DNA of 36,540 nt from the NCBI GenBank assembly GCA_919902925.1, contig CAKKRZ010000184.1, positions 1 through 36,540 of the forward strand. Direction: 5' to 3'. Below are positions 1 to 36,540 of the stretch, one piece after another. The first letter of the stretch is position 1, and each line of letters opens with the position of its first letter. Under the pieces are notes generated by a model. The model saw nothing but the letters and a program-made list of their open reading frames with translations, did not search any database and was not told where the DNA came from. The stretch is from Acidiferrobacterales bacterium (GTDB lineage: Bacteria > Pseudomonadota > Gammaproteobacteria > Acidiferrobacterales > Sulfurifustaceae). The translations under genes and the position numbers were made by a program.

Positions 1-1
1 C

Positions 2-514
2 GACGACCCGGGTGAGGCCGACAAGCTCTCCGGCCATGTCGCCGGGAACCTGCCGCTGATGAAGGCGCGATTCGATGCGGCGCTGTCGTTGCTGCGCAAG
101 CACAAGACCGTGGACCCCAGGCGCATCGCGGCTATCGGCTACTCGTTCGGCGGAAAGGTCGTGCTCGACATGGCCCGTCAAGGCGCCGACCTCGCGGGCG
201 TAGTGAGTTTCTGGGGTCTCGTCGGCACGCAGCATCCCGCCCAGAAAGGCAGGGTCAAAGCCAAGGTCCTCGTGTTCAATGGCAAAGACGACCCGATGGC
301 GCCGCCGGAGCAGATCAGACAGTTCCAGCAGGAGATGACCGCCGCGGCCGTGGATTACAAGCTCATCGACTATCCAAACCTCAAACACGCCTTCACGCGC
401 CCCGACGCCAATGCACGCGGCAAGAAGCACAACCTGCCGCTTGCCTACGATGCCGAAGCCGACCGAAAGTCCTGGACGGAAATGCAGGATTTCTTCAAGC
501 GCGTCTTTCGCTAG
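2..514 (+). CDS. dienelactone hydrolase family protein (5' truncated by window edge)
   Basis: Open frame from base 2; GYSFGGKVVLDMA nucleophile elbow, GKDDPMAPPEQ and a C-terminal LKHAFTRP histidine region typical of the DLH alpha/beta hydrolase family. Confidence 0.85.
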   Translation, partial: DDPGEADKLSGHVAGNLPLMKARFDAALSLLRKHKTVDPRRIAAIGYSFGGKVVLDMARQGADLAGVVSFWGLVGTQHPAQKGRVKAKVLVFNGKDDPMAPPEQIRQFQQEMTAAAVDYKLIDYPNLKHAFTRPDANARGKKHNLPLAYDAEADRKSWTEMQDFFKRVFR

Positions 515-655
515 ACACCGGCCATGACTGGCAAGGCGCCCATGCAGACGGCAGAACCGCCGCTATGGCTTGATCGTTAGAAAAGGTCAAGGACGAGGTG
601 ACGAAGGAAGAGGGTGGAGAGCAGTTTCGGTAGCCACGTTAAAGGAGGGGAAACC

Positions 656-1114
656 ATGTTTAAGATCAGACCTGTTCTGTTGAGTCTGCTAACCACGGTG
701 CTTATCGCCGGTTGCGCATCTCCTGGATTGACTGGCGGAACTAACCGGGGATTGGTTGGGGCGTGGCTCGCCTCAGCCAGTCGCCCTGGCGGTCAGGGTG
801 TAGTGCTCATCACGTTCAATTCTGACGGAACGTTTTTTCGAAGTGGCGATACGCATCCGATTCTCAGTGTGGCCCATGGCTCCTGGAAGCGAACCAGCGA
901 CCGGGATTTTGACGCGACCTATATCGCGTGGCGGTTTGACGAGAACAGGAAGTTGATTGGAAGCCAAAAGACCCGGATACGCATTACCCACGGTCCCGGC
1001 CAGGACCAATTCACGGGTCTGGCGAAGGTCAGCCTGCTCGATCTGAAGGGTGGCGAGGAGCGCTCGAGCCAGACGCGACTTGAGGGAAAACGTATCCAGG
1101 TCGAGCCGTTCTGA
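656..1114 (+). CDS. hypothetical lipoprotein
   Basis: MFKIRPVLLSLLTTVLIAGCAS lipobox signal peptide; strong SD aaaggagggg just upstream of ATG 656. Confidence 0.7.
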   Translation: MFKIRPVLLSLLTTVLIAGCASPGLTGGTNRGLVGAWLASASRPGGQGVVLITFNSDGTFFRSGDTHPILSVAHGSWKRTSDRDFDATYIAWRFDENRKLIGSQKTRIRITHGPGQDQFTGLAKVSLLDLKGGEERSSQTRLEGKRIQVEPF

Positions 1115-1135
1115 CGTCGCGCTTCACAGCATCAC

Positions 1136-1207
1136 GTTAAACGCACATAACCGCACACATAACCGTGTCGCGCTGTCCCCGGCGCCGGCACGAGCAACTT
1201 GTCAAGC
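1136..1207 (-). repeat. candidate degenerate terminal attC site (integron cassette recombination site)
   Basis: Starts at the stop codon of the LysE-like gene (minus GCTTGAC); internal inverted arms cgtgccggcgcc / cgtgtcgcgct; ends at GTTTAAC, which does not fully match GTTRRRY. Contains two cgcacataacc-like units. Confidence 0.35.
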
Positions 1208-1828
1208 CTTCACCATCACAAACACGCCAACAGCAATCATTACACTGCCAGCGGCGATGTTTATGAATCTTGTTACTCTGGAGCTCTTAAAAATCAGGCT
1301 GGCCCTATCCGCCATGAATGCATAGACAAGCTTTGGCCCGCCTACCGCGATGATAGCAATGGCTACAATAATGCCTGTATCAAAAAAAGACATCTTGGAC
1401 AAATCTACAAATGCCGGGAAAAAGCCAAGATAAAACAGGATCGCCTTCTGATCGCCTAATGTAATCAGCAGCCCGGTCATGAAACTCGACAGCAAAGAAG
1501 ATTCACTATTCTCTTCAACTCCCTCGGCCTTTGATTTTGATCTCCATATCACTATTCCCAACCATATAAGATAAGCACCGCCAAGGTATTTGATCAGGAC
1601 AAAATGATTGCCCATCAAGTCGGCAAGAACCGATAAACCGTAAATGGCTACTAATATGAATACAATGTCGCCAACCACGATCCCCAAGGACGTGAAAATA
1701 CCGTGGGCAAATCCAAAAGCGGCTGATCTGGCTGATACAGCCAATACACTAACACCGGGAATCATGGCCCCAACAACCATGACTCCGGACAGTGCAGCAA
1801 TACTGGCAAACGTCAAACTACTCTCCAT
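1202..1828 (-). CDS. LysE/RhtB family amino-acid exporter-like membrane protein (putative cassette gene)
   Basis: 208 aa, multiple TM helices, SVLAVSARSAAFGFAHGIFTSLGIVVGD and YLGGAYLIWLGIVIWRS typical of LysE family; start codon lies 3 nt after an attC-like core. Confidence 0.8.
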   Translation of the reverse strand: MESSLTFASIAALSGVMVVGAMIPGVSVLAVSARSAAFGFAHGIFTSLGIVVGDIVFILVAIYGLSVLADLMGNHFVLIKYLGGAYLIWLGIVIWRSKSKAEGVEENSESSLLSSFMTGLLITLGDQKAILFYLGFFPAFVDLSKMSFFDTGIIVAIAIIAVGGPKLVYAFMADRASLIFKSSRVTRFINIAAGSVMIAVGVFVMVKA

Positions 1829-1830
1829 GG

Positions 1831-1931
1831 GCTTAACGCCGTTTTAACCGGCGCGCCAGCGCGGCGGGCGGCTTGCTGCCGTTCGCAAGCCGCGTGACAC
1901 GCGGTCCGTCAGGTTGAGCCGCTTGTTAGCC
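1831..1931 (-). repeat. attC-like integron recombination site
   Basis: On the minus strand: GGCTAAC (1931-1925) ... GTTAAGC (1837-1831) with imperfect inverted arms GGCTAACaaGCGGCTCAACC / GGCTTAACgcCGTTTTAACC. Confidence 0.65.
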
Positions 1932-2401
1932 AACCCAATGCGGCTCTTTGAACGGACAGGCTTTGCTCCGTGGGGCCTTAGCACTCGGGCTAGACTCAAC
2001 GATCCACCGTTCACCGCGCGGGCCTTGTGATGATTACGAATCTCGATCCCTACTCTCGGCACGAGAAGTTTCAACAGAAGCGCCACTAGGGGCATGGGGC
2101 CGCTCCGGCCGCCCACCACAATGCGTCGTACCGACTTAGATGTATCGACGCGCGCCTTTATGCGGCGAACGGTTTGCTCTACATGCTCAAGTTCCTCCAC
2201 AGAAAGGTTCATTCCCCGACCGCGCTTCGGGGGGCACAAGTTGTAAATCCGTAGGTCAGCCGGGAGCAGTCTTAGCTTCTGTGCAACGCTTCTGATCATC
2301 CTCTGTTCTTGGTCACTTCTTGGCTTCGGGTCGTTCCAGCGCAACGCCACATAAACCACCTTCGGTCTCTCGGAACCGAACTCTCTTCCGGCACGCCTCA
2401 T
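1844..2401 (-). CDS. hypothetical protein (putative cassette ORF, C-terminus reads through attC)
   Basis: ORF track 1844..2455 starts inside an attC; the internal Met at 2401 (MRRAGREFGSERPKVVYVALRWN) starts 24 nt after the attC core. The frame continues through the next attC, so the true end or frame is uncertain. Confidence 0.4.
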   Translation of the reverse strand: MRRAGREFGSERPKVVYVALRWNDPKPRSDQEQRMIRSVAQKLRLLPADLRIYNLCPPKRGRGMNLSVEELEHVEQTVRRIKARVDTSKSVRRIVVGGRSGPMPLVALLLKLLVPRVGIEIRNHHKARAVNGGSLSLARVLRPHGAKPVRSKSRIGLANKRLNLTDRVSRGLRTAASRPPRWRAG

Positions 2402-2424
2402 GACTGGTCGGATCTCCTGTGCCT

Positions 2425-2511
2425 GGCTAACGGTTGAGCTGTGCCGCGCCGCCACAGAAACAGCCGAGGTGGCGCGATGCTTCCGGCGTCGGCATGAGCG
2501 AGTAGTTAGGC
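2425..2511 (-). repeat. attC site (integron cassette recombination site), 87 bp
   Basis: Minus strand GCCTAACtactcGCTCATGCCGACGCCGG ... GGCGGCGCGGCACAGCTCaaccGTTAGCC; R'' and R' cores with imperfect complementary arms (gctcatgccgacgcc vs gagctgtgccgcgcc). The stop codon of the upstream cassette ORF lies within the R'' core. Confidence 0.78.
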
Positions 2512-3108
2512 AACATAGCCAGAAATTGACCCGTAAACCACAAGCAAGACACCAAAGAACTGAACTTTAATCCCACCAATGGAGACTTCTACAATTTTTG
2601 ATTCAATATTTTGTAATGCAGATTTTGTTTCTTGGATCTTGATGTTCATTTCCTTCGACTGGTGTTCAATCTTTTCATTTAGATCCCTAGATTCTTGCTC
2701 AATATCTCGTTTCACTTCGTTTATTTGTTCTTGAAGGTATTCGATCTTTTCCTCTAAGCTTTGAGGATTCCGACCAACAGTGAGTTTGGCTTTTCCTACT
2801 GACGAGCTCGTTGATATGCCCTGCGACTCGATAACGGCAGATCGCCTGATCAGAGGAAATTCTCTAAGATAGTTGGCGAAAATCGCAAAAAGACTTTTTT
2901 TATTTATGATCCCAATATTGGAATCAACTGTATACAGAATAAGCAATCCACCGACAATCTGTAAAATAAGGGAAGTTGTTTTGTTTATGGTGCTTGCGTT
3001 TGGATAAAAGTAATAGATCAACAGTAAGTGAAACCATATCAGAACTAGAAGAAAAAGGACCGGCCAAGCTCGCCATAACCACTTAAACAACCGAATCAAG
3101 GTGCGCAT
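2506..3108 (-). CDS. hypothetical membrane protein with coiled-coil (putative cassette gene)
   Basis: ATG at 3108 lies 9 nt after a GTTAGGC core; two N-terminal TM segments, coiled coil EEKIEYLQEQINEVKRDIEQESRDLNEKIEHQSKEMNIKIQETKSALQNIE, C-terminal hydrophobic segment; stop codon embedded in attC; AT-rich relative to flanks. Confidence 0.7.
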   Translation of the reverse strand: MRTLIRLFKWLWRAWPVLFLLVLIWFHLLLIYYFYPNASTINKTTSLILQIVGGLLILYTVDSNIGIINKKSLFAIFANYLREFPLIRRSAVIESQGISTSSSVGKAKLTVGRNPQSLEEKIEYLQEQINEVKRDIEQESRDLNEKIEHQSKEMNIKIQETKSALQNIESKIVEVSIGGIKVQFFGVLLVVYGSISGYVA

Positions 3109-3117
3109 GGTTATATT

Positions 3118-3163
3118 GCCTAACAGTGTATTAGACGGCTGGCTGTAATTCGCGGTATTAGAC
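3118..3163 (-). repeat. attC/attI-like site with GTTAGGC core
   Basis: Minus strand GTCTAATACcgcgaattacagccagccGTCTAATACACTGTTAGGC; simple-site GTCTAATacactGTTAGGC followed by the cassette ATG at 3108. Confidence 0.5.
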
Positions 3164-3396
3164 GGCGCGCCGCCTAATCCCGTTGATGAATTTCGACATA
3201 TTGCCACATACTCTTGCGCAGTAAAGGGAATCCCTGAATCCGGATCATGTCAAGGATCGCGGTATTCTGGTTAATCACGTTATTCGCGAAGAATCGATCG
3301 TGCGGTTGGTGAGGCGTCTGCTTCGGGACGAAAGCAGCCGAGCCATGGCCTAACACCAAAAGATTGCAGGAGTCGCGATCTTGCCCTTCGGCACGA

Positions 3397-4590
3397 TCAA
3401 CGTCGTCCCCAATCCCGGAACGGATACGCCGGCGGCCGCGTGGCAGCGTAGTCGGGCAGCACCAGCACCCGCTCGCCATCGATCCATTGCAGCACATAGC
3501 CGGACTTGCCGATCTGCCGGCCGTGGGCGTCGACGCGGTAGCGGCCGAACACTGTGACGATGTCGAGGACGGACAGTGCCTCGCGCAGGCGGCGCGGGTC
3601 TGTACCGCTAGCCTTTAGGATGGCTGCTTCGATCAGCTGGCCGGTGGCGTAACCGCTGGCGGCGTGGTAATCGGGCGGATACTGGTAGCGCTCCTGGAAG
3701 GACACGGCAAACGCCTCCGCGCCGGGTATGGTTGGCACGGGTTCCCACTGGCTTACGCCCATCACGCCCTCGGCATCGAGGCCGAGTTGCTTGCCGAATT
3801 CGGGTTGCACCGGGCCGCTGGCCAGGGCGAAGACACGGGCGTACAAACGTTTTTCCCTGGCCGCGCGCATGATCGCCACGGCGTCCGGCAGGTAGGACGC
3901 GCCCAGCACCACGTCCGGCCGCCGCTGTTTCAGCCTGACCATCATGCTGGTGAAACTGGTGGTGTCCGCCGGGTATTCCTCTTCGAACACGATGCGCAGA
4001 CCCAGCGCCTTGGCGCGCAGGCGTACGCCCTCCGCCACTTCGCGGGCATAGGGCGTGGAAGAATAGATGATCGCCACCCGGCGCAATCCACGAGTGCGCG
4101 CATAGGCCAGCACCGGATCGAACCACGCCACGGCCGGGGTATAGACACCGAAGAGGTGACGCGTGCCCTTCCCCCACAGATCGCTGGACGAAGCACCGAT
4201 CGAGACCATCGGCACCGAATGGCGTTCGGCCACGGCCGCCGCCGCGCGCGTACTTTCGGACGAATACGGGCCGATCAGGATCGGGACGCGATCGGCGGTG
4301 ATGAGCTGCTCCGTGTGTTTGGCCGCCCGATCGGCCGAGGAACGATCGTCGTAGGTCAGCAGCCGTACGCGTCGCCCCAACAACCCGCCGCGCGCGTTGA
4401 CCGCATCCATCCACAGCTGCAGGCCGCGCCGTTGTTCCTCGCAGGCCCGCGCGTAGTGGCCGGTCTGCGACCAGGGGGCGCCGATGACAATATCGGTCTC
4501 GGTTCCCGCGGCGTTGGCCGCGACGCCACCCACTGTCAGCAGCAGTGCCGTCAGTAAACGAATAGCCAGTCTGTTCAGAAAGATCGACAT
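3397..4590 (-). CDS. ABC transporter substrate-binding protein (type 1 periplasmic binding, branched-chain amino-acid/urea-like)
   Basis: MSIFLNRLAIRLLTALLLTVGGVAANAAG signal peptide; DIVIGAPWSQTGHYARACEEQRRGLQLWMDAVNARGGLLGRRVRLLTYDDRS characteristic of Peripla_BP_6. Confidence 0.85.
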   Translation of the reverse strand: MSIFLNRLAIRLLTALLLTVGGVAANAAGTETDIVIGAPWSQTGHYARACEEQRRGLQLWMDAVNARGGLLGRRVRLLTYDDRSSADRAAKHTEQLITADRVPILIGPYSSESTRAAAAVAERHSVPMVSIGASSSDLWGKGTRHLFGVYTPAVAWFDPVLAYARTRGLRRVAIIYSSTPYAREVAEGVRLRAKALGLRIVFEEEYPADTTSFTSMMVRLKQRRPDVVLGASYLPDAVAIMRAAREKRLYARVFALASGPVQPEFGKQLGLDAEGVMGVSQWEPVPTIPGAEAFAVSFQERYQYPPDYHAASGYATGQLIEAAILKASGTDPRRLREALSVLDIVTVFGRYRVDAHGRQIGKSGYVLQWIDGERVLVLPDYAATRPPAYPFRDWGRR

Positions 4591-4674
4591 GATATGGATA
4601 TCCAGTATCCGCCAACAACAAGGCCCCTCACCGGCGATACCGGGAGAGGCCCTGGTGGTCACATTCCCGCAAAC

Positions 4675-5394
4675 TCAGCCGAAGATGCTGCGATAGCTGC
4701 AGTAGTACATGCCATAGGTCATCGGCACTAACACTACCCAGCCGAGGAAGAGCGGGATTGAGGCCACGATCGCCATCAAGACATAGATGAGAAAGAAAAC
4801 CACCAGTGGAATGAAATTGGTGACGCAGGCGTTAAAGCTGGCCTTGATCGCATCACCCACCTTGGCGCCTTTGAACATGATGAGGGGCACGGCGTAGAAG
4901 AGCGCCATGGCCACCAGGATGTTCAACGCGATCAGCACCAGGATCGCCAGGAAGAAACCGATTCCGAGACCGGCGCCGGCACCGCCCCGTGAACCACCCA
5001 TCGCCGCGCCCATCATGAGCGAACCGCCAATCATCACGAACATAATGATCATCATGAGGATGGTGGCGCCAAGATTAATGCCGCCGATGGCGACCAGCGA
5101 ACCGGTCTTGTCCGACTGCTTGAACCCCTCGAAGAGATGGCCGACTTCGAGCGTCTTGCCCTCCTCCAGCTGGCTGGCGCCATACAACATGCCCGCCGCG
5201 AACACCGGCATGATCAGGCTCAAGGCCAGGCTACCCACGAAGGGGATAAACGCCAGAATGATGCTGCCCACCAGCAGGATCAAACCCAACACGATCCAGA
5301 TGCCCGGGTTCTTGGTAAAGTTTCCCCAACCGCAACCAATCCAGGATACGGCGTCACCAACGCTAATGTTCTTGCCCTGCATGGCTTCCTCCAT
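4675..5394 (-). CDS. BPSS1780-like multi-pass membrane protein
   Basis: SVGDAVSWIGCGWGNFTKNPGIWIVLGLILL start and CSYRSIFG end; paralogous to the next ORF. Confidence 0.6.
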   Translation of the reverse strand: MEEAMQGKNISVGDAVSWIGCGWGNFTKNPGIWIVLGLILLVGSIILAFIPFVGSLALSLIMPVFAAGMLYGASQLEEGKTLEVGHLFEGFKQSDKTGSLVAIGGINLGATILMMIIMFVMIGGSLMMGAAMGGSRGGAGAGLGIGFFLAILVLIALNILVAMALFYAVPLIMFKGAKVGDAIKASFNACVTNFIPLVVFFLIYVLMAIVASIPLFLGWVVLVPMTYGMYYCSYRSIFG

Positions 5395-5527
5395 TTATTG
5401 ATGTTGTTTGATTACCCAAAAAATCATGGTGGCTGGCTCCAGCTACGGCGGAATCAGCATCTGCATCAGTATACCCCAGCGATCCGGCACGAAACTGCCC
5501 CTGGCGCAGGCCTTTTCCGCCGGCCCA

Positions 5528-6397
5528 TCAGCCAGCCATTCCGGTAGCGCTGTCTTTCCGATGATCTTTATATACGCTGCGGTAGCTGCAGAAATTCATG
5601 CCGGTCAAAATCGGAATCAACGGGATCGAGAGCACGTACAGCAGCAGCATACCCAGAATAACCGCCACCACCACACCGGCCGTCGTCTCACCGGCCGACA
5701 CTCCGGACGTAACAAAAAAAGCGACGAACAGACCGATGACGGCCACAAAAATCAAGGCCAGCACCAGCAGCAGGACAAACAGAACCAGGCCGAAAACGAG
5801 TAACGGCAGGAAATTTCGCAGGCAGGCCTTAAAGCTGCTGCCCAATGCCGACCACACCGGCATGCGATCGAACATCACCAGCGGCGTGGCGTAGTACAGC
5901 GCCATCAGCACGGGAATGAACAGCGCGATCGCCACCAGGACGACCAGCAGGATATAGAGTGCCTGCTGGCGGGGAAGACCCCTCGGCCCAATGGCATCCA
6001 GAGCCAGGCCAGCCGTTGCGCCCGACATTACCAAAGCCAGCGCACAGAGAACCACGATGGCCATCAGGCTGCCAATGTATATTCCGCCCAGGCCGATCAG
6101 CGGGCCGAGGCGCCCGGGTTCACGAAAACCCTGAAACAGGTAGTCCAGACGGATTTCACGACCCGTCTCTACCTCGCGCGCGGCGTACATCACGCCAGCC
6201 GTGAATAGCGGCGCGACCAGGAAGGTGAGAAACAGACCTATGAACGGCACAAACTGGATGGCCGACGATATCAGAAGATCGACCAGGCCGATCAGCAGCC
6301 ATGCACCCGGACTGGCGCGAAATATCTTCCATCCACCGCCAACCCAGGATACCGCTTCACCAATACTGACCTTACCCGGTTGCATGCCTTCCTCCAC
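5528..6397 (-). CDS. BPSS1780-like multi-pass membrane protein (paralogue)
   Basis: SIGEAVSWVGGGWKIFRASPGAWLLIGL and TGMNFCSYRSVYKD match the neighbour. Confidence 0.6.
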   Translation of the reverse strand: MEEGMQPGKVSIGEAVSWVGGGWKIFRASPGAWLLIGLVDLLISSAIQFVPFIGLFLTFLVAPLFTAGVMYAAREVETGREIRLDYLFQGFREPGRLGPLIGLGGIYIGSLMAIVVLCALALVMSGATAGLALDAIGPRGLPRQQALYILLVVLVAIALFIPVLMALYYATPLVMFDRMPVWSALGSSFKACLRNFLPLLVFGLVLFVLLLVLALIFVAVIGLFVAFFVTSGVSAGETTAGVVVAVILGMLLLYVLSIPLIPILTGMNFCSYRSVYKDHRKDSATGMAG

Positions 6398-6497
6398 GCA
6401 TTATTATTTTGAGCGGAATCCGGACGTCATCCCTGTTCGCCGGTTCCGACCGCCATCAGTATAGCCAGAGAACAACTTCCGCGGAGTTCGCCCGGGC

Positions 6498-9386
6498 TTA
6501 TTCCGCAGCTCGGCGTGACGGCCTGGGTTTGGCCGGCGAACGGGCGGGCCGGGCGGGACCCGGTACGAATCCCTTCTGCTTCATAAACCATTCCACGGCG
6601 GCGGACGAGGACGACACCTTGGCCGACGGAAAGACCGTCATGGCGATGTGCTCGCCCAGGGCGCGATAAGCCTCGAATTGTTTTTCGCTGAACCACTGGT
6701 CGATAGTGGTCTCGTGCGGAAAGGCCGGTTGCTTTTCACGGTAGGCGCGCACGTCCAGCGGTTCGCGCCCGGAATCCCCGGCTGGTGAATCGGACAGCAG
6801 CGAAGCCTTGAGGTAGATCAGAATTCCATCCCAGGCGCTGGCCGGGTCGCGCCGCCGGTAGTGAATGGTGCCGACGGCGGCATGGGCGTGTCCGGCCCGG
6901 ACCGGTTCAATATCGATACTGATGTCGATACCGAAATCGGTCCGGCATTTGTCGATGGCGTTGGCGAGATCGGCAAAGGTAAATTTGCCATCACCGGCCG
7001 CGTCGCTGGCGATGATAATCCGGCAACGCCGTCGGACCAGCTCGTAAACACCGAGGTTCTCGAAATGTCCGCCGTCGGACAGGTACACGTGTCGCTGATC
7101 GGCATTGGTCGTTCCCAGCAGTTCGCTGACCAGGCAACCGAGCCCAAATCTGGGATTGTCCGACCGCCATCCGCGCGCGTGGCAGGGATTGCCCAGCCAC
7201 CAGCCGAGACGGATGTTGAATACCGTCATGAGAAAGGCCAGCGCCTTGCTCGTGTAGTAACCCATGTTGGGGCTGGCCGCCGCGCCCGAGATGGTCATGG
7301 CCTTGGCCAGGGTCGGGGCGCGTGCGTAATGCTCGCTCCGGCGATAACAGCCTTGTTCATCGGTCGCGTGCACGCCGTGAATCACCGTGCCGTCACAGCC
7401 GCTATAGGCGGGCGAAAAGACAAACGACGCCGCCTTGCGTTCCTGCCAGGCCAACTCGCGCCCGCGGACCAGATTCAACGCCGTGTTCACCACCAGGTAG
7501 GGGCCCTCGTGTCCGCGGCTGGGGCGCAGTTCGTGCAGGCAGTAGCGTGAGTCGTTGGTGTCGAAACCGGTGAAAGGATGTGGATCGCGGCCGGCGTTGC
7601 TGGCCCCGAGGTAGGCGCGCACCAGGCGGTTGCCGTAACCGGCGTGCAGGGAAAAGTCGTTGACCCCGATGCGCATGGACAGCAGCAGCGCGAAAACCCC
7701 GGCCCCCAAGGCCAGACCCAGCAACGTGAAACCGCCGAGCTGGTTCAGGCGGTGCCAGTACGGGTCGGTCGGGATCAGCCGGGAGCCCGAATCGACAATG
7801 GCGCCCAACTGGCTGCCCACCAGCACATCCGACGCCTGAAACCATGTGAGCAACAACCAATCGATCGTGACCGCCAGCAACAACAACAGGCCGACCACAA
7901 AAATGTACGGCGTGATCTTCACCAGTGGTGGAATCAATCGTTTGGCCCATCGCCCGGCGTTGGACAGGTCGCGTTGCCCCGCCAGTACGCCGGTGAGACT
8001 GGCGACCAACCATCCACCGAGCAGACCGGACTGCAACCATTGGCGCGCTAACGGTTCGACCTTACTAATGACCCATGGCCCGTACACCGCGATACCGCAG
8101 ACCACCAGCCAGATCGATACCGTCATGATCGCCAACGCCCCCAATCGGCTCCACCATTCGCGCGCTTCTTCGTGAAATCCACGGCTGGCGAGACCGACGT
8201 GGAGCACGGCACACAGCGCAAACACCAGCAGCACCAGCGGCATCCCCAGAATGCCGGCGTGCCATAGCGCCCCGTCGTTTTGGCCGAGCCCATGTATCCA
8301 CCCGCCAATCATGCGCAACAGGGGGCCCACTATCGCGCCGGCCAGCAGTGCCGTGATGACCACCACCAGCCAGTCCACGGCCACCTGCCGTGCCCGCTGC
8401 CAGGAATGGATGGCCGGTCGCCCATCCTGGACATCTTTCCGTTCAGACCGCCAGCGCAGAAAAGAACGCAAGGCATGCGCCGGCAAGGCGGCCACCATCC
8501 AGATGCCACCATACAGAATGGCGGAGTGCGCGGCCCACGTGGCCATGCTGCCGGGAAGTTTTCCTTGTTGTTGCCAAAGCCAGGAAGTCAGCACCCAGGC
8601 CGCAAACAGTACTGGCAACATCACCAACAGCATCACGTGCATCACCTTCGCCCGACCACCCACTGGACGCGCGACGCTGGAATGTTCGCCCCTGTCCCGC
8701 TGGCGGCTGTCGCGCACGAGATTTGAGAGGTTCCAGGCCACGACCGACACGGCAAAAATCAGGGGAAGCATGGCGAGATAAAAAAGCTGTTTATCGGATA
8801 GCGTCGCGGTCCAGCTCAGTGCCGGTCCGGTCAGGCGCGGCAACAACATGAATGTCAGGAACAAGGCCACCAGCACCGTCAGGTTCAACAACAGATTGCG
8901 CACGTAGGTCGCCACCAGCGTGACCGAATCCACCGTGAAGGCGCCGCGCTGCGGTGCCAGGTAACTGCTGTAGCGACGCAGATTCCGGATCGGTGGAGGT
9001 TCCGGCGGCTGACGACGGTCCTGGGCCTCGCGGTGTTCGGTGCGCAGGGATTTTTCGACCTCGCCGATTGATGTCGAACGGATCCAGGCGCTCAGCCAGC
9101 TACCGATATAGCCGCCGCCCGAAACCGTCGAGAGATAATCAATGGCCCGCAACAGACCGCGGTTAGCGAGCCCCTGCAAAAGCCCAAGGTTGAAGGTGGC
9201 ACTGCGGATACCGCCGCCCGACAGCGCCAGGCCGATAAAACCGTCGTTGTCGCGATCGTCCCCGGCCTTCCGGCCCCAGCGCCGCTGGCGTGAAGCGGAA
9301 ATTTCCCGGCATTCCTCGTCAAGGACGTCCCGGACTGAAAAGGTGGATGGGTTAATCGAATCCTTGCGATCGGACGGCGCGGCCAT
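6498..9386 (-). CDS. patatin-like phospholipase family membrane protein
   Basis: GLALSGGGIRSATFNLGLLQGLANRGLL oxyanion loop, STVSGGGYIGSW nucleophile elbow, C-terminal YLSDGGHFENLGVYEL Asp dyad; many TM segments between. Start chosen at MAAPSDRKD, preceded by agggag. Confidence 0.85.
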   Translation of the reverse strand: MAAPSDRKDSINPSTFSVRDVLDEECREISASRQRRWGRKAGDDRDNDGFIGLALSGGGIRSATFNLGLLQGLANRGLLRAIDYLSTVSGGGYIGSWLSAWIRSTSIGEVEKSLRTEHREAQDRRQPPEPPPIRNLRRYSSYLAPQRGAFTVDSVTLVATYVRNLLLNLTVLVALFLTFMLLPRLTGPALSWTATLSDKQLFYLAMLPLIFAVSVVAWNLSNLVRDSRQRDRGEHSSVARPVGGRAKVMHVMLLVMLPVLFAAWVLTSWLWQQQGKLPGSMATWAAHSAILYGGIWMVAALPAHALRSFLRWRSERKDVQDGRPAIHSWQRARQVAVDWLVVVITALLAGAIVGPLLRMIGGWIHGLGQNDGALWHAGILGMPLVLLVFALCAVLHVGLASRGFHEEAREWWSRLGALAIMTVSIWLVVCGIAVYGPWVISKVEPLARQWLQSGLLGGWLVASLTGVLAGQRDLSNAGRWAKRLIPPLVKITPYIFVVGLLLLLAVTIDWLLLTWFQASDVLVGSQLGAIVDSGSRLIPTDPYWHRLNQLGGFTLLGLALGAGVFALLLSMRIGVNDFSLHAGYGNRLVRAYLGASNAGRDPHPFTGFDTNDSRYCLHELRPSRGHEGPYLVVNTALNLVRGRELAWQERKAASFVFSPAYSGCDGTVIHGVHATDEQGCYRRSEHYARAPTLAKAMTISGAAASPNMGYYTSKALAFLMTVFNIRLGWWLGNPCHARGWRSDNPRFGLGCLVSELLGTTNADQRHVYLSDGGHFENLGVYELVRRRCRIIIASDAAGDGKFTFADLANAIDKCRTDFGIDISIDIEPVRAGHAHAAVGTIHYRRRDPASAWDGILIYLKASLLSDSPAGDSGREPLDVRAYREKQPAFPHETTIDQWFSEKQFEAYRALGEHIAMTVFPSAKVSSSSAAVEWFMKQKGFVPGPARPARSPAKPRPSRRAAE

Positions 9387-9580
9387 GCGCTTCTCCCTGT
9401 AGTTCATGCTCGGGTGGCGAAGACTATACCGCAGCCACGCCACCACCGGAATCCACTCGCTTTCCATGCGAATTTTGCCTGGCCGGGCTTGGTCGCGGGC
9501 CGTGGTCTATAGTTAGGTATCGAGATAACGGAATATCGTCCACGACAGCGAGTCATGACCCACATCTCACTCTCACAGCG

Positions 9581-10486
9581 TTGACCCCCACCCGCCGGTT
9601 CCGTCTGGGCCTGCTGCTGAGCGTTGCGCTCGCCGCCGGGATATTTATTTTCGATCTGGTCACGCCCCGCGGAGTGAATGGGGATCTGTTATTCGTGGGC
9701 CTGGTCTTGATCGCCCTGTTCATGCGCCAGCCCGCCGCGGCGTTCGTGCTGGCCGGGGTAGGGACGGCGTTGACGCTCGCCGGATCCCTGCTGGCGGGCG
9801 ACTCAGCACTCCCCAAGCCGGTGCTGATGTTCAACGATGCGCTCACCATTACCGCCATCTGGGCGACGGCCATCGTCACCTACCTGCATCTGTATTCCAT
9901 CGCCGCACTGCAGCCGCTGGCGGAGCAGGATGAGCTGACGGAACTCTACAACCGCCGTTTCTTCAATGCCGAGGCCCGTCGCCAGATCAGCGCCTGGCGC
10001 CGCTTTCGCCATCCGCTGTCGCTGGTCATGCTCGACATCGATCACTTCAAGGAGATCAACGACCAGCACGGTCACGTCGCCGGCGACCAGGTATTGATAC
10101 GCCTGGCCGAGGTGCTGCGCCAGCAGACACGCGACATCGACACCATCTGCCGTTACGGCGGCGAGGAGTTCGTGATCCTGCTGCCGTTCACGGACCTGCG
10201 TGGCGCGCTCGCCAAGTCCGAGCAGATTCGCCGTGCCATCGCCGTCCAGCAGGTGCGCTGGGCGGGAAAAACGCTGCGTTTCCGGGTGAGTTTGGGAGTG
10301 GCCGAACTGGCGAACTCCGCCTGGGACATCGAGGCGCTGGTGACCGCGGCCGATCAGGCCCTGTACCAGGCCAAGCATGAAGGGCGCAACCGGACGGTGG
10401 CGGCACCCCTGCACCGCCCGATGACGCGCCGGCCGGCGGTTATATCGTCCTCACGGCGTAAACCAGCTGTCATGAAACGCCGGTAA
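9581..10486 (+). CDS. membrane-anchored GGDEF diguanylate cyclase
   Basis: TM N-terminus; DELTELYNRRFF, LDIDHFKEINDQHGHVAGD, RYGGEEFVILLPF; RDID (RxxD I-site) five residues before GGEEF. TTG start. Confidence 0.93.
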   Translation: MTPTRRFRLGLLLSVALAAGIFIFDLVTPRGVNGDLLFVGLVLIALFMRQPAAAFVLAGVGTALTLAGSLLAGDSALPKPVLMFNDALTITAIWATAIVTYLHLYSIAALQPLAEQDELTELYNRRFFNAEARRQISAWRRFRHPLSLVMLDIDHFKEINDQHGHVAGDQVLIRLAEVLRQQTRDIDTICRYGGEEFVILLPFTDLRGALAKSEQIRRAIAVQQVRWAGKTLRFRVSLGVAELANSAWDIEALVTAADQALYQAKHEGRNRTVAAPLHRPMTRRPAVISSSRRKPAVMKRR

Positions 10487-10589
10487 TTCCCGCTACCAAC
10501 GGGCGACGGGATACTGGCAGCCAGCGTCCGTCGGCTTGGGCGGAAACGAAGTGGTATTTCCGGAAATCGCGGCTACGCTTTCAGGTCTC

Positions 10590-10817
10590 ATGCATAAAAA
10601 CAAATTCGGGATTCTGGCGCTGCTGACCACGTTCGCCATGCTCGCCAGCGGGTGCAGCAGCATGCGTAACGTCTATGCCGGCGTCTATGATGTTTTTCGT
10701 TTTCGCCAGCAGCAGGAGACGCTGCCGGGCGAGCGCTCCACCCTGCAGGCGCCGATGACCTACTCGCAATACGAGGCGGAGCGCGAGCGTCTGCTCGGGC
10801 GGGAGAAAAACCCCTAA
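10590..10817 (+). CDS. small hypothetical lipoprotein
   Basis: MHKNKFGILALLTTFAMLASGCSSM lipobox. Confidence 0.6.
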   Translation: MHKNKFGILALLTTFAMLASGCSSMRNVYAGVYDVFRFRQQQETLPGERSTLQAPMTYSQYEAERERLLGREKNP

Positions 10818-10829
10818 CCGCGGTGACTC

Positions 10830-10973
10830 GAAGCGATCTCAAAAACGTCGCGAGCGGGCGTCAGCCGGGGAAGGCCGGAGCGCAGGAACCGGAGTTTACA
10901 TAGAAGTAAATGAGGATTCCGAGCACCGCCCGACCTCGGATCACGCCCACGCAGCAGTTTTTGAGACGCTTCT
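10830..10973. repeat. ~144-bp imperfect palindromic intergenic element
   Basis: gaagcgatctcaaaaac ... gtttttgagacgcttc terminal inverted arms; nested ggaaccggagtttac / gtaaatgaggattcc arms. Confidence 0.7.
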
Positions 10974-11539
10974 CAGGTTTTGGGTAGGGTAACGCCTGTT
11001 TGTCCCTGGTATTTGCCACCGCGGTCTTTGTACGAGGTCTCGCAGACTTCGTCGCTTTCGAAGAACAGCATCTGCGCGATGCCCTCGTTGGCGTAGATGC
11101 GCGCCGGCAGCGGCGTGGTGTTGGAAAATTCCAGCGTCACATGCCCTTCCCACTCCGGTTCCAGCGGCGTGACATTGACGATGATGCCGCAGCGCGCATA
11201 GGTGCTTTTGCCGAGGCACACCACCAGCGTGTTCCGCGGGATGCGGAAGAATTCGACCGTGCGCGCCAGCGCAAAGGAATTGGGCGGGATGATGCAGACA
11301 TCGCCCTTGAAATCGACAAACGAGCGCTCATCGAAGTTCTTGGGATCGACAATCGTCGAGTTGATATTGGTGAATATCTTGAATTCGCTTGAGCAGCGCA
11401 CGTCGTATCCGTAGCTCGACGTGCCATACGAAACGATCGCCCCACCGCCGTTCTTCTTCACCTGACCCGGCTCGAACGGCTCGATCATGCGCTGTTCCTG
11501 CGCCATGCGCCGGATCCACTTGTCGGATTTAATGCTCAT
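10973..11539 (-). CDS. dcd: dCTP deaminase
   Basis: [27 protein letters not shown]...[14 protein letters not shown]...[47 protein letters not shown]. Confidence 0.97.
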
Positions 11540-11572
11540 AATCCTGGACTTCAAGCTTGAAGCTGCAAGCTC

Positions 11573-12658
11573 CTATGTATTCTGAATGACGATGCTCGGG
11601 AACTTGCCGGCGAAATCTTTTTTCTTGAGCGACAACCGGGCCGCGATCCGGCGGGCGATGTCGCGGTAAATCTGGCTGATGCGGCACTCGGGATCGGCCG
11701 CCACCGTCGGCTTGCCGGCGTCGGTATCCTCGCGGATGCGGATGTCGAGCGGCAAGGAACCCAGGAAATCGACGTCGTAGTCGTCCGCCATCTTCTGGCC
11801 ACCGCCGCTGCCGAAGATATATTCCTCGTGCCCGCATTTAGAGCAGATGTGGATGCTCATGTTCTCGATCACGCCCAGCACCGGGATCTCGACCTTCTCG
11901 AACATCTTGAGCCCCTTGCGCGCGTCCAGCAGCGCGATGTCCTGCGGGGTGGTGACGATCGCGGCGCCCGTGACCGGCACCTTCTGCGCCAGCGTCAGCT
12001 GGATGTCGCCGGTACCCGGCGGCAGATCGATGATCAAATAGTCGACGTCCTTCCAGTTGGTGTCGCGCAGCAATTGCTCCAGCGCCTGAGTCACCATCGG
12101 ACCACGCCAGATCATCGGCGTCTCTTCGTCGATCAGGAAACCGATCGACATGGCCTGCAAATGGTAACTGGTGATCGGTTCCAGGGTTTTGCCGTCCTTG
12201 GATTCAGGCTTCATCTTCACGCCCAGCATGCTGGGCTGGCTGGGGCCATAGATGTCAGCGTCGAGGATACCGACGGTGGCACCCTCGGCCGACAGCGCCA
12301 GCGCCAGGTTCACCGCCACCGTGGACTTGCCGACGCCGCCCTTGCCGGAGGCAATAGCGATGATGTTCTTGACGTTCGGGATCGGCTTGACGCCCTTCTG
12401 CACGGAATACGAATCGATTTTGGTCTCGATGCGGACCGTCACGTTCTTGGCACCGGCGGCCGTGATCTTTTCTTTCAGCAGCTCGGCCAGCTTGCCCTGC
12501 CAGCCCTTGGCCGGATAACCGAGAAGCACGTCCACGGTCACCTGGTCGCCGTCGACGGCGATATTTTTGATTGCCTTGGCCGCGATCAGATCCTTCTCCA
12601 GATACGGATCGATGACCTGCTGGATAGCCGATTCCACCTGCGCCTGCGTGACCGCCAT
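11573..12658 (-). CDS. apbC: iron-sulfur cluster carrier protein ApbC/Mrp
   Basis: N-terminal DUF59-like domain; IIAIASGKGGVGKSTVAVNLALAL deviant Walker A; CSKCGHEE CxxC. Confidence 0.95.
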   Translation of the reverse strand: MAVTQAQVESAIQQVIDPYLEKDLIAAKAIKNIAVDGDQVTVDVLLGYPAKGWQGKLAELLKEKITAAGAKNVTVRIETKIDSYSVQKGVKPIPNVKNIIAIASGKGGVGKSTVAVNLALALSAEGATVGILDADIYGPSQPSMLGVKMKPESKDGKTLEPITSYHLQAMSIGFLIDEETPMIWRGPMVTQALEQLLRDTNWKDVDYLIIDLPPGTGDIQLTLAQKVPVTGAAIVTTPQDIALLDARKGLKMFEKVEIPVLGVIENMSIHICSKCGHEEYIFGSGGGQKMADDYDVDFLGSLPLDIRIREDTDAGKPTVAADPECRISQIYRDIARRIAARLSLKKKDFAGKFPSIVIQNT

Positions 12659-12792
12659 TGCTAAACTCCGGATGTTCAGTACCTGAAGGGGGCGCCATGC
12701 TACACCGCACCTGCCGAAATGTCATGCCGTCGCTTCGCTAAGCCCGTGATATCCCTTACGAATCTGGGGTAAACTGCATCGCCCGGACCGCC

Positions 12793-14877
12793 ATGACCAT
12801 GCCCGCCGCGAAACGCCAGATACTGGTTACCAGCGCCCTGCCCTACGCCAACGGGTCGATTCATCTCGGACACCTGGTGGAATACATCCAGACCGACATC
12901 TGGGTGCGTTTCCAGAAACTGCGCGGCCATGAGTGCCATTACGTCTGCGCCGACGACACCCACGGCACACCGGTGATGCTGCGGGCGCAGCAGGAAGGCA
13001 TCACCCCCGAGCAGCTCATCGAGCGCATGCACACCGAACACGCGCGTGACTTCGCCGAGTTCGGCGTGGCCTTTGACAACTACTACACCACCCACTCGCC
13101 CGAGAACCGTGCGCTCGCCGATACCATATATACACGTCTGCGCGATGCCGGGCATATCGCCAGGCGCGTGATCCAGCAAGCGTACGATCCGGTCAAGCAG
13201 ATGTTCCTGCCCGACCGGTTCATCAAGGGCGAGTGCCCGAAGTGCGGGGCCAAGGACCAGTACGGCGACAGCTGTGAAGTGTGCGGCGCCACCTACTCGC
13301 CGACCGAACTGAAGAATGCCGTGTCGGCGCTGTCGGGCGTGCCGCCGGTCACCAAAGAATCCGAACATTACTTCTTCAAGCTCGGCGACTTCGAAGACCA
13401 GCTGCGCAGCTATCTGTTTCCGGACATCACCGATACCCGCCACGTACAGTCGGAAGTGGCGAACAAGCTCGACGAATGGTTCGCCGCCGGCCTCAAGGAC
13501 TGGGACATCTCGCGCGACGCTCCGTATTTCGGCTTCGAGATCCCGGATGCCCCGGGAAAGTATTTCTACGTGTGGCTGGATGCGCCGATCGGCTACATGG
13601 CAAGTTTCAAGAACCTGTGCACGAAGACCAAGCTCAAGTTTGACGATTTCTGGGGCAAGGGCAGCAAGGCCGAGCTGTATCACTTCATCGGCAAGGACAT
13701 TCTCTACTTCCACGCCCTCTTCTGGCCGGCGATGCTGAGCGGCGCCGGCTTCCGCCTGCCCACGGCCATCCACGCGCACGGCTTTCTGACCGTCAATGGC
13801 CAGAAGATGTCCAAGTCGCGCGGCACCTTTATTAATGCGCGTAGCTGGCTCAACCACCTGCCGGCCGAGTATTTGCGTTACTACTTCGCCGCCAAGCTGG
13901 GTCCCCGCCTGGAAGACATCGATCTCAACCTCGATGATTTTGCGGCGCGCATCAACTCCAACCTGGTCGGCAAATACGTCAACATCGCGGCCCGTAGTGC
14001 GACCTTCATCGAGAAGCAGTTCAGCGGAAAACTGGCCGCCACCTGCCACCGGCCGGAACTGGTGAAGACCTTGCAGTCAAAAGCGGAAATCATCGCCGGC
14101 CACTACGAGCAGCGCGAATTCGGTGAAGCGATGCGCGAGATCATGGCACTCGCCGACGAGGCCAATGCCTATGTTGACGAGATGAAACCGTGGGTACTGG
14201 CCAAGGATGCCAACCAGAAAGACCTGCTGCACCAGGTGTGCACCACCAACCTGAATCTGTTCCGGCTGCTCACCATCTATCTCAACCCGGTATTGCCCAC
14301 ACTCGCCGCCGAGGCCCAGAAGTTCCTGAACGTAGCTGCCTTCACCTGGGCCGATACCGGGACATTGCTGCTCGGTCACCCTATTAACAGTTATCAACAC
14401 CTCGCGGCACGCGTTGACCCGAAACAGGTCGCGGCGATGCTCGAGGAAACCCAAGAGAGTCTCAAGATGACATCCGACGCCACCACGCCGCCCTCACCCC
14501 CTACCCCTCTCCCGCAGGGAGAGGGGAGTAATGTCGAACCAACCAAGCCCGAAATCAGCATCGACGATTTTAGCAAGGTCGATCTGCGTATCGCCAAGAT
14601 CGTGAGCGCCTCGCTCGTCGAAGGCGCTGACAAGTTGTTGCAACTCACGGTCGATCTGGGCGAAGGCAAGACCCGCAATATCTTTGCCGGCATCCGCTCG
14701 GCTTACGACCCGAAAACGCTGGAAGGCCGACTGACCGTCGTGGTGGCCAACCTGGCCCCGCGCAAGATGAAGTTTGGTATCTCCGAGGGGATGGTCTTGG
14801 CTGCCGGTCCTGGTGGCAAGGACCTGTTCATCCTCTCGCCCGACAACGGCGCGCAGCCGGGCATGCGCGTGAAGTAA
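12793..14877 (+). CDS. metG: methionyl-tRNA synthetase
   Basis: [27 protein letters not shown], Zn knuckle [23 protein letters not shown] ([10 protein letters not shown]), C-terminal tRNA-binding domain [15 protein letters not shown]...MVLAAG. Confidence 0.98.
14491..14528 (+). repeat. CCCTCACCCC...CCCCTCTCCC/GGGAGAGGGG palindromic repeat inside metG
   Basis: ccctcaccccctacccctctcccgcagggagagggg read in frame as [13 protein letters not shown]. Confidence 0.85.
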
Positions 14878-14899
14878 CTCCGCGCCCAACGGTGCAGAC

Positions 14900-15505
14900 A
14901 TGGCCGACACCACGATTGAATCGATCGATGCCTTGCTGCCCCAGACCCAGTGCACACGCTGCGGTTATCCGCGCTGTCGTGATTACGCCGAGGCCATCGC
15001 CCAAGGCAAAGCCGACATCAACCGCTGCCCACCCGGCGATGACACGACGATCCGGGCATTGAGTGAACTGCTCGGCCGTCCACCGGCCATTCTCGATCCC
15101 GATTGCGGCCCGCACGGTCCGCGACAACGAGCAGTCATCGATGAAGACACTTGCATCGGTTGCCGCAAGTGCATCGATGCCTGTCCGGTCGATGCCATCG
15201 TCGGCAGCCGCCAGTTCATGCACACGGTGATTGCCGCCGACTGCACCGGTTGCGAACTTTGCCTGCCACCCTGCCCGGTCGATTGCATCCGCTTGGTACC
15301 TCAACCGGTGGCTGGCAACCGCTGGCCCGAGTACCGTGAGGGCGAGGTCAGCCGCTGGCGCAACCTGACCGCTCAGCATTTCAACCGCCTCGCGCGCAAG
15401 CGCAAGAGAAGGACCTACCAACGCGGGAAATCGATATTTCCGGACCGGGAAACTATCCGGACGGATATTCAGGCTGCCATCGCCCGTCGCCGATCCCATC
15501 GTTGA
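14900..15505 (+). CDS. RnfB/RsxB-like ferredoxin (electron transport complex subunit)
   Basis: CTRCGYPRCRDYAEAIAQGKADINRCPPG plus two CxxCxxCxxxCP motifs; encoded next to metG. Confidence 0.85.
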   Translation: MADTTIESIDALLPQTQCTRCGYPRCRDYAEAIAQGKADINRCPPGDDTTIRALSELLGRPPAILDPDCGPHGPRQRAVIDEDTCIGCRKCIDACPVDAIVGSRQFMHTVIAADCTGCELCLPPCPVDCIRLVPQPVAGNRWPEYREGEVSRWRNLTAQHFNRLARKRKRRTYQRGKSIFPDRETIRTDIQAAIARRRSHR

Positions 15506-15738
15506 CCGCGCTGCGGCAATGTCCTGCATAAAGTGTTCAGCGAAACTTGCTGAATGTAGAGAGTAAAGCCATGATTTCCAACAAGGTCGCTTGATGGCGT
15601 TCAGACGCCCTGATCGCGTCTTTGAGTACGCCACCTACACAATTCTGTTACTCTAGAAACAGACATTTAGCAGTTGCAGGCAGGGACCGCCCAGTACCAG
15701 AAGTTCGTTTCTGGTCACCAGTATTCGGGGGACGTGCC

Positions 15739-16095
15739 ATGCCAAACGACAGTAATGAGCAGCCTGAGGATCGACGTACCAATCAGCGACACCCGCTGAC
15801 CCAGGAGGCCATGGTCAGCCAGGGACCGCATTTTCGCCTCTGCAATATCCGCGACATGAGCCTCAACGGGGTCTTTCTGGAGCTGGGCTGGGGTGTCCTG
15901 ACCCGGAATACGCCAGTCGAAGTAACACTTTCTCTCAACAATACTGCCAAGGCCCCTATTTACCGGCTTTCCGGTGAAGTTGCCCGTGTCAGCAAGGAAG
16001 GCACGGCCGTGAAATTTCACACGATCGACGATAAAACCCGGCAGGATTTGTCAGGTTTATTGCATTCGCGCAGAAAGCCGCCACAAACCAACTGA
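15739..16095 (+). CDS. PilZ domain protein
   Basis: RRTNQRHPLTQ...NIRDMSLNGVFLELG (RxxxR and DxSxxG-type PilZ motifs). Confidence 0.85.
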   Translation: MPNDSNEQPEDRRTNQRHPLTQEAMVSQGPHFRLCNIRDMSLNGVFLELGWGVLTRNTPVEVTLSLNNTAKAPIYRLSGEVARVSKEGTAVKFHTIDDKTRQDLSGLLHSRRKPPQTN

Positions 16096-16108
16096 GAATG
16101 CCCCACGC

Positions 16109-16124
16109 TGGCACGATGCTTGCT
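16109..16124 (+). promoter_or_regulatory. sigma54 (-24/-12) promoter
   Basis: TGGCACGATGCTTGCT matches TGGCACR-N4-TTGCW exactly; 54 bp upstream of the HD-GYP ATG. Confidence 0.8.
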
Positions 16125-16177
16125 GATATTGCAGGCATCGCGGCTGGCGCGACGTGTATTTTTAAGTAGAGAGCCGT

Positions 16178-17458
16178 ATGCGCAAGAAGATCGATGCCCG
16201 TGACGTCCAACTCGGCATGTACATCGCCGAACTGGACCGCCCATGGCTTGAGACCCCGTTCATGTTTCAGGGCTTCGAGCTCCAGTCGCAAGACGCCCTC
16301 GCCAAGCTGCAGGAAATCTGCAAATACGTCTGGATCGATACCAAGCAGGGTATCGATTTCGTGCCGCCGGCCCGCGGCGCCGGCGCCGCCTATGCGCGCA
16401 TGCAGGAACTGGCGGATGAAGACGTCGAGATCCGCAAAAAGGTCGAAGCCCTGGTCGCCCAATCCAAAAATACCCGCGCGACGCGCAAGCCGTACGAGGA
16501 CAAGGCCACCTTTCAGGAAGAGATCAAGGTGGCCCGCGAGATCCAGAAGGAAGCCAAGACCACGATCGACGAAGCCCTGACCGAAATCAAGAAGGGCGGG
16601 AAAAAGATCGACCTGCAACTCGCCGGCAAGGTGGTGACACGCATGGTCGAGAGCGTGCTCCGCAATCCGGACGCGCTGGTGTGCCTGAGCCAGCTCAAAG
16701 AGGTCAGCGAGTACACCGCCTTGCACAGCATCCGCAGCTGCATTCTGGCGCTCGCCTTCGGCCGCCATCTGGTCCTCGGCCGTGACGAATTGCAGGCGGT
16801 CGGCATGGGCGGCCTCATGCACGACATCGGCATGGCGCGCGTACCCGAAGAGATCCTGAACAAACAAAGCGCGCTGGATCCGGTCGAGGTGCAGGCCATG
16901 CGCAAACACGTGCGCTGGGGCATCGATATCCTCCAGGAATCCGGTTCGGTCCCGCCCGGGGTCAGCGAGATGGTGTTGCAACACCACGAACGCGGCGACG
17001 GCAGCGGCTATCCCGACGGGCGTCAGGGCACCACTATTACGCCGGCGGGCTACATGGGCGCCATCATCGACGTCTACGACGCCATCACCAGCGACCGCAC
17101 CTATAACGTGGCGCTGTCGGCCGAGGACGCCCTCAAGCGCATGTACGAGTGGCGCCATCGCGATTTCAACGGTGAGCTGGTCGAGGAGTTCATCCGCTGC
17201 ATGGGCATCTTCCCGATCGGCAGCCTGGTCGAGCTCAGCACCGGCAGCGTCGGCGTGGTCATTACCATCAACCGCGCCCGCCGCCTGAAACCGCAGGTGG
17301 CACTGGTGCTGACCGCCAGCAAGACTCCCTACAGCCAGCGGACCATCACCGACCTTCTGGAACACAAGGACGCCATGGGCCAGGAGATCAAGATCGCCAA
17401 GGTGTTGCCGACCGGCTCGTACGGCATCAACCCGATGGACCACATCATTCAGCTGTAA
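16178..17458 (+). CDS. HD-GYP domain protein (DUF3391 N-terminus), cyclic-di-GMP phosphodiesterase
   Basis: LMHDIGMARVP, HHERGDGSGYPDG, YDAITSDRTYN motifs. Confidence 0.93.
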   Translation: MRKKIDARDVQLGMYIAELDRPWLETPFMFQGFELQSQDALAKLQEICKYVWIDTKQGIDFVPPARGAGAAYARMQELADEDVEIRKKVEALVAQSKNTRATRKPYEDKATFQEEIKVAREIQKEAKTTIDEALTEIKKGGKKIDLQLAGKVVTRMVESVLRNPDALVCLSQLKEVSEYTALHSIRSCILALAFGRHLVLGRDELQAVGMGGLMHDIGMARVPEEILNKQSALDPVEVQAMRKHVRWGIDILQESGSVPPGVSEMVLQHHERGDGSGYPDGRQGTTITPAGYMGAIIDVYDAITSDRTYNVALSAEDALKRMYEWRHRDFNGELVEEFIRCMGIFPIGSLVELSTGSVGVVITINRARRLKPQVALVLTASKTPYSQRTITDLLEHKDAMGQEIKIAKVLPTGSYGINPMDHIIQL

Positions 17459-17460
17459 CC

Positions 17461-18042
17461 ATGTTTCACGCCACCGTGACGAAAAAATTCGCGCGCTACC
17501 GGCTATGCCTGCTGCTACCGGCCGCGGCTCTCATCAGCGCCTGTGCCTCAGCTCCGGCCACGAAAGATTCCCGTTCCATCGCCGGCATTTCCGGGCTTTC
17601 AACCGGTGAGCAGCGCCAGTTGATCGACGAACACAACCGCGCGCGCCGCGCGGTCGGTACTCCGCCGCTGCGCTGGTCGCCGGAGATCGCCCGCTATGCG
17701 CAGGAGTGGGCGGATCACCTCGCCGCCTCGCGTTGCACCATCGAACACCGCCCGCGCTCCGGCCAATGGAAGCAACGCTATGGCGAGAACCTGTTCATGG
17801 GCACCGCCGGTTACTACACGGTGGTCACCGCCGTGCGCGACTGGGAGGCCGAGAAGAAGGATTACCGCGGCGGCCCGATCCGCGCCGATCGTAACTTCGC
17901 CGACATCGGCCACTACACCCAGCTCGTCTGGCGCCGCACCACCCACGTTGGCTGCGGCAAATCGCTGTGCCGCGACCGCATGATCGTGGCCTGCAACTAC
18001 GACCCGCCGGGAAATTTCATCGGCCGCACCCCGTTCGAGTAA
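17461..18042 (+). CDS. CAP/SCP-domain secreted lipoprotein
   Basis: LLPAAALISACAS lipobox; HNRARRAVGTPPLRWSPEIARYAQEWADHLA, YGENLFMG, GHYTQLVWRRTTHVGCG CAP motifs. Confidence 0.92.
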   Translation: MFHATVTKKFARYRLCLLLPAAALISACASAPATKDSRSIAGISGLSTGEQRQLIDEHNRARRAVGTPPLRWSPEIARYAQEWADHLAASRCTIEHRPRSGQWKQRYGENLFMGTAGYYTVVTAVRDWEAEKKDYRGGPIRADRNFADIGHYTQLVWRRTTHVGCGKSLCRDRMIVACNYDPPGNFIGRTPFE

Positions 18043-18108
18043 CCCGCATGCAGGCCACTTGCCAAACCTGTACTGCCCCTCGAAGGTTGGGTTGGACATT
18101 CTGTGAAC

Positions 18109-18642
18109 TCACCACAATGCGGTAGGTGTGGCCCCTGCGGATCGAGATCTCGTCGATGCTGATGGCCCATGGTCCCAGGTTTGCCCGCCTGCGCGACTGC
18201 GCCGCCTGTATTGCTTCTCCAGCGCCTTGACCGTGTGCCAGTCGAGCCGCAGATCCCGGGCGATGTCCAGGATGGTGGCAGTGCGGCAGCGCCGGCCCAC
18301 ATAGAAGGCAAAGCGCTTGGTGTAGAGCGGGTTGTCGGCCAGGAAATCGAACTTCTCCCGCTTCACCGTGCCGCACCTCGAATTCGAGAAACACCCGCGT
18401 GTCGCCGCAGGACAGATCGCGCACGCGCCGGCGTTTGCGGTCGTACCAGCCCGAATGCACCCGCCCACAGCCGTTGCAGGCGGTTTTTTTGAGCGTCGTT
18501 TAAGGGTGATGACGCGCGCCTTCGGATCACCGAAGACGCCGCGCACCGTGGGTTCGGGCCGGAAACCGGGGAACGCATACGTACCCGACAACCGGCGTTT
18601 GGGTTTGAGAATAGGCATGACCAGATCATGCCGAATATCCAC
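18109..18642 (-). pseudogene. frameshifted ISL3-like transposase remnant
   Basis: Transposase-like segments in different frames: MPILKPKRRLSGTYAFPGFRPEPTVRGVFGDPKARVITLKRR; DFLADNPLYTKRFAFYVGRRCRTATILDIARDLRLDWHTVKALEKQY; ISIDEISIRRGHTYRIVVS. C-terminal half absent. Confidence 0.7.
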
Positions 18643-18758
18643 TGCCCGTCAAAGGTGTTTCGTATCGGTAATTACAGGGGCTGGCCACACTTCAGGCCCC
18701 GTTATTACCCACACGAGTTCACGAAGACCCCGAATTTGTTTACCGGTCCCTGGCCCGC

Positions 18759-19460
18759 TCAGACACGCTCTCCGCCCGCAAGGCGCCTGAGCCGGTCAAC
18801 ATCAAGCAGGCGGATCTCGCCGCGCGGGGCTTCAATCAGGCCCTGGCGCCTGAACTCGGCGAACACGCGGCTCACGGTCTCCTCCCTCAACCCCAGAATC
18901 TCGGCAATATCGAGACGCGAGAGTACAAGCGGAAAGGATTCGGCGGGATCGGCGCCGGCGGGGACCAGGGAGAAGATAAAGGAGGCCACCTGTTCGTGGG
19001 CGGTCTTGATGCCGAGATTGCGGATCAGGGCTTGGGCCTGCGCGAGTTCATCGTGAAACCGCTGGATGACGCGCAGCGCCACGGATGGATTTTCTTTCAG
19101 CACCCGCAGCATGTCCTTGTGCGCGATGCCGCAGGCCTCGACCGGCGTAAGCGCCATGGCGGTGCAGGGATAGGTGGCGTCGCTGACGGTTTCGAAGCCC
19201 ACGAGCTGCCCCGCCACGCGCAACCCCAAGACCTGTTCGCGCCCGTCGGGCAGCGCGGTCGTGAGCTTCAACTGGCCGGTGCGCAGCACCATCAGCTGCG
19301 TGCAGGGCGCGCCTTCGCGGAACAGCGTCTCCCCGGGCGCATACCGCTGCTTGCTGAGCATCCCCCGGATTTCGCACACCTGAGCCGGGGCGAGGCCGGA
19401 GAAGATGAGCGAAGCCTCGCATAGCACACACTCCTCGACTTGGCAGGGACAGGTAAACAT
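18759..19460 (-). CDS. Crp/Fnr family regulator, FNR-like
   Basis: N-terminal Cys cluster CPCQVEECVLC, central VEACGIAH Cys, cNMP-like fold, recognition helix LGLREETVSRVFAEFRRQG with the FNR ExxSR signature. Confidence 0.9.
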   Translation of the reverse strand: MFTCPCQVEECVLCEASLIFSGLAPAQVCEIRGMLSKQRYAPGETLFREGAPCTQLMVLRTGQLKLTTALPDGREQVLGLRVAGQLVGFETVSDATYPCTAMALTPVEACGIAHKDMLRVLKENPSVALRVIQRFHDELAQAQALIRNLGIKTAHEQVASFIFSLVPAGADPAESFPLVLSRLDIAEILGLREETVSRVFAEFRRQGLIEAPRGEIRLLDVDRLRRLAGGERV

Positions 19461-19629
19461 ACCGGCATCTTAACATTCTCGAGTTACGTTCCGTGCTGAG
19501 GAAAATTTTTTTATGAGTGCATTGAGGCAGGCAATCCAGGTCACCCCGAACCACGATTCGCAGGAAATGTAAAGACAACCACGGATATTTCCCTCAATTC
19601 ATTGCGTTATTGCGCATATTGAATCCGTC

Positions 19630-19643
19630 TTGATGTTAATCAA
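19630..19643. promoter_or_regulatory. FNR box
   Basis: TTGATgttaATCAA, exact TTGAT-N4-ATCAA. Confidence 0.85.
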
Positions 19644-19660
19644 TTTTGGATCTCCGCGAA

Positions 19661-19704
19661 TCTCGATTGCGAGAGATCAATGTCTCGATTGTGAGGAATC
19701 AATG
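19661..19704 (+). repeat. two imperfect 22-bp tandem units carrying degenerate FNR boxes
   Basis: tctcgattgcgagagatcaatg / tctcgattgtgaggaatcaatg; contain TTGCG-AGAG-ATCAA (19667-19680) and TTGTG-AGGA-ATCAA (19689-19702). Confidence 0.6.
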
Positions 19705-19774
19705 TAATGACAACCGGCTATGGTTACGCTTCCTTACGTCCAAAAACGAAGATTTCTTTCACAAGGAACAACAG

Positions 19775-20125
19775 ATGCACAAGATGACAATCATGATCGT
19801 AGTTGCCACGGCACTTCTCCCCGTTCCCGCTTTCGCCGCGGGGGGCATCGCCAACGGAAAAAACCTGTTTGCCCAGCACTGCGCCACCTGCCATGGCGTC
19901 GGCGGCAAGGGTGACGGTGCGGCGGCCGCGGCGCTTAGCCCGAAACCTACAAATCTGACCGACAAGGCGACCATGGCGAAGCTGAAGGATACGGAGATCT
20001 TCAGCGCCATCAAGAAAGGCGGTGTGGCGGTCGGAAAATCGCCCCTGATGCCTCCCTTCGGCAGCGCGTTGAAGGACGGGGAGATTCACGACCTGGTCGC
20101 ATTCGTCACGAGCTTGTCGAAGTGA
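19775..20125 (+). CDS. monoheme class I cytochrome c
   Basis: Signal peptide; NGKNLFAQHCATCHGVGGKGDG; distal Met region SPLMPPFGSALKDGEIHDLVAFV. Confidence 0.92.
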   Translation: MHKMTIMIVVATALLPVPAFAAGGIANGKNLFAQHCATCHGVGGKGDGAAAAALSPKPTNLTDKATMAKLKDTEIFSAIKKGGVAVGKSPLMPPFGSALKDGEIHDLVAFVTSLSK

Positions 20126-20182
20126 AGTAGGGATGCATACGAAGGACGCACAGAAGTGGTCAGTTAAGTTAAGGGGGTCGGC

Positions 20183-21310
20183 ATGCGGGCACAACGCAGG
20201 TTCTGGGGCAAAGCCGTTGGGTTGGCCATCGGGGGATTGCTCGCGATCCTGAGCGGCTGCGCCACCGCGCCGCCGCCGGCCGAGCAAGGGCGTCTCGTTT
20301 GGCCGCCACCGCCACTCACGGCGCGCATCGAATTCGTGCGCAGCGTTACCAGCGAGGCGGACCTGGGTCGGGAGACCACGTTTTTCCAGCGTCTGCTCAA
20401 CTTCCTCAGCGGCGAGAAACCCACGCCGAACCGCATCGTCGAACCCATGGGCTTGGCGGTGTCCGATGACGGACAGCGGCTGTACGTCTCGGATTTCGCC
20501 CACTCGGCGGTATTCGTCTTCGACTTCCCGGCCAAGGCGTTCGCCAGGATCGAAGGGCTGGCGCGGCCCGTGGGCCTCGCCCTCGACGCCCAGGAGAACC
20601 TCTACGTCGTCGAACAGGGGAAACGTGGCGTCAGCGTCTTCAACCGGCAGGGCGAGCGAATCCGGTTCATCACCGACCCCGGTATCGAGCGCCCCACCGG
20701 CATCGCCCTCGACCGGGCGCGCGGACGGATTTACCTCGCCGACACCGGCCACACGCAGTCCAAAGAACACACCGTCAAGATATTCGACCTCCAGGGAACA
20801 CTCACCGGAAAGCTCGGCCATGGCAAGGGGGGGGGATCCGGCCAGTTCATGTTCCCTACCTACCTGACGGTGGATGGGGAGGGCAATCTCTACGTGGCGG
20901 ATACGCTCAACGCGCGCGTGCAGAAGTTCGACCCCGGCGGCCGTTACCTGAAGACCTTCGGCCAGGGCGGCGATTGCTGGGGCTGCTTCGACAAACCCAA
21001 AGGGGTCGCTCTCGACGGCTTCGGCAACGTGTACGTCGCCGACGCGGGCTGGAGCAACGTCCAGATCTTCAATCAAAGAGGGCAGACGCTCCTGTTCTTC
21101 GGCGGCCGCGGACCGATCCCCGGGATGCTGAAGAATCCCTCGGCGGTCGCCATCGACAAGCAGAACCGCATCTACGTGGCCGACTACCTCAATCACCGGA
21201 TCGAGGTGTACCAATTGGTCAACACCACGGCGGCGGACAGTCTTCTCAACCCAAGCACGGATTCGAGAAAGGAAGTGCTGCACACGATAGGCCGTAACGA
21301 TGCAAAGTGA
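20183..21310 (+). CDS. NHL-repeat six-bladed beta-propeller lipoprotein
   Basis: LLAILSGCAT lipobox; repeated PxGLAxD..GNLYVADT.N.RVQ/KFDPGGRYLKTFG blades. Confidence 0.88.
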   Translation: MRAQRRFWGKAVGLAIGGLLAILSGCATAPPPAEQGRLVWPPPPLTARIEFVRSVTSEADLGRETTFFQRLLNFLSGEKPTPNRIVEPMGLAVSDDGQRLYVSDFAHSAVFVFDFPAKAFARIEGLARPVGLALDAQENLYVVEQGKRGVSVFNRQGERIRFITDPGIERPTGIALDRARGRIYLADTGHTQSKEHTVKIFDLQGTLTGKLGHGKGGGSGQFMFPTYLTVDGEGNLYVADTLNARVQKFDPGGRYLKTFGQGGDCWGCFDKPKGVALDGFGNVYVADAGWSNVQIFNQRGQTLLFFGGRGPIPGMLKNPSAVAIDKQNRIYVADYLNHRIEVYQLVNTTAADSLLNPSTDSRKEVLHTIGRNDAK

Positions 21311-21340
21311 AATCCCATAAAGGGACAAAGGAGGTAAATT

Positions 21341-22075
21341 ATGAAGACGCTAAGAAGTGCCCTGGTAACGATAGTTCTGTCAATGGCGCCCGTCCTCGCG
21401 TGGGCCGCCCCGGGTGGTGGGATTGCCGGCACCAAACACGACTTCTCCGCGAAGGGCGGAGGCGTGGGTGTTTGCACCTTCTGCCACACGCCCCACCGTG
21501 CGCTTTCCACGCCGCTGTTGTGGAACCATAAGCTCTCCGTAAACACCTTCTCGTGGGACGTCCCGACGACCACCGCCGGCACCACCTTCCCCACCTTCAA
21601 GGGAGATACCTACAAGGGACCGACAGCGAAGTGTCTGAGCTGTCATGACGGCAGCGTCGCCGTCGGCGACATCGCGTGGTGGAATGGTGGTGCGCCCATC
21701 GCGCCGCTCGACAATACAAAACACGGCGCCGGAGACCCCAACAACGTCGGCTTGGGCGGCAATATGGCGGGCAACCATCCGGTGGCCATGCCATTTCCGT
21801 ACAACAATACGGCGAGCACTTACAACGGCGTCACCACCGGAAGCGGGGCGGCGCTGACCGAGTGGCAGTCCGATCCCACGACGTTGAACATCCGCCTGTT
21901 CCGCGACGACGGGACCGGGAACATCACCGCCGGGCCGGTGCTGGCAAAGACCGGCATCGAGTGTTCGTCCTGTCACGATCCGCATAACAAGGCCTCGGTG
22001 GATACCTTCTTCCTGCGCGGCAGATTGAGCGGGTCGGACACGACGTACCTCTGCCTGAAGTGCCACGTCAAGTAG
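21341..22075 (+). CDS. tetraheme cytochrome c, OmcE-like
   Basis: SD aaaggaggt; signal peptide; four CxxCH (CTFCH, CLSCH, CSSCH, CLKCH); additional conserved His in KHDFS, TPHRA, WNHKLS, NHPVAMPF, DPHN. Confidence 0.85.
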   Translation: MKTLRSALVTIVLSMAPVLAWAAPGGGIAGTKHDFSAKGGGVGVCTFCHTPHRALSTPLLWNHKLSVNTFSWDVPTTTAGTTFPTFKGDTYKGPTAKCLSCHDGSVAVGDIAWWNGGAPIAPLDNTKHGAGDPNNVGLGGNMAGNHPVAMPFPYNNTASTYNGVTTGSGAALTEWQSDPTTLNIRLFRDDGTGNITAGPVLAKTGIECSSCHDPHNKASVDTFFLRGRLSGSDTTYLCLKCHVK

Positions 22076-22090
22076 CTTAAGGTATGGACT

Positions 22091-22121
22091 CCCCGCCTGC
22101 GGGCACAGGCGGGGAATTTTT
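22091..22121 (+). terminator. rho-independent terminator inside the cytochrome cluster
   Basis: CCCCGCCTG-cgggca-CAGGCGGGG followed by AATTTTT. Confidence 0.85.
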
Positions 22122-22153
22122 CGGGGACTGCCCATAGCGTTGAGTTTCGAAAA

Positions 22154-22804
22154 ATGCGGCCGGCTTTCATAACAATCGTTGTGCCGATGCTGCTATCGGG
22201 ATTCGCTGTGACAAGCGGCTGCGGCCAAGCGACCCGGCATAGCGCAGTCACCCTGTTCTTCGAAGACGTGCCGCCGCCTGGGAAAGAAAGCCCGTCCAAA
22301 GCAGTGGTCCGACAGCCACGGCGTCCACCGCCGGCCCAAGCCGCCGCGCCGCCTCCCCCGCCTCCCGTCGCGGAAACCACGAAACCCTTGCCCGAACCGG
22401 AAAAGCCGGCCGTTTCCCGCGACTGGCCCCAACTGCTGAGCCAGCTTCCCAGGGACGCGGCCGGGGGCGTGGACTGGGTGCGCGCGCTGGAAGACAAGCG
22501 CATCGAACCCAAAGCCGGGCTGGATGCCGCGGCGCCAAACCAGCCGGTGCTTCCGCTGGACGTGGAGCTGATCCCGAAGAATCAGCCGCTGTTCAAGGCG
22601 ATCTTCTCTCACAAGGCGCATACCGAGTGGCTGGGTTGCGCCAACTGTCATCCGGGAATATTCCAGATGCGGCGCGGCGCGGACCCGATCACCATGGCGA
22701 AAATCTTCGCGGGCGAATATTGCGGCCGCTGCCACGGCAAGGTGGCCTTCGCCCCGGCCACCGGCTGTCCGCGCTGCCACACGGCGCTTAAGGGTGCGCC
22801 GTGA
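22154..22804 (+). CDS. triheme cytochrome c (c7/c3-like) putative lipoprotein with Pro-rich linker
   Basis: LLSGFAVTSGC N-terminus; CANCH, CGRCH, CPRCH; FSHKAHTEWLGCANCHPGIFQM. Confidence 0.85.
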   Translation: MRPAFITIVVPMLLSGFAVTSGCGQATRHSAVTLFFEDVPPPGKESPSKAVVRQPRRPPPAQAAAPPPPPPVAETTKPLPEPEKPAVSRDWPQLLSQLPRDAAGGVDWVRALEDKRIEPKAGLDAAAPNQPVLPLDVELIPKNQPLFKAIFSHKAHTEWLGCANCHPGIFQMRRGADPITMAKIFAGEYCGRCHGKVAFAPATGCPRCHTALKGAP

Positions 22805-23139
22805 GGCGCCGCGGCCTCTGGTCCGCCGCGATGCTGGCCGTGCTCGTGCTGGCCGCGATCGCCGCGATCGCCGCACCGCCCAGGCTGGCGATGCTCGGCG
22901 ACGTTGTCTTCCCGCGCCACACCGGACCCGGTGAGTTGCCGCCCGCCGTGTTTCCGCACTGGGTGCACCGGATGCAGTTCAAGTGCTACGCCTGCCACGA
23001 CGCGCTGTTCCAGATGAAGGCCGGGGCCAATCCCGTCACCATGGACGCGATCCAGGCGGGTAAATTCTGCGGCATCTGCCACAACGGGAAAACGGCCTTC
23101 GCCGTGGGTTTCACCACTTGCAACCGATGCCACCGTTGA
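22801..23139 (+). CDS. triheme cytochrome c (c7-like)
   Basis: GTG start overlapping the previous TGA; CYACH, CGICH, CNRCH; FPHWVHRMQFKCYACHDALFQMKAGANPVTM parallels the preceding protein. Confidence 0.82.
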   Translation: MRRRGLWSAAMLAVLVLAAIAAIAAPPRLAMLGDVVFPRHTGPGELPPAVFPHWVHRMQFKCYACHDALFQMKAGANPVTMDAIQAGKFCGICHNGKTAFAVGFTTCNRCHR

Positions 23140-25158
23140 ATGAACCGATGCATGCGCGCAATGATGCGAATCGTGGGAGCCATGGCCATGCTTGTCATCC
23201 ATGAGACCAGGGGGGCCGAACCTTGGCTCGTCCCGGGGACTTGGGGAGGCAGCCTGGAACTGGGATACGAGCGGGAGCGTCAGCAGACACGCACGGATAA
23301 CAGCCAGAGCGACCTCGCCCGGAGCCGGATGAACGAACGCATGGAAATCCGCAACAGCGGGTTCTATGTCGTGGATCCCAAACTCCTCACGGGCAACCTG
23401 GGGCTCACGGCCGATTTCTTCCAGGAGCGGGGACGCGTGGACGGCGTTGAAAATGCGCCGCATGGCAGGCTGACCGGCTACACGTTTGACGCCGGCATCC
23501 TGCCCGCCAAGCCGTATACCGCCGCGCTCTTCGCCAACCGGAATCAAAACATCCTGGACCGCCCGTTCGGCGGAAGGTCGGACATATCCTACGAGACCCG
23601 GGGCGCCACGCTCCGTCTGCGCGAAGACAGCTTCCTCAAGGATTTGGGCGTCCCCTATTTCAATTCCGCCCTGGGCACACGCCAGGAGCACACCCAGGAG
23701 ACCACGACGATCCTGAATCAAACGCTGCGGCGCGACGAGTTTCGCAACGTTCTCACCTTCGATGCCAACAAAGGCTTTCAGACCGCGGACCTGGGCTTCC
23801 ATTACGAGTTGAACGATCTCGATAACCGCGTCTTTCCCGACACCTCGTTCCAGACCCAGGCGGCGAATCTGACCTACGGCCTGGATTTCGGGCCCACGCT
23901 CAACCGCCGCTGGGACTCCCGGGTTCACTATTACGACTACCAGCGCCGCACCGGCGAGGACACCCGGACGTTCCTGACCGTGGACGAGCAGCTGCGCCTC
24001 GACCATCACGAGAACCTTTTTACGGATTACCGCTATCTGCTCTCGCGGATCGCGGCGCCGACCGGGACCACGACCACCCAGACCGTGATCCTGCATGCGC
24101 AGCACCGGTTGTACCGGAACCTGACCACGGACGTCACCGCTCAGAGCATGCGCCAGGACATCGCGGACGGCGAGCGCGCCAATGACGCGGTCCAGCTCGA
24201 CTTCAACTATCGGCGCGGCCTGGCGTGGAACGGGCAGGTGTTCGGGAGGGCCGGCACGCGTTACCAGATCGACGGCAATGACCTCGCCGGTTCCTCGATC
24301 GCCGTGACCGACGAGCCGCACGCGGCGCCTGCGCCGCTCGGGGGCGGCGCCGGATTCACGCTCAACAACCTCTTCGTCATCGCCTCCACCATCGTGGTGG
24401 TGGATACGCGCGGCGGGGGCCGGGTGACGGCCACCCTGAACGTGGATTACGATGTCCTTCAGGAGGGTGAGTACATCAAGATCATTCCACTGGCCACGAG
24501 TCCGTTGATCCAGCCCGGCGATCCCCTCCTGGTCAGTTACTCCTATGGGACGGCGCCGAGCATCCGGTTCTCCACGGTCTCCCGCTGGCTGAGCATCGGC
24601 GCGGATTTCCGGTGGCTCGCCTTCTCGCTGGCCCGCGACGAGTACGACCAGACCTTGCTCTCGGGCCAGGACGGCCGGTTTCTGGACGACCAGCGCCGGA
24701 ACACGGCCCAGCTCGAGCTGCGCGGTGACTGGAACCGCATCCAGGCGCGGGCCACAGCCCTGTACCAGACGCAGGATTCCACGCGACTCGCGTACACCCG
24801 CCGGCAATACAACCAGTCCCTCACCGCCCGGCTGCCGTTCGACTTCACGCTGGGCCTGCAGGCAGAGGGGTCGGTCACCGATTTCACCGTACCGGTGCGC
24901 GCGAGCAAGACCCGCTCGCTGCGGGCGACGCTGGATCGCTACGTCGTCAACGGATGGTATGTCACGGCCTTCGGGGCTATGCGCGCTCTGGAAGACAGCG
25001 AGTTCGCCGACGAAACCATTCGCGAAGCCGGCGTGCGGGCCCGCCGCACTTTGGGCAAGCTGGACGTCGCTCCCTCCTTCACCTGGAGCCGCTTCGAACG
25101 GGGCGTGATCGAGACCCGCGACCGGCGCCTGATGCTGCGTGCGACCCGGCGCTTCTGA
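23140..25158 (+). CDS. putative outer-membrane beta-barrel (porin of porin-cytochrome complex)
   Basis: 672 aa with N-terminal hydrophobic segment, alternating amphipathic strands, terminal RRLMLRATRRF with C-terminal Phe; ATG overlaps the preceding cytochrome stop. Confidence 0.75.
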   Translation: MNRCMRAMMRIVGAMAMLVIHETRGAEPWLVPGTWGGSLELGYERERQQTRTDNSQSDLARSRMNERMEIRNSGFYVVDPKLLTGNLGLTADFFQERGRVDGVENAPHGRLTGYTFDAGILPAKPYTAALFANRNQNILDRPFGGRSDISYETRGATLRLREDSFLKDLGVPYFNSALGTRQEHTQETTTILNQTLRRDEFRNVLTFDANKGFQTADLGFHYELNDLDNRVFPDTSFQTQAANLTYGLDFGPTLNRRWDSRVHYYDYQRRTGEDTRTFLTVDEQLRLDHHENLFTDYRYLLSRIAAPTGTTTTQTVILHAQHRLYRNLTTDVTAQSMRQDIADGERANDAVQLDFNYRRGLAWNGQVFGRAGTRYQIDGNDLAGSSIAVTDEPHAAPAPLGGGAGFTLNNLFVIASTIVVVDTRGGGRVTATLNVDYDVLQEGEYIKIIPLATSPLIQPGDPLLVSYSYGTAPSIRFSTVSRWLSIGADFRWLAFSLARDEYDQTLLSGQDGRFLDDQRRNTAQLELRGDWNRIQARATALYQTQDSTRLAYTRRQYNQSLTARLPFDFTLGLQAEGSVTDFTVPVRASKTRSLRATLDRYVVNGWYVTAFGAMRALEDSEFADETIREAGVRARRTLGKLDVAPSFTWSRFERGVIETRDRRLMLRATRRF

Positions 25159-25224
25159 GGAGGAAAGGATGACCAGCTTCGGCCAGCGGGAACAGATCAC
25201 CGGCCTTCAAATCAGGAGCGCGCC

Positions 25225-25986
25225 ATGAACCGTCGTGTTTTAAAAATCGCCGCCTTCTTCACCCTCTCTTTGGGAGGGATCATCTTCGGTCACGCCTACG
25301 CCGGCGGCGCCCCGGGCACCGGGATCGTCGGAACCGCGCATGATTTTTCTGGTAAGCCGGCGGGCAGCGCGGTGACGGGACTTTGCACCTTTTGCCATAC
25401 GCCGCACCGCGCGATCGTCACGCCGCAGCTTCAGAACCACACCCTTTCTCTCTTGACCTTCCGGTGGTGCGATCGCACCAAGACGAGTAACGGCACGCCG
25501 CTTCCGACCATTCCCCCGACCCACCCGGGACCCAGCCGCATTTGCCTGGGGTGCCACAGCGGTACGGTCACGGCGGGAGACATCAACTGGTTCAATGGCC
25601 GCTCCTGGACCGGGGCCGCCACGCTGGACAACAAGATCACCTGGCGTCGCTGCGCCACGCCTCAGGGTTGCATCTCGCATCCTCATAACAATCATCCCGT
25701 GGCCTTGCCCTATCCGTATCAGGGAGCAGTCAGCACTTACAACGGCGTCACCAACAACGCGGCGGTGCTCGGCAAGTTCGTGCCGGATCCTACGGTCAAC
25801 GGCATCCGGCTGTTCCGTGAAGAGGCCGGCCGGATCGTGATCGGGCCGGCGGCGGGACGCACCGGTATCGAATGCTCTTCCTGTCACGATCCCCACAACG
25901 GTCGCACAGTTCAGGGACCGTCCTTTTTACGCGGCACGCGCATGACCCTCTGCCAAAAATGCCACGTCGGCAACATCTGGTGGTAG
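25225..25986 (+). CDS. tetraheme cytochrome c, OmcE-like paralogue
   Basis: CTFCHTPHRA, CLGCH, TGIECSSCHDPHN, CQKCH; NHPVALPYPYQGAVSTYNGVT matches the 21341 gene product. Confidence 0.85.
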   Translation: MNRRVLKIAAFFTLSLGGIIFGHAYAGGAPGTGIVGTAHDFSGKPAGSAVTGLCTFCHTPHRAIVTPQLQNHTLSLLTFRWCDRTKTSNGTPLPTIPPTHPGPSRICLGCHSGTVTAGDINWFNGRSWTGAATLDNKITWRRCATPQGCISHPHNNHPVALPYPYQGAVSTYNGVTNNAAVLGKFVPDPTVNGIRLFREEAGRIVIGPAAGRTGIECSSCHDPHNGRTVQGPSFLRGTRMTLCQKCHVGNIWW

Positions 25987-26031
25987 ACGGCCGCTCAGGC
26001 TATGCCATAGCGATCTGCAAGATGCAGTCAT

Positions 26032-26235
26032 CTACAGCCGCTTGACCGCGACGTTGTATTTCTTGAGCGCGTACCCGATCTGACGCGGGGCGAAATTGAG
26101 CAGGCGCGCAGCCTTGGCCTGCACCCAGCCGCATTGCTCATGGCCCAGACGAGGCGCGCGCTCCGGCGGAGGCGGTGCCGCGTTGTCCGCCGCCGGCCAG
26201 AAAGCATCGAATACCAACGGTGTCGACGCAGTCAA
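26032..26235 (-). pseudogene. truncated NifA-like C-terminal Fis-type HTH fragment
   Basis: CGWVQAKAARLLNFAPRQIGYALKKYNVAVKRL resembles the NifA C-terminal DNA-binding domain; no AAA+ domain upstream. Confidence 0.6.
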
Positions 26236-26371
26236 CCAGAGGGTGCATTACGCTGCCTGCCGGTTTGGCGAAAATATGGGCTTCCAGCGGGTCAAGAAGG
26301 ATCCGCGACATCCGTTCCGGTTTTCGTGCCGATAAAATATCGAGCGGCACGATTTCCTCTATGATGCCGGG

Positions 26372-27004
26372 ATGACTCCCGCCCGGCGCCGCGAACTCTT
26401 TGAACGCCTAAAGCGCGCTAACCCGGCGCCGACCACGGAGCTCCGATATTCATCACCGTTTGAGTTGCTGGTGGCGGTAATCCTGTCCGCCCAGGCCACC
26501 GACAAGGGCGTGAACAAGGCGACGGATAAACTCTTCAAGGTTGCGAACACTCCCAAGGCTATCCTCAACCTCGGCCTGCGCGGGCTCAAGCGCTACACGA
26601 AAACCATCGGCCTCTATAACACCAAGTCGGCGAACATCCTCAAGACCTGCCGGCTGCTGATCGAACAACATCATGGCCGGGTGCCCGACAACCGCGTGGC
26701 ACTGGAGGCGCTGCCCGGCGTCGGACGCAAGACCGCGAACGTCATTCTGAACACCGCCTTCGGTCACCCCACGATAGCCGTCGATACCCATATTTTCCGG
26801 GTCGCCAACCGCACCGGTCTGGCGCCGGGGAAAAACGTGCGAATCGTTGAGGAAAAACTGCAAAAAGCAGTGCCTGATTCATACAAAAAAGACGCTCACC
26901 ATTGGCTTATTTTGCACGGCCGTTACGTGTGCACGGCCCGCCGGCCGCACTGCGAGCGCTGTGTGATCTATGATTTGTGTGAATACCCGGCTAAGAGTGC
27001 CTAG
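26372..27004 (+). CDS. nth: endonuclease III
   Basis: SSPFELLVAVILSAQATDKGVNKAT, LPGVGRKTANVILNTAFG, C-x6-C-x2-C-x5-C Fe-S cluster (CTARRPHCERCVIYDLC). Confidence 0.97.
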   Translation: MTPARRRELFERLKRANPAPTTELRYSSPFELLVAVILSAQATDKGVNKATDKLFKVANTPKAILNLGLRGLKRYTKTIGLYNTKSANILKTCRLLIEQHHGRVPDNRVALEALPGVGRKTANVILNTAFGHPTIAVDTHIFRVANRTGLAPGKNVRIVEEKLQKAVPDSYKKDAHHWLILHGRYVCTARRPHCERCVIYDLCEYPAKSA

Positions 27005-27060
27005 AATCAGAAACATGAACACGCACCGAATTCCATTCGTCCGTCGCTCGGCGATGCCCA

Positions 27061-27100
27061 CCCTCCCCCTCGCCCCCTCCCGTCGAGGGAGGGGGGATTC
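27061..27100. repeat. CCCCCTCCC/GGGAGGGGG palindromic intergenic repeat
   Basis: ccctccccctcgccccctcccgtcgagggagggggg. Confidence 0.75.
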
Positions 27101-27115
27101 AATCTTGAGACGGAC

Positions 27116-28216
27116 ATGAATACAAATTCCGTCGCCACCGGCCTGTGCCACGGCGGACGTGCCGACCCGGCCTACGCCGGCGAGGCCGTGCGTCGCGCAC
27201 TGGCGCGCGCGGGGATCACTCGCGCACGCGCCGTGCTGCTGTTCCTGACGCCCGACTACGCGCACGATCCCGAGCCGGCGCTGCGCGCCGCGGCGCGGGC
27301 CGCCGGCACCTTGCAGGTTCTGGGCGCCACGGGGGCCGGCATTCTCACCGAAGACGAATGGGTGCTCGACAGCCCGGGGGCCGCGGCCATGGTATTCGGT
27401 GACCCCTTCGGATTCTCGCCGGTGCTGCGCCCGTCGGCCATCGACGAAACCGTGGTAAGTCTGGCCACGCCGACAGGTCTGGCCGCTGACTGGCTCGACG
27501 AACCCTGGCGCCGTATCGGTGCCGTTTCCGCCGATCTGGTCGGTCATGGCCCATTCAAGGTCTGGGCCAATGCGCGCGTCGCCGACGGCGAACGCGTGGA
27601 AACGATCCTCACCGGTGCCCGCGCCGGTGTCGCCGTTTCACAGGGTGTACGCGCCCTGACCTCGCCAATCGAGGTGGCGGAGGCGAAAGGCCATGAACTG
27701 CTCAAGCTGGGAAATTACCCGGCCCTGTCGGTGCTGGTGCAATCCTTGCCGTCCGAGGTCTCGCGGCTGGATCAAATGCCGCTGTACATGCTCATGGGTG
27801 GCGTCACCTACGGCGATCCCGAAAACGCCATCCGTGAAGGTCGCTATCGCTTGAACCACATCCTGTCCGCCGATCCGCGCGAACAATCCATTACCCTCTC
27901 CGAGCGGCTCACGCCCGGCGAGCGCCTGTTCTGGGCCATGCGCGATACGCTGGCGGCGGAGCGCGACATGCGGCGCGCCATGGATGACGCCCGCCGCGAG
28001 CTGGCCGCGCCGCCGGCCTTCGCCCTGCTGTTCCCCTGCCTCGGGCGCGGACCGCAATTCTTCGGCAACCGCGACCGCGATCTCGACCAGTTGCGTCAGC
28101 GCAATCCCGGCCTGCCGATCATTGGCATGTACGGCAACGGCGAACTCGGCCCGCTCGACGGCACCAATCATCTCTACCAATACTCCACGGTCCTCGGGCT
28201 GTTCGCCGCGGCCTGA
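27116..28216 (+). CDS. FIST-domain signal transduction protein
   Basis: FIST_N (ARAVLLFLTPDYAHDPEPALRAAARAAGTLQVLGATGAGILTEDEW) and FIST_C (CLGRGPQFFGNRDRDLDQLRQRNPGLPIIGMYGNGELGPL). Confidence 0.88.
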   Translation: MNTNSVATGLCHGGRADPAYAGEAVRRALARAGITRARAVLLFLTPDYAHDPEPALRAAARAAGTLQVLGATGAGILTEDEWVLDSPGAAAMVFGDPFGFSPVLRPSAIDETVVSLATPTGLAADWLDEPWRRIGAVSADLVGHGPFKVWANARVADGERVETILTGARAGVAVSQGVRALTSPIEVAEAKGHELLKLGNYPALSVLVQSLPSEVSRLDQMPLYMLMGGVTYGDPENAIREGRYRLNHILSADPREQSITLSERLTPGERLFWAMRDTLAAERDMRRAMDDARRELAAPPAFALLFPCLGRGPQFFGNRDRDLDQLRQRNPGLPIIGMYGNGELGPLDGTNHLYQYSTVLGLFAAA

Positions 28217-28218
28217 TC

Positions 28219-28659
28219 GTGTTCTCTTCCGAGCGCGGCACGCTGCGGGACGTTTTCTATCGCGCCTGGGCGAAGCACAGTCGCGGCGAGGCGCTCGAAG
28301 GCGTCGAAACCCTGGTGGTGCAGATTGCCCGGCAGCATCCCGAATATCACTCCCTGCTGGACGATCCGGACAACAGCCGCGAGCGGGACTATCTCCCCGA
28401 CAGTGGTGATCCCAACCCGTTCCTGCACATGGCGATGCACATCGCCATTGAAGAGCAGATCACGACCGACCAGCCGCGCGGCATCCGGGAGCACTATCGG
28501 CGTCTGCTGGCCCGGCACCCGGACCCGCACACCGTCCAGCACCGTATGATGGATTGTCTCGGCGAAACCGTCTGGCAGACCACGCGCGGCGGTCAGGCCC
28601 CGGATGAGGCAGGTTATCTCGCCTGTCTTGAGCGGTTGTCAGTCGGCCCGGGGCGGTAG
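28219..28659 (+). CDS. DUF1841 family protein
   Basis: RDVFYRAWAKHSRGEALEGVETLVVQIARQHPEYHSLLD...NPFLHMAMHIAIEEQITTDQPRGI. Confidence 0.85.
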   Translation: MFSSERGTLRDVFYRAWAKHSRGEALEGVETLVVQIARQHPEYHSLLDDPDNSRERDYLPDSGDPNPFLHMAMHIAIEEQITTDQPRGIREHYRRLLARHPDPHTVQHRMMDCLGETVWQTTRGGQAPDEAGYLACLERLSVGPGR

Positions 28660-28684
28660 TTACCCCCGAGGATCATCGGGGGCT

Positions 28685-28712
28685 GAAACTTTGGCAAAGC
28701 CGCCGTGTCTAT
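28685..28712 (+). promoter_or_regulatory. RpoE/ECF-like promoter
   Basis: GAAACTT-N15-GTCTAT, close to the sigmaE consensus GGAACTT-N15/16-GTCTAA; ~66 nt upstream of bufA1. Confidence 0.5.
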
Positions 28713-28778
28713 CCTGGCGGGACGGAGCTATGCTTGATTTCCGGCCCTTTCCATTTATCCCACCTGGAGATATGAAAG

Positions 28779-29048
28779 ATGAACAAGAACCTCGGCATGA
28801 TCATGAATGTTGCCATCGGCGGCCTCATCGCCACCGGCGTCCTGGCCTCCAACAACGCCATCGCCGCCGCCAAGGAAAAACCTGAGAAGTGCTACGGCAT
28901 CGTCAAGGCCGGCAAGAACGATTGCCAGACCTCCAACACCGCCTGCCAGGGCTCGGCCAAGAAGGACAGCCAGGGCGACGCCTGGATCAACCTGCCCAAG
29001 GGCACCTGCGAGAAGATTGTCGGCGCTTCGCTGAAACCCAAGGCCTGA
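28779..29048 (+). CDS. bufA1: BufA1-family bufferin RiPP precursor (DUF2282)
   Basis: Signal peptide then EKCYGIVKAGKNDCQTSNTACQGSAKKDSQGDAWINLPKGTCEKI with four conserved Cys. Confidence 0.92.
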   Translation: MNKNLGMIMNVAIGGLIATGVLASNNAIAAAKEKPEKCYGIVKAGKNDCQTSNTACQGSAKKDSQGDAWINLPKGTCEKIVGASLKPKA

Positions 29049-29055
29049 CGATCCG

Positions 29056-29931
29056 ATGCCGGCCGAGGCTAACGCCCGGGTAGCACCCCCGATCCCGCCG
29101 CGAGGCGGGATTGGTCTTCGTGCCGGTCACTACCGCGCGTTGCTCGACACCCGTCCGGATATTGGCTGGGTGGAAGTACACAGTGAAAATTATTTCGAAC
29201 TGGACAGTATTCCATTCCATTACCTGGAACGAGCCCGCACCCATTACCCGGTCAGTCTGCACGGCGTCGGTCTTTCGCTTGGCTCGACCGATCCGCTCAA
29301 CCTCGACCATCTGCAACAACTGAAGGCGCTCATTGGACGCATAGAACCCGGGCTGGTTTCGGAACATCTGTGCTGGTGCTCGGTGTCGGGGCGTTACCTC
29401 AACGACCTGCTGCCGCTGCCCTACACCGAGGAAGCCCTGCACCATGTCGCGTCCCGTATCCGTGAGGCGCAGGATTTTATCGGCCGGCGCCTGTTGATCG
29501 AGAATCTTTCCAGTTATGTTCAATATCGGCACTCGACGATCCCGGAATGGGAATTCCTGGCCGCGCTGGTGAAACTGGCCGATTGCGACATCCTGCTCGA
29601 CGTCAATAACATCTACGTCAGCAGCCGTAATCACAATTACGATCCTCATGCGTACCTCGCCGCCATGCCGCGCGAACGCGTGCGTGAAATCCACCTCGCC
29701 GGTCACAGCGTGCGCGAGTTTCCGGAAGGCGCGTTCCTGATTGACACCCACAACGCCCCGGTCTGTGAAGATGTCTGGGCGCTGTACCGCGAAACCATCG
29801 GACGTCTCGGCGCGCGACCGACGCTGATCGAGTGGGACAGCGAACTGCCTGCCCTGTCGGTGCTGGTCGATGAGGCGGATCGCGCCGACCGGATCATGAA
29901 GGAGGCTGCGCGTGACTCCCGGGCTGCGTGA
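29056..29931 (+). CDS. bufB: MNIO (DUF692) family RiPP maturase
   Basis: GIGLRAGHYRALLDTRPDIGWVEVHSENYF, SLHGVGLSLG, ENLSSYVQY, LLDVNNIYVSSRNH, EIHLAGH, IEWD metal-ligand motifs. Confidence 0.95.
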   Translation: MPAEANARVAPPIPPRGGIGLRAGHYRALLDTRPDIGWVEVHSENYFELDSIPFHYLERARTHYPVSLHGVGLSLGSTDPLNLDHLQQLKALIGRIEPGLVSEHLCWCSVSGRYLNDLLPLPYTEEALHHVASRIREAQDFIGRRLLIENLSSYVQYRHSTIPEWEFLAALVKLADCDILLDVNNIYVSSRNHNYDPHAYLAAMPRERVREIHLAGHSVREFPEGAFLIDTHNAPVCEDVWALYRETIGRLGARPTLIEWDSELPALSVLVDEADRADRIMKEAARDSRAA

Positions 29932-30736
29932 ACTGCAACAGGCGTTCGCGCGCGCTGTCTTCGAAGACGACGCGGCGCTGTACCCGCATATTCGCGATTG
30001 CCGATTCGACGATGGGAACGAGTCGAGGGCCGCGGTGCAGGGACGCACCGGTTGCGGCTTTGGTGTCGAACGCCTAGTAAACGTCTACCAACACAACACC
30101 AGTGCCAATCTTACCGATGCGCTGGCGGCGGTTTACCCGGTGGTAAAACGACTGGTGGGCGATGGCTTCTTCGACTTTTCCGCCGATCGGTACTGGCACG
30201 CGCACCCACCGATCAGCGGTAACATCCACGATTTCGGAGATTCCTTCCCGGACTTTCTGGCCGGATTCGAACCGGCGCGAACGCTCGCCTACCTGCCGGA
30301 TGTCGCGCGTCTGGAGTGGGCCTGGCACCGCGCCTTTCATGCCCCCGATCCGGAACCGATGGACCGACAGCAGCTGGCGGACATCGATCCCGCGGAGTAT
30401 GGGAACCTGCGTTTCCGGCTGCATCCTTCCGTGTGCCTGATCAAAAGCGTCTGGCCAGTACTGCGCATCTGGGAAGCTCATCAACAGCCGGGTGAACCGA
30501 ACCTGATCGATATCGATCAGGGTGGCGAGACGACGATGGTCATCCGCCGCGGACTTGAGGTGGTCGTGGAACGACTGCCGCCGGGTGAATACGCCTTCCT
30601 GGAATCGTTGGCGCGCTCTGAGCCAATGGCGTCTGCCTGCGAGGCAGCACTGATAGCCGACATGACGACCGACATCCCCGCCCTGCTCAACCGCGCCGTT
30701 GAACAAAAAACGCTGGTCGGGCTCGTCCGCCTCTAA
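29912..30736 (+). CDS. bufC: DUF2063 / HvfC-BufC family MNIO partner protein
   Basis: LRELQQAFARAVFEDD...RLVNVYQHNTSANLTDALAAVYPVVKRLVGDGFF; overlaps the MNIO gene by 20 nt. Confidence 0.9.
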   Translation: MTPGLRELQQAFARAVFEDDAALYPHIRDCRFDDGNESRAAVQGRTGCGFGVERLVNVYQHNTSANLTDALAAVYPVVKRLVGDGFFDFSADRYWHAHPPISGNIHDFGDSFPDFLAGFEPARTLAYLPDVARLEWAWHRAFHAPDPEPMDRQQLADIDPAEYGNLRFRLHPSVCLIKSVWPVLRIWEAHQQPGEPNLIDIDQGGETTMVIRRGLEVVVERLPPGEYAFLESLARSEPMASACEAALIADMTTDIPALLNRAVEQKTLVGLVRL

Positions 30737-30765
30737 CCCGAATACAACCCTGGAGAACTGCCCTG

Positions 30766-31215
30766 ATGCTTACGCAACGACTCTGTCAGCTGACTAACCC
30801 GGTCGTCAACGGTCTTACTTTTTTAGCCCCGGTGGCCGATCTCGGCCTGCGCCTGTGGGTCGGCATTGTCTTTCTCAAATCCGGGCTGGCCAAAATCCAG
30901 AGTATGGAATCCACCATCATGCTCTTCGAGAATGAATTTCAGGTACCCCTGCTGTCGGCCACGGTCGCCGCCTACCTTGGCACCTTCGTCGAACTCGTTT
31001 TTCCTGTGTTGCTGATCATCGGCCTGGGTGGTCGCTTTGCGGCGCTGGTGCTGTTCCTGTTCAACATCGTCGCGGTGATTTCCTATCCGGGGCTGAACCC
31101 CCACGGCGTCGAGCTGCACCAGATCTGGGGGCTCATGCTGCTGGTGACCCTGCTGCACGGCCCGGGCAAGCTCTCGCTCGATCACTTCCTCGGCCGTTTC
31201 TGCCACCGCCACTGA
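30766..31215 (+). CDS. DoxX family membrane protein
   Basis: LGLRLWVGIVFLKSGLAKIQSMESTIMLFENEF...YLGTFVELVFPVLLIIGLGGRFAALVLFLFNIVAVISYP. Confidence 0.9.
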   Translation: MLTQRLCQLTNPVVNGLTFLAPVADLGLRLWVGIVFLKSGLAKIQSMESTIMLFENEFQVPLLSATVAAYLGTFVELVFPVLLIIGLGGRFAALVLFLFNIVAVISYPGLNPHGVELHQIWGLMLLVTLLHGPGKLSLDHFLGRFCHRH

Positions 31216-31276
31216 GCACCGGAGACCCTTACTGTCCCTGACAATATAAAATGCGCCCAAGGCACAATAAATGGTG

Positions 31277-31370
31277 CCCCTTCTCCCTCCGGGAGAAGGA
31301 CGGGATGAGGGAATTATTGCCGAGACCGTAAGATCCCCTCACCCCCGCCCTCTCCCGGAGGGAGAGGGGG
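31277..31370. repeat. inverted pair of CCCTCTCCC/GGGAGAGGG palindromic repeats
   Basis: ccccttctccctccgggagaaggacgggatgaggg and, in opposite orientation, cccctcacccccgccctctcccggagggagaggggg. Confidence 0.85.
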
Positions 31371-31744
31371 TTTCGTGTCTAAGTACATTTGTTGGGCGTC
31401 CTTGGACAGCGGTCCGGCCACACGGCCCGGGTGGAAGCCGCCACCGGTGCATCCCTGCACTGCGGCCCTCGGTGATGTGCAGGATGCACGAATGCCGCGC
31501 AGGCCAGGACGGCCAAGAGCGGCCTCGGTCCCATCGCCGCCGAAAAATCCACCCGGGCCTTTTATTTTCCGGGCCCGCCGCCGGCACCGCACCGTGTGTC
31601 ATTTGCGAGTCCCAGCCGGCGATGATGGACCCGGACACTGGGGTTTTCTGTGGGAAAACAGTCGAATCCGTTAGGATACGCGCACCACGAGGAGGGGCGG
31701 CCACCGGCTGCCCGAGCGACACCACAAGAAAACGAGACCCACCC

Positions 31745-33718
31745 ATGAACGTCCAATTCAGCCCGTCGACGAGCGCCCGTCCGTGCCTGCTGGCGTTGTC
31801 CATTGCCGTTACGATCCTGGCACCGGCGAACCTGCAGGCCGCCGATCCCGTGCCGGCGACCGAGGATCTGTTTCTCAACCAGGTGCCGCCGGTGCTGAGC
31901 GCCACGCGCCTGCAGCAACCGCTGGCCGAGGCACCGGCCTCAATCACGGTCATCGACCGCAAGATGATCGATGCCTCCGGCGCCGTCGACATCCCCGACC
32001 TCTTCCGGCTGGTGCCGGGTATGCAGGTAGCGCACATCAGCGGCAACCGCACCGCCATTTCTTATCATGGACTTGGCGAGGCCTATGCGCGGCGCATGCA
32101 GGTGCTGGTGGACGGCCGCTCGGTCTACAGCCCGTTCTTCGGCGGGGTCGATTGGGCGGACCTGCCGCTGGCCATCGAGGACATCGATCGCATCGAAGTC
32201 ATCCGCGGTCCGAACGGACCGGCCTACGGCGCCAATTCGTTCCTCGCCGTGATCAACATCATCACCCGTCACCCGGCACAGGATCAGGGGGCCGACATCA
32301 AGATCACGCGCGGCAGTCGCGGCACCGAGAAACTCTTTGCCCGGGTTGGTGCCAGTAGCGGCGATTTTACCTACCGGGCTTCGGTCGGCTATCGAGAAGA
32401 CCAGGGTTTTTCGGCCTACCGGGATGCCAAAAAAGTTCCGCTGGCCACGTTCCGGGGCGAACAACGCCTTAACGGCCGCGACACCCTCGACATCCAGTTT
32501 GGTTACGCCGGCGGAACCTTTGAAGACGGCATCAGCGGTAGCCTGACTGACCCGGCACGCGATCGGTATACCGTCAGCCATTATCAGCAACTTCGCTGGC
32601 GCCGGACGCTGAACCCCACCGACGAGGTTTCGCTCAACTACTACCACAATTATTACCGCTCAACCGATAACTACGTCTACTCGACGCTGAGCGTTTCCGA
32701 GGGCTTTCATACCGATCGCCATAATCTGGAATTTCAGCACAATTTCCAGGCTGCTACTGATAAACGGGTAGTCTGGGGCGCTGAAACCCGGCTCGACCGC
32801 GTGCGCGGCCAGACCTGGTTCGGCACCGGCGACTGGATAGAGACCAAACTCTACCGGTTGTTCGGCAACCTTGAGTGGCGCTACCGGCCGGAGTGGATCC
32901 TCAACGCCGGGCTGATGTATGAGTACAACAGCATCACGCAGGGCGATTTCTCGCCGCGACTGGCCCTGAACCACCATGTCGCGCCGGGTCACACGATCCG
33001 CGCCAGTGCCACCCGCGCCTACCGCACACCCTCGACGCTCGAACACCGGCCTGATTTCGCCCTCCGCTTTCCGAATGGGTCTGTCGTGAATCAATTTTTC
33101 CTGGCGCGAAATCCGTTGCTGCCGGAACAGATGACGGCCTATGAAATCGGCTATTTCGGCGAGTTCCCGGGCGCGCACCTGATCGTCGACGCCAAGATCT
33201 TCCGCGAGGAAGTGCGTCGTTACATCACCGACACCCGCTACCTCCCGACAGCCGATGTATACCAGTATTTTGTGAACGACGGCGCCACCGATTCGAACGG
33301 TGCCGAGATACAGCTGCGCTGGCGGCCGTGGCCGCGCACGCAGCTGATTTACAGCCACGGCTATGCCCATCAGCGCGGAGCGGCTGTCTCGGAATCAGAT
33401 CCGACCGCATCCCAATCCACCACCGGATTCACCCCCGTCCACACCCGCAGCCTGCTGGCCATCCAAGAACTGCCCAGCAATTTCAACGTCAGCGCGGCTT
33501 ATTACAAGCTGAGCAACTTCCGGTTTGGCGGTGGCGACCCCACGGGTGACTTCAATACCCTGGATATGCGCGTCGCCTGGAAATGGCGCCGCGGCGGAGG
33601 CACGCGCGGCGAGATTGCCCTGATCGGTCAGCACCTGACCGGCGACTACTTCACGTTCGAACGAGAAGCACCGTTCGACAAGCGCTTCTTCCTCAACCTG
33701 AGCCTGGGCTTCCGCTGA
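31745..33718 (+). CDS. TonB-dependent receptor
   Basis: Signal peptide; plug domain (APASITVIDRKMIDASGAVDIPDLFRLVPGMQVAHISGN, IEVIRGPNGPAYGANSFLAVINIIT); terminal FFLNLSLGFR barrel end. Confidence 0.93.
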   Translation: MNVQFSPSTSARPCLLALSIAVTILAPANLQAADPVPATEDLFLNQVPPVLSATRLQQPLAEAPASITVIDRKMIDASGAVDIPDLFRLVPGMQVAHISGNRTAISYHGLGEAYARRMQVLVDGRSVYSPFFGGVDWADLPLAIEDIDRIEVIRGPNGPAYGANSFLAVINIITRHPAQDQGADIKITRGSRGTEKLFARVGASSGDFTYRASVGYREDQGFSAYRDAKKVPLATFRGEQRLNGRDTLDIQFGYAGGTFEDGISGSLTDPARDRYTVSHYQQLRWRRTLNPTDEVSLNYYHNYYRSTDNYVYSTLSVSEGFHTDRHNLEFQHNFQAATDKRVVWGAETRLDRVRGQTWFGTGDWIETKLYRLFGNLEWRYRPEWILNAGLMYEYNSITQGDFSPRLALNHHVAPGHTIRASATRAYRTPSTLEHRPDFALRFPNGSVVNQFFLARNPLLPEQMTAYEIGYFGEFPGAHLIVDAKIFREEVRRYITDTRYLPTADVYQYFVNDGATDSNGAEIQLRWRPWPRTQLIYSHGYAHQRGAAVSESDPTASQSTTGFTPVHTRSLLAIQELPSNFNVSAAYYKLSNFRFGGGDPTGDFNTLDMRVAWKWRRGGGTRGEIALIGQHLTGDYFTFEREAPFDKRFFLNLSLGFR

Positions 33719-33723
33719 TCGCC

Positions 33724-34668
33724 GTGAACCGTCGCGCCCTGATCAATTGGCTTTCCGGAATACTGGCCCTGTTGTTTATGGCCGGTGTTTCGGCAGCGCC
33801 GCGCGGCGAGGTGGTCGTCGTCCTCAGCCAGGACACGGACGCCTACCGGGAAGTGGTGCGCGCCATGCGCGCGGAACTGACCCGACAAAACCGCGCCGAC
33901 CTGCCGGTGCGCGTGCTGACGCTCAACGAATTCCAGTCGCAATACGGTCAAATCGTCGGGCAACGCCCGGTCCTGCTGGTCTCGGTTGGCACCCAGGCCG
34001 CACGTGAGCTGGCCGACCGCCGGCCCCCGGTGCCGGTGCTGCACACCCTGCTGCCCCGCCAGACCTGGCAATCGCTGGCGCGGGCGCCCGGCCAGGCGAG
34101 CTCGGCGATCTTCCTGGACCAGCCGATCGACCGTCAGCTGTTGCTGCTGAAACACGCACTGCCCGGCCGCACCAATCTGGGTGTCATCCTCGGACCGGCC
34201 AGCGCCGGGCAACGGCACGAACTCATGGCCGCCGCCCGCCGACAGGGATTCCAGCTCCAGATCGAGGCCATCGACCAGCCCGCGGCCCTGCTGCCGGCGC
34301 TGAACCGGGTGGTCGAGGACAGCCAGGTGCTGGTGTCGGTGGCCGACCCGATGGTGTTCGGTCCGAGCACCGTTCACCACATCTTGCTCACCACCTACCG
34401 CTATCGCGTCCCGGTGCTGGGCCTGTCGCGCGCCTACGTCGAGGCCGGCGCGCTGCTGGCGGTCTACTCCACGCCGGAGCACATCGGCCGGCAACTCGGC
34501 GAGCTGGTCAGCCGCATGGCCGCCGGACGTTGGGTGCTGCCGGCACCGCAATACCCGAAATACTACGACGTGGCCACCAACCCGCGCGTGGCCGCTTCGC
34601 TCAACCTGCGTCTGGAGCGGGAATCCGTACTGTTGATGAAACTTGAGGCCGCCGAGGGACAGCGCTGA
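33724..34668 (+). CDS. ABC transporter substrate-binding protein-like (ABC_sub_bind)
   Basis: Signal peptide; VVVVLSQDTDAYREVVRAMRAEL...VGTQAARELADRRPPVPVLHTLLP...LVSVADPMVFGPSTVHHILLTTYRYRVPVLGLSRAYVEAGALLAVYS. Confidence 0.75.
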   Translation: MNRRALINWLSGILALLFMAGVSAAPRGEVVVVLSQDTDAYREVVRAMRAELTRQNRADLPVRVLTLNEFQSQYGQIVGQRPVLLVSVGTQAARELADRRPPVPVLHTLLPRQTWQSLARAPGQASSAIFLDQPIDRQLLLLKHALPGRTNLGVILGPASAGQRHELMAAARRQGFQLQIEAIDQPAALLPALNRVVEDSQVLVSVADPMVFGPSTVHHILLTTYRYRVPVLGLSRAYVEAGALLAVYSTPEHIGRQLGELVSRMAAGRWVLPAPQYPKYYDVATNPRVAASLNLRLERESVLLMKLEAAEGQR

Positions 34669-34687
34669 GGAAACGGCTCCGGCCGCG

Positions 34688-35080
34688 TCAGGCCCGGGAG
34701 CCGCGTTGAATCAGTTCGATCTTGTATCCGTCAGGGTCTTCGATAAAGGCAATCACCGTCGAGCCGTGCTTCATCGGCCCGGCCTCGCGGGTCACGCGTC
34801 CACCACGCGCCTTGATCTGCTCGCAGGCCGTATAGGCATCGTCCACTTCCAGGGCAATATGGCCAAAACCGTTGCCGAGATCGTAACGATCCGTGCCCCA
34901 ATTGTGGGTCAATTCAATGACAGCGTGCTCCGTTTCCGGGCCGTAGCCGACGAACGCGAGCGTGAATTTTCCGTCCGGGTACTCTTTTTGCCGCAACAGC
35001 TTCATGCCCAGCACGTCCGTGTAGAAACGGATCGAGCGTTCGAGATCGCCGACACGAATCATGGTATGCAATACACGCAC
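34688..35080 (-). CDS. gloA: lactoylglutathione lyase (glyoxalase I)
   Basis: [47 protein letters not shown]...[12 protein letters not shown]...[18 protein letters not shown] start preceded by ggagaa. Confidence 0.95.
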
Positions 35081-35157
35081 GGTTCTCCTCCGGTTTCCTG
35101 ATCTTCCGGAAGGATACTCCATCCGGGGGACGAGAGCCCCCGCGGGAACGGGAAAAG

Positions 35158-35186
35158 AAAAAAAGCCCCGGGTAAGGGGCTTTTGA
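35158..35186 (-). terminator. rho-independent terminator
   Basis: Minus strand AAAAGCCCCttacccGGGGCTTTTttttctttt. Confidence 0.85.
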
Positions 35187-35205
35187 ACGGATACGCGGTT
35201 CGTTT

Positions 35206-35316
35206 CTAGATGATGCCGGTTATCACCAGTGCACCAACCACCATCACCACGGCCAGCAGGCCGAGGACAACCCAATTGAACTTGCGTTTCTCGTTTACCT
35301 GGAAATGGACGTCCAT
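35206..35316 (-). CDS. small single-pass membrane protein (36 aa)
   Basis: [38 protein letters not shown]-like cagggggtg upstream; followed by a strong terminator; absent from the supplied ORF track because it is short. Confidence 0.6.
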
Positions 35317-35511
35317 GCGCACCCCCTGCGGTTTTGCCGTTGAATCGCGGAAACAACGGCTCCGAGTGTACCACTGATACAGCTATGACATAGGCCGGCA
35401 CGTTGCCGGTCCATATCTGTCAGCCGAATCCGCAAACAGGACCCGGCAAATGACCGCACGAACGAGCGAAGCGAGTAGGGATTCAAGTTCGTCCTGCGGA
35501 CCTTGGTTCAG

Positions 35512-35823
35512 TCATGAACCAAAATGACAGACGTAATCGAGCAGATCGACGACCTCGATCTCGAAGTGGGAATCCCCCGGCACGTGGAAAATCTGCCCGG
35601 CCTGGTAGTCGGTCCAGTGTTGCTGGTCGGCCAGCTTCACCCGGCAGTGGCCCTGGGTGATGTCGACCTGCTCCTTCGCCTGGGTGCTGAATCGGTAGGT
35701 GCCAGGCAGCATCACGCCGAGCGTCTTCATCTCGCCCGCGGGCGTGATGAACGTGCGACTCGTCACCTTGCCGTCGTGATAGACGTTGGCCTTCGTCTTT
35801 ACTTCGACGTTCTTGAAGCTCAT
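35512..35823 (-). CDS. ppnP: pyrimidine/purine nucleoside phosphorylase PpnP (DUF1255)
   Basis: [63 protein letters not shown]...[13 protein letters not shown]. Confidence 0.95.
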
Positions 35824-36540
35824 TTCTTTGCTCTCCGCCTGGCTGCAATCCGCAGGCGCAGCGCGTTCAGCTTGATGAAGCCTTCGGCATCCTTCTGGTT
35901 GTAGGCGCCGTGGTCATCCTCGAAGGTCGCGATCGACGGGTCGAACAGCGAATCCTTGTCGGACTTGCGACCGACGACGGTGACGTTCCCCTTGTAAAGC
36001 TTGACGCGCACCGTGCCATTCACGTTCGCCTGCGAAGCGTCGATCATCTGCTGCATCATCAGCCGTTCGGGGCTGTACCAGTAGCCGTTGTAGATGAGCG
36101 AGGCATAGCGCGGCATCAGCTCATCCTTGAGATGCGCGACCTCGCGGTCGAGCGTCAGCGATTCGATGGCGCGGTGCGCCTTGAGCATGATGGTGCCGCC
36201 GGGTGTTTCATAGGCGCCGCGCGATTTCATGCCGACGTAGCGGTTCTCGACAATGTCGGCGCGGCCGATGCCGTTGGCGCCGCCGATCTTGTTGAGCGCG
36301 GCCAGCACGTTGGCCGGGCTCAGCTTTTTGCTATTGATGGCGACGATATCGCCCTTCTCGTAGCTCAGCTCGACATAGGTCGGCTTGTTCGGCGCTTTCT
36401 CGGGCGACACCGTCCAGCGCCACATGGATTCCTCGGGCTCTTTCCATGGGTCTTCCAGCACGCCACCTTCATAGGAGATGTGCAACAGATTCGCGTCCAT
36501 CGAATACGGAGACTTCGGCGATTGGACCGAGCCAAGGGCC
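35820..36540 (-). CDS. argG: argininosuccinate synthase, C-terminal part (N-terminus beyond window)
   Basis: [20 protein letters not shown]...[70 protein letters not shown]; frame open to the window edge. Confidence 0.97.

Follow-up and report, generated by a model that had tools for sequence, protein, structure and literature searches.

Does this Acidiferrobacterales genome encode an extracellular cytochrome filament together with the outer-membrane conduit that would connect it to the cell? The original prediction proposed such an FNR-controlled locus, in a probable gammaproteobacterium, within the window (the whole stretch of DNA analyzed, 36,540 nucleotides); the host, an uncultured organism, is indeed a gammaproteobacterium. 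The interpretation is upheld in part: kinship of two tetraheme cytochromes with the filament protein OmcE, control by FNR, and a barrel with small cytochromes as conduit all find support, and an OmcE-like filament built from the tetrahemes is plausible by sequence comparison. We consider it probable that the locus is an FNR-controlled outer-membrane electron conduit of the Uet (undecaheme electron transfer) type with an OmcE-type extracellular part, most likely a head-to-tail chain.

Cluster composition and heme motifs

All genes named in the prediction are present at their expected positions and strands:

18759..19460, minus strand: FNR-like (Crp/Fnr) regulator, divergent; Pfam cNMP_binding and HTH_Crp_2
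19630..19643, palindrome: perfect FNR box TTGATGTTAATCAA ahead of the operon; chance expectation for the window, 0.007
19775..20125, plus strand: monoheme class I cytochrome c, periplasmic carrier; PF00034 (Cytochrom_C) 5.6e-15; one CxxCH; signal peptide
20183..21310, plus strand: NHL beta-propeller lipoprotein, UetH/I-like; PF01436, five repeats, 1.7e-31; lipobox LSGC
21341..22075, plus strand: tetraheme cytochrome 1 (tetraheme-1), UetA-type, OmcE superfamily; Paired_CXXCH; 7TFS match 5e-14
22154..22804, plus strand: UetD/E/G-like triheme c7 cytochrome with a Pro-rich linker, probably a lipoprotein; PF14522 9e-13, TIGR04257 6e-20
22801..23139, plus strand: triheme c7 cytochrome, UetD/E/G-like; PF14522 2e-16, TIGR04257 3e-21
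23140..25158, plus strand: outer-membrane beta-barrel, UetC-like, 672 aa; AF2 pLDDT 92, about 26–28 long strands
25225..25986, plus strand: tetraheme cytochrome 2 (tetraheme-2), OmcE superfamily; Paired_CXXCH; 9YUQ 3.5e-6, 7TFS 1.8e-5

The plus-strand genes thus run from monoheme cytochrome c through NHL lipoprotein, tetraheme-1, triheme c7 lipoprotein, triheme c7, and barrel to tetraheme-2, with the FNR-like gene divergent. A six-frame count of the 36.5 kb window returned exactly 15 CxxCH motifs, the predicted total, all within the cluster and split in-frame over the five cytochromes (1+4+3+3+4), with none outside the cluster or on the minus strand; this confinement is not due to chance. One boundary shifts: the monoheme cytochrome gene stands, but in place of the TTG start at 19646 in the earlier ORF, ATG 19775 is more likely because of the signal peptide and an upstream AAGGAAC. 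The lipobox of the longer triheme (TSGC) is non-canonical, and its relatives have clear lipoboxes; the shorter triheme is kin to the solved c7-repeat chain 3OV0. NHL genes occur in 72 of 80 related loci.

Candidate FNR control

The divergent regulator matches the NCBIfam Fnr model at 7.7e-26, below cutoff, and its cysteines include Cys 4, 6, 11, 14, and 110, with an N-terminal CxC-x4-CxxC arrangement. The same CxCxxxxCxxC motif occurs in two regulators beside a homologous cluster, L018. Upstream of the operon, the FNR pattern TTGATNNNNATCAA is present as a perfect candidate site. Perfect boxes precede four homologous operons, L018, L022, and L023 being among the loci that have them, and eight perfect sites were found across 13 loci against 0.08 expected. 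The candidate box and its recurrence upstream of homologous operons support the proposed FNR control, and the cluster is apparently oxygen-regulated. The palindrome at 19630–19643 had not been part of the original prediction.

Tetraheme cytochromes of the OmcE superfamily

The proposal that both tetrahemes are OmcE-like is borne out by the individual matches listed above and by a tetraheme-family profile, which aligns over its full length with the OmcE filament of Geobacter sulfurreducens (7TFS; E=3e-48). Like OmcE, they carry four hemes and a signal peptide and have no lipobox. All eight heme-ligand His of OmcE are aligned with predicted ligands (H33, H49, H52, H102, H146, H212, H215, and H242), and the four CxxCH motifs and four other aligned His held in common with OmcE are kept in 50 or 51 of the 51 family members. 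Identity to OmcE in the alignment is about 29%. Ordinary periplasmic NapC/c3 carriers, the alternative named at the outset, are not the best match of the tetrahemes.

Orthology to omcE was rejected: OmcE and 9YUQ branch apart from both window tetrahemes in the tree. Tetraheme-2 falls in a different subclade from tetraheme-1, on a branch with Myxococcota and Acidobacteriota sequences, and on these sequence grounds is a separate old lineage, not a pseudogene. It lies downstream of the barrel, at the place of the NHL and UetJ genes in relatives. Beyond their separate branch, the window tetrahemes differ from OmcE in being encoded beside a barrel and in being known here from sequence, with a polymer predicted at most.

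The main alternative has the tetrahemes serving a Uet-type conduit as monomeric shuttles, at the surface or in the periplasm, that never polymerize, with OmcE as a filament-forming specialist that arose within a mostly soluble family. In the tree OmcE forms a single deep branch, and its family is very broad (more than 560 relatives in a named-genome scan); the relatives recovered here are known only as sequences, heme ligands alone do not prove polymerization, and we know of no experiment that shows a UetA-type protein to polymerize or leave the cell. Against this, the only strong PDB matches of the family are the 7TFS filament and 9YUQ, an entry of 16 chains with one sequence, and all eight His are kept, any inter-subunit ligand of OmcE included. 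We regard monomeric shuttles as unlikely, if still to be reckoned with, and favor an OmcE-type chain. An AF2 model of tetraheme-1 with its relatives, folded without heme, reached pLDDT 49 and had no Foldseek match; it speaks neither for nor against OmcE likeness because heme-free models of loop-rich cytochromes carry no information on this point.

A Uet-type cluster without UetJ

By published description and by comparison with homologous clusters, the locus is a porin-cytochrome cluster of the Uet type. In published accounts, the Uet cluster (uetABCDEFGHIJ) is reported from Ca. Tenderia/Tenderiales and also Gallionella (PMC10734462, PMC12575090, PMC5371394), with tetraheme UetA, barrel UetC, triheme UetDEG, NHL proteins UetHI, and undecaheme UetJ as its parts (PMC10734462). 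The type is already described from Gammaproteobacteria, though little studied, a connection absent from the original prediction. The likeness lies in a tetraheme of extracellular type, a barrel, several triheme c7 proteins, and an NHL protein in one cluster of autotrophic proteobacteria. The two window tetrahemes have the conserved CxxCH/His pattern, and the AF2-modeled barrel shares homology with barrels from clusters that carry UetJ; the match to the Tenderia proteins UetA and UetC is one of description.

There are also differences. The window has two triheme c7 proteins instead of three and one NHL gene instead of two (the second copy of relatives is missing, with one weak NHL match elsewhere, at C65); it is without UetJ, the peptidyl-prolyl isomerase (PPIase) UetB, and a TPR gene beside the trihemes. 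Its additions are the second tetraheme, the FNR gene, and the perfect FNR box. A profile search for UetJ in the 88%-complete genome recovered only the two window tetrahemes, and a search of the same genome for UetJ, further NHL, or doubled-CxxCH proteins returned the window genes, the one weak NHL match, an Mto-like decaheme, and nothing else. The genome's single PF00160 gene lies at C68, away from any cytochrome gene. We call the locus Uet-type, and not a Uet cluster, because UetJ, the name-giving part, is missing.

With UetJ, the PPIase, and a second NHL protein all absent, the conduit may be incomplete or in decay; on the latter account the locus would be a degraded Uet cluster whose conduit, having lost these parts, no longer works. 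UetJ is present in every c7-type barrel cluster with complete flanks except this one, and the NifA fragment directly downstream is a sign of local rearrangement. Yet the remaining genes are all intact and of high GC3, the FNR box is perfect, and tetraheme-2 belongs to an old lineage of its own. We therefore judge a defunct cluster improbable and retain a working Uet-type conduit.

The outer-membrane barrel and small cytochromes

The predicted pairing of a barrel with small cytochromes as a conduit gains support from both sequence and structural model. The 672-aa protein has no match among Pfam families, MtrB_PioB included, and its profile has none among PDB sequences. Foldseek matches of its model include large barrels, MtrB among them, and 6R2Q_B (MtrB) has the top TM-score (0.45) among the matches listed. 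Barrel homologs occur in 42 of 80 tetraheme loci; a match in G004, in a sequence with runs of N and without cytochromes, was set aside.

Like this locus, MtrCAB/MtoAB combines a large barrel in the outer membrane with c-type hemes that are presumed to lie within it. The window differs in having two triheme c7 proteins where that conduit has decaheme MtrA, a barrel of a family unrelated by sequence, and no MtrC. An ordinary MtrAB/MtoAB-type conduit without a filament would account for the large barrel, the cytochromes, and the MtrB match, but membership is rejected by the family tests (the barrel matches no Pfam family and the cluster encodes no decaheme) and a genuine MtrB/PioB barrel is encoded together with a decaheme elsewhere in the genome (C148), making this explanation extremely improbable. 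A loose analogy to the Uet-type locus, drawn by description, is offered by DFE_0448-0451 and DFE_0461-0465 of Desulfovibrio ferrophilus, where NHL beta-propeller genes neighbor multiheme cytochromes of presumed outer-membrane location, although the cytochromes are different (PMC9769857). The authors of that study saw no porin-cytochrome conduit in those clusters, and deletions left Fe(III) reduction unimpaired (PMC9769857).

UetJ and gene linkage across phyla

By its sequence, UetJ itself joins a tetraheme domain resembling OmcE to seven additional hemes. Tetraheme, barrel, and undecaheme co-occur across many phyla: in the 42 loci that were retrieved with only the tetraheme as query and span at least 18 kb, the tetraheme is accompanied by the barrel in 26, the undecaheme in 31, and an NHL gene in 37. 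As far as could be checked, the fusion make-up of UetJ and this joint occurrence are new; together they suggest a possible site of attachment to the cell for a wire of the OmcE type. We tentatively raise the possibility that UetJ is a nanowire-conduit dock, whose first about 200 residues, resembling an OmcE subunit, would add onto a UetA/OmcE chain while its seven hemes reach the barrel. Such a wire-plus-socket machine would span many phyla, and the window would hold a simplified version with the second tetraheme replacing UetJ.

Proposed mechanism and implications

In the FNR-controlled Uet-type conduit that we favor, low oxygen would lead FNR to turn the operon on. Electrons would be exchanged between periplasmic carriers (the monoheme cytochrome c) and the pair of triheme c7 proteins; these, seated inside the large barrel or beneath it, would pass the electrons across the outer membrane. 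The tetrahemes, once exported, would form the extracellular part, most likely as a head-to-tail chain like that of OmcE, with a His from one subunit serving as ligand to a heme of the next. Tetraheme-2, in place of the missing UetJ, could be a base, cap, or second subunit, and the NHL lipoprotein a scaffold or assembly factor. The window cluster has no quinol link (NapC); both L018 and the genome's Mto-like cluster have one. Electron uptake is slightly favored because the same genome holds autotrophy and respiration genes (two RuBisCO genes, heme-copper oxidases, and the Mto-like cluster); anaerobic export would also fit the FNR box.

The assembly and secretion of cytochrome filaments, and their wiring to outer-membrane conduits, are stated to be open questions (PMC12307469). 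If UetA-type proteins polymerize like OmcE and UetJ carries an OmcE-like docking domain, these questions would become testable with a compact gene set, in many phyla beyond Geobacter. Nanowires would then be predicted in iron- and cathode-oxidizing proteobacteria, where Uet has until now been described as a porin-cytochrome complex with small cytochromes.

A Predicted Uet-Type Conduit with Two OmcE-Family Tetrahemes

The locus at 18759–25986 is a real, well-formed Uet-type (undecaheme electron transfer) conduit, as predicted from its genes, with two OmcE-family tetrahemes and without the undecaheme UetJ, making it a variant of an already described cluster. A six-frame count found exactly 15 CxxCH motifs in the 36.5-kb window, all on the plus strand and in frame in five cluster genes, which bears out the gene cluster of the original prediction. 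The genes run in this order:

Minus strand: FNR-like regulator
Plus strand: monoheme cytochrome c, probably starting at ATG 19775 rather than TTG 19646
NHL-propeller lipoprotein
21341–22075, plus strand: tetraheme-1
Plus strand: triheme c7 cytochrome, probable lipoprotein
Plus strand: triheme c7 cytochrome
23140–25158, plus strand: 672-aa barrel
25225–25986, plus strand: tetraheme-2

The two c7 genes share a four-base overlap and the barrel gene begins immediately 3′ of the second, so the arrangement is operon-like. Just past the operon lies a stray NifA C-terminal DNA-binding end (26035–26247, minus strand; TIGR01817, covering the last 35 residues at E = 2e-15). The remainder of nifA was not found with it, and NifH had no match above cutoff in the window's genome; the fragment is what remains of a nif regulator since lost. 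A bufferin-type copper RiPP operon occupies 28779–31212:

28779–29048, plus strand: DUF2282 precursor
29056–29931, plus strand: BufB-type MNIO maturase, above the NCBIfam cutoff
Within 28779–31212, plus strand: DUF2063 partner and DoxX protein

Probable FNR Regulation

The gap that separates the monoheme gene from the divergent regulator contains a perfect FNR palindrome, TTGATGTTAATCAA, at 19630–19643; base composition predicts 0.007 perfect sites per window by chance. Across 13 homologous or window loci, eight perfect sites were observed against 0.08 expected. Perfect sites also lie upstream of the operons homologous to this one in L018, L022, and L023, which all belong to the same family or order. 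The locus is thus probably under FNR control, as originally predicted. The window regulator begins with CxCxxxxCxxC, a cysteine spacing unlike that of Escherichia coli FNR, and likely senses oxygen through an iron-sulfur cluster; both L018 regulators begin in the same way. In L018 (G019:C121, 1811–4542), the closest relative, a NapC/NirT tetraheme and these two FNR-like genes precede the cluster, and five perfect FNR boxes fall within 16 kb.

Tetrahemes and Barrel

Tetraheme-1 matched the OmcE filament (7TFS, 5e-14) and 9YUQ, the second solved structure in the family (2e-11), over the whole chain; tetraheme-2 matched both at about 1e-5 to 1e-6. A 51-member family profile strengthened these matches (3e-48 and 2e-41, respectively) and had no other near their strength. 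In alignment with OmcE, the four CxxCH motifs and four further histidines are invariant (H33, H49, H52, H102, H146, H212, H215, and H242), each of the eight histidines being present in 50 or 51 of the 51 members. By sequence, the window tetrahemes are therefore OmcE kin, as first proposed. A maximum-likelihood tree places OmcE and 9YUQ apart from them, which rules out omcE orthology and leaves them same-family homologs. In OmcE and OmcS, a neighboring subunit's histidine ligates one heme (PMC9473688, PMC12307469). A heme-free AF2 model of tetraheme-1 failed to give a usable structure (pLDDT 49). The filament stands as a strong hypothesis rather than a demonstrated result.

The barrel model (AF2, pLDDT 92) has about 26–28 long strands. 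Foldseek returned many barrels, the top TM-score among the matches listed being 0.45 to MtrB (6R2Q_B), and the sequence showed no membership in Pfam MtrB_PioB; the predicted barrel thus resembles MtrB in size and fold class, not by sequence family. In many other phyla, a five-heme cytochrome gene takes the place of the window's two trihemes. At the OmcE rise of 34 Å for four hemes (PMC12954529), six in-line hemes would reach ~50 Å and five ~42 Å, figures that are arithmetic rather than a test and by which either could in principle span the outer membrane.

Kinship to the Uet Cluster

The Uet cluster was described in 2022 from cathode-oxidizing Tenderiales (Gammaproteobacteria) and occurs in Gallionella too (PMC10734462, PMC12575090). 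The initial impression that loci of this type are not as well described in Gammaproteobacteria was only partly right. Its parts are tetraheme UetA, PPIase UetB, barrel UetC, triheme UetDEG, NHL UetHI, and undecaheme UetJ (PMC10734462); early expression data appear in PMC5371394. Closest relatives have a fuller set, which in G019 (L018) comprises NapC, two FNR-like genes, monoheme, NHL, tetraheme, c7, c7, barrel, NHL, and undecaheme. In the window copy, UetJ, the PPIase, and a second NHL gene are all missing. Across its whole 88%-complete genome, the UetJ profile matches only the cluster's two tetrahemes; because the name-giving UetJ was sought and not found, we call the locus Uet-type rather than a Uet cluster. 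The sample's remaining c7-type clusters with a barrel and without UetJ all sit at contig ends. In L033 (10001–19774, ES_M_Gamma_066), the c7 gene between tetraheme and barrel is enlarged, its 930-aa product having 18 CxxCH.

The tetraheme-family profile aligned to UetJ residues 36–229 (probability 100, E = 6e-58, 29% identity), and roughly the first 215 positions of the UetJ profile matched 7TFS (4e-44); judged from these profiles, UetJ includes an OmcE-like subunit. The tree has the UetJ N-terminal domains together on the same side of a single branch (96/97 support, maximum likelihood), so the fusion probably arose once. Through this domain UetJ would add onto an OmcE/UetA-type chain, and its other seven hemes would reach the barrel. 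The searched literature, which did not cover two primary papers, yielded no statement of an OmcE-like subunit in UetJ; this is not proof of novelty.

Spread Across Phyla

More than 560 tetraheme relatives were found by scanning named genomes, the best 80 spanning Pseudomonadota, Myxococcota, Acidobacteriota, Nitrospirota, Bacteroidota, Chlorobiota, Calditrichota, Verrucomicrobiota, Planctomycetota, Thermodesulfobacteriota, and others. Among these 80, the 42 loci of at least 18 kb paired the tetraheme with a barrel homolog in 26, an undecaheme in 31, and an NHL gene in 37; all four occur together in 34 of the 80. Tetraheme–barrel–undecaheme on one strand is the commonest order (24 of 34 loci holding these three). 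Several OmcE-like tetrahemes and NHL genes stand side by side, with no window-type barrel, in Nitrospirota and related loci (L044, L049, L050, L053, and others); these may be a different type of wire locus. In the window's own order, a substantial match to the barrel occurs in only about ten of 57 genomes, and a Myxococcota bin (64% identity) is among the nearest named relatives; horizontal spread is therefore likely, although the contig in that bin may be misbinned.

Host and Direction of Electron Flow

The host is a gammaproteobacterium. Its genome has two RuBisCO large-subunit matches, several heme-copper oxidases, and a separate Mto-like set (L027, contig C148, 4560–8988: MtrB/PioB barrel, decaheme, NapC-family tetraheme, and monoheme c), and so holds two unrelated outer-membrane conduits. 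An autotroph that uses iron or another solid as its electron source is slightly favored; FNR control would also fit electron disposal onto a solid acceptor when oxygen runs out.
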